Origin: Geobacteraceae bacterium
GTDB taxonomy: Bacteria > Desulfobacterota > Desulfuromonadia > Geobacterales > DSM-12255
Length of the DNA stretch: 41,132 nucleotides
NCBI GenBank assembly: GCA_013377075.1
Contig: JACABD010000032.1
Location: 1-41,132, forward strand
Direction: 5' to 3'
A program made the translations under genes and the position numbers. The notes under the pieces were generated by a model. That model worked only from the letters and a program-made list of their open reading frames with translations. It did not search any database and was not told where the DNA came from. Of this stretch, positions 1 through 41,132 are shown one piece after another. The number at the start of each line of letters is the position of its first letter. Position 1 is the first letter of the stretch.

Positions 1-10
1 TATAAATAAA

Positions 11-42
11 AAAAGGGACGCTGATTTCTCAGTGTCCCTTTT
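11..42 (-). terminator. Intrinsic terminator after tRNA-Leu
   Basis: A 14-bp inverted repeat (one wobble position) with a TTTC loop at 11-42. Read on the minus strand it follows the tRNA-Leu 3' end by 6 nt and runs into a T-rich tract. It therefore ends the transcript that contains the tRNA, and possibly the glycolytic operon upstream of it. Confidence 0.8.
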
Positions 43-48
43 ACAATT

Positions 49-135
49 TGGTGCGGTGGAATGGACTCGAACCATCACGAAGTTGCCCCCGCCAGCCCCT
101 CAAGCTGGTGCGTCTACCAATTCCGCCACCACCGC
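49..135 (-). tRNA. tRNA-Leu (anticodon GAG)
   Basis: The minus strand folds as a class II tRNA. The acceptor arms are GCGGTGG (129-135) and CCACCGC (53-59), with discriminator A at 52 and an encoded CCA at 49-51. The anticodon stem CCAGC/GCTGG closes the loop TTGAGGG, which gives anticodon GAG and reads CUC/CUU leucine codons. A long variable arm and the TTCGAGT T-loop are visible. It lies about 95 nt downstream of secG on the same strand. Confidence 0.96.
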
Positions 136-229
136 ACAAACTATTTAGTTTTCAAAAACTGCTGTCTAAAAAAGAAATACTTATTTACAACAGACAGGCT
201 CAACTGTCAACAATATTTTCTACTTTTTT

Positions 230-604
230 CTATTTTACCGGTGCTGCAGGTGCTGCTGGAGCTTGCATCGGCTGGGCCGGTGCTGCACCCTGTGGTGCGG
301 CCGGAGCTGCAGGTGCACTCTGCTGCGCAGGAGCAGCCGGAGCTTTCTTGCCTGACATGATGGATGAACTGTTGCCGCTGGAAGAAAGGTGTGCCAGGGA
401 GAGCGATGTCAGCATGAAAATAATCGCTGCACCGGTTGTCAGCTTGTTCATGAAAGTGTTGCCGCCGCTTGCACCAAAAACAGTCTGGCTGCCGCCGGCA
501 CCGAATGATGCACCCATCTCGGCGCCCTTGCCGGACTGGAGAAGAACGATGCCTATCATTGCTATGCTGACAAAAACATGAAGAAATACGATTGCGTAGT
601 ACAT
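230..604 (-). CDS. secG: Preprotein translocase subunit SecG
   Basis: 124-residue inner-membrane protein, the small SecYEG subunit that assists protein export. Two hydrophobic segments (about residues 3-22 and 55-73) flank a conserved loop containing LLQSGKGAEMGASFG and the glycine-rich FGASGGNTF stretch, both typical of SecG. The C-terminal tail (about 85-124) is almost entirely Ala, Pro and Gln and is longer than in E. coli SecG (110 aa). The start has an AAGGGG ribosome binding site. It is the last protein gene of the gap-pgk-tpiA-secG run; secG after tpiA is a common bacterial order. Confidence 0.95.
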   Translation of the reverse strand: MYYAIVFLHVFVSIAMIGIVLLQSGKGAEMGASFGAGGSQTVFGASGGNTFMNKLTTGAAIIFMLTSLSLAHLSSSGNSSSIMSGKKAPAAPAQQSAPAAPAAPQGAAPAQPMQAPAAPAAPVK

Positions 605-670
605 TTTATGGTCCCCTTCATTCCCGTAACGGGATTAAATTAAATAACACAGGAGTGTGAAAAATAAAAG

Positions 671-1429
671 TTATTTTTGCGCTGCATTAACCAGTGCTGC
701 GAATGAATCGGCCTTGAGACTGGCTCCGCCGACAAGGGCGCCGTCAATGTCAGGGCGGGAAATGAGCCCGGCAATATTCTCCGGTTTGACACTGCCACCA
801 TAGAGAACCCTCATGGCGTCGGATGCAGCGGCGCTGTACAGCCCCTTGATCTCGCCGCGGATGAAGGCGTGAGCCTCCTGTGCCTGATCATCGGAGGCTG
901 TCTTGCCGGTGCCGATTGCCCAGACCGGCTCATAGGCGACAATAATGCTGCAAAGATCGCTTTCCGGAACTCCTGCGAGCCCCCCTGCAATCTGCCTTTT
1001 CAGCACATCAAAGGTTGAGCCGCTTTCACGCTCATCAAGGGTCTCTCCGATACAGAAGAGAACCTTGAGGCCCGCGGCAACTGCTGCCTTGGTCTTCTTG
1101 TTGACAGTTTCATCGGTTTCGCCAAAGTACTGGCGACGTTCTGAGTGGCCGATGATGACATGGCTGCAACCGGCATCGAGAAGCATCTTCGGGGAGATCT
1201 CGCCGGTAAAGGCACCTTCTGCCTCCCAGAAGCAGTCCTGGGCCGAGAGGTTGACGTTGCTGCCGGAGATGACACTACTTACCCTGTCAAGCACCGTGAA
1301 TACCGGGGCAACGACTATCTCTACATTAGTTGCACCGGTAACAAGTGGCAGTATCCCTTTTACCAGCTCAACCGCTTCTGCGGAAGTCTTGAAAAGTTTC
1401 CAGTTCCCTGCAATTACGGGTTTACGCAT
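671..1429 (-). CDS. tpiA: Triosephosphate isomerase
   Basis: 252 residues, the normal length of the TIM barrel enzyme that interconverts dihydroxyacetone phosphate and glyceraldehyde 3-phosphate in the cytoplasm. Visible signatures are the N-terminal AGNWKLFK (substrate lysine), the catalytic histidine motif IIGHSERR, the catalytic glutamate motif AYEPVWAIGTG (loop 6) and the phosphate-binding LYGGSVKP. A GGGAG ribosome binding site lies 8 nt before the ATG. The gene follows pgk by 11 nt, which points to one transcript for lower glycolysis and gluconeogenesis. Confidence 0.98.
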   Translation of the reverse strand: MRKPVIAGNWKLFKTSAEAVELVKGILPLVTGATNVEIVVAPVFTVLDRVSSVISGSNVNLSAQDCFWEAEGAFTGEISPKMLLDAGCSHVIIGHSERRQYFGETDETVNKKTKAAVAAGLKVLFCIGETLDERESGSTFDVLKRQIAGGLAGVPESDLCSIIVAYEPVWAIGTGKTASDDQAQEAHAFIRGEIKGLYSAAASDAMRVLYGGSVKPENIAGLISRPDIDGALVGGASLKADSFAALVNAAQK

Positions 1430-1440
1430 ATAAAAGCTCC

Positions 1441-2637
1441 CTATTTGGATTTAATGTCCAGCGCCTTGACACCGGGAAGAATCTTCCCTTCGAGCAGTTC
1501 AAGGAAAGCACCGCCACCGGTGGAGATATAGCTGACCTTGTCGGCAACTCCAGCCTTGTTTACGGCAGCATCGGTATCACCGCCGCCGATAACAGTTGTG
1601 GCAAAACAGTTACCAACCGCTTCAGCCAGGCTGAAAGTACCGCGGGCAAAGGCGTCCATCTCGAATACACCCATGGGGCCGTTCCAGATGACGGTCTTGG
1701 CGTCGCGCAGGGTCTCGGCAAAAAGGGTTGCCGATGCCGGGCCGATATCCAGGGCCATCCACCCCTCGGGGATTTCCTGTACAGGTGTAACGAAATTGGT
1801 GGCCTTGGCGTCAAAAGCATTGGCAACAACGCAGTCAACGGGGAGATAGAAGGTAACGCCCCTTTTTTTCGCCTTGTCCATGATCTTCTTGGCTGTGGTG
1901 ATCAGTTCATCCTCTACCAGAGATTTGCCGACCGAGTAGCCCATTGCTTTGAGGAAGGTGAAGGCCATGCCGCCGCCGATAACAATTTTGTCAACCTTGT
2001 TGACCAGCTTTTCCAGAACCTCAAGCTTGCCCGAAACCTTTGCCCCGCCGAGTATCGCCACAAGCGGTCTGACAGGATTACTCATCGCCTTGTCAAAGAA
2101 GGTCATCTCATTTTTCATCAGGAATCCGGCAGCAATGGTCGGGATGATTTTGGTAATAGCCTCGACCGATGCGTGGGCACGGTGGGAGACGGCAAAAGCG
2201 TCGTTCACGTAGATTTCACAGCCATTGGCAAGTTTTGTTGCAAACTCCGCATCGTTCTTTTCTTCGCCAGGATAGAAGCGGACATTTTCGAGCATCACCA
2301 GTTCGCCCGGCTTCATGGCATTGATGAGCTTATCCACATCCTCGCCAAAGCAGTCAGGCGCCTGGATGACTTTTTTACCGATGAGCTGGGAAAGTCTTTT
2401 TGAGGCAGGAGCCATGGTGTACTTGGCCTTTTTTTCCCCTTTTGGGCGGCCCAGATGGGAAGCAAGGATAACCTTTGCCCCCTGCTCAATTGCATACTTT
2501 ATGGTCGGCACGGCACCGGCGATTCTGGAGTCTTCGGTGATATTCCCCTTATCATCCTGTGGCACGTTGAAATCCACACGGATGAAAACCTTCTTTCCTT
2601 TGAGATCCTTGATCTGGTCGATATAACGGATTGGCAT
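1441..2637 (-). CDS. pgk: Phosphoglycerate kinase
   Basis: 398 residues, full length for bacterial PGK, which makes ATP and 3-phosphoglycerate from 1,3-bisphosphoglycerate and ADP. The N-terminal substrate domain has [23 protein letters not shown] and the VSHRAHAS arginine/histidine motif. The C-terminal nucleotide domain has [19 protein letters not shown] and the glycine-rich GGGDTDAA and STGGGAFLE. An AAGGGG ribosome binding site precedes the ATG. A terminator-like hairpin lies between this gene and gap upstream, so expression of pgk relative to gap may be reduced. Confidence 0.98.
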
Positions 2638-2662
2638 AAAAAACCCCTTTTTAGAATAAAAA

Positions 2663-2685
2663 AGAGGGGGAACATCTCCCCCTCT
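2663..2685 (-). terminator. Hairpin with T-run between gap and pgk
   Basis: An 8-bp G/C-rich stem (AGAGGGGG/CCCCCTCT) with a 7-nt loop; on the minus strand it is followed directly by six T. It lies about 20 nt after the gap stop and about 25 nt before the pgk start. It looks like a partial terminator or 3'-end stabiliser that would let gap be made in excess of pgk and tpiA. Confidence 0.65.
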
Positions 2686-2704
2686 GTCTGTTTTCGGGCT
2701 GCTA

Positions 2705-3724
<1,020 letters not shown>

Positions 3725-3753
3725 CTACACAGCCATACCGGCCGCAAGGTTGG

Positions 3754-3783
3754 ATAATATACAATGGAGCTGTTCATCGTCAA
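3754..3783 (-). promoter_or_regulatory. Sigma-70-type promoter of gap operon
   Basis: On the minus strand TTGACG (3783-3778) and TATTAT (3759-3754) are separated by 18 nt; each box matches consensus in 5 of 6 positions. Transcription would begin near 3747, about 45 nt before the gap start codon. Confidence 0.65.
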
Positions 3784-3876
3784 CAAGTTTACTAAAAAAA
3801 ATTCATATGCGACCTGCGTGTTGTTCAAGCTTTAAACTTAAAGAGAAGACCTTAAAAACGCTGCTTCGCAATTAGT

Positions 3877-3921
3877 AAAAAGCCGCCCCCCCTGTTGTGT
3901 GCACAGAGAAGACGGCTTTTT
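3877..3921 (-). terminator. Terminator after the adhesin gene
   Basis: AAAAAGCCG at 3877-3885 is the exact complement of CGGCTTTTT at 3913-3921, giving a stem with T-runs on both strands. It begins 31 nt after the stop of the trimeric autotransporter on the minus strand and lies upstream of the gap promoter, so it separates the two transcription units. Confidence 0.7.
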
Positions 3922-3951
3922 CTTTTATACAAAGAAAGCCTGCCTCAAAAC

Positions 3952-5838
3952 TTACCAGGAGTAGGAGACCCCTACATTGCCGGCAGGAGAAATCTTATCA
4001 TATGTTGGAACTATGGCGATGCCACCTTTGACCATGTAGTGCTCCATAAAGCGGGCGCTCATACCAACTGCTAAAGACACCTGATTCATATGCATACCCA
4101 TAGCGGCAGCAAGATTAAAGTTTCTGCCCGGCTCTACCTGTGGAAGACCAGCAAGACCGGCAGCCATGGCTACTCCTGAGGCCAGCTGGCGAACGTTTAC
4201 CGCATCATAATTATCCTTACCGTCTTTTACACCATGCACCCGAATAGGCTCGCCGGATTGGGCATTACTAAAGGTAGCGCCATTGTCGTTCATGGTAAGT
4301 GATGATGAATGAACTCCGCCTGAAAGTGTTGTCTGGTTTTCTGTAACAACAATACCGTGGGTGTTGCCATAGCCATTGGTTAAAGTCAGCGAGGCACTTG
4401 ACTGGTCTGCCACTCCGGTTGTCTGTGTTATTTTGCCATTATTGTCGACAGTAGAATAGGTTGCGTTTGAGCCTTTGATTACGATTGCCGTACCAGCAGT
4501 TGTGGCGTGAGTTGCGCCAATCAAGTTACTGGTGCTGACACCGCTACCGATGACAGAAGTGTTGGCAGAATTACTTGAAACATAATCAAGGGTGCCATTT
4601 ATGTAGACATTGCCATCCATGAATGTATTTCCCTTGATTTCGTTCTGATAGGTTTTTCCGGAAAGTATTCCGTTTGGTGCGCTTGAGCTGATGATTGTTG
4701 TACCATTACCGATCATCTGGCTTGTAGCATATGCTGTGTAACCGCCACCTGTTCCAAGGGCAAGATTCCCGGTGGTGCCATTGCTCGCCATGGTGCCGGA
4801 ATTTGAGGCACGGATTGTGGCTGTACTGCCTGTCGTCGCAACATAACCGCCTGTAGTATTATTACCAGCCTGGTTGGTGCCTAAAGCAACCCCACCATCG
4901 ACGACATTAACAAAAGCATTGCCACCATTGGCAGTAACTGTCGTAGCAGCATTGGTGTTACCGAGCCTGTTGATCGAAGCGGCTGTTGTCACACCGATGT
5001 TGTTATATTTGCCTTCGATGTTATTGGTTCCGGTAGTGACGTTAGCGTTCAGATTATTTGCGCCTGCTGTTGCAGTAATGGTGTTACCAGTGCCGCCGGT
5101 TATAGTGTTTGTTGTGTTTGCGTTAATGGCATTGTTACCGCCAAGTGCGTTTATCGTATTTGCACCTGTATTGGCTGTGAGGGTGTTGCCGGAACCGCTT
5201 GCTATAGTGTTTGTGGTGTATGCACTGATATCATTGTTGCCGCTGGAAGAGCTGATTGTATTAGAGGTGACAGCACTGATAATATTGCTGCCGACAGATG
5301 CTTTAAGCGAATTGTCCCCGGTCGTAGCGGTTATAGTGTTACCGCTGCCGCCGGTTATGGTGTTTGTAGTAAGTGCATCCATGGCAATACTGCTGGCAGA
5401 GGTTATGCCTATGCTATTTCCGGTTAAACCAATTGTGTTCGAAGCGTTGCCTACTGTTGTGTTGCCGCTCGCAACGCCTGTATTGATGCTGGTTGTACCT
5501 GAAGCTGTCAGACCACCATTGACCGTAGCACCATTATTGACAGTAGCGCCCCCCGTGGCTGTGAGCAGGCCGTTGACGCTTACGCCGGTCGCATTGCCAA
5601 CAGTTGTAAGACCGCCGCCAACACCCGTATTCAGGCTATTTGCGACTGCGGAATAAGATGAGCCGCTGACCGATTCACCGGTCCAGCTATAAGGGAATGA
5701 TCCTGAGTAAACAGATCCTGAGACAGAGCCGGAAGTTATTCCGGCATCAGCAGCCATGGCCGTTCCACTTAAAGCCCACATAATGCCGAGAACAAGAGCC
5801 GTCGTTTGCGTTTTTCTTTGCAGATCATTTTTTTTCAT
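3952..5838 (-). CDS. Trimeric autotransporter adhesin (YadA/Hia type)
   Basis: 628-residue predicted surface protein. Residues 1-29 form a Sec signal peptide ending AMA. The passenger (about 30-530) is very rich in Thr, Asn, Gly and Ser and includes tandem variants of a 25-30 residue unit with the core TTNTITGGSGNTITAT at about 157-275, which looks like a beta-roll or stalk. At 544-552 the neck motif YDAVNVRQL appears, followed by a ~75-residue membrane anchor that ends in an aromatic residue (SYSW), as expected for BAM-assembled YadA anchors. Three copies would form the barrel and display the stalk. No head domain with clear YadA-type NSVAIG repeats is seen. It is preceded at 79 nt by the small NHLP-like gene on the same strand, so both may share one promoter. 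The ribosome binding site is AGGAGG about 12 nt upstream. Confidence 0.85.
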   Translation of the reverse strand: MKKNDLQRKTQTTALVLGIMWALSGTAMAADAGITSGSVSGSVYSGSFPYSWTGESVSGSSYSAVANSLNTGVGGGLTTVGNATGVSVNGLLTATGGATVNNGATVNGGLTASGTTSINTGVASGNTTVGNASNTIGLTGNSIGITSASSIAMDALTTNTITGGSGNTITATTGDNSLKASVGSNIISAVTSNTISSSSGNNDISAYTTNTIASGSGNTLTANTGANTINALGGNNAINANTTNTITGGTGNTITATAGANNLNANVTTGTNNIEGKYNNIGVTTAASINRLGNTNAATTVTANGGNAFVNVVDGGVALGTNQAGNNTTGGYVATTGSTATIRASNSGTMASNGTTGNLALGTGGGYTAYATSQMIGNGTTIISSSAPNGILSGKTYQNEIKGNTFMDGNVYINGTLDYVSSNSANTSVIGSGVSTSNLIGATHATTAGTAIVIKGSNATYSTVDNNGKITQTTGVADQSSASLTLTNGYGNTHGIVVTENQTTLSGGVHSSSLTMNDNGATFSNAQSGEPIRVHGVKDGKDNYDAVNVRQLASGVAMAAGLAGLPQVEPGRNFNLAAAMGMHMNQVSLAVGMSARFMEHYMVKGGIAIVPTYDKISPAGNVGVSYSW

Positions 5839-5917
5839 TTCTCTAATTTTCCTCCTGAATTTTAATTACCCTCATGGGTGTCTTAATGCACAACTTCCTT
5901 CGAGATTATTTAGCGAT

Positions 5918-6127
5918 TCACCTTGCCCTGCGCAGGTCCGGATGAAGCTGGGCGGCAAACTCGGATATGCCACGAAGATTCAGCCCGGATATCATGCTCA
6001 ACTCCACCCTGGATAGCAGGTATCCTTCCTGAAAACAGACGGTCTCAAGCGAATCTGCTGCAATATGACGAAATTTCTCATCAGTAATCATTCTTCCCAA
6101 CACCCGCTCTACCGCTTCCTGCGACAT
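5918..6127 (-). CDS. NHLP/Os1348-like small protein, putative RiPP precursor
   Basis: 69 residues from the internal ATG at 6127, chosen because AGGGG lies 6 nt upstream; the ATG at 6160 lacks a site. The N-terminus MSQEAVERVLGRMITDEKFR, an acidic amphipathic middle with a Gly-Tyr, and a basic end (LHPDLRRAR) resemble, from memory, the nitrile-hydratase-leader-like peptides named Os1348 or Franean1_4349 family RiPPs. In such peptides the helical leader is conserved and the C-terminus is variable. No maturation enzyme (YcaO, radical SAM, LanM) occurs within this window, so it may instead be a small regulatory or structural protein. It lies between a sigma-54-type regulator (upstream) and the adhesin (downstream), all on the minus strand. 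Confidence 0.6.
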   Translation of the reverse strand: MSQEAVERVLGRMITDEKFRHIAADSLETVCFQEGYLLSRVELSMISGLNLRGISEFAAQLHPDLRRAR

Positions 6128-6204
6128 GGCATTCCCCTGATTGCGGCACTTGTCCCCCATTGGAACACATGCAGTGTGTAATGATGGTGTATATATTTAA
6201 TATT

Positions 6205-6220
6205 ACACAATAAGTGCCAA
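6205..6220 (-). promoter_or_regulatory. Possible sigma-54 promoter for peptide/adhesin genes
   Basis: On the minus strand TTGGCAC at 6220-6214 is a perfect -24 element. The -12 element at the correct distance (GTGT where TTGC is expected) matches only partly. It lies about 85 nt before the small-peptide start and directly downstream of a sigma-54 activator gene, which is why it is proposed. Confidence 0.35.
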
Positions 6221-6271
6221 GGGAATTACGACGTATTTTCAGGTTGTTACGGGCGGAAAGAAAAGCATGAC

Positions 6272-6288
6272 TGTCCCTGTCAGGGACA
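6272..6288. promoter_or_regulatory. 17-bp palindrome, candidate activator site
   Basis: TGTCCCTG-T-CAGGGACA is a perfect palindrome with 8-bp arms. It is centred about 60 bp upstream of the -24-like element and about 85 bp upstream of the inferred transcription start, a normal position for the upstream activating site of a sigma-54 enhancer-binding protein. No T-run follows on either strand, so it is unlikely to be a terminator. Confidence 0.5.
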
Positions 6289-6332
6289 ACATGTATCCAG
6301 GATGGACAATTAAGAAATGAGCATAGATAAAA

Positions 6333-7688
6333 TCAGTAGAACTGTTTGCGGGATATTTTCAGAAGGCGTGCAGCAGAGGATTTATTATTGTTGCAATGGG
6401 CCAGAGCCCAATTCATACCCTGCCTGATTATGGCATCAAGGGAAAAATCTTCACTGGAAAATTTAAAGTTAAGGGCAATCCCTTTTTCAGTACCACCCTC
6501 AAGATATGTCTCAGGTTGTTGCAGGCGCAGATGCTCAGACCTGATAAGATCCCCTTTAATAACTATGGTGGCATACTCAAGTGTGTTCCGGAGTTCACGA
6601 ATATTGCCCGGCCAGCCATAGGCAACCAGAAGATCAAGGGCGGCCTGGGAAAGACCGAGCAGCGACTTGCCCTGGTGTTGCCGGAAACGTTCCAGAAAAT
6701 ATTCAACAAACCGCGGGATATCCTCGCGGCGTTCTCGCAGGGGCGGGATAGTTATCGGAAAGACTTTCAGGCGATGATAGAGATCCCGTCGAAAAGTCCC
6801 CTGGGTGCAGCATTCATCAAGGTTGCGGTGGGTGGCCACCATGACTCGGAAGTCGGCGGTTATCAACCGGTCGGCACCGACCTTTTCATAGACCCGCTCT
6901 TCCAGAAGGCGCAGCAGCTTTGGTTGCAGCGTCAACGGCATATCGCCGATCTCGTCTAGAAAAAGTGTGCCGCCCTGGGCCAGACTGCACTTCCCCTCCC
7001 GGTCGCGCTCTGCTCCGGTGAATGCCCCTTTGACATGACCGAACAGTTCGCTCTCCAGCAGATTTTCAGGTATGGCAGCACAGTTGACCGCCACAAAGTT
7101 GGTCATATTCTGCCCCGATGCGGAATGTATTGCCCGTGCTAAAACCTCTTTTCCTACGCCACTTTCGCCAAAGATGGCAATAGTTGTCCGGGGAGAGGCG
7201 GCCACCTGCTGGGCAGCGGCCAGCACAGCACCCATGGCCGGGGAACTGCTTGATATGTTCTGAAAGCTGTATTTTTTATACTCGGCATCCAGCATCCGGT
7301 CATAGCTAACACGCATACGGGCGTTTTCCAGCAGTCGCACCACTACCACCAGCAACTCATCCCAGTTAAGAGGCTTCAACAGGTAATCGTCAGCCCCTTC
7401 TTTCATGGCTGCCACGGCGCTGTCAACGGTTCCGTGAGCGGTGACCAGCACAAATGGCAGCTGTTTATGAAGGTTCCGAATCTGGCGCAACAACTCAACA
7501 CCATCCATTTCCGGCATAACCATGTCGGAAAGTACCAGATCAAACCGGGTACGCCCCAGCTCCTCCAGTGCCTCCGCTCCCCCTCCTACGCAGGTGACCC
7601 GGTAGCCGGCATCGACCAGATACCCCTTCATCATAAAACGAAAGCTCTGTTTGTCATCAACAACCAGTATTCGTGCGCTACTGTTCAT
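6333..7688 (-). CDS. Sigma-54-dependent response regulator (NtrC family), short C-terminus
   Basis: 451 residues from the ATG at 7688, preceded by AAGGG; a GTG at 7706 overlapping the kinase stop is the alternative. The receiver domain has acidic DD, phospho-acceptor Asp in [12 protein letters not shown] (about residue 55) and lysine in LLKPLNW. The AAA+ domain has Walker A GESGVGKE, the sigma-54 contact loop GAFTGA, Walker [12 protein letters not shown] and the R-finger region. The Fis-type helix-turn-helix ([19 protein letters not shown]) stops about 8-10 residues earlier than in NtrC relatives, cutting the recognition helix. It would be phosphorylated by the adjacent kinase and activate sigma-54 promoters; the palindrome just downstream of the gene is a candidate target. 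Confidence 0.9.
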
Positions 7689-7702
7689 GGTGACACCCTT
7701 TT

Positions 7703-10132
7703 TCACGATAATATCGTCCGCATCTGCTCAATTATTTGCCGTATCTGATCAGGCCGGGCGGATGGAGAGTTTTGCTGTAGCCAGGCCACCTGCTCGGCCA
7801 GTTCACGGTTATCGAGATAACCGCAAAGCCCCTTCATGGTGTGGGCAGCAAGGCCAATGTTGTCTCGATCCTCGCACTTAAGGGCAGCTTGCAGAGACTG
7901 TAATTCGTCTTCAATATCTTTTAGCAGCATCTCCCTGAATGTCCTGGTCCGTTCAGGGTCGCCGCCAAGCCCCTTTTGAGCCTGTATGTTCAGCAATAAT
8001 TCATCCCCGGATGATACAGCTCCGGGGGAAGTCAGGTATATGGCAACGGCCCTTGCCAACTGTTCAGGGATTACCGGTTTTGCAAGCACCGCGTCGATAC
8101 CGACACCCAGGCAGGCCTCACGTGTAGCTGCGTCTGCATCGGCAGTAATGGCAATAATCGGTACGGACACACTGAAACTATCCTGTTCCAGCTCCCTGAC
8201 TCGCCTGGCGACCTCAATACCGTCGATATCCGGCATACGAATATCCAGCAACATCAAATCGAAACAGTGCTGCTCCATGAAATCCAGTGCCTGTATACCG
8301 TTTTCAGCCAGCGTAACCCGCTGTCCCCAGGAGGTAAGGATATCCCCCAAAAGACGGCGGTTGAATTCGTTATCCTCAACCACCAGAATTGCATATGACG
8401 CCAGTTTTGCCGGAGTTGCAAGCAGGGATTCCGACAACGGTTCTGTCTCCTGAAGTGGCATATCTACGGTAAAGCAGCTGCCAGCCCCTTCCTGACTCTC
8501 AAGCGCGATGCTCCCACCCTGTAGTGTTGTCAGGTTATGAACGATCGCCAAACCAAGGCCGGTACCACCGAATTTGCGAGAAATGGTAGGATCAAGCTGA
8601 CGAAAAGGCTGGAATAGCCCCGGCTGGAAGGATTCAGGAATGCCGATACCGGTGTCTCTCACCTTAAAACGGACGACCTGAGCGCCTTCTTTCTCCAAAT
8701 TGCTGATTGTCCAGGACACTTCACCTCTTTCAGTAAATTTGACCGCATTTGAAAGGAGATTGGTCAGAATCTGGCGCAGACGTACCGGGTCGCCAAGAAC
8801 CCAGACTGGCAGATTATCGGTCATAAAGACCCTGAATTTCAGCATCTTCTGATTTGCCAGATGACTGTATTGCTCTTTCAGGCTGGTGACAAGCTGCCGT
8901 AGATTGATCGGTACTGCCTCAAATTCCAGCCGCCCGGCCTCGATTTTACTCATATCAAGAATATTATTAACCAGATCCATTAATGAACGGGACGACTGTT
9001 CAAGAATTGATATGTACTGATTGATTTTATCTGGATCGGTGGCAGTCTGTGCAAGCGTGCTGAATCCGACCAGCGCGTTCAGCGGGGTGCGGATCTCATG
9101 GCTCATGGTGGCCAGAAACTGGCTCTTTACCTTACTCGCCTCTTCGGCTGCTGCCTTTGCCCGACGCAGTTCATCCTCTGCCAGCTTGCGATCTGTTATA
9201 TCCCTGGTGATGCCATACAGCCCGATAGTATTTCCTTCGGCATCACACTCTGTCGAGTATCTGACTTCTGCCCAGACCCAGCTGCCATCCTTGCGACGAT
9301 GTTCGGCATCAAAAGTTAGCGTACCAGCTGTGGCTCCGCGCTGTTCAGCCTCTTGTCGCAGTTGAGCACTCTTTTTGACCGTTGCAATCCCCTCTTCATT
9401 GAACAGCTCATAAATATGGTGGCCGAGCATTTCATCAGCCCTGTAACCGCGCAGACGCTCATCGGCCTGACTTACATAGGTAAAGCGATACTCACTGTCC
9501 AGCTTCCAGACAACATCAGAAGCATTCTCAGCTAGCAGGCGGTATTTGTACTCGCTTTTACGCAACGTTTCTTCAATCTGCGCCTGCTCGGCAATTTTCA
9601 TTTCCAGAATTTCGTTTGCACGTTGCAGTTTTTTATTTGCTTCAAAAAGCTGTGCAGTCTGCTCTGCAACCTGCTTTTCCAGAAACAGGTTACGTTCTTC
9701 CAGCTCCTGCACCGGAAAGATTTCCCCCTCGCGAGCCATGCCGTCGGAGAGAGAATAACTACAATGGGATATTTTCCAGCAATCATATTCTTTGCGAAAT
9801 ATCAGGACAAGACGGACCGGTCTGCGCGACAGTACATGTTCTTTGATTGGCAGGTGGATTTTTATCAAGGCGGTGGTTACGGCAATCGCATCAGAAAGGG
9901 ATTGGATGGACAGATCCAAAAGTTCCATACGGATCGGATCCTTAACCTGTTCAAAATCCTGGCGGGTTATGGCAAGCCATTCTTCACAGGTTTTGACGAG
10001 AAAATCACCACTTCCGGTGAACCCGGAAAAATCCTCGCTGAACAAGAAGGTAAGCCGGTCATCCCGTGATGCGTACATCTCCAGGTAGTTGTCAAACAGG
10101 CTTCTGATCTGTTTATGGTCAGGTATATCCAT
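7703..10132 (-). CDS. Hybrid histidine kinase (NTF2-like/PAS/HisKA/HATPase/REC/Hpt)
   Basis: 809 residues from the ATG at 10132; the longer reading to 10240 would overlap the upstream gene and has no site. Domains: an N-terminal SnoaL/NTF2-like fold (about 5-130), a coiled coil (140-190), PAS+PAC (190-315), HisKA with FLATMSHEIRTPLNALVGF (His 345), HATPase with NLLSNAVKF, DTGIGIP and GGTGLGLAI, a receiver with VVEDNEFNRR and LLDIRMPDIDG, and a C-terminal Hpt with AAHTMKGLCGY. No transmembrane segment is seen, so it is a cytoplasmic sensor. It can in principle run an internal His-Asp-His relay to the sigma-54 regulator encoded directly downstream (15 nt between the kinase stop and the ATG chosen for that gene). 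Confidence 0.9.
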   Translation of the reverse strand: MDIPDHKQIRSLFDNYLEMYASRDDRLTFLFSEDFSGFTGSGDFLVKTCEEWLAITRQDFEQVKDPIRMELLDLSIQSLSDAIAVTTALIKIHLPIKEHVLSRRPVRLVLIFRKEYDCWKISHCSYSLSDGMAREGEIFPVQELEERNLFLEKQVAEQTAQLFEANKKLQRANEILEMKIAEQAQIEETLRKSEYKYRLLAENASDVVWKLDSEYRFTYVSQADERLRGYRADEMLGHHIYELFNEEGIATVKKSAQLRQEAEQRGATAGTLTFDAEHRRKDGSWVWAEVRYSTECDAEGNTIGLYGITRDITDRKLAEDELRRAKAAAEEASKVKSQFLATMSHEIRTPLNALVGFSTLAQTATDPDKINQYISILEQSSRSLMDLVNNILDMSKIEAGRLEFEAVPINLRQLVTSLKEQYSHLANQKMLKFRVFMTDNLPVWVLGDPVRLRQILTNLLSNAVKFTERGEVSWTISNLEKEGAQVVRFKVRDTGIGIPESFQPGLFQPFRQLDPTISRKFGGTGLGLAIVHNLTTLQGGSIALESQEGAGSCFTVDMPLQETEPLSESLLATPAKLASYAILVVEDNEFNRRLLGDILTSWGQRVTLAENGIQALDFMEQHCFDLMLLDIRMPDIDGIEVARRVRELEQDSFSVSVPIIAITADADAATREACLGVGIDAVLAKPVIPEQLARAVAIYLTSPGAVSSGDELLLNIQAQKGLGGDPERTRTFREMLLKDIEDELQSLQAALKCEDRDNIGLAAHTMKGLCGYLDNRELAEQVAWLQQNSPSARPDQIRQIIEQMRTILS

Positions 10133-10142
10133 GGGTGGGTTA

Positions 10143-10682
10143 CTACAGTACAACTTCCTTCTTGATCGATACGCAGCCGCTGCCGGCAGGCATAAGGAAG
10201 ACTTTGGTAGCCACGCCGCCGTCAAGAATGGCAATTTCACTGTTAATTTTTCCGGTTGCCTTCATGCCGGCAAATTGGGTCGCAGCAATGTCGCTGCACG
10301 GTTTTTGCCAGTAGATCACGCCATCATAGGTGGCTCCGCACCCATTGGCCTGATTGGGGGCAAAGGTTGCGGAAACATAGGCAAAGCCCTGATCCATAGG
10401 AATTTCCATCGCCACCGGTATGAGTCGCTGATCGATCTGATTTGGTGGAGTCAGGAGTACGGCGCCCGCTTTTGAATTGAATCCTACAGAATTGGTAACC
10501 TGATTGATGCGCGCTGCGCAGTTGAGCACCCCTTTCTGGAATGCAGCCTGGGTAATTGAATTGGTTACTGACTCGACAGGGTCTGGCGGAATCAGTTTCA
10601 AAGTTTGTGGAGCGGATTGCTCGGCATTTGCAGTACAAGTTATTAACATCAGAAAAAGAAGGCAGACAGTACGAAGGTACAT
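10143..10682 (-). CDS. Secreted protein of unknown function
   Basis: 179 residues from the ATG at 10682, which has the strong site GAGGTGA 6 nt upstream; a longer reading to 10745 has none. Residues 1-20 form a Sec signal peptide (LLFLMLITCTANA). The mature protein has four cysteines (NCAARINQ, GCGATYDG, KPCSDIAA, GSGCVSIKK), probably two disulphides in the periplasm. I do not recognise the family. It ends 10 nt before the hybrid kinase on the same strand and so is probably co-transcribed with it; it could be a periplasmic partner or a target of that system. Confidence 0.8.
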   Translation of the reverse strand: MYLRTVCLLFLMLITCTANAEQSAPQTLKLIPPDPVESVTNSITQAAFQKGVLNCAARINQVTNSVGFNSKAGAVLLTPPNQIDQRLIPVAMEIPMDQGFAYVSATFAPNQANGCGATYDGVIYWQKPCSDIAATQFAGMKATGKINSEIAILDGGVATKVFLMPAGSGCVSIKKEVVL

Positions 10683-10867
10683 TATTTCACCTCGAAACGT
10701 AATTTTTAGAAATTCATAAATACAATTTAACCAAAACAGAGTCAAACACTAAGTTTAAAATACAATGTGTAATTTGCTTCAATCAAAACTCCCTGATTAT
10801 TTCCCGGAGCATATGTTAGCCAGATCTATCAGCCGCACATTCATAGACTTTCCTCACCCTTTTAATC

Positions 10868-10896
10868 TTGAAGAAAATCCCCTGATACGGTATAAA
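10868..10896 (+). promoter_or_regulatory. Sigma-70-type promoter of the MBL-purB run
   Basis: TTGAAG (10868-10873), a 17-nt spacer and TATAAA (10891-10896), giving a start near 10903. This supports placing the MBL-protein start at 10969, since a start at 10903 would leave no leader. Confidence 0.5.
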
Positions 10897-10968
10897 ATTT
10901 GATTGGTATTTTGCCGGACATTGGCACAGAAGCACTACTTCAAATTTACGCAGTCCCCGGAGAATCGT

Positions 10969-11739
10969 TTGAAAATCAGCGTACTTGCTGGCGGCAGCAA
11001 AGGCAATGCAGTCTACCTGGAAGCAGGAAAGACGCGCCTGGTTATTGATGCCGGACTCTCCGGTGCGGAGATAATAAAGCGACTGGCCGCCATCGGCGTT
11101 GAATCATCTTCACTTCACGGCATACTGATAAGTCATGAGCACTCGGATCACACCCGTGGTGCCGGGATTCTGTCGAGAAAGCTGAAGGTTCCGGTCATCA
11201 TCAGCACCCGGACCCGCAAAGAGTGCGAATCACTGCTTAAAAAATGCGAAATTATCGAGTTTGAAGCAGGAAACGGGTTTACATTCCGGGATATTTCCAT
11301 AGACCCGTTCCAGACAACCCATGACGCAGTGGATCCGGTCGGTTTCACCATAGAGGCAGATGATTGCCGCTACGGCCATGCAACTGACTTCGGCATAGTC
11401 ACCAGGCTCGTCACCGAAAAGCTGAAAAACTGCACGGCCCTCCTTCTGGAGGCAAATCACGACGAAGAGATGCTGATGAACGGTCCATACCCGTGGCACC
11501 TGAAACAGCGGATAAAATCCAAACATGGCCACATATCCAACAACGAATCGATCTCACTGCTTGATGATCTGCTGCATGAAGGACTTGAGGCCGTATTCCT
11601 CGCCCACCTCTCGGAAACCAATAACGACCCGAAACTCCCCAAATCTGCCGCAGAATCTCTTCTGGCAAAACAGAACCTTTGCAACCCCCAGCTTTTCATA
11701 GCAGATCAGTACATTCCAAGCAGATTGCTTGCCATATAA
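10969..11739 (+). CDS. MBL-fold metallo-hydrolase (WalJ/YycJ-like)
   Basis: 256 residues from the TTG at 10969, chosen for the CGGAG site just upstream. The metallo-beta-lactamase fold is shown by ILISHEHSDHTRGAG (HxHxDH zinc motif, about residues 56-70), the Asp of HATDFG, and a later LAHLSETNNDP histidine. VLAGGSKGNAVYLE at the N-terminus is typical of the YycJ/WalJ group, proposed to be DNA-processing nucleases or exonucleases. Two metal ions and phosphodiester hydrolysis are expected from the family; the actual substrate is not shown. It is the first gene of the purine run and ends 61 nt before purB. Confidence 0.85.
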   Translation: MKISVLAGGSKGNAVYLEAGKTRLVIDAGLSGAEIIKRLAAIGVESSSLHGILISHEHSDHTRGAGILSRKLKVPVIISTRTRKECESLLKKCEIIEFEAGNGFTFRDISIDPFQTTHDAVDPVGFTIEADDCRYGHATDFGIVTRLVTEKLKNCTALLLEANHDEEMLMNGPYPWHLKQRIKSKHGHISNNESISLLDDLLHEGLEAVFLAHLSETNNDPKLPKSAAESLLAKQNLCNPQLFIADQYIPSRLLAI

Positions 11740-11760
11740 GGCTGAAGGTTGAAGGCTGAA
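11740..11760 (+). repeat. Triple heptamer (GGYTGAA)x3
   Basis: Three head-to-tail heptamers (GGCTGAA, GGTTGAA, GGCTGAA) directly after the MBL stop codon, in the gap before purB. Such tracts can vary in copy number by slippage. No role is evident. Confidence 0.7.
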
Positions 11761-11800
11761 GACAATTTGTAAAATCATTTATTATAAGGAGTAATTAGAG

Positions 11801-13096
11801 ATGATTGCACGCTACACACGCCCTGAAATGGCTAAAATATGGGAAGCTGAAAACAGATTCAAAATCTGGCTGGAGATTGAGACTCTTGCCTGTGAAGCAC
11901 AGGCTGAGCTTGGCGTCATTCCGAAAGAGGTGGTGCCGGTCATTCGCGCCAAGGGGAATTTTAATATCGAGCGAATCGACGCCATCGAGGCCGAGACCAA
12001 ACATGACGTCATCGCCTTTCTCACCTCGGTTGCCGAATTTGTCGGTCCTGAGGCACGCTTTATCCACCAGGGGATGACCTCTTCCGATGTTCTCGACACC
12101 TGCCTTTCCGTACAGATGGTGCAGGCTGCCGACGAGCTTCTGACAGACCTGGATATGCTGCTGGAGTCCCTTAAAGTGCGGGCTTATGAGCACAAAGATA
12201 CGGTTTGCATGGGGCGTTCCCACGGCATCCATGCCGAACCGGTCACCTTTGGTATCAAACTCGCCTCTTTTTATGCCGAGATGCAACGCGGCAAAAAACG
12301 CCTCAAAGCTGCCCGGGAAAACATCGCTACAGGGGCTATTTCAGGGGCTGTAGGAACTTTTGCCAACATCGATCCCTTCGTCGAAGAGTATGTCTGCGAA
12401 AAGATGGGGCTCAAACCCGAGCCGGTATCGACCCAGGTTATCCCCCGGGACCGCCATGCCGAATATTTCTGCGTTCTCGCCATCATCGCCTCATCCATGG
12501 AGCGTATCGCCATCGAGATCCGCCACCTGCAGCGCACCGAGGTTCTTGAGGCAGAGGAGCAGTTCACCAAGGGGCAGAAAGGGTCGTCGGCAATGCCACA
12601 CAAGCGCAACCCGATCCTCTCGGAAAACCTCACCGGTCAGGCACGATATGTCCGCTCAATGTGCATTCCGGCTCTGGAAAATGTTGCCCTCTGGCATGAG
12701 CGTGACATCTCCCACTCATCTGTTGAGCGCTACATTGCTCCGGATGCAACCGTTGCCCTTGATTTCTCCCTGCGCCGCATGAACGGACTGATCAAAAATC
12801 TTGTTGTCTATCCGGCGAACATGCTGAGAAACCTCAACCAGATGAAAGGGCTGGTCTTCTCCCAGAAGATTCTTCTTGACCTCACCCAGTCAGGCGTCTC
12901 CCGCGAAGACTCCTACCGTCTGGTGCAGAAAAACGCCATGAAAGTATGGGAAGAAGGGAAGGACTTCCAGACCGAACTCCTTGCCGACACTGAAGTTGTC
13001 ACTGCTCTCGGCGAAGAAAAAATCAATGAAGCATTCGATCTCAATTACCACCTGAAGCATGTTAACACCATATTCAAGAGGGTTTTTGGTGAATAG
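11801..13096 (+). CDS. purB: Adenylosuccinate lyase
   Basis: 431 residues, the normal length of the short (Bacillus/Thermotoga-type) enzyme. It cleaves SAICAR to AICAR in purine synthesis and adenylosuccinate to AMP in the cytoplasm. The fumarase/aspartase superfamily signature GSSAMPHKRNP lies at about 261-271, with the catalytic histidine region GRSHGIHAEP and the TSSDVLDT motif also present. An AAGGAG site precedes the ATG. The gene overlaps the MscS gene by 8 nt. Confidence 0.97.
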   Translation: MIARYTRPEMAKIWEAENRFKIWLEIETLACEAQAELGVIPKEVVPVIRAKGNFNIERIDAIEAETKHDVIAFLTSVAEFVGPEARFIHQGMTSSDVLDTCLSVQMVQAADELLTDLDMLLESLKVRAYEHKDTVCMGRSHGIHAEPVTFGIKLASFYAEMQRGKKRLKAARENIATGAISGAVGTFANIDPFVEEYVCEKMGLKPEPVSTQVIPRDRHAEYFCVLAIIASSMERIAIEIRHLQRTEVLEAEEQFTKGQKGSSAMPHKRNPILSENLTGQARYVRSMCIPALENVALWHERDISHSSVERYIAPDATVALDFSLRRMNGLIKNLVVYPANMLRNLNQMKGLVFSQKILLDLTQSGVSREDSYRLVQKNAMKVWEEGKDFQTELLADTEVVTALGEEKINEAFDLNYHLKHVNTIFKRVFGE

Positions 13097-14177
13097 TATT
13101 CTCGACTTCTTCAAGGTGCAGCCGGGTGACTCCCTTCCTCTTTACTGGGGGAAGGAGATACTCGTTGCCCTTTTGATCTTTGCGGTGTACTGGGTGCTCT
13201 CCCGTATTGTCAGCTATGCCCTGATTCACTGGGCACCACGGCTGACCTCGTTTACCGCAACTGATATTGACGACAGGATTCTCGGCAGAATTACTCCGCC
13301 GACCTCCCTGCTCATCATTTTTGCAGGTCTTTATAATGCTGTACATTCACTCCCCTTCCACCAGAAGGTTCATGACATTTCATCCGGGGTCATCTTCGTC
13401 ATTACCATTGCCATCCTGACCAACATCGTCTACCGGGCAATGGATGAAACCGTTCTCTGGTACGGTGACAGGCTGAGCGAACGCGGCAGTCACGGTCTTG
13501 ACAAGCAGATACTGCCACTTGTGGAAAAACTCTCCACGATATTCATCGTCGGCACTGCGCTGATCATTATCCTCAAGCATTTCAACTACGACATTCTCTC
13601 CCTTGTCACTGCCCTCGGCATCGGCTCCCTTGCCATCGGTATGGCAGCCAAGGATACCCTTGCCAATATGATTTCCGGCTTTACCCTGATGATTGACCGC
13701 CCTTTCAGGATCGGCGACCGGATACAGCTGACAGGTGGACAGATCGGCGATGTACAGGATATCGGCCTGAGAAGCACCAAGATCAAAACAGCGGAAAACC
13801 AGCTTCTCGTCATCCCCAACTCCGATCTCTGCAACACTATCCTTACCAATCAGGCTTTTCCGGATGTTCGTGCCAAGGGGAGAATCAATATCGGGGTTGC
13901 CTACGGCAGCAATGTTGATCAGGTAAAAGATATACTCATCCAGGCGGCAGTTGAAGTGGAGGATGTCCTCCCTGAGCCACAGCCTGAGGCATACTTCACC
14001 TCTTTTGGCGACAGCGCCCTGATGATGGCCCTTTTCTTCTGGGTTGACGATTACACAAAGGTTTTTGCCACAACAGATAAAATCAATTCACTCATATTGA
14101 AGCGACTCTGCGGACAAGGGGTGGTAATCCCCTACCCGACCAGAACGGTTCACATTCACAAGGAAGAGCAGATATGA
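13089..14177 (+). CDS. Mechanosensitive channel, MscS family
   Basis: 362 residues from the GTG at 13089, which has AAGAGGG 6 nt upstream and overlaps the purB stop. Several N-terminal transmembrane segments (about 18-40, 70-90, 95-115, 135-160) lead into the MscS core: the pore helix rich in Gly and Ala (LGIGSLAIGMAAKDTLANMISGF, beginning near 175) and the beta domain with PFRIGDRIQL and IGLRSTKIKTAENQLLVIPNS. It would gate in response to membrane tension to release solutes. Its position between purB and purL, with coupled overlaps on both sides, is operonic rather than functional as far as can be seen. Confidence 0.9.
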   Translation: MNSILDFFKVQPGDSLPLYWGKEILVALLIFAVYWVLSRIVSYALIHWAPRLTSFTATDIDDRILGRITPPTSLLIIFAGLYNAVHSLPFHQKVHDISSGVIFVITIAILTNIVYRAMDETVLWYGDRLSERGSHGLDKQILPLVEKLSTIFIVGTALIIILKHFNYDILSLVTALGIGSLAIGMAAKDTLANMISGFTLMIDRPFRIGDRIQLTGGQIGDVQDIGLRSTKIKTAENQLLVIPNSDLCNTILTNQAFPDVRAKGRINIGVAYGSNVDQVKDILIQAAVEVEDVLPEPQPEAYFTSFGDSALMMALFFWVDDYTKVFATTDKINSLILKRLCGQGVVIPYPTRTVHIHKEEQI

Positions 14178-17164
14178 CAAACAGAGTTGAAGTAGCCCTT
14201 AAAAGCGGTGTTCACGATACGCGGGCAGAGCGGATCAAGAGAGAGGCCCTACAGATTTTCGGCCTTAAGCTGGCAAAGGTAGCCAGCATTGATGTCTATA
14301 CGGTTGATGCCAGAGTCAGCAGCGATGAGCTGGCTGCGGCTGCGGCCGGTCCATACAGCGACCCGGTAATCCAGAACTGGAGCATCGATAAGCCACTCGC
14401 TGCCGACTTTGACTATGCCGTGGAGATCGGCTTCAGACCGGGCGTCACCGACAATACCGGCAGAACCGCCAGGGAGGCGCTGGAGTATCTCTGTAGCCGT
14501 GAGCTTGGCCGGGACGAGGCAGTCTATTACTCGGTGCAGTACGGCTTCAAAGGTGATGTCAGCAAAGAAGAGATCGAAAAGCTCACCACAGAACTTCTCT
14601 GCAACACCCTGATCCAGCGCTACTCAATTCTCACTAAAGATGAATTCGCCAGGGCTGGCGGTTTTCCTGCTTTTGTCCCCAGTGTCAAGGCCGGAGCAGA
14701 GCCCCAGGTGAACGAGATCGATCTTGAGGTGAGCGACGAAGAGCTGATGAAAATCAGCAAAGATGGCGTCCTTGCCCTTACCCTTGATGAAATGCAGATT
14801 ATCCAGGCCCACTACCGCAAACCAGAGGTTCAGCAGGCAAGAAAAGCGGCAGGAATCAGTGCCAGGGCGACTGACGTTGAGATCGAATGTCTTGCCCAGA
14901 CCTGGTCCGAGCACTGCAAGCACAAGATCTTTGCCGGAACAGTGCAGTATGAGGATGAAAATGGCAATAAGGAGGAAATCAAGTCCCTCTTCAAATCGTT
15001 CATCCAGCGAACCACAAAAGATGTTCGGGAGAAACTGGGAGACAAGGATTTCTGCCTCTCCGTCTTCAAGGATAACGCCGGAGTCATCAAATTCAACAAG
15101 TCTCACTCTCTGGTCTTCAAGGTCGAAACCCACAACTCACCGTCTGCACTGGATCCTTACGGCGGAGCTCTGACAGGCATTGTCGGGGTTAACCGCGATC
15201 CATTCGGCACAGGACAGGGTTCAAAACTGATCTTCAATACCGATGTCTTCTGCTTTGCCGACCCATTCTACGACAAGCCGCTGCCAAAGCGCCTCCTCCA
15301 TCCACGCCGCATTTTTGAAGGTGTTGTCGAAGGGGTCGAACATGGCGGTAATAAAAGCGGCATCCCCACGGTCAACGGCTCCATCGTTTTTGACGAGCGC
15401 TTCTGCGGCAAACCGCTGGTATTCTGCGGCACTGCCGGTCTCATGCCGGTAACGGTCAACGGCATCCCGGGGCACGATAAATCCATCGAACCTGGCGACC
15501 TGATTGTCATGTCCGGCGGCAGGATCGGCAAGGACGGCATCCACGGAGCAACCTTCTCCTCCGAAGAGTTGAACGAAAACTCACCGGTAACAGCCGTTCA
15601 GATCGGCGACCCGATCACCCAGAAGCGGATGTTCGACTTCCTCATCAGAGCCCGTGACAAGGGGCTCTACAGGTTTATTACCGACAACGGCGCTGGCGGA
15701 CTCTCTTCGTCAATCGGCGAAATGTCCGGCGAATGCGGCGGCTGTCGCATGGATCTGGCCAAAGCACCACTTAAATATTCCGGTCTTAACCCATGGGAAA
15801 TCCTCATTTCTGAAGCCCAGGAGCGGATGAGCATGGCCGTGCCACCGGAGAAGATCGACGAGTTCATGGCGATGTCGAAGCAGTTTGGCGTCGAATCAAC
15901 CGTGCTTGGCGAATTCACTGACAGCGGTATCTTCCATATGCTCTACGGCGACAAAACCGTTGCCTGGCTCCCCATGGAGTTCATGCACGAAGGTCTGCCG
16001 CCAATGCAACTCCCGGCAAAGTGGACACCGCCTGTTCTTGTTGATGTAAAGCCTGATCTTAAGAATGATTACACTGGCGACCTGAAACAGCTCCTCTCAT
16101 CCCTCAACATCTGCTCAAAGGAATCGGTTGTCAGACGTTATGACCACGAGGTTCAGGGCGGCTCTGTGGTCAAGCCGTTCACCGGGGTTGCCAACGACGG
16201 CCCGTCTGACGCCGCTGTTGTCAGACCGATCCTCGACTCCTTTGAAGGGGTTGTCACCGCCCATGGCATCTGTCCCCGCTACTCGGACATTGACACCTAT
16301 CACATGACCACCAACGCCGTTGATGAGGCGATGCGTAACTACGTCGCTGTCGGCGGCTCACTGGATCTGGTTGCCGGTCTCGATAACTTTTGCTGGTGCG
16401 ACCCGGTCCAGTCGGAGAAGACTCCCGACGGTGCCTACAAAATGGCCCAACTGGTACGCTCCAATCAAGCACTCTACGATATCTGCATGGAGTACAACCT
16501 GCCGCTTATTTCCGGCAAGGACTCCATGAAGAACGACTTCTACGACGGCAATGTGAAGATCTCCATCCCGCCAACCCTGCTCTTCTCGGTCATCGGCAAG
16601 ATGGATGATGCCAGAAAGTCTGTGACCATGGACCTGAAGCGCCCCGGCGACGTTGTCTATCTCCTTGGCGAAACTGCCGACGAGCTTGGCGGTTCCGAAT
16701 ATCTGGCACTGCAAGGGGCAATCGGCGCACATGTGCCGAAAGTGGATGCAAAAAGAGCCTACAGCCGCTATCAGGCCTATCTGCAGGCGGTTTCAGAGGG
16801 GCTTGTCGCCTCCTGCCACGATCTCTCCGACGGCGGACTGGCTGTGGCTGCGGCAGAGAGCGCCTTTGCCGGTGGTTTCGGCATGCAGATTGATCTGGCA
16901 AAGGCCGTCTGGAGCGGCTCTGCAGACAGCAAATCAGATGCAGCCCTGCTCTTCTCCGAATCTGCATCACGCCTTCTGGTAACGGTAAAAGCTGCAGACA
17001 GCGAAAAGTTCGCTGCCCTGCTCGCTGGTCACAACGCTGTGGCAATCGGAGTGGTAACAGAGGCGCAGAGCCTTGAGATTAAAGGCATAAGCGGCGAAGC
17101 TGTTATCAAAAGCGGACTCGCTGAACTGAAAGAGGCCTGGCAGCAGACTCTTCGGGAGATGTAA
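14174..17164 (+). CDS. purL: Phosphoribosylformylglycinamidine synthase, synthetase subunit (PurSL-like)
   Basis: 996 residues, much longer than Bacillus PurL (~740) and shorter than E. coli PurL (~1295). The extra N-terminus (about 1-165) looks like two tandem PurS-like units, e.g. [11 protein letters not shown] and [11 protein letters not shown]. The synthetase core has [49 protein letters not shown] and [11 protein letters not shown]. The C-terminal glutaminase domain of the E. coli protein is missing and is supplied by purQ, two genes downstream. The complex converts FGAR, glutamine and ATP to FGAM. The gene overlaps the MscS gene by ATGA. Confidence 0.95.
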
Positions 17165-17184
17165 CAGATGAGCGCTGTCAATTA

Positions 17185-18987
17185 ATGACAACAACCATCC
17201 ACCACACCCTGAAAACCGTTTTCGGCTATAACGAGTTCCGCTCTCCGCAGCAGGAGGTGATAGAGCGGGTAATTGGGGCCGAGGATGTTTTTCTGGTGAT
17301 GCCGACCGGTGGTGGCAAGTCCCTCTGCTACCAGATCCCGGCTCTGCACAGAGATGGTGTGGCGATTGTCGTTTCTCCCCTGATCGCCCTGATGAAGGAT
17401 CAGGTGGACGGGCTGCTGGCAAATGGTGTGCGGGTTGCCTGCCTCAACTCATCCCTCTCTTCAAGGGAGGCGGCTGCTGTTTTCCGCAAGCTGGCTACGG
17501 CTGATCTCGATCTGCTCTATGTTGCCCCTGAGCGATTGATGACGAACGATTTTCTTGAGCAGCTCAGTAGTTTGAAAATAGCTCTTTTTGCCATTGACGA
17601 AGCCCACTGCATCTCCCAGTGGGGGCATGATTTCCGCCCGCATTACACCCAGCTCGGGCGGCTGCGCCAGCTTTTTCCCGGCATCCCGATTGTGGCCATG
17701 ACTGCGACGGCAGACCCTGAGACCCGCAAGGATATACTTGCCCAGCTGGGACTCAATGCTGCGACGGTCTTTGTGGCCGGGTTTGACCGCCCCAATATCA
17801 CCTACACCGTGGTTCCCAAGCAGAAGCCTTTTGCCCAGCTTGGAGCCTTTCTCGGCAACCGCCGTGATGAGGCTGGTATCGTCTACGCCCTCAGTCGCAA
17901 GCGCGTCGAGCAGGTTGCAGAGCGGCTTCAAGCAGAGGGATACAGCGCAGCAGCCTATCATGCCGGCCTGGCGGATGATGAACGCAAGAGGGTTCAGGAA
18001 GCGTTTTTGCGGGATGATATCCGCATTGTCGTTGCCACCGTTGCCTTCGGCATGGGGATTGACAAATCAAATGTCCGTTTTGTCGTCCACTATGATATAC
18101 CGAAAAGTGTTGAGAGCTATTATCAGGAGACCGGTCGAGCCGGACGTGACGGCCTGCCATCGGAGGCGCTGCTCCTCTTTGGCATGAGTGACGCCATGAC
18201 CGCACGCAAGCTGATCGAGAACAGCGATAATGCCGAGCGGGTGAAGATCGAGCTGCAAAAGCTCAATGCCATGATTGCCTATGCAGAGAGTCTCAGCTGC
18301 CGCCGCCGCGCCCTGCTCTCCTATTTTGGCGATCTGCGTCACGAAAATTGCGGTAACTGCGACATCTGCACCGATCCGCCCCAGCGCTTTGACGCCACAG
18401 TACAGGCCCAGAAGGCTCTCTCCTGCGTCTACCGGGTTGGCGAGCGTTTCGGCATGATGTATGTCATTGAAGTGCTGCGTGGCAGTAAGAACCAGCGGAT
18501 TCTCGACTTTCAGCATGACAGGCTCTCCACCTGGGGGATCGGCGCTGATACCTCTGCCGTGCAGTGGGAAAATGTCATCCGCCAGCTGATTCATCTTGGT
18601 TACCTGGTTCAGGATTTTACCCGTTTTGGGGCACTGCGACTCTCGGCAACCTCCCGTCCCGTGCTAAAGGGTGAGACATCGGTTATCATCGGCCTTCCCA
18701 GGGATACGGTTGAAACGGTCAAGCGTGGGAAAAAGCGCGCCGTTGCCAGTGGCGATTATGATCAGTCGCTGTTTGATGAGCTGCGCAAGATCCGCAAGCA
18801 GCTTGCCGATGCGGCCAGCGTCCCCCCCTTCGTGGTCTTTTCCGACAAGACCCTGACGGAGATGGCACGCACAAAGCCGAAGGATTCAGATGAGCTTCTT
18901 TCTGTCAGCGGTGTTGGCGAACACAAACTACGCCTCTACGGCAGAGCTTTTCTCGATGTAATTAATATTCAAGGAGAACAGGGATAA
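17185..18987 (+). CDS. recQ: ATP-dependent DNA helicase RecQ
   Basis: 600 residues, full length. Helicase motifs: [10 protein letters not shown] (motif 0), [14 protein letters not shown] (Walker A), [14 protein letters not shown] (DEAH and the RecQ aromatic loop), [27 protein letters not shown] and [10 protein letters not shown]. The RQC region keeps the zinc cysteines ([10 protein letters not shown]...CGNCDIC), and an HRDC domain ends the protein ([15 protein letters not shown]). It unwinds DNA 3' to 5' in recombination and fork repair. There is no clear Shine-Dalgarno; a five-codon mini-ORF (17168-17185) ends in TAATG that overlaps the start, so translation may depend on reinitiation. It sits between the two FGAM synthase genes, an unusual place. 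Confidence 0.95.
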
Positions 18988-19815
18988 ATGAAACGGACAC
19001 GAGCAATCGTAATTACCGGAAACGGCACCAACTGCGAGATGGAGGCGGCCCACGCCTGCAAACTCGGCGGCTTTGACGATGCCGTTATTGCCCATATTGC
19101 TGATATCCTCTCGGGTGAGATCAGGCTTGATGACTTTCACTTCCTCAACCTTACCGGCGGCTTTCTCGACGGCGACGACCTGGGCAGTGCCAAGGCACAA
19201 GCTAACCGCCTGAAGAACGCCTCTGTGAGCGGCAGTAGCGAAAAACTGGCAGCACAGTTTGATCGTTTCATCGCTGACGGCAAGCTGATCCTCGGCGTCT
19301 GCAACGGCTTTCAGCTGATGGTGAAGATGGGGATGCTCCCCGGCTTTGATGGTGACTACAAGAGCCAGAGCGTCACTCTGATGCATAACGACTCAGGCAG
19401 GTTTCAGGACCGCTGGTGCTATCTGAAAAACGATGCAGCCTCCCCTTCCATCTACACAAAAGGGATCGAAAAAGGGATCTACCTGCCGGTGCGCCATGGC
19501 GAAGGAAAGTTTGTCTGCGACTCTGAAGCAACCTTAAGCCGTCTTGAAGAAGGTCACCTTGCCGTGCTGAAATATTCTGACGCTGACTATGCAGCCCCCA
19601 CAATGGAATTCCCGGCAAACCCCAACGGTGCAGCCAACGGCATTGCTGCTCTCTGCGACCCGACCGGCCGTCTCATGGGGCTCATGCCCCACCCGGAGGC
19701 CTTTGTTCACTACACCCAGCACCCACGCTGGACAAGGGAGACACTCCCTATCGATGGGGACGGTCTGCACCTCTACAAAAATGCAGCAGCATTTGCAAAG
19801 AAAAATCTGGTTTAG
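18988..19815 (+). CDS. purQ: Phosphoribosylformylglycinamidine synthase, glutaminase subunit
   Basis: 275 residues, class I glutamine amidotransferase. ITGNGTNCEMEAAHACKLGG starts the fold, the nucleophile cysteine lies in GVCNGFQLMVKMG (about residue 98), and the catalytic His-x-Glu is in MPHPEAF. It supplies ammonia from glutamine to PurL. It is longer than Bacillus PurQ (~227 aa) and closer to the C-terminal domain of fused PurL. It begins right after the recQ stop with an AAGGAGA site inside recQ, so the two are translationally linked. Confidence 0.93.
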   Translation: MKRTRAIVITGNGTNCEMEAAHACKLGGFDDAVIAHIADILSGEIRLDDFHFLNLTGGFLDGDDLGSAKAQANRLKNASVSGSSEKLAAQFDRFIADGKLILGVCNGFQLMVKMGMLPGFDGDYKSQSVTLMHNDSGRFQDRWCYLKNDAASPSIYTKGIEKGIYLPVRHGEGKFVCDSEATLSRLEEGHLAVLKYSDADYAAPTMEFPANPNGAANGIAALCDPTGRLMGLMPHPEAFVHYTQHPRWTRETLPIDGDGLHLYKNAAAFAKKNLV

Positions 19816-19872
19816 CTCTCTCATTAACTGTAGAATTGTAAACAACCGAGTCAAACAAAAAGTGGGGCCAAA

Positions 19873-21291
19873 ATGAATTTCAAGCGACCTGAAGAAGAGT
19901 GCGGCATTTTCGGGATTTTCAACCATCAGGAAGCATCCAACCTGACATACCTGGGGCTTTACGCCCTGCAACACCGTGGACAGGAAGCCTGCGGCATTGT
20001 CTCCTCCGACGGCGGCCAGCTCCATGCCCACAAGGCAATGGGGCTTGTGGCCGATGTCTTCGGCGATCAGGAGATCTTCAAAAAACTCCCGGGCAGGGCT
20101 GCCATCGGCCATGTCCGCTACTCAACCGCCGGTTCCTCCATCATCAAAAACACCCAGCCGATCATGGTCGAGTATTCAAGGGGAGCCATTGCCGTTGCCC
20201 ATAACGGTAATATCGTCAATGCCCAGCTGATCCGCTCCGAGCTTGAGGCCTACGGCTCAATCTTCCAGACTTCCATGGATACCGAGATTATTGTCCATCT
20301 TCTGGCAACTGCCCGCGAAGATTCCCTGGTAGACCGGATCACCTCTGCACTTGAGCGGGTCGAGGGCGCCTACTGCCTTCTCTTTCTCACCGAGAGCAGG
20401 ATGATTGCCGTCAGGGACCCTTACGGTTTCCGCCCATTGTGCCTCGGCAGACAGGGGGGGGCTTACGTTGTTGCCTCGGAGAGCTGCGCCCTCGACCTTA
20501 TCGAAGCAGAATTCATCCGCGAGATCGAGCCGGGTGAGATGGTCATCATCGACAAGAACGGCATGACCAGCTGCTTCCCCTGGAAAAAGATAGAACCTCA
20601 GCCCTGCATCTTCGAGTTTGTCTACTTTGCCCGTCCCGACTCATACATCTTCGGCAAGAATGTCTACATGGTAAGAAAGGAGATGGGTCGCCAGCTCGCC
20701 AGGGAGCACGGCATTGATGCCGATGTCGTCATCGCTGTCCCAGACTCCGGTGTACCTGCTGCCATGGGGTTTGCCGAGGAGGCTGGAATACCGTTTGAAC
20801 TGGGACTCATCCGTAATCACTATGTCGGCAGAACCTTCATCGAGCCCCAGCAGTCAATTCGCCACTTTGGTGTCAAGATCAAGCTGAATCCGGTACGTGA
20901 GCTTCTCCAGGGTAAAAGGGTTGTTGTCATTGATGACTCCATCGTCCGTGGCACAACATCGAGAAAAATTGTCAAGATGGTGCGCAACGCCGGAGCAAGC
21001 GAAGTCCACATGCGCATCTCTTCGCCGCCGACAAGCTACCCATGCTACTACGGCATCGACACCCCCAACCGCAAGGAGCTGATCTCCGCCTCCCACTCCA
21101 TCGAAGAGATCCGCAAATACATAACCGCCGACTCCCTTGGCTATCTCTCTCCTGAGGGGCTCGATATGTCGGTCGGAGCAGTTCCCGGCAGCTTCTGCAA
21201 AGCATGTTTCTCGGGTGAATACCCTATTAAATTCCAGAACATGGGGCGCGAACCCCAGATGGATCTATTTGAAAAGGAGTATGTGAAATGA
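19873..21291 (+). CDS. purF: Amidophosphoribosyltransferase
   Basis: 472 residues. It makes 5-phosphoribosylamine from PRPP and glutamine, the committed step of purine synthesis. The N-terminal Ntn glutaminase starts after a short propeptide at Cys in [20 protein letters not shown] and the [11 protein letters not shown] glutamine-binding motif follow. The phosphoribosyltransferase domain has the PRPP loop [16 protein letters not shown]. Cysteines near the C-terminus ([24 protein letters not shown]) match the Fe-S-containing Bacillus-type enzyme. It overlaps pyrE by ATGA. Confidence 0.97.
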
Positions 21292-21836
21292 GTGACCGCG
21301 AAAGACTTAAAAGAATTATCCTTGAACTATCCTACGAAAAGCGTCTGGTAACCCTTGCATCGGGGCGTCAGAGCGATTTCTACTTCGATGGCAAGCAGAC
21401 AACCCTTCACTCTGAAGGCGGTCTCCTCGTCGGAAAACTTTTCTATGAGGCAATCAAGGATGTGCCAGGTGTGCAGGCTGTCGGCGGCATCACCCTCGGC
21501 GCAGACCCGATTGCTACGGCAACCTCCATCGCAGCTTTCCTGGCCGGTCAACCGATGCATGCCTTCATCATCAGAAAAGAGCCAAAAGGGCACGGCACAG
21601 ACCAGTGGCTTGAAGGGCGCAAGAACCTCCCGGCAGGAACAAAAGTCGTTATCGTTGAGGATGTGGTCACCACCGGCGGCTCGTCAATGAAGGCAGTGAA
21701 CAGGGCGATAGAAGAAGGTCTTGTTGTCCTCGGCATTGTCACCCTCGTTGACCGTGAAGAAGGTGGCAGGGAAAGCATTGAAGCAGAAGGGTACTGGCTG
21801 AAGGCGATCTTTACCAAGAGCCAGCTTGTTGGATAA
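21288..21836 (+). CDS. pyrE: Orotate phosphoribosyltransferase
   Basis: 182 residues, type I phosphoribosyltransferase that converts orotate and PRPP to OMP in pyrimidine synthesis. The PRPP signature [17 protein letters not shown], the orotate-region [18 protein letters not shown] and the catalytic-loop [15 protein letters not shown] are all present. It overlaps purF, which would link purine and pyrimidine synthesis in expression since both consume PRPP. A structured repeat element follows 21 nt after the stop and may end the transcript. Confidence 0.95.
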
Positions 21837-21857
21837 ATAGTGAATCCATTGACTGCA

Positions 21858-21931
21858 AACCCCTCTAAATCTCCCCTTAACAGGGGAGACTTCAAGTCAT
21901 CCCCCCTGATAAGGGGGGACAGAGGGGGGTT
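21858..21931 (+). repeat. Palindromic three-way-junction element
   Basis: A 74-bp element of nested inverted repeats: outer arms AACCCCTCT (21858-21866) and AGAGGGGGGTT (21921-21931) enclose two hairpins, TCTCCCC/GGGGAGA (21870-21889) and TCCCCCC/GGGGGGA (21900-21919). TGTTTTT follows on the plus strand. It resembles the CCCCTCTAAATCTCCCC-type dispersed repeats common in bacterial intergenic DNA. It may act as a terminator between pyrE and the Dus gene. Confidence 0.75.
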
Positions 21932-21946
21932 GTTTTTAGGTTTTCA

Positions 21947-22918
21947 ATGGTAGTAGGCCATAACAGTATAAATCTCCCCTGGCAACAAGGGAGCACCCCT
22001 CTCATGCTCGCCCCGATGCAGGGGCTCACCAACAGAGCCGTTCGCGACTACTTCATCAAGACAGTTCAGCCTGACACCCTCTTTACCGAATTCATGCAGG
22101 TAAACGCAGCCGCTGAAAAACGCCGTCTCACCCCGGTTGACAGGCGGGATATCGCTTCCGGTAGCGGTGAGTTCCCGGTGGTGGTGCAGCTTGTCGGTCA
22201 CGGCAGAGAGCCGCTGGTGGCTGCGGCAATCGAAGCCCAGGAGCTTGGCGCCAGACATATCAACCTCAACATGGGCTGTCCATACGGCCGCATGACAAGC
22301 GGCCTCACAGGGGGTGGCATGTTGAAGCGCCCCGAGCTCCTCCCTGACATCATTGGGCCGCTGCGCGACGCAGTGAAATGCAGCTTCTCAATAAAAATCC
22401 GCGCCGGTTACGACGACCCGCAACAGATCCTCTCCCTATTACCGCTCTTTGAATCGGCCGGAGTTGACTTCATCGCCCTTCACCCCCGCACCGTGGTGCA
22501 GGAGTACAAAGGGGTTGCCGACCACTCGGTCACGGCGGAGGTTGTCAGAAACTGTAAAATGCCGATAATTGCCAACGGCGATATCCGCACTGCCGAAGAT
22601 GCAGAGCGGGTCCTGAAGGAGACAGGAGCCACAGGGCTGATGCTGGGGCGAGGGGCAATCGCCGACCCGCTCCTCTTTGCAAGGATACGGGGTAAAGCGG
22701 AGAAGTCACCATCCGTGGAGACAATGGTCAGTGAGGCAAGTAGCTATCTATTGGCTATTTCAGAACGCTATCGGGAGATTTTCTGCGGCGACATGCAGGT
22801 GCTCGGCAAGCTGAAGGCGATTGTTTCGCAGATGGATGAGGACGTTCTTGTTAGGATAATCAAGGAACTGAAGCGGGCGAAGAGTCTTGCTGCATTTGAA
22901 GCAGCGCTCAGCAGGTAG
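21947..22918 (+). CDS. tRNA-dihydrouridine synthase family protein
   Basis: 323 residues. A flavin TIM-barrel enzyme that would reduce uridines in tRNA with NAD(P)H. The N-terminus MLAPMQGLTNRAVRD binds FMN, the catalytic cysteine lies in NLNMGCPYGRMTSGLTGGGM, then come HPRTVVQEYKG and the phosphate loop NGDIRTAEDAE plus MLGRGAIADP. The region after the catalytic cysteine (YGRMTSGLTGG) differs from the DusA/DusB consensus (VKKVxKxGAGAAL), so the exact uridine position cannot be named. No strong ribosome site precedes the ATG at 21947. It ends 11 nt inside the convergent TSCPD gene. Confidence 0.88.
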   Translation: MVVGHNSINLPWQQGSTPLMLAPMQGLTNRAVRDYFIKTVQPDTLFTEFMQVNAAAEKRRLTPVDRRDIASGSGEFPVVVQLVGHGREPLVAAAIEAQELGARHINLNMGCPYGRMTSGLTGGGMLKRPELLPDIIGPLRDAVKCSFSIKIRAGYDDPQQILSLLPLFESAGVDFIALHPRTVVQEYKGVADHSVTAEVVRNCKMPIIANGDIRTAEDAERVLKETGATGLMLGRGAIADPLLFARIRGKAEKSPSVETMVSEASSYLLAISERYREIFCGDMQVLGKLKAIVSQMDEDVLVRIIKELKRAKSLAAFEAALSR

Positions 22919-23156
22919 CTTCTGCCGCCTCAAGAGCACGGGCAAGCTGATCCGGACATGAGGTATCACCCTGGCAGGCAATCCCCTTCAGGCGCCGCAC
23001 AGCTTCACCTACCGCCATCCCCTTGACCAGTGCAGAGACTGCCTGGGTGTTACCGGCGCACCCCTCAATGAAATCGGCACTGACGATGGTCCCGTCTTCA
23101 ATCTCGATATCGATCCGTTTGGCACAGGAACCGGCTGTTTTATAACTGAACTGCAT
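22908..23156 (-). CDS. TSCPD domain protein (TIGR03905 type)
   Basis: 82 residues. The domain name motif appears as DTSCPDQLARAL near the C-terminus, with GCAGNTQAVSALVKGM in the middle and SCAKRIDIEIEDG at the start. TSCPD domains also occur at the ends of some ribonucleotide reductases, where the cysteines suggest metal or redox chemistry; the function of the stand-alone form is unknown. It is the last gene of the minus-strand run that begins with the acetyltransferase at 28942, and it overlaps the Dus gene tail to tail. Confidence 0.85.
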   Translation of the reverse strand: MQFSYKTAGSCAKRIDIEIEDGTIVSADFIEGCAGNTQAVSALVKGMAVGEAVRRLKGIACQGDTSCPDQLARALEAAEATC

Positions 23157-23162
23157 TGAGAT

Positions 23163-23564
23163 TCACCCCTTCTTCAGCAGCGGCGAAAGATCTACCTGCC
23201 CCGGCCTTCTCTTGATAACCTTTTTTACCGCCTCCGAGTTGGCAAACTCTTCCACAAGTTCGGGGAAGTCGCGGTTAAGAAGCTGGCGAACAGCATCGTT
23301 TTCGATGGAGAGCAGATCATCCTGCTTGATGCCCCCCCTTTTTAAAATGAAGCGGTCAAGGAGGTCATCTGACTTGCGCAGGAACTCAATCATGTCGAGG
23401 ACAAACATCTTACTGGCCGGGAATCTGCCGCTCTGGAGGGTAAAGAGGTCATCCAGCTTCACCCTGTTTGTGGCAAGGTGACGGATCCATTTATAGCAGT
23501 CAAAACTGTTGGCATCTTCGAGGTTGCCGCTGGTTACTGTGAATCTGATTCTGATTTTTGACAC
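23163..23564 (-). CDS. Conserved-looking hypothetical protein
   Basis: 133 residues from the GTG at 23564, preferred because TGGAGT lies 8 nt upstream; a TTG at 23591 is the alternative. It is a soluble, charged, helix-rich protein with no signal peptide and no recognised motif. It starts 28 nt after the TonB-like gene and ends 6 nt before the TSCPD gene, so it is part of the same transcript. I do not recognise the family. Confidence 0.7.
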   Translation of the reverse strand: MSKIRIRFTVTSGNLEDANSFDCYKWIRHLATNRVKLDDLFTLQSGRFPASKMFVLDMIEFLRKSDDLLDRFILKRGGIKQDDLLSIENDAVRQLLNRDFPELVEEFANSEAVKKVIKRRPGQVDLSPLLKKG

Positions 23565-23592
23565 GTAGTGACTCCATTGTTTAATTGACAAT

Positions 23593-24339
23593 TTAGTGCG
23601 GCGCAGCTGCTCTCTTACTACCGAAAGGGAACATCAGCCGCAGCGGCGGCACAAATCTGATCGGCGCATTGAAAGTGTTCTGCGGAAAATTTGCCGGGAG
23701 TGGCGGCAGCGGCTGGGCAGCCTTGATCGCTTCGATCATGATCTGATCCTGTTCCCTGCTGCCAGAGCTCTGAAAGAAGTCGCAGGCAATAATCTTTCCT
23801 TCACGGGAGATGAGCAGATTTACCGAAACCGGTGCATCAAAAGCCCCCTTTCCTGCGCCGTTGCGCCACCAGTACTCATTTATGCGCCGCATAAGCTCGA
23901 AATAGTAAACCCTGATTTCATCCTTGAGAGTTTCTCCTTCGGAAAAACTGGTGAAACGCCCGGAGAGCATCCCAAGGCCGATTGCACTCTGGTGAATGGT
24001 CTCCGGCTCTTTGGCTGATACCCTCAAAGATTCGGCAACAGCAGACTCCAGCTTTGCAACTTCAGGCATACTCTCTTCAATCGGTTCGGCTAAAGGCTGC
24101 TCAGGCGATGAAGGCTCCACCGGTTCTGATGCGGCTATTGGAGCGGCTTGAGCCGGAAGGGAGAGGCTCTTCATATCGACAAATAGTGCGCCGCTCTGGG
24201 TAACCGTTCCCCGCCCCGGCAAAAGAACAAACAAACCGGCAGTAATATGCAGCAGCAGAGAAATGACAAGCATGACGATAAAAATATCCGTCATACGGCG
24301 CTCTACAGGTATGTTTGTTGTGAAAGTCGCTCCACTCAT
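23593..24339 (-). CDS. TonB/TolA C-terminal domain protein
   Basis: 248 residues. One N-terminal transmembrane helix (about 18-41) anchors it in the inner membrane. A Pro/Glu-rich linker (about 62-115) crosses part of the periplasm. A C-terminal TonB-like domain (about 140-225) has the NEYWWRNG start, VSVNLLISREGKIIACDFFQSSG and the AIKAAQPLPPLPANF end that are typical of the fold. It would transmit energy or contact an outer-membrane protein. No exbB/exbD or tolQ/tolR gene lies nearby. The start overlaps the AOR stop by ATGA. Confidence 0.8.
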   Translation of the reverse strand: MSGATFTTNIPVERRMTDIFIVMLVISLLLHITAGLFVLLPGRGTVTQSGALFVDMKSLSLPAQAAPIAASEPVEPSSPEQPLAEPIEESMPEVAKLESAVAESLRVSAKEPETIHQSAIGLGMLSGRFTSFSEGETLKDEIRVYYFELMRRINEYWWRNGAGKGAFDAPVSVNLLISREGKIIACDFFQSSGSREQDQIMIEAIKAAQPLPPLPANFPQNTFNAPIRFVPPLRLMFPFGSKRAAAPH

Positions 24340-26075
24340 GGCAGCCCTGCAAGAAAGGTTCTGTCGGCAAAGGTACCATCAGACTCAAGCCCACGAATCC
24401 TGTAATATTTTCGAAGTTCCAGTTCGAACCTATCCCTGTCGATGGAGCTGATCTCTATCCCTTCACCGCTTGAGCCGGGCTCACTGAAAAACCTCTCCGG
24501 CAGCATGTCGTCTGTAGCGTCAAAGCCATTCGCCCAGTTATAGAAACGCTCGGTCAGGTAGATGTTCCTGCCGATCTCCTTGAGGGACTGGGGGGTGTAG
24601 TGCACTCCGGTAACAGCCGAGAGAAGCTCTGAATACTCCTCCAGCGAAGCGCCGAAAAATGAGAATTTGCAGGCCACCAGAGAATCTATGGCCGCATTGG
24701 TATCCTCGGCTATGGAGATGATTCTCGCCTTGCCGTCAAAGGAGAAGCGGTCGGTGGCAACCGGCTTTCTCAGGATCTCGTGGGATATCGGATAGGCCCT
24801 CAGGTGACAGCCGCCCCGATTGCTGGTGCAGTAGGCAAGGGCCATACCGTATGCCCCCCTCGGGTCGTAGGCCGGGAGTTCAAGGGACTTCACAGACATT
24901 GACAACTCAGGTCTGCCGACAGCTTCGGCGTAACGCCTGGAGCCGAGGGAGAGAAGTTCACCTTCACCGCTTCTCTCAGCCATTTGAAGAAGAAGCTGAT
25001 TGATCTCGGCAGCGTGCGGATACAGACCTCTTGCCTCGCCATATGCGGAGATAGTGGCAGCAGCGGAGATCGTATCCATCCCCATTTCATTGCAGAGGGT
25101 GTTCGACTTTACTATTGAAACAAGTGAAGAGATGCCGTTCAGTGCGCCGAAGTGGGATACGGTCTCGTATTCGGGGAGATGCTCCCCTTGGGGCGTACTT
25201 TTCTTGCACTGGATGGGGCAGCCGTAGCAGCCGTCGTTTCTGGCGGCAAAGTCGCGCCGGATCGCAGCTCCGGAGTAACTGGCGGAATCCTCGAAGACGG
25301 TTTTACTGAAATTTTCGGTCGGTGCCATCCTCCGCTGCCGCATCAGATCCACAAGTGCAGGGGTACCGTATTCGGCAAGGCCGAGCTCACCGAATATGAC
25401 CGGAGATGCCTTGAAAAGCCGCATGACATCGGCTCTGGCTGTGTCGAAGAGCTTCTGGTCGGCGATTTCAACCTTAGCGCTGCCATTAACCACTATTGCT
25501 TTCAGGCGCTTCCACCCCATGACTGCACCAAGTCCGCCGCGACCAACCGAGTTCCCCTCACCCATCATGATGTTGGCAAAAAGGACGCCGTTCTCCCCTG
25601 CAGGGCCGATTGTAGCGACGCTGCCGCCGATTGAGAGGGCGGCAACAGTCTCTTTTACCCGCTTCCCCCAAAGATTTTTGGCAGGAACCAGACTGACTTC
25701 ATCATCGTTGATGACCAGGGTGACCGGGGTTTCACTCTTGCCGGTGATGAAGAGGGCATCGATACCGGACGCTTTCAGACGCCAGGCAAATCTGCCACCG
25801 GCAGAGCAGTCGTAGATGGTATCTGTCAGCGGAGAGCGGGAGACAACCGAAAGTCGGGCAGCTGTGGGGGCAGATGTGCCACAGAGAGGGCCGACAGCAA
25901 AGATGAGCGGCATCTCGGGGCTGTCGGCAGGGAGGTGATAATAGTCACGCATGAGGCGAACGCCGAGGCCTCTGCCGCCCAGATAGGCGTGCAGCAGTTC
26001 AACTGGCATATCCTCCCTGACAGCAGTGCCTCTGGAGAGATCTACCTTGAGTATTTTCCCTTTCCAACCGTGCAT
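24336..26075 (-). CDS. Aldehyde:ferredoxin oxidoreductase family (tungsten/molybdenum)
   Basis: 579 residues from the ATG at 26075 (M-H-G-W-K-G); the longer reading to 26123 runs into manC. Typical AOR layout: an N-terminal beta domain with YLGGRGLGVRL (pterin binding), GRGGLGAVMG, the [4Fe-4S] cysteines in DGCYGCPIQC (about 283-290) and a later cysteine in DSLVACKFSFFG near 475-485. It would oxidise an aldehyde to the acid with ferredoxin, using W- or Mo-bis-pterin in the cytoplasm. The substrate cannot be told from sequence. It begins 4 nt after the manC stop. Confidence 0.9.
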   Translation of the reverse strand: MHGWKGKILKVDLSRGTAVREDMPVELLHAYLGGRGLGVRLMRDYYHLPADSPEMPLIFAVGPLCGTSAPTAARLSVVSRSPLTDTIYDCSAGGRFAWRLKASGIDALFITGKSETPVTLVINDDEVSLVPAKNLWGKRVKETVAALSIGGSVATIGPAGENGVLFANIMMGEGNSVGRGGLGAVMGWKRLKAIVVNGSAKVEIADQKLFDTARADVMRLFKASPVIFGELGLAEYGTPALVDLMRQRRMAPTENFSKTVFEDSASYSGAAIRRDFAARNDGCYGCPIQCKKSTPQGEHLPEYETVSHFGALNGISSLVSIVKSNTLCNEMGMDTISAAATISAYGEARGLYPHAAEINQLLLQMAERSGEGELLSLGSRRYAEAVGRPELSMSVKSLELPAYDPRGAYGMALAYCTSNRGGCHLRAYPISHEILRKPVATDRFSFDGKARIISIAEDTNAAIDSLVACKFSFFGASLEEYSELLSAVTGVHYTPQSLKEIGRNIYLTERFYNWANGFDATDDMLPERFFSEPGSSGEGIEISSIDRDRFELELRKYYRIRGLESDGTFADRTFLAGLP

Positions 26076-26079
26076 TTGC

Positions 26080-27132
26080 TTAAAGATACTCCATCCGCCC
26101 GGAGCGCTGCAGGGTTTCGACAATCTTTTTCACATCCTGGGCACGATCCTGACGGCAGACGAGAATTGCGTCAGGAGTATCGACGACGATAAGACCGTCA
26201 ACGCCAATGAGGGCGGCAACCTTGCCTGAGCCGTAGACGAGGGAATTGGTTGAGTCTATTGAGATGAGTTCGTCGCAGTTGATAGCCACATTGCCGTTAT
26301 TGTCGGCGTCAATCACTTCTGGAAGAGCACTCCAGCTGCCGACATCGCTCCAGCCGAATGAAGCCGCAATCACCTTTACATCAGCAGCCTGTTCCATGAC
26401 ACCGTAATCGATGGACTCACTTTGAATATCCGGATAAATCCTGTCTATCTGGGCTTGCAGTGGCTCAGAAGCAGAGATTGCAGCGAATGCTGCGGCAAGC
26501 TGCGGCATATGCAGAGCCAGCTCACGGTTGATGGCCGATGTTTTCCAGATAAACATGCCGCTGTTCCAGTAAAAATTACCGGCAGCAAGGAACTCCAACG
26601 CCTTTTCCAGTACCGGTTTTTCCACAAAACGGAGCACCTGTGAAGCCCCGTCTTTTGCGGCTCCAGCCTCGATATAGCCATAGCCGGTCTCCGGCCTGGT
26701 CGGCTCAATGCCGAGGGTCACCAGGGCACCGCCAGCAGCTGCGCTGGCAGCTTTGTTGATGACAGCGCAAAATCCTGACTCATCGCGAATAAAGTGATCT
26801 GCCGGGAGCACGACCATGGTTGCTTCCGGCTCTTCAAGGGCAATGATGGCGGCAGCAAGGGCGATAGCCGGGGCGGTGTTGCGCCCCACCGGCTCGGCAA
26901 TGACCTCAATGGGGAGAGCCCTATAATCCGCCATCTGCCTCCTGGTCTCTTCAGCCTGGAGAGCGTTGGTAACGATGATTATCTTTTTCGGAGAGAGGGG
27001 GAGCACCCGTTCAACGGTTCTTTGCAGCATGGATCTGCCGCCGAAGACCGACATCAGCTGCTTCGGTGATTTAGTCCTTGAGAGTGGCCAAAAGCGCGTG
27101 CCCGAGCCACCTGCCATGATGACAATGTACAT
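26080..27132 (-). CDS. manC: Mannose-1-phosphate guanylyltransferase
   Basis: 350 residues, nucleotidyltransferase domain only; the C-terminal isomerase domain of bifunctional ManC/AlgA (~480 aa) is absent. It makes GDP-mannose from mannose 1-phosphate and GTP for polysaccharide synthesis. Signatures: the nucleotide loop IMAGGSGTRFWPLSR, VLPADHFI, the substrate motif VEKP, FYWNSGMFIWK and ASFGWSDVGSW. A GGAGAAAG site precedes the ATG. The gene follows pmbA by 11 nt. Confidence 0.93.
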   Translation of the reverse strand: MYIVIMAGGSGTRFWPLSRTKSPKQLMSVFGGRSMLQRTVERVLPLSPKKIIIVTNALQAEETRRQMADYRALPIEVIAEPVGRNTAPAIALAAAIIALEEPEATMVVLPADHFIRDESGFCAVINKAASAAAGGALVTLGIEPTRPETGYGYIEAGAAKDGASQVLRFVEKPVLEKALEFLAAGNFYWNSGMFIWKTSAINRELALHMPQLAAAFAAISASEPLQAQIDRIYPDIQSESIDYGVMEQAADVKVIAASFGWSDVGSWSALPEVIDADNNGNVAINCDELISIDSTNSLVYGSGKVAALIGVDGLIVVDTPDAILVCRQDRAQDVKKIVETLQRSGRMEYL

Positions 27133-27143
27133 ATAACTTTCTC

Positions 27144-28481
27144 CTATGAGCCGCTGATATCGAGATGTGAAACCCTGAAGGCCGGTGAACTGACCGAGTC
27201 AACAAGGCGTCTGTTATCAGCTACGGCATCAATATTTGCAAAGATTTCGAGGATGTTGCCCGAAATGGCCATTCCTTTGACCGCAGAGGTGATCTGACCG
27301 TTTTCGATAAGTAAACCGTTGGCACCGACAGAAAAATCGCCGGAGACCGGATTGGCGGTATGCATACCAATGAGTGAGGTTATCAGAAGACCGCGACTGA
27401 TGCCGCTGAAGAGCTGTTGTAAGCTGCTTTGGCCGTTTTCAATGAAAAGATTGCTCACCCCCACATAGGGTATAGATTTAAATCCCCCTCTGGCGGAGTT
27501 GCCGGTGGAGGTTTTACCCATCCGCACGGCATAGGCACTGTCAAAGAGGAACCCTTCCAGAACACCGCAGCTGACCAGTGATGTCCGCCGGGTCGGCACC
27601 CCTTCGCCGTCAAACGGCGCTGTTGAGGTTGCTCCGGGGAGAGTACCGTCATCAACAATTGATACCAGTGGAGAAAAGAGCTGCTCTCCCTCCCGCCCTT
27701 TGAGGAGTGACTTCCCCTTGAAAAGAGACTCACCGCTAAACGACGGGGACAAAAGGCCGAGCAGTTCGGAAGCGGTTGCCGCATCAAATACTGCCGGAGC
27801 CTTCATTCCGGCTATTTTCACGGCTCCAAGCTGGGAAACCGCTTTACGTGCGGCTTCAGCAGCAACCAGAGATATATCGATACCGCCAGGTCCAGTGGCA
27901 ACAGCGTAATCCCAACCCATCTGGGCATCGCCATCAGCTTCGGCGATGGCGGCAACAGAACAGGATGCCATGGTACCGCTGTATGATCCAAAAACACTAT
28001 TGGAGTTACGCAGGTGAATAGAGTAGACCGATTCACCGTAGGATGCTTTGCGAAGCCGCTTGATTCGGCTATCTGCAGCCAGTGTCAGTCGCTCCAGAGA
28101 AAGGGTCAGCTCCACCTTTTCAGCAGTAGACACCGCCGCAAGAGTCTGATCGAAGAGATGGGGCATCTCGGCATAACCGGCAGCATCTGGAAAGATATGG
28201 GCCGGATCGGGGCTCTGCATCCGGGCCCCGATGGCGGCTGATTCGATCATCCGGGTGAGATCGGCATCCTCAAAACCAGAGGAGAAAGAGAACCCCATGG
28301 AGCCGTTTTTAAGGAGACGGATCGACACACCGATGGGCTCGGCAGACTTGAAGGTATCGACCTTCCCCTCTTTCACCTCAATGGAGAGGTTGCGGGAAGA
28401 AGAAGCCATAATCTCGTAGCCATCGATGTCAGAGCCCTTGACAAGCGCCTCGACCCTGTCGGAGAGCTGAATAATATCCAT
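27144..28481 (-). CDS. PmbA/TldE-family protein
   Basis: 445 residues from the ATG at 28481 (a GTG directly before it at 28484 is possible). PmbA (TldE) pairs with TldD in a heteromeric metalloprotease that acts on peptides such as microcins and the CcdA antitoxin. Family features: an N-terminal VKEGKVDTF-like motif, FDGEGVPTRRTSLVSCGVLEGFL (starting near 300), and the C-terminal GDFSVGANGLLIENGQI. No TldD partner lies in the window. It lacks the HExxxH zinc motif of TldD, as expected for this subunit. Its start overlaps the acetyltransferase stop. Confidence 0.9.
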   Translation of the reverse strand: MDIIQLSDRVEALVKGSDIDGYEIMASSSRNLSIEVKEGKVDTFKSAEPIGVSIRLLKNGSMGFSFSSGFEDADLTRMIESAAIGARMQSPDPAHIFPDAAGYAEMPHLFDQTLAAVSTAEKVELTLSLERLTLAADSRIKRLRKASYGESVYSIHLRNSNSVFGSYSGTMASCSVAAIAEADGDAQMGWDYAVATGPGGIDISLVAAEAARKAVSQLGAVKIAGMKAPAVFDAATASELLGLLSPSFSGESLFKGKSLLKGREGEQLFSPLVSIVDDGTLPGATSTAPFDGEGVPTRRTSLVSCGVLEGFLFDSAYAVRMGKTSTGNSARGGFKSIPYVGVSNLFIENGQSSLQQLFSGISRGLLITSLIGMHTANPVSGDFSVGANGLLIENGQITSAVKGMAISGNILEIFANIDAVADNRRLVDSVSSPAFRVSHLDISGS

Positions 28482-28942
28482 CACTTCAGGTTCTCCAGAT
28501 CCAGAATCATGGCGATCTCATCGCAATCAGGAAACTTGGCACACTTGATACAGTCCCCCCAGACCTTGTGGGGAAGCTGGGATTTATCAACGATCTGAAA
28601 ACCGAACTTGGCGAAAAAATCAGGTTTGTAGGTAAGGCAAAAGAGGCGCTTCAGACCAAGCTGTCTCCCTTCAGTGATGCAGGCATTGACAACCTCAGTC
28701 CCTACCCCCTTACGGCCGACATCTTCAGCAACAGCGACGGAGCGGATCTCGGCAAGATCCTCCCAGACTATATGCAGAGCAGCAACACCGGTTATACGCC
28801 CCTCATCCTCAACAATATAAAAATCCCGCAACGCCTCATACAGCTCGGAAAGGGAGCGGGAGAGCATATCGCCACGATTGGCGTAATGGAGAAGGAGTTT
28901 CTGGATATCCTTCACATCTTTTATCTCTGCTTTACGGAGCAT
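28481..28942 (-). CDS. GNAT N-acetyltransferase, N-acetylglutamate-synthase-like
   Basis: 153 residues from the ATG at 28942, which has a perfect AGGAGG 5 nt upstream; a reading to 29137 is rejected. GNAT fold: an acceptor-side N-terminus, the EIRSVAVAEDVGRKGVGTEVV acetyl-CoA segment (about 80-100; motif RKGVGT), and a C-terminus with LPHKVWGDCIKCAKFPDCDEIAM, a cysteine-containing tail seen in single-domain ArgA-like enzymes. That family makes N-acetylglutamate for arginine synthesis; this assignment is from memory of the C-terminal motif. It is the first gene of the minus-strand run. Confidence 0.8.
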   Translation of the reverse strand: MLRKAEIKDVKDIQKLLLHYANRGDMLSRSLSELYEALRDFYIVEDEGRITGVAALHIVWEDLAEIRSVAVAEDVGRKGVGTEVVNACITEGRQLGLKRLFCLTYKPDFFAKFGFQIVDKSQLPHKVWGDCIKCAKFPDCDEIAMILDLENLK

Positions 28943-29211
28943 GAAAGCCTCCTGAAAATGGACTGGCAGCAGTAAACACTGCCCCTGTTTGTAGCACACA
29001 ACGGCAGCTATCGCAACAGAAGCAGGTTGAATTGTGCAGATACAATAAAACAGCTTGATAGTTGTCGAAGTTTGAAATCCAATATAAATAGGCAAAGAGG
29101 CATAATCGAACAATTGCATCGGTGATAAAGTAGCCACTTGCGTTTCTCACCACAATAATATAAAACTGTTCTATGTAGTTGCTAATGATAGTATTTTGTT
29201 CAGGAGAGAAT

Positions 29212-29580
29212 ATGCAAAAGGTTCTGGTGGTTGACGACTCACTTTTCCAACGGAAAAGCATCTGTGACACCCTGAAGGAAGCCGGCTTTCTCACGATTGA
29301 AGCTGGCGATGGCCGCGAGGGACTGGAAACTGCCCGGACCGGCAGCCCTGACTATATTCTCACTGACCTGTTAATGCCGGTAATGGACGGCATTCAATTC
29401 CTCACGGAGTTAAAGGAGCAGGGTTTCACCTGTCCAATGTTCGTCCTGTCGGCTGATATCCAGGAGACCAAACGGAAACAGTGCCTGGATCTCGGCGTCG
29501 CCGGTTTCCTTTCCAAACCGTTCAAAAAACACGAACTGATTGAAGCATTTTCCCGCTGCACCTCTGGAAAGGACGTGTAA
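29212..29580 (+). CDS. Single-domain response regulator (CheY-like)
   Basis: 122 residues from the ATG at 29212, chosen for AGGAGAG just upstream. Only a receiver domain: VVDDS near the start, phospho-acceptor Asp in YILTDLLMPVMDG (about 53), Ser in VLSAD, and the lysine in LSKPFKKHE. With no output domain it must act by protein contact. It is followed by a CheC phosphatase with stop and start overlapping (TAATG), and by a GGDEF protein, so the three form a signalling module. Confidence 0.92.
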   Translation: MQKVLVVDDSLFQRKSICDTLKEAGFLTIEAGDGREGLETARTGSPDYILTDLLMPVMDGIQFLTELKEQGFTCPMFVLSADIQETKRKQCLDLGVAGFLSKPFKKHELIEAFSRCTSGKDV

Positions 29581-30179
29581 TGAACCTGACCGAACTGCAA
29601 CTTGATGCATTCAAGGAGTTGGTAAACATCGGAGTCGGCAGGGCAGCAGCATCGCTGAACGACATGCTCGACTCCCACATCATGCTGGAAGTGCCGGAAG
29701 TTCGCATGCTCGACTTCGACGACATGACCGGAGTGACTGACAACCTGGCTCAGGACCTCTCCTGCGTTCAGCTCGGGTTCTACGGTTCGTTCACCGGCAT
29801 GGCAGCACTGGTTTTCCCCCCACCCAGCGCCGTGCAACTTGTATCCGCTCTCACCGGCGAAGATGCCACAGCGCCAGGACTCGACGGATTGATCGCCGGT
29901 ACGCTGAACGAAGTGGGAAATATCGTCATAAACTGCGTGATCGGCACAATCGGCAACATTCTGGAACGACCACTGGATTTCTCCCTCCCCAATTACCTGC
30001 AAGGGCAACTTGGTGAACTACTGAAGATGGGGGATGATGATCAGCGAAAGAAGATCATTCTGGTTCGAACCCATTTTACCGTTCTGGAAAAACAGCTGGA
30101 CGGCAACATCTTCCTGATGTTTGAAGCGGCATCTTTCGACGCTCTGCTGCTCGCCATCGAACAGATCCATGCCCGGTAA
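29580..30179 (+). CDS. CheC-type CheY-P phosphatase
   Basis: 199 residues. The two CheC active-site helices are visible: FKELVNIGVGRAAASLNDM near the start and GTLNEVGNIVINCVIG near 113-128, both with the E-x2-N pair used to hydrolyse acyl phosphate. It would dephosphorylate the CheY-like regulator encoded just upstream. No CheD, CheA or MCP gene is in the window, so it may serve this small module rather than chemotaxis. Confidence 0.88.
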   Translation: MNLTELQLDAFKELVNIGVGRAAASLNDMLDSHIMLEVPEVRMLDFDDMTGVTDNLAQDLSCVQLGFYGSFTGMAALVFPPPSAVQLVSALTGEDATAPGLDGLIAGTLNEVGNIVINCVIGTIGNILERPLDFSLPNYLQGQLGELLKMGDDDQRKKIILVRTHFTVLEKQLDGNIFLMFEAASFDALLLAIEQIHAR

Positions 30180-31254
30180 AGTCGCTCTGAATATACTATC
30201 GCCACAAAACGGCGGATTCTCCCTGCTTGACCATGTGCCAATTGGGGTTCTCATTGTCTCCGCCGACCTCACCATACTCTTCTGGAACCGCTGCCTTGAG
30301 GAGTGGACTGGTTTGCCAAGGGAGAAAATGGTTGGTGCAGCGCTCATTGACTGCTTCCCCAACCTTGCAGCACCGCGTTACCTTAACCGGATCAGGGAAA
30401 TTTTTAACGGTGCTCCCCCAACGGTTTTCTCCTCCCAGTTGCACCGCCATCTTATCCCGGCAGCGCTCCCCGGCGGCAAATTCCGCACCCAATACACCGT
30501 AGTGACAGGGCTGCCAGCAGAGGGGTGCCACCGTTTCCATGCTCTGTTTTCAATCCAGGATGTTACCAGCCTTTCCGAAGCAATCGACAACTATCACATC
30601 ACTCACCGGGGACTGCTTGCAGAAATGGCCGAGCGACACCGGGCTGAAGATAAACTGAAAAAAACAGCCGAAGAGCTCAACCAGCTGAATCTGACCCTAA
30701 AAGAGCAGTCGATTCGTGATGGATTGACCGGGCTGTTCAATCATCGCTATTTCTGGTATATACTTCGCCGCGATTTTTCCCTGGCACATCGACACCACCA
30801 TCAGCTCTCCTGCCTGCTCGTGGACCTTGATTTTTTTAAAAAGATCAATGATATCTACGGCCACCTATATGGCGACAAAGTGTTGAAAGGTGTGGCAAAA
30901 CAGATCAGCAAACATGTACGGCAAACCGATACAGTCAGCAGGTACGGCGGGGAGGAGTTTGCCATCATACTCCCAAACACCAGCCTGGATGGAGCGTTAT
31001 TTATTGCGGAAAACATAAGAAAGCTGGTGGAGCGAAGCAAGTTCAGCAAAGGAGGGGAGATAATTCGAGTTACTGCCAGTATCGGCGTTGCATCCCTGTC
31101 AGATCACCGGCCAGATACACCTGAAAGACTGCTGGATTTTGCCGATACAGCGCTCTACGGCTCGAAACATGCCGGTCGCAATCGTGTGATCAGCTATAGC
31201 ACCACCATTCAATCAGAAAACCTGCACAACCTTGACCCTGTGCATGACAGATAA
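30169..31254 (+). CDS. PAS-GGDEF diguanylate cyclase
   Basis: 361 residues from the ATG at 30169, which overlaps the CheC end by 11 nt; an ATG at 30121 would overlap more and lacks a site. A PAS domain (about 15-135) leads through a coiled coil (150-180) to a GGDEF domain with LVDLDFFKKINDIYGH, active-site RYGGEEF (GGEEF 260-264) and the inhibitory I-site RQTD (251-254) five residues before it. All catalytic residues are present, so it should make c-di-GMP with product inhibition. Together with the regulator and CheC it links a phosphorylation signal to c-di-GMP. Confidence 0.9.
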   Translation: MPGKVALNILSPQNGGFSLLDHVPIGVLIVSADLTILFWNRCLEEWTGLPREKMVGAALIDCFPNLAAPRYLNRIREIFNGAPPTVFSSQLHRHLIPAALPGGKFRTQYTVVTGLPAEGCHRFHALFSIQDVTSLSEAIDNYHITHRGLLAEMAERHRAEDKLKKTAEELNQLNLTLKEQSIRDGLTGLFNHRYFWYILRRDFSLAHRHHHQLSCLLVDLDFFKKINDIYGHLYGDKVLKGVAKQISKHVRQTDTVSRYGGEEFAIILPNTSLDGALFIAENIRKLVERSKFSKGGEIIRVTASIGVASLSDHRPDTPERLLDFADTALYGSKHAGRNRVISYSTTIQSENLHNLDPVHDR

Positions 31255-31315
31255 CTACGGCCACCATCCTGATTCCTGCAATGGCAAGCGAAGATGCGAC
31301 CCGTTAGATGACCTG

Positions 31316-31444
31316 TTTTTGAGTTGGAGTGGGTGGTGGGTGGACTTTCTGAGGAGTTGGTGGCGACAAAGAACAATTCCGCTGTGAAGCCTTGCTGAAT
31401 AAGGCTTCACAGCGGAATTGTTTTATATTCTGTAAAATCTGTAG
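31316..31444 (+). repeat. ~129-bp dispersed repeat, copy 1
   Basis: Similar over its length to 32196-32323, beginning TGAGTTGGAG and ending TGTAAAATCTGTAG, with the palindrome 31374-31420 in the middle. The two copies bracket the BrnT/BrnA genes and an antitoxin-like relic. Confidence 0.7.
31374..31420 (+). terminator. Perfect 20-bp hairpin with T-run
   Basis: Arms 31374-31393 and 31401-31420 are perfect complements (CAATTCCGCTGTGAAGCCTT) around a 7-nt loop and are followed on the plus strand by TTTTAT. It would end the signalling transcript (last stop 31254) and, read the other way, the BrnTA transcript. Confidence 0.6.
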
Positions 31445-31474
31445 GACGACCCGATGGTCTTATGAGCAGTAGAA

Positions 31475-31699
31475 TCAAGCAGCCTTTTTTAGCCGCTCTG
31501 ACACCCATACCTTGATAACAGACTGCCGAGGCACACCAAGACGTTTTGCCTCCTTGTCAAGTTGATGAATCATCCACAACGGGAAATCAACATTGACCCT
31601 TTTCTGCTCCTGTTCAGGTCTGTACGCCTTGGAGACATCAAGATACGCGGTAATATCCTCATTATCGTCGAACTTCTTGTCAAACTCTTCAACCTTCAT
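31475..31699 (-). CDS. brnA: BrnA-like antitoxin
   Basis: 74 residues. The C-terminal half (RVNVDFPLWMIHQLDKEA... GVPRQSVIKVWVSERL) is a ribbon-helix-helix-like DNA-binding domain as in CopG/BrnA antitoxins; the acidic N-terminus would wrap the toxin. It starts inside the brnT 3' end (11-nt overlap) with a GGAGGAGG site. Antitoxins of this type repress their own operon, probably through the palindrome at 31950-31966. Confidence 0.82.
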   Translation of the reverse strand: MKVEEFDKKFDDNEDITAYLDVSKAYRPEQEQKRVNVDFPLWMIHQLDKEAKRLGVPRQSVIKVWVSERLKKAA

Positions 31700-31949
31700 A
31701 AATTGAGACCTCCTCCGTTCTCGACCTACGCACTGAAATTATTTTCACTGTCTCGCCGCGATAAGTGATAATGCCAGACCAGTGCTTGCCGTCAATTACT
31801 CCGATAACCAGAAATCTTGGTTCATCCTGGGTCTTTACAGGAATCTCAATATAATCAAGATCATCCCATAGGACCTGAACCTCCTGAAAATCTATGCCGT
31901 GCTTTATCTTATTGCTACTGCTTTTGTCAGAGTCATACTCAAATCTCAT
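31689..31949 (-). CDS. brnT: BrnT-like toxin
   Basis: 86 residues, typical length. The BrnT ribonuclease fold signature is visible: FEYDSDKSSSNKIKHGIDF at the start, a central RFLVIGVIDGKHWSGIITYRGE, and the terminal IISVRRSRTEEVSIYE. Toxin before antitoxin is the normal brnTA order. No ribosome binding site precedes the ATG; a TATAAT box lies only about 10 nt upstream, so the mRNA may be nearly leaderless. Confidence 0.85.
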   Translation of the reverse strand: MRFEYDSDKSSSNKIKHGIDFQEVQVLWDDLDYIEIPVKTQDEPRFLVIGVIDGKHWSGIITYRGETVKIISVRRSRTEEVSIYEG

Positions 31950-31985
31950 GGTATAAATATTATACCTTCAATTGATTATTGACAA
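31950..31985 (-). promoter_or_regulatory. brnTA promoter with overlapping operator
   Basis: On the minus strand TTGTCA (31985-31980) and TATAAT (31964-31959) are 15 nt apart. The -10 box lies inside the 17-bp palindrome GGTATAA-TAT-TTATACC (31950-31966), which directly touches the brnT start codon. This is a suitable site for BrnA autorepression. Confidence 0.55.
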
Positions 31986-32021
31986 TTTTTTTTTAACAAC
32001 GGACTTTGAAGTGGTTGCGCT

Positions 32022-32159
32022 GATGATCCAGTTGCACCAAATTTCGCGGCAGAGATGCGTACGGAAATAGCTCGGATAAAACCAGACAAGTGTTGACAGG
32101 CAAAGGTTAATGATGCGGTACGGACTTTTTTAAAAGAACATCCACTTAAGCCGGTATAA
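32022..32159 (+). pseudogene. Relic of a BrnA/DUF4415-type antitoxin gene
   Basis: One reading frame of 46 codons with an internal TGA (32094-32096) and a terminal TAA. The part after the TGA reads QAKVNDAVRTFLKEHPLKPV, which resembles the C-terminal helix (KGYQTRIN...) of DUF4415/BrnA-type antitoxins, with the TGA sitting where the conserved Tyr would be. No start codon with a ribosome site is seen and the N-terminal part is missing. It is on the opposite strand to the intact brnTA pair. Confidence 0.4.
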
Positions 32160-32195
32160 TTAAAAAGGGAGGGCTGTAGAGGGTGTAGGTGAAGT

Positions 32196-32323
32196 GCTTC
32201 TGAGTTGGAGCAGTAGATGGATGACTTATAATAACTGGTTACCGTAAAGTGCAGTCCCGCTGTGAAAACCTGTCAAATCTGGCTTCACAGCGGGACTGTT
32301 TTGATATCCTGTAAAATGTGTAG
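32196..32323 (+). repeat. ~128-bp dispersed repeat, copy 2
   Basis: Copy of the element at 31316-31444. Its core is an inverted repeat at 32252-32298 with 15-bp perfect outer arms (CAGTCCCGCTGTGAA) followed by TTTTGATAT. The arms differ in sequence from copy 1 (CAGTCCC against CAATTCC) yet stay complementary, so the fold rather than the exact sequence is kept. Confidence 0.7.
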
Positions 32324-32473
32324 TGGTTCTGTATCACTTTCTAAACATTGCTAAAGATTTATTGTGCGTGTGTATAAACCGGGCATCAATGCCACCTGAC
32401 AAGTAATGGCAACCAAGTACGGCACTGCTGCTATTCCTGCCCGTGTCCGCATACGTTTGCAAAAAACAGAGAC
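32324..32473. other. Gene-free stretch between repeat and lipoprotein gene
   Basis: The whole gap 31950-32473 holds the brnTA promoter, the antitoxin relic and repeat copy 2. In the remaining 150 bp I see no ORF with a start site, no hairpin with a T-run and no RNA gene. Confidence 0.5.
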
Positions 32474-32701
32474 CTACTCATTCGCAACATCGACTTGCTT
32501 GCAGTCCAAGTTCCCTGATTTCGGCTCAGATGAACACAATAGGACTTTAGTGTGAATACCAAGGAAACCCATGTTTTTATTTTTCAACAGATAATATGAC
32601 CCCGGCTTGTCTGCTTGACTTATACCTGCCCAACTTGTGCAACCGGTCATAAATGCAGTACATAAAACCAGAAGCCCAAATGTAGCGATAATTCTCATCA
32701 T
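32474..32701 (-). CDS. Small lipoprotein of unknown function
   Basis: 75 residues from the ATG at 32701, preceded by a run of G that serves as ribosome site. The signal peptide ends in a lipobox AFMTGC, so the protein is lipid-anchored in the outer or inner membrane. The mature part is about 55 residues with two more cysteines (LLCSSEPKSGNLDCKQ) that may pair. I do not recognise the family. It is the last of a set of exported-protein genes on this strand. Confidence 0.65.
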   Translation of the reverse strand: MMRIIATFGLLVLCTAFMTGCTSWAGISQADKPGSYYLLKNKNMGFLGIHTKVLLCSSEPKSGNLDCKQVDVANE

Positions 32702-32771
32702 TACCCCCCCCAATGTTGATAGTTTATTACTTCTTCTTCGCTAAATAGAAGATAGCTACAGTGATAAATAA

Positions 32772-32814
32772 GGTTTCACTGCTGGATTTGTTTTTGTTCT
32801 TGTCAAATATGTAG
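32772..32814 (+). repeat. Degenerate half copy of the 128-bp repeat
   Basis: GGTTTCACTGCTGGA...TTGTCAAATATGTAG matches the right half of copies 1 and 2 with several differences. An adjoining CAGTGA/TCACTG pair shows a shortened hairpin. It sits between the genes at 32474 and 32853. Confidence 0.5.
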
Positions 32815-32852
32815 GTCCGGCACTTAAGATCACCTAAAAACCTGACCCCATT

Positions 32853-33449
32853 TTACTTCTTATCCAGAGTCTGATAAAAACACTCGAACTTTTGACGCAT
32901 TTCCTCACCGCGATCTTCTTTCACTTCTCGCTCAATGATGACATTGCCTTCAAGAATAATACGAACTGCATCAATTTTTTTAGTGGTCAAAGTATTCCGG
33001 ATCGCTGCTAACTCCTTGTCACTAACATGAGCAGCCAGAACTACTATAGTAGTTGCAAGACCAGAGAAACCTCCCAATGCCGAAGTATTTCCCACTTCAG
33101 TAGCTGTAAATGTTATTGGCTCACCTTTATCAAATCCAAAACTGAATATATTTCCCTTCGCTCCACGATAAACCTGACCCAGTGTGGCCTGTTTATTCGA
33201 AGGGGTTAAGATCTTTAACTCAACATTAATTGCGTGAGTTTTACCGTAAGATCCCACTACTGCAAATATCTCGGATGTACTACCTTCCCAAAATTGCCTA
33301 TCGTGATCTAGGCTCTGAACCCATTTCTGAGTGCTCCGCTTTGTAATCTTGTCAAGTTGTGATATATCAGGTTTGCAGCTCTGTCCATATGATAGAGATG
33401 ACAACATACACAACGCAAGCAGCAGGACCTGAAACATATTTTTCTTCAC
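32853..33449 (-). CDS. Secreted protein of unknown function
   Basis: 198 residues from a GTG at 33449 with AAAGGGGGG upstream. Residues 1-22 form a Sec signal peptide (LLLALCMLSSLSYG). The mature protein contains KWVQSLDHDRQFW, a central segment FGFDKGEPITFTATEVGN, and a short hydrophobic patch (GLATTIVVLAAH). It resembles no family I can name. It lies between two lipoprotein genes on the same strand and may belong to the same surface-protein set. Confidence 0.7.
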   Translation of the reverse strand: MKKNMFQVLLLALCMLSSLSYGQSCKPDISQLDKITKRSTQKWVQSLDHDRQFWEGSTSEIFAVVGSYGKTHAINVELKILTPSNKQATLGQVYRGAKGNIFSFGFDKGEPITFTATEVGNTSALGGFSGLATTIVVLAAHVSDKELAAIRNTLTTKKIDAVRIILEGNVIIEREVKEDRGEEMRQKFECFYQTLDKK

Positions 33450-33539
33450 AATTACCCCCCTTTGATCGTAGTTTCACTAAAAAGTCTCTAAACTCAACGA
33501 GAAAACAGTTTCTGTTAGCCTAGATTGACAGGGCACTCG

Positions 33540-33851
33540 CTACTCTCCGTACACAATCAGTTTATATGAGCCGAAAATCCCAAAAATATTCCTTACCTGC
33601 CAATCAGCGTGCGTCATCTTGGTGATGTTGCCATCCTTCTTGGCAGCGTCGAAACTACAATCTCCATATGCAAACATTGCAAATAAACTATGACACTCGG
33701 CCGTACCGTTTTTCATAACTTTGGAACTATTACTGGTAACCGCAACGGGCAAGTTAACCCCTGTGAATATAGCGCCTACCGGATAAACACTTGCACATCC
33801 TGTCAACATACTGAAAGCAAGTAGTACAGCTAAACCTTTAATTTGTTTCAA
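33540..33851 (-). CDS. TRL-family lipoprotein
   Basis: 103 residues from the TTG at 33851, chosen because AGGAGGG lies a few nt upstream; an ATG at 33869 puts the ribosome site inside the gene. The signal peptide ends in lipobox LTGC (Cys 19). The mature domain (GVNLPVAVTSN, GTAECHSLFAMFAYGDCSF, ITKMTHADW, GSYKLIVYG) matches, from memory, the TRL-like family: small Gly-rich envelope proteins with a two-cysteine core, function unknown. It follows the OmpA-type gene by 100 nt. Confidence 0.75.
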   Translation of the reverse strand: MKQIKGLAVLLAFSMLTGCASVYPVGAIFTGVNLPVAVTSNSSKVMKNGTAECHSLFAMFAYGDCSFDAAKKDGNITKMTHADWQVRNIFGIFGSYKLIVYGE

Positions 33852-33951
33852 AAACCCTCCTATTGACATTATATTTACAGAAATTTTTGCAAGTTTTTTT
33901 AATGATCGTGTGGTGTTTCAGCGGCTCTAACCATTTATCATACAGAGCAGT

Positions 33952-35229
33952 TCATTTTTTGGGTTTGTCCTTTTCTCCATCAGTAATTATTATTTTAACT
34001 CGTTCAGGTTGTTCAGTAACTTCACACTGGTTGAATTTAAACTCCACACGACGATCTATTGCGTCAGTTAAATCATCCTTACCGCTACCGACAACATTCT
34101 CTTTGAAACCACGGCCAATCGTTTGCGTCCTGGATCTGCTCTTCGGAGAATAACTTTCCATTTGATGTTGAATCCATTCTGCCCGCTGCCTGGACAACTT
34201 ATCATTGTAGCTTCCTGATCCTGTCCTGCTGCTATGCCCAATTATCTGAACACGGCATGCCGACGATGCCGCCACACGATTTGCAATCTGTCGTATGTAA
34301 ATTTTGTAAAGATCCATCTTGCTATCCAGCGGAACTATGGAATTGGGAGCAAAAATGATTTTATTGGCAACCTCACTGGTCTCAGTAATGCTGGTGTTTA
34401 ACAGTTTGATATAAACATGCTCGGCATTTTCCAGTTGCCCCTGTTTTACCAGATTGGTGAATTGCCCGTTTAACACTTCAAGCTCTTGTTCCTTCTGACC
34501 TCCGGCTACCTGATTATAATAGGCAAGGGATTTATTGTAATCCTGCTTCTCATATAACGAGTCACCCTTTACCAGCATGGCTTTTGAACTTAATCTGTCA
34601 TTATAGCCCTTGGTTATCGTCTCATCCGGATCTTTTCTTACCGAAGCAACATGATCTTTGTAGTTATTTCCTTTAAAAAAAACCGGGCTGTCCTTATAAA
34701 TATCCATCGGGGTCGTATCAAAGGAATTGATATACACAGAAGCTGATGCAAGCACTTTCCCGGAAGATTTTTCAAAAACCGTTGCAAAAACCTTATAAGC
34801 TTTTGACTGTTTGCCATATTTATCCTCAAGAGTAACCATGCCATTCAGTACATATTCTGATCTCTCAAGATTCTCGGGATCCATTTCTCCAGTTATCGCA
34901 AATCGCTTGCCAATTTCCTTGGAGATCAGATTTGCAATTTGAACATTTGCCTTTACCGGATATCCAGACTCCACGTCAATAAAGGGATCAATGGCAATTT
35001 TTGTCATTTGTTTCTGCTTGGTCAAAGGATTAATAACGACTTTGTTCAGCATGTTGCGCACGCTGGATTTCTCCAACTGTTCGGCAATATTACTGGCAAG
35101 AGCTGTTATTCCGGGTTCAAACGTCATCGTCCGATTGGGGATCGGCGAGGTGTGAATGCAAGCGGTAATAGAAACCAGCACCATTACCAAAAAAACTATT
35201 TTAATTATTTGATCATGTAACTTGGTCAT
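33952..35229 (-). CDS. OmpA-family lipoprotein with FlgO-like and TPR regions
   Basis: 425 residues from the ATG at 35229; the longer reading to 35358 overlaps the previous gene. Signal peptide with lipobox ITAC (Cys 24). About 45-190 resembles the FlgO/CsgG-like alpha-beta fold (ALASNIAEQLEKS... VYILNG-type strands such as SEYVLNGMVTLEDKYG, then VFEKSSGKVLASAS). About 200-265 is TPR-like (GDSLYEKQDYNKSLAYYNQV). About 290-405 is an OmpA peptidoglycan-binding domain with IIGHSSRTGS, LSRQRAEWI and DAIDRRVEFKF. It would sit at the outer membrane and grip peptidoglycan. It lies 34 nt after another OmpA-like lipoprotein gene, downstream of the CsgG-like gene. Confidence 0.8.
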   Translation of the reverse strand: MTKLHDQIIKIVFLVMVLVSITACIHTSPIPNRTMTFEPGITALASNIAEQLEKSSVRNMLNKVVINPLTKQKQMTKIAIDPFIDVESGYPVKANVQIANLISKEIGKRFAITGEMDPENLERSEYVLNGMVTLEDKYGKQSKAYKVFATVFEKSSGKVLASASVYINSFDTTPMDIYKDSPVFFKGNNYKDHVASVRKDPDETITKGYNDRLSSKAMLVKGDSLYEKQDYNKSLAYYNQVAGGQKEQELEVLNGQFTNLVKQGQLENAEHVYIKLLNTSITETSEVANKIIFAPNSIVPLDSKMDLYKIYIRQIANRVAASSACRVQIIGHSSRTGSGSYNDKLSRQRAEWIQHQMESYSPKSRSRTQTIGRGFKENVVGSGKDDLTDAIDRRVEFKFNQCEVTEQPERVKIIITDGEKDKPKK

Positions 35230-35263
35230 CTGTATCCGATTGCATGAGAGTCTTCGATGTGCC

Positions 35264-36016
35264 TTACCGGTTTGACGCAGCATTTGCCTCTTCATTAACC
35301 TTTGGTGCCTGGGCTGTGTCGAATAGGGCAATGATGCGGGTATGCTGATAACGCTCATGTTCCTTCATTTTTACACCCTTGGGGCTGTATAGATCGCCGG
35401 TGCCGTAAACCTTGTAGAATTCATGAGGGATATTGACCAGATATTTATCAAGGATATCAAGAGGCGTTTCCGAGCGTTTTTTTGCAAGCCTAAGATTGGT
35501 TTTGCCCTTGCCTTTAGCAGAAGCGCTGCCGATTGACAGAAATATGATTTTCCTGCCTCTGCTTTCACGGGAAAGGAAGTCGGCAAAATGAACCAGTCGC
35601 TGGAACTCAAGAGAGTTTTTTTCAATGGTTGCTGAATTAGTGGAGAAGAATGTAGTTATCTCGCCAGTACCCTGAACTTTGGACATCTCTTCAATTATCT
35701 GTAAAGATTTCTGGGCGGTTTCAAGTGCCTTAGCACCAGTAGCCTTAACACTCCCTAATTCATTTTTTATCTCTGTCAAGTCAGTTACAACCTGCTTGTT
35801 CGCAGACTTAATTCCCCCCAACTCACTCATGACAGAATCATGGGCACCGACAAAAATGGTAACCATTTCCTTACAATCACGCGGATCGCCAGACTGATTT
35901 TTACCGGCATCAACAATCTTAAATCCACTCTCCTGCTGCTTTTGCTGACTTTGTTCGGTGGTTACGCATGCGGATAAAAGCAGCATTACGACGATGATTA
36001 CTGGATTTTTTATCAT
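35264..36016 (-). CDS. Divergent OmpA-like lipoprotein
   Basis: 250 residues. Lipobox LLLSAC (Cys 17). A coiled-coil stretch (about 60-115, SVMSELGGIKSANKQV...) leads to a C-terminal domain (about 118-235) shaped like OmpA: TTFFSTNSATIEKNSLEF, then IIFLSIGSASAKGKGKTNLRLAKKR in place of the usual GHTD...N..LS..RA, then RYQHTRIIALF. The usual Asp of GHTD is missing, so peptidoglycan binding may be altered. An AAGGA site is 7 nt before the ATG. It is probably an envelope anchor or stator of the same operon. Confidence 0.72.
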   Translation of the reverse strand: MIKNPVIIVVMLLLSACVTTEQSQQKQQESGFKIVDAGKNQSGDPRDCKEMVTIFVGAHDSVMSELGGIKSANKQVVTDLTEIKNELGSVKATGAKALETAQKSLQIIEEMSKVQGTGEITTFFSTNSATIEKNSLEFQRLVHFADFLSRESRGRKIIFLSIGSASAKGKGKTNLRLAKKRSETPLDILDKYLVNIPHEFYKVYGTGDLYSPKGVKMKEHERYQHTRIIALFDTAQAPKVNEEANAASNR

Positions 36017-36056
36017 TTAAAGATCCTTTACAAACACAAGTTGATACAGAAACAAA

Positions 36057-37544
36057 TTATTCAAGGTTATCACTAACTTTCTTAACTAACCCGGTTCCAG
36101 TAGTTATAACACCCACACCGGTACTAATCCCATTAGCAGATAGTCCTATGGCATTTACGTCTTTCATTCCATACAAATCATAACCAGTGCTAATCGTCGC
36201 GCCTATTGCACTTCCTTGTTCACCAAATAACGAGCCTGTCCGTTCAAACAAATCATTTGACTTGCCTTTATTGCCTTTAGTTTCGTCATAAAGTGTAATT
36301 CCCATTTCAGTCACATTTTTTGTAGCTCCCACAACATTTCCAGTGCCAAGGTCAGCAACTGCACCCACTGCTTTCATTGCTGTATTTGCTGTCACATCAT
36401 GTACATGACCAATTCCATCTGCCGCTGCTGAATATACAGCAGATTTACCCTCAGGCGTAAGACCTGAAACATCTCCAACAACGTAGTTAAAAATTAAGTT
36501 ACCACCCTCATCAGCAACTTTATCGCCAAAGTACTCTGCACCTTTAATTGTAAACCCAATAAAAGGTGCCTCCTTTAACACATCAAGCGCTGAAGGCTCT
36601 ACACCTCCATTAAGCAGATACAATCCATCCTTATAAAAGAATTCAGCTGATCTAATAACAAAACCTATTCCAAATGGGATTTCTTTTGTTGCGTCAAATA
36701 CTGATGGCTCTGATCCACCGTAAGCAAGATAATATGCATCATCTACAAAAAATTTACCTATTTTACCAACCCCTACGACACTTTCAAAGAATGGGTTTGG
36801 AATTTCACTTATTCCAGAGAGGGCAAGATCAATTTCAGGTTTATAATTATTGCCCCTCTCTTGACTAAAACTAGGCATACTTATAGAAGTGTTACCGTCT
36901 CTGCCTCCACCACCTAAACCGAAACTACCAACGGTGTTCCCATTACCATCAAACCGCTCCCCACCAACAATCGACCCAATCCGAATATTGTTGCCGGTAA
37001 CCTTACCTTTCACATCGATATTGGTTGAAAAATCCTGCACATTCGAGTTCTTGACCGAACCAAGCACGATCTCACCGGAACCGGTCTGCTTCACCCCTTC
37101 CTTAACATTAACATTAACCTTAAACGCGCCATTGACAGTCGAGTTATTAACCGAGCCAATATCCAGCTCCTGCCGGTCGCCACTGCGAGTAGAGACCTGC
37201 TCGATTTTGCCGGTATTGACGGTAGAGTTAAACGAACCGACCTTCGCATTGTTTGCTGAGCCGATGTTGGTGATTTGCACGATGCTTGTGCCGCTGGAAG
37301 ACTGGGTAATAGATCCGGTGGTGACGGTTGCGTTGAAGCTGTTGGCCTTGGTAGAGTTGGCAGAGCCGACGTTGAGGTCCTGGCGGTTATTGGAGCCGCT
37401 TGTAGTCTGCTTTATCGCTCCGGTGTTGACAATCGAAGTGAAGTCTTCTACTGAAGAATTATCCGCAAGAGCCCCTGTTGGGAGTGCGACTATTGCAAAG
37501 GCTATGACGTACAGGGGAATGCGCTGACCGATCATTGTCATCAT
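36057..37544 (-). CDS. Secreted repeat protein with curlin-like N-terminal repeats
   Basis: 495 residues, AGGAGG site upstream. Signal peptide 1-27 (LPTGALA). Residues 35-195 are five ~33-36 residue repeats of the form F.STV.TG.I.Q...G..RQ.L.IGS.NNS.V, the same unit as in the protein at 39886-40641. A Gly-rich hinge (about 195-218) follows. The C-terminal part (about 235-495) is different: it holds two tandem copies of a ~37-residue unit (265-302 and 303-339; FVDDAYYLAYGGSEPSVFDA against FYKDGLYLLNGGVEPSALDV), then a Gly/Ala/Thr-rich end. It may be a fibre subunit with a cap or anchoring domain, a nucleator, or an adhesin tip. Confidence 0.75.
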   Translation of the reverse strand: MMTMIGQRIPLYVIAFAIVALPTGALADNSSVEDFTSIVNTGAIKQTTSGSNNRQDLNVGSANSTKANSFNATVTTGSITQSSSGTSIVQITNIGSANNAKVGSFNSTVNTGKIEQVSTRSGDRQELDIGSVNNSTVNGAFKVNVNVKEGVKQTGSGEIVLGSVKNSNVQDFSTNIDVKGKVTGNNIRIGSIVGGERFDGNGNTVGSFGLGGGGRDGNTSISMPSFSQERGNNYKPEIDLALSGISEIPNPFFESVVGVGKIGKFFVDDAYYLAYGGSEPSVFDATKEIPFGIGFVIRSAEFFYKDGLYLLNGGVEPSALDVLKEAPFIGFTIKGAEYFGDKVADEGGNLIFNYVVGDVSGLTPEGKSAVYSAAADGIGHVHDVTANTAMKAVGAVADLGTGNVVGATKNVTEMGITLYDETKGNKGKSNDLFERTGSLFGEQGSAIGATISTGYDLYGMKDVNAIGLSANGISTGVGVITTGTGLVKKVSDNLE

Positions 37545-37563
37545 GCCCTACCTCCTGACAATT

Positions 37564-37920
37564 CTACTGCTGCTTCAATTCGCAAAAGGTATGCTGAAAA
37601 TCAACAAGATAGATACCTGGCGACGGACTACCGACTTTTTGCATTGAAATGAAACGGGATGAAAGCTGGGGAGCGCTCCAGTCCTTGTCTTCAAGTATCA
37701 GCTGCCCGCTTTGCCAGCAACGAACATTAAAGAGGCCCGTACTGCTTTCCAGAGAGCGTATTGCCTGACTTGTGGGGAGACCGACTGGAGGGTTACTGTT
37801 ATCAACTCGTGCTGCTTCGCCGCTGGTATCAAGAAACTGCTTTTCGGCTGCCTGTAACTGGGTAGTTGCCAGGGTTAGAACAACACCGAGAAGACAGCTT
37901 AAGATTATTTTCCTGGTCAT
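37564..37920 (-). CDS. Small secreted protein of CsgG-like locus
   Basis: 118 residues with a signal peptide (about 1-24, ending LQA) and an AGGGTGA site. The mature ~94 residues contain RCWQSGQLILEDKDW, SRFISMQKVGS and HTFCELKQQ, with two cysteines likely paired. It shows no motif of CsgE or CsgF that I can see, but its size, export and place between the CsgG-like gene and the second repeat protein would fit a periplasmic accessory or adaptor. Confidence 0.68.
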   Translation of the reverse strand: MTRKIILSCLLGVVLTLATTQLQAAEKQFLDTSGEAARVDNSNPPVGLPTSQAIRSLESSTGLFNVRCWQSGQLILEDKDWSAPQLSSRFISMQKVGSPSPGIYLVDFQHTFCELKQQ

Positions 37921-37929
37921 GGTTTCACC

Positions 37930-39546
37930 CTATTGCTTCATGATCTGATGAGAGCTCTCAGCCACTGCACCTGCGGAAGCTGTGGAAAAATCTGCCCGTA
38001 ACTTTTCCAGTGTATAGTTTTCAAGCGGTTCAAAGTCGCCACCCCGTGCCGAAACCGGCAAGTTGGGAGTCACATCAATGATCGTGTTGAAGCAGTAAAC
38101 CTTTTCTACTTCAAACTTTTTCCCGGTTTTGATCTCGAATTTCATGTCGCCCGGAATTTGCAGTGATTTGTTCTTGTCAAGCCACGGATCGGGAGCGAAA
38201 CGATTGGGATAGATGCGCAGCCAGCTGTCATGGGTTGGTTCGTTCAGGTAACAGTAGAGAAAAGTATTCTCCTTACTTTTCACTGTCAGAGAAATATCCG
38301 CTCCTGGTTTTACCGGTTTGCCGCTGATCTGAACTTTCTGGGGGAGTGGCTTTGTTGCCTTGGCTTCATCAGACTTCACAGGAGCAGAACTTTTCTTGCC
38401 TTTCTTGGCTTTAGTTGTCTTTTTCTCTTCATACTGCACCTCTGTCAGATGCGCGACCGGCTCACTGGGAAAGCCGAGGTTTTTAGTCTTAAGATTGATC
38501 AGCCCTGAAAACAGATCCTCGTCAATTCCATTGCCCTCGTTCAGGCCTAGTGCCAAACGTGCTTTGGGAACAACCGCCTGAAATTCAGGATTCTGCGATC
38601 CGTCAACCGGACCGGAATAGACACCGCGCATCCTAAACTGATTCTGAATATACGGAATCAGCTTTCGTTCCTGACTAAGCGAATAATACCAGTCCCCAAT
38701 CTCTTCCTTTACCAGATGATGATTCGGATCAATCCCCAGACAGCTCCAGTAAGGAACACGGGTGAGTTTGCCAAAAAGTTCGATTGAAGCCAGTTCAATC
38801 AATGTCCGTACGGCCTGAGCCGAACCTTCATTAGCGCTGAATGAAAAATTCAGATTCAATCCGAAGCTTTGCTTGCTGATACTGCCTGTCAATGCTGAGC
38901 CGACGGCATCACCTTCCTTGAAAACCAGTATGGAATTGCGCGACGTAACACCAGGCAAAAGCTCCATTGTCTGGGTGCTGATGATGCTCATATCAAGAGC
39001 TAATACAGAGGCGTTGACATCTTTGGACCAATCGAAATCGAAATACCCTCCGAAGCTGCCGCCTGCGCTCTTGCGCTTTTGAACAATGTTGTCGTCCATC
39101 TGGCTGATCGACCCACGGATATCGTAATCGGGCTTGAAGGTATAAACCCGGCTGTTTGAACCGGAGGCGTTGAGCCAATTCACCAGATTGGAAACATCGC
39201 CGCCGAATGTAATTAACCGAATAGCACGGCTTCGCTTGGTCATATCAGAAACTGCGGACATAAGCATGTCGCGAGCGCCGACATTCATTTTTTTTGTATT
39301 GTCGTGCAGATCCTCAGCCAGGACGACCAGATCTTTAATGCCGTTTTCAATGAACAAGCGATCCATGCAGCGAAGACAATCCGCCATGTTAGTCAGATTT
39401 TTTTGAGGTGCTGAGTCAGGTCCAGTGCGGGCCGTCTGGGCTTTTTCCTCAACTGCATCCCGCATTGGCTGAAATGTTCCGCAGCCAGCAAACAGAGTGC
39501 TTGAGAGGACTACCAATGCAACTAAAAAGTGAGCTGTACGAATCAT
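37930..39546 (-). CDS. CsgG/HfaB-like outer-membrane secretion lipoprotein with PG-binding and DUF4384-like domains
   Basis: 538 residues. Lipobox LFAGC (Cys 22). About 60-270 matches the CsgG/HfaB fold as I know it: YDIRGSISQMDDNI, a barrel-strand-like GGSFGGYFDFDW, SVLALDMSIISTQTMELLPG, and the AVRTLIELASIELFGKLTRVPYW region with a following cysteine. CsgG forms a nonameric pore that exports curli subunits. About 285-350 resembles a peptidoglycan-binding-1 domain (QNQFRMRGVYSGPVDG). A Lys-rich linker (372-400) leads to a DUF4384-like domain (410-500; ISLTVKSKENTFLYCYLNE, LRIYPNRF). It lies between genes for small exported proteins and two repeat proteins, which suggests it exports them. Confidence 0.78.
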   Translation of the reverse strand: MIRTAHFLVALVVLSSTLFAGCGTFQPMRDAVEEKAQTARTGPDSAPQKNLTNMADCLRCMDRLFIENGIKDLVVLAEDLHDNTKKMNVGARDMLMSAVSDMTKRSRAIRLITFGGDVSNLVNWLNASGSNSRVYTFKPDYDIRGSISQMDDNIVQKRKSAGGSFGGYFDFDWSKDVNASVLALDMSIISTQTMELLPGVTSRNSILVFKEGDAVGSALTGSISKQSFGLNLNFSFSANEGSAQAVRTLIELASIELFGKLTRVPYWSCLGIDPNHHLVKEEIGDWYYSLSQERKLIPYIQNQFRMRGVYSGPVDGSQNPEFQAVVPKARLALGLNEGNGIDEDLFSGLINLKTKNLGFPSEPVAHLTEVQYEEKKTTKAKKGKKSSAPVKSDEAKATKPLPQKVQISGKPVKPGADISLTVKSKENTFLYCYLNEPTHDSWLRIYPNRFAPDPWLDKNKSLQIPGDMKFEIKTGKKFEVEKVYCFNTIIDVTPNLPVSARGGDFEPLENYTLEKLRADFSTASAGAVAESSHQIMKQ

Positions 39547-39552
39547 ATGGTT

Positions 39553-39864
39553 CTACCGGCACTTACTTGATGGAATATTGATTACATCACCTGTTACAAC
39601 TACCGTATTTTCACGTGGCACTGCCGCGACTTTCCCATCTGTGTATACATTACCTATTTCTACTCCTTTGCAGGGATCGCCATCTGCTTTTTGTAGATTT
39701 GATGATATAACCGCTTTCGATTTGTCACTTTTTTCCATTGATTGATGACGTTTCGCCCTATTCACCTTGAGACTTGTACCGGCATCTAATCCATCATCAC
39801 CGGCAAAAACCGTTGCAGACATAAGAAACTGACTCGAAAAGACAAGAACAGCGAGAGTTTTCAT
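39553..39864 (-). CDS. Small secreted protein of CsgG-like locus
   Basis: 103 residues from the ATG at 39864, chosen because GGAGG lies 6 nt upstream (the reading to 39876 starts at a TTG before the site). A signal peptide (about 1-21, ending VFA) is followed by a charged, basic mature chain containing LKVNRAKRHQSMEKSDKSK and a C-terminal part ENTVVVTGDVINIPSSKCR with two cysteines overall. Family unknown. It ends 6 nt before the CsgG-like start and begins 21 nt after the first repeat protein, so the three are probably co-translated. Confidence 0.68.
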   Translation of the reverse strand: MKTLAVLVFSSQFLMSATVFAGDDGLDAGTSLKVNRAKRHQSMEKSDKSKAVISSNLQKADGDPCKGVEIGNVYTDGKVAAVPRENTVVVTGDVINIPSSKCR

Positions 39865-39885
39865 CAAAACCTCCAATATAAATAA

Positions 39886-40641
39886 TCAACGAACGGAACC
39901 GATAGTTGCGGACTGATTATGGCCACCAGCGCCAGTTGCAGACTGTTCAATTTTTCCATTTACGGTAACATTTGACTTGAATGATCCGACTTCTGCATTA
40001 TTCATCGAACCCAGCATCAGATCCTGCTTGACGTCCTTACTGGCTATTTGAGATATGTTACCAGTAACTTTCACCGTGGAGTCAAAGTTGCCTGATTTTA
40101 CAGTTGAGTTTTTTGCGCTGCCAATCTGTATGCTTTGAGTATTCCCGTCGCCTGTCGCAGTCTGCTTAACATTTTTTACATTTACATCCGATTTAAAAGT
40201 TCCACCTTCAACCTTCGAGTTGTTGCTGGAGCCAATCAGCATCTCCTGTGTATTATTACTGCCACCCTTTACTTCCTGAGACAGGTCTCCGGCAGTAACT
40301 TTAGACTTGAACTCTTTTACAGTGCTGTTCTGTATGGAACCGACAGACATGTCCTGCCGATTTTCTGATCCGTTACCAGATATAGTCTGTTTAATGTTGC
40401 CAGTTTCAACATTAGAGAAAAAGTTTCCGTCAACCCTGCTCCCCTCAACTGAACCCACCGCAAGGTTTTGAGTATTACTCTCACCTTCCGCCTTTTGGGT
40501 CACTCCATTAACTTTCACCTCAGACTTAAAACTTCCGCTAACAGTTGAACTTGTTGAAGAACTGCCCTGATCTTGAGCAGTTGCCAGAGTTACAGATAAT
40601 ACTAAAACGGCAAAACCAGTTAGAACCAATCCCTGTCTCAT
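39886..40641 (-). CDS. Secreted curlin-like repeat protein, candidate fibre subunit
   Basis: 251 residues, AGGAG site 7 nt upstream. Signal peptide 1-22 (ends ATA-Q). From residue 36 to the last residue it is six tandem repeats of 33-38 residues: G.F.S.V.V.G.I.Q.A.G..N.Q.L.IGS..NS.V. Conserved Gln, Gly, Asn and Gln occur at fixed spacing, as in curlin (Q-x-G-x-G-N-x-A-x3-Q) but in a longer unit with an added GS turn and N-S-x-V strand. Almost no Cys or aromatic residues occur apart from Phe near each repeat start. It looks like a beta-solenoid or amyloid subunit, first in an operon with a CsgG-like exporter. Confidence 0.75.
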   Translation of the reverse strand: MRQGLVLTGFAVLVLSVTLATAQDQGSSSTSSTVSGSFKSEVKVNGVTQKAEGESNTQNLAVGSVEGSRVDGNFFSNVETGNIKQTISGNGSENRQDMSVGSIQNSTVKEFKSKVTAGDLSQEVKGGSNNTQEMLIGSSNNSKVEGGTFKSDVNVKNVKQTATGDGNTQSIQIGSAKNSTVKSGNFDSTVKVTGNISQIASKDVKQDLMLGSMNNAEVGSFKSNVTVNGKIEQSATGAGGHNQSATIGSVR

Positions 40642-40700
40642 TATAATCTCCTATTTAACCACCGGGTTGTCTTAGCTCAACATAAGCAGCTATCAATATA

Positions 40701-40841
40701 TCAACAAAAGATATACTTGCAATTTCTTATCTGGGTACAAAGTAGATGCGAGATGTGAGAAATTTTACGAGGGGAAACAGGTGAGTTCAAGCTCTTCGGT
40801 GAAGTCATTTCTACATCAAAAAACAAATCAACAGATTTCAT
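40701..40841 (-). CDS. Possible 46-codon leader ORF
   Basis: An ATG at 40841 with AAGGAG 9 nt upstream opens a 46-codon frame in the long leader of the repeat-protein operon. Its product (MKSVDLFFDVEMTSPKSLN...) matches nothing known and is not export-like. It could be a regulatory leader peptide or chance. Confidence 0.3.
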   Translation of the reverse strand: MKSVDLFFDVEMTSPKSLNSPVSPRKISHISHLLCTQIRNCKYIFC

Positions 40842-40877
40842 ATTAAAAATCTCCTTCAAAGGAGTAATAGCTTTAGC

Positions 40878-40906
40878 ACATTAAATTTATTCATTTTTAA
40901 TGTCAA
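40878..40906 (-). promoter_or_regulatory. Promoter with overlapping inverted repeat, upstream of fibre operon
   Basis: On the minus strand TTGACA (40906-40901, perfect -35), 17 nt, and TAATGT (40883-40878, 4 of 6). The 8-bp inverted repeat ACATTAAA (40878-40885) and TTTAATGT (40896-40903) overlaps both boxes and could be an operator. Transcription would start near 40871, leaving a leader of about 230 nt before the first repeat-protein gene. Confidence 0.55.
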
Positions 40907-40933
40907 TACATTTATTGCGTTCTCCTTAATAGC

Positions 40934-41132
40934 TTACCCTCTCCGGTCGTAAACCAGCTTCATTCCCAAAAGAAGCAGATAACAGCTTATGGAAAAGGCA
41001 TTTGCCGCAATGAGTGGAAGATCGTTCAGAATAATTCCGTAGCAAAACCAGAGTAGCATCCCCACAACCAGAATCAGCGGCTGCCAGATGGAGATATCTC
41101 TTGCATGCTTGATTCGCCAGGTTCTGACGATC
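40934..41132 (-). CDS. SemiSWEET/MtN3-like transporter, 3' part
   Basis: The frame runs in from beyond the window end and stops at TAA 40934-40936; 66 codons are visible. The peptide starts IVRTWRIKHARDISIW, then a transmembrane segment with LLWFCYGII, a short loop, and a second segment beginning PLIAANAF and ending GMKLVYDRRG. This matches the second and third helices of SemiSWEET sugar transporters (K-x-A-x-D-I-S, W-x-x-Y-G, N). The first helix and start codon lie outside the window. It lies upstream of the fibre operon on the same strand, with its own reading direction into the promoter. Confidence 0.75.
   Translation of the reverse strand, partial: IVRTWRIKHARDISIWQPLILVVGMLLWFCYGIILNDLPLIAANAFSISCYLLLLGMKLVYDRRG

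Follow-up and report, generated by a model that had tools for sequence, protein, structure and literature searches.

A candidate CsgG-type export and assembly locus for a non-curlin repeat fibre in a Geobacteraceae bacterium

The window analysed here, a 41,132-nucleotide stretch of a Geobacteraceae bacterium genome, contains a run of seven minus-strand genes at 33952-40641. From the upstream end, the features of this run are as follows:

39886..40641, minus strand: rep1, exported repeat protein of 251 aa, candidate fibre subunit; six repeats spaced 36-38 residues
39553..39864, minus strand: S1, small exported protein of 103 aa, candidate nucleator/adaptor; repeat-like C-terminus between two cysteines
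37930..39546, minus strand: CsgG-like lipoprotein of 538 aa, candidate outer-membrane channel; structure match, with profile matches in relatives
37564..37920, minus strand: S2, small exported protein of 118 aa, possibly a periplasmic accessory; CWQxG motif and C-terminal Cys
36900..37544, minus strand: repeat half of rep2, candidate second fibre subunit; about 5 repeats with a spacing of 28-35 residues
36057..36899, minus strand: C-terminal half of rep2 (~267 aa), candidate tip, adhesin or cargo domain; GC3 break, no relatives found
35264..36016, minus strand: lipoprotein with a degenerate OmpA-like C-terminus; half-length match to our own OmpA profile
33952..35229, minus strand: OmpA-family lipoprotein of 425 aa, candidate peptidoglycan anchor; OmpA domain at 312-384, weak TPR

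The initial annotation described seven adjacent minus-strand genes 6-40 nt apart, and the rechecked order, strand and spacing agree with this: the intergenic gaps are 21, 6, 9, 19, 40 and 34 nt, assuming starts at 39864 (ATG) for S1 and at 35229 (MTKLH...) for the last gene. The first available in-frame ATG of the last gene, at 35358, would overlap the preceding gene. Signal peptides and lipoboxes (FAGC, LSAC, ITAC) were called by eye. A promoter and terminator scan gave signal near the chance level. Tandem glycine/c-di-GMP riboswitches linked to a CsgG gene are described in an excerpt of PMC9481103; riboswitch control is unsupported here, as the window gave only a tRNA at Rfam gathering thresholds, and the same scan of ten loci from the window's phylum gave zero matches. 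No description of such a locus was found in the literature searched. The locus is not an orphan unique to this genome, as CsgG-like homologue loci are present in others.

The 538-aa lipoprotein has a CsgG fold in its predicted structure. The closest structures to the model are solved CsgG chains (Foldseek E-value: 7.5e-7), and VIA aligns 170 residues with CsgG (Z 13.7, rmsd 4.2) over the range 51-272, given by its end points only. The next family among the matches listed is PelC (Z 10.2). The CsgG-fold domain, at about 50-272, is followed by a middle region and then by DUF4384 (413-486). Membrane hairpins are not visible in the model, because loops 154-175 and 214-227 have pLDDT values below 50 and the alignment is known by its end points alone. 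The initial annotation had called this protein CsgG/HfaB-like and had made the claim depend on a CsgG-fold match and on a gene set kept together in some relative; both were found, the second as the smaller core described below.

By sequence, the closest named relative of this protein is the holdfast anchor HfaB. The NCBIfam HfaB model matches 22 of 34 aligned channel-family members (E 0.01; best E-value: 4e-11), while PF03783 (CsgG) matches seven and PG_binding_1 matches 26 (both at E 0.1). The window protein itself has a weak HfaB match (E-value: 0.019, 14.2 bits) and no match to Pfam CsgG at E 1; its middle region lacks the peptidoglycan-binding matches seen there in most relatives. Comparison of the channel family with three CsgG-family proteins using hhalign gave an E-value of 6.8e-5 (probability 63.5%). 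When 395 genomes of the window's phylum were searched with this protein, scoring up to three candidates per genome, 126 matched, most of them in the DUF4384 or peptidoglycan-binding part only; two more genomes (G362 and G341) have weak matches in the CsgG part alone (E-value: about 1e-4). The cut-off of HfaB model NF037935 was exceeded in none of the 395, with both controls (E. coli and Caulobacter) matching and one of them above it.

Rep1 and rep2 were initially annotated as carrying the same ~35-residue repeat, and the alignments confirm this. Rep2 matches rep1 with 43% identity (E-value: 2.8e-18), the common unit being about 35 residues long. The self-similarity maximum is at lag 37 for rep1 (z 7.5) and at lag 35 for residues 1-230 of rep2 (z 17.4), values reached by none of 100 shuffles; in the background set of 150 ORFs, 8.7% have z 5 or more (maximum 40.6). 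Rep2 is the only rep1-type match in the 3.7-Mb genome at E 0.001. Asn, Gln and Gly are abundant in the mature repeat proteins. The rep1 model is all-beta and solenoid-like (mean pLDDT 86.4, pTM 0.84); beta-solenoids need not polymerise. It has no significant match among PDB structures; the best 50 VIA matches listed are generic beta-helix proteins (Z up to 9.6) and include neither curli nor FapC. Repeat proteins of the window's clade match no PDB sequence at E 10, and another PDB sequence search with the repeat proteins gave two weak HasA matches (E-values: 0.08 and 0.23), which we put down to chance. The repeat family is matched by no Pfam or NCBIfam model, scattered single-member matches again being regarded as chance. 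The C-terminal half of rep2 has its own self-similarity peak (lag 37, z 9.4) and a GC3 of 0.238 versus 0.581 in the repeat half. Searches of 96 related genomes, of plasmids and of phages found no relatives of this half, and rep2, C-terminal half included, has no match in Pfam or NCBIfam at E 1.

The S1 and S2 profile families were found in 26/64 and 42/64 relative loci, respectively. S2 has no Pfam match. The S1 group has no matching Pfam or NCBIfam family, its scattered single-member matches also being put down to chance. Compared with the repeat profile, S1 gave a P-value of 5.1e-4 (probability 31%, 31 columns; negative controls 0.9 and 0.58), and a comparison within one locus of the window's phylum gave an E-value of 0.023. 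As its C-terminus weakly resembles a single repeat, the sequence suggests a nucleator role for S1.

Two OmpA-type lipoproteins had been proposed. For 33952-35229 this assignment stands (PF00691 E-value: 1.2e-7, 32.4 bits, cut-off 27.2), but 35264-36016 has no match to PF00691 at E 1 and scores 15.4 bits over only about half the length of the OmpA profile built here. The 35264-36016 gene is found in the window only among 69 loci searched, has homologues in 2/96 related genomes and is apparently a lineage-specific addition. The OmpA-type proteins, called extra in the initial annotation, are not peculiar to this locus: a same-strand OmpA-domain ORF occurs in the fetched stretch of 33/64 relative loci (3-5 kb upstream in four). 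These counts are from a domain-only profile, as one grown from the last gene had strayed into alternative reading frames at GC-rich loci.

The 64 relative loci were fetched by their CsgG-like protein. The conserved core consists of a repeat protein, S1 and the CsgG-like protein, and is frequently accompanied by S2 and an OmpA protein; this core is kept in relatives, Azoarcus sp. L1K30 (locus L028) being one example, but the seven genes together, which the initial annotation had treated as a set, are not. The repeat profile matches 18/64 loci, a count partly seeded by inspection because the first HMM, which found eight, was re-seeded with repeats picked by eye. S1 is present in all 18; the profile's sole other match (L032) has an E-value of 0.35 and no domain. 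The repeat proteins of L008, L042, L057, L058, L059, L060 and L071, like ten from the window's own phylum, had been chosen by eye ahead of self-similarity testing, and that of L057 occurs without an S1 match. S1 was not detected in 38/64 loci, none of which has a profile-detected repeat protein. Of these 38, 26 are from Azospirillaceae or Roseomonadaceae and three (L019, L029 and L063) have less than 900 nt of upstream sequence; two others (L030 and L031) have more than 7 kb upstream and belong to the window's own clade. Because the CsgG-like protein occurs without detected S1 or profile-detected repeat protein in these 38 loci, the channel may have other substrates too.

In the window's phylum, all ten loci with upstream sequence have a repeat protein, one or more small exported proteins and a CsgG-like gene. 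This version of the core is diverged, with repeats at lag 35-36 in 10/10. The three-gene core spans Pseudomonadota, Myxococcota and the window's phylum with sequences that are scarcely alike and a repeat period that is mostly 35-40 residues (31 in the one Myxococcota genome). Those repeat proteins of relatives that were inspected by eye end in repeats, without a C-terminal domain of the rep2 type.

Judging from tree and composition, the core probably reached this genome by lateral transfer. Homologues from the window's own order fall outside its clade, only three homologues, all distant, were found in 96 related genomes, and the GC content is 0.438 against 0.526. The window's placing and the donor are unsure because its terminal branch is long (0.91).

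Taken together, the genes, sequences and models point to a CsgG-type (type VIII-like) system that would export and assemble a non-curlin fibre of ~36-residue beta-solenoid repeats, a reading to which we give a probability of roughly 0.6. The proposed model is as follows. All locus proteins would cross the inner membrane by Sec, as their signal peptides suggest. The 538-aa protein would be lipidated, and its CsgG domain, the fold of which is modelled, would form a ring and pore in the outer membrane; its C-terminal region may hold it to peptidoglycan, as the matches in relatives suggest. Rep1 and rep2 would thread unfolded through the pore and, given the solenoid-like model, could build a fibre in which each coil stacks on the one before. 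S1, with its weak similarity to a repeat, may stay at the channel mouth as a first rung that templates the fibre in a CsgB/CsgF-like role. S2 and the OmpA lipoproteins could be periplasmic helpers that also fasten the complex to the wall, and rep2 would display its unique C-terminal domain on the fibre.

The strongest alternative, which we consider unlikely, is a holdfast-anchor-like system in which the CsgG-like protein exports small outer-membrane repeat proteins that hold polysaccharide, as in HfaABD, without long fibres. The channel family leans this way, with more of its members matching HfaB than Pfam CsgG, and HfaA and HfaD need HfaB to arrive at the outer membrane (PMC6707917, excerpt). 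Five of the 18 repeat loci (L010, L011, L013, L016 and L020) show only two or three repeats, too few for a long solenoid unless the protein polymerises; repeat proteins of other relatives, however, run to 8-13 repeats. The HfaB score of the window protein is also far below the model's cut-off of 300, and no polysaccharide-export gene is present among the neighbouring genes scanned, a small part of the window's other genes being annotated.

It is improbable that the locus is instead a modular effector or adhesin system, in which the CsgG-like protein exports rep2, the repeats acting as export signal or stalk for a swapped-in, active C-terminal cargo, rep1 being accessory. The GC3 break in rep2 and its relative-less C-terminal half would fit such a swap, and a paper that mentions CsgG (PMC7738311, excerpt) describes MafA/MafB of Neisseria, which form a dedicated route of secretion; however, the inspected repeat proteins of relatives finish in repeats, and the putative cargo half resembles no family searched. 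Slightly less probable still, the CsgG-fold protein could form a ring in the periplasm or act as a structural lipoprotein, like PelC or FlgT, with the repeat proteins as envelope scaffolds that stay in the periplasm: PelC and FlgT, CsgG-fold lipoproteins that serve other functions, rank among the structural matches that follow CsgG (Z about 9-10) and the OmpA and peptidoglycan-binding matches suit the periplasm, but the best CsgG match is 3.5 Z units, and the weakest among those listed (11.8) 1.6 units, above the best PelC match, and Asn/Gln/Gly-rich repeat proteins are like secreted functional amyloids (PMC12822426, excerpt).

If the fibre-export reading is correct, a widespread CsgG-fold system with another repeat length, additional anchoring domains and no CsgE or CsgF would reveal which components are indispensable for curli biogenesis. 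Candidate amyloids of a new family, and new pores with the CsgG fold, would be a further gain; CsgG is in use for nanopore sensing. Profile models of the repeat and S1 groups, neither of which any Pfam or NCBIfam model matches, would allow annotators to find such loci. An excerpt of PMC12822426 gives curli and Fap as the two fibre-secretion systems of this kind that are well characterised. A broader proposal, tentative and just short of even odds, is that the core represents, next to these two, a third lineage of functional-amyloid export in bacteria, with a CsgG/HfaB-type channel, S1 as its own single-repeat nucleator and solenoid fibres of ~36 residues per coil; the channel of many members would carry a built-in peptidoglycan anchor.

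The locus resembles curli in that the gene for a CsgG-fold lipoprotein adjoins genes for exported repeat proteins, of which rep1 is modelled as solenoid-like. It differs in repeat length (about 35-37 residues versus about 23 in curli; PMC10192328, excerpt), in the DUF4384 and, in most relatives, peptidoglycan-binding matches of the channel protein, and in S1 and S2, which match no curli family. Ordinary curli can be rejected: curlin repeats (PF07012), CsgE (PF10627) and CsgF (PF10614) each gave zero matches in the window's own genome (95% complete), with positive E. coli controls; the initial annotation had recognised no CsgB, CsgE or CsgF in the locus. Curlin models also match neither rep1, rep2 nor 18 repeat proteins of relatives, and CsgF matches none of 27 S1 members.

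The likeness to HfaABD of Caulobacter lies in the channel, for which HfaB is the closest named NCBIfam model, and in a comparable minimal set of HfaB and two exported partners (PMC6707917, excerpt). The window protein differs in its low score against the HfaB equivalog and in its extra C-terminal domains. The repeat and S1 families have no holdfast match in NCBIfam, a library that may hold no HfaA or HfaD models.

Fap of Pseudomonas likewise has imperfect repeats, similar in length to those here. In FapC, the conserved Asn/Gln pairs at 53-89, 118-150 and 181-227, as given in an excerpt of PMC12822426, span 37, 33 and 47 residues by our calculation. FapC is the top Foldseek match for rep1, although not a significant one (E-value: 5.9e-3, probability 0.12). 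The two systems differ in the exporter: Fap export proceeds via FapF, a trimeric barrel (PMC12822426, excerpt), whereas the candidate channel here is a CsgG-fold protein.

The locus lies at one end of the 41-kb contig, in a 3.7-Mb genome of 126 contigs (95% complete), and consists of seven genes on the minus strand.

Genes of the locus, in the order 40641 to 33952
39886-40641, minus strand, exported repeat protein (rep1)
39553-39864, minus strand, small exported protein (S1)
37930-39546, minus strand, CsgG-like 538-aa lipoprotein, candidate outer-membrane channel
37564-37920, minus strand, small exported protein (S2)
36057-37544, minus strand, exported repeat protein (rep2)
35264-36016, minus strand, locus gene P6
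33952-35229, minus strand, last locus gene P7

The gene order and the spacing of 6-40 nt in the initial annotation are borne out: the gaps are 21, 6, 9, 19, 40 and 34 nt (the last with the P7 start taken as 35229). By eye, the N-termini of all seven proteins look like signal peptides or lipoproteins. The set had been read as a self-contained CsgG-dependent fibre machine. That reading is right in outline, with a CsgG fold and non-curlin repeats, and is mended here in its extent: a better description is a three-gene core (repeat protein, S1 and CsgG-like protein) present in distantly related bacteria, together with local accessories. The function of the locus is a prediction from sequence and models. 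No description of this gene set was found among the papers listed by full-text searches of the open-licence literature (titles and starts of abstracts), where absence is weak evidence, and no paper in the open-licence literature was found to treat CsgG and DUF4384 together.

The 538-aa protein has the domain DUF4384 (Pfam; E-value: 7e-7); no CsgG or PG-binding domain is found in the protein itself in Pfam at E 1. The domain picture becomes clearer when 33 of its 64 relatives are added (alignment A3, 34 members): at E 0.1 in Pfam, DUF4384 is matched by 34/34 members, PG_binding_1 by 26/34 and CsgG by 7/34. The PG-binding-like part is matched in PDB sequences by the family profile (8da2; E-value: 1e-4). 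An AlphaFold2 model of the protein (mean pLDDT 77.4, pTM 0.73) has solved CsgG as its best structural match (Foldseek E-value: 7.5e-7). VIA aligns it with 4uv2 (Z 13.7, rmsd 4.2, 170 residues, range 51-272) and with the CsgG-CsgF complex 6l7a (Z 13.7, rmsd 4.6, 181 residues, range 50-272), PelC being next (Z 10.2). The matched range takes in long predicted strands at 141-236, where two loops have pLDDT < 50. Three CsgG-family proteins, including E. coli CsgG, match in a profile comparison with an E-value of 6.8e-5 (probability 63.5%). From the structural matches, profile comparison and family matches, the predicted fold is of the CsgG type, as had been proposed for this gene, and the protein would presumably form a pore.

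Rep1 and rep2 share the same repeat, as claimed initially (E-value: 2.8e-18, 43% identity). In rep1 there are six units at intervals of 36-38 residues (self-similarity lag 37), in rep2 about five at intervals of 28-35 residues (lag 35). The rep1 model, built on alignment A4 (19 other repeat sequences, rep2 among them), is all-beta with repeating strands (pLDDT 86.4, pTM 0.84). Neither Foldseek nor VIA gives a significant PDB match for it; the VIA rows are beta-helix proteins (Z up to 9.6). From this strand pattern and these matches, rep1 may be read as a beta-solenoid.

The most telling regularity is a near-constant period across proteins of little sequence likeness. Seven short repeat proteins picked by eye peak at lags 35-40, and those found by profile peak mostly at 35-39; the proteins in this test were chosen partly by eye. 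The exceptions are two proteins of L024, a Myxococcota locus (31, and 63, which is about twice as long), and one of L023 (73, about twice 36). The window's S1, S2, CsgG-like, P6 and P7 proteins show no repeat (z < 2), and 150 background ORFs have a mean z of 2.1, with 8.7% at z >= 5 and a maximum of 40.6.

S1 proteins usually carry, in order, a Cys, an IGNV-like motif, a VxIxGDVI-like motif and a final Cys. The C-terminus of S1 aligns with a two-repeat fibre profile over 31 columns (P 5.1e-4, probability 31%); the two controls, with the S2 profile (0.9) and with reversed repeats (0.58), give no such alignment. At one locus from the phylum of the source genome, the small protein matches its own repeat protein only at E 0.023. 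We infer that S1 is a one-rung adaptor or nucleator.

A three-sequence profile, run once against 84,980 species genomes, found 64 relative loci (62 Pseudomonadota, one Myxococcota and one without phylum). This number is a minimum, since the scan relied on just two peptide patterns. Profiles built up from the proteins of the window match S1 at 26/64 loci, S2 at 42/64 and the repeat at 18/64. S1 is present at all 18 repeat loci, and none of the 38 loci lacking S1 has a match to the repeat profile (Fisher P 4e-10, uncorrected for relatedness). The eye-picked proteins come from L042, L057, L058, L059, L060 and L071 and from a plasmid locus, L008; L057 alone has no S1 match. At the Magnetococcales loci L058, L059 and L071, short two-repeat proteins (period 38) precede S1 and the CsgG-like gene, with two or more such genes in tandem at L058 and L071.

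In the tree, 23 relatives fall in the window's clade (SH-aLRT 99), 18 of them with the repeat gene. Sequence ends upstream at L009 and L019. Only 865 nt of upstream sequence is available at L029, which has no S1; at L030 and L031 neither S1 nor the repeat gene is present, despite more than 7 kb upstream. Plain counter-evidence comes from 38/64 loci, 26 of them from Azospirillaceae or Roseomonadaceae: these encode a CsgG-DUF4384 protein, in many cases alongside S2 and OmpA, without S1 or a profile-detected repeat gene. At Azospirillum-type loci (L007, L033-L035, L039-L041, L043, L045 and similar) CsgG-DUF4384, S2 and OmpA occur, and neither S1 nor a repeat protein was detected. Downstream of the set, L009, L012, L016 and L024 encode a protein with DUF2807 (head GIN domain); Pfam finds none among the window proteins scanned. 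ECF sigma factor genes with anti-sigma-like neighbours lie near the set at L010 (3159-4437) and L024 (5918-7368), both by Pfam, and at L007 (4112-5440), by annotation.

Close to home the core is diverged. A distant homologue (24-26% identity) occurs in only 3/96 relatives of the source genome, which all belong to the same order. Among 395 genomes drawn from the phylum, the source genome included, the full-length match is confined to the source genome; a further eight have matches over the CsgG and PG-binding region (E 2.4e-19 or better). Seven of the eleven own-phylum loci were placed in the tree, all outside the window's clade and two on very long branches. Sequence is available upstream of the channel gene at ten (L096 ends there), and all ten have an exported repeat protein, then one or more small exported proteins, then the channel gene; self-similarity of these ten repeat proteins is highest at lag 35 or 36 (z 9 to 105). 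GC is 0.438 over 32000-40641 and 0.526 over 1-31200. This contrast and the tree favour lateral arrival of the core, from a lineage represented today in Pseudomonadota and a single Myxococcota genome, over the less likely course of old inheritance followed by many losses.

The initial annotation had treated all seven genes as one set; P6, P7 and the C-terminal half of rep2 appear as local accessories. P6 has homologues in two same-order genomes (59% identity, with one in-frame stop, and 44%), with no fibre locus in the ~13 kb read round each; a diverged one does occur in one of these genomes, on a different contig (L006/L141). Against the 96 relatives only the C-terminal TPR/OmpA part of P7 matches (best E-value: 3.1e-6). 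OmpA-domain ORFs occur in the fetched stretch of 33/64 loci. The rep2 gene looks like a mosaic with a recently fused C-terminal half, because that half (36057-36899) has no match in the 96 relatives, plasmids or phages and GC3 drops at the boundary from 0.581 to 0.238. It is self-similar at lag 37 (z 9.4).

Neighbouring features of the window
33540-33869, minus strand, TRL-like lipoprotein (Pfam 3.4e-23), after the locus
32853-33449, minus strand, exported-looking familyless protein, after the locus
31475-31949, minus strand, BrnT toxin (Pfam 2.6e-21) and CopG-type antitoxin (2.3e-7), downstream of the locus
31368-31424 and 32246-32302, two 57-nt copies of a palindromic element (75% alike)
30121-31254, plus strand, PAS-GGDEF diguanylate cyclase
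52-135, minus strand, tRNA gene (Rfam), contig edge

The palindrome copies, 878 nt apart and one with perfect 22-nt arms, flank the toxin-antitoxin pair. The cyclase gene lies <3 kb from the locus, and c-di-GMP control of the fibre would be plausible.

With respect to known systems, searches of the source genome for the curlin repeat, CsgE and CsgF gave no match while the E. coli control did, in agreement with the initial annotation, and the repeat unit is not curlin. It is longer than the curlin repeat, which averages 23 residues (PMC10192328). FapC is the top Foldseek row for rep1, not significantly (E-value: 5.9e-3, probability 0.12), and the unit is near in length to the Asn-Gln spans of FapC repeats, of 37, 33 and 47 residues (PMC12822426). 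As judged by named sequence models, the channel family is nearer to HfaB, matched by 22/34 A3 members at E 0.01, than to CsgG, with its seven Pfam matches at E 0.1.
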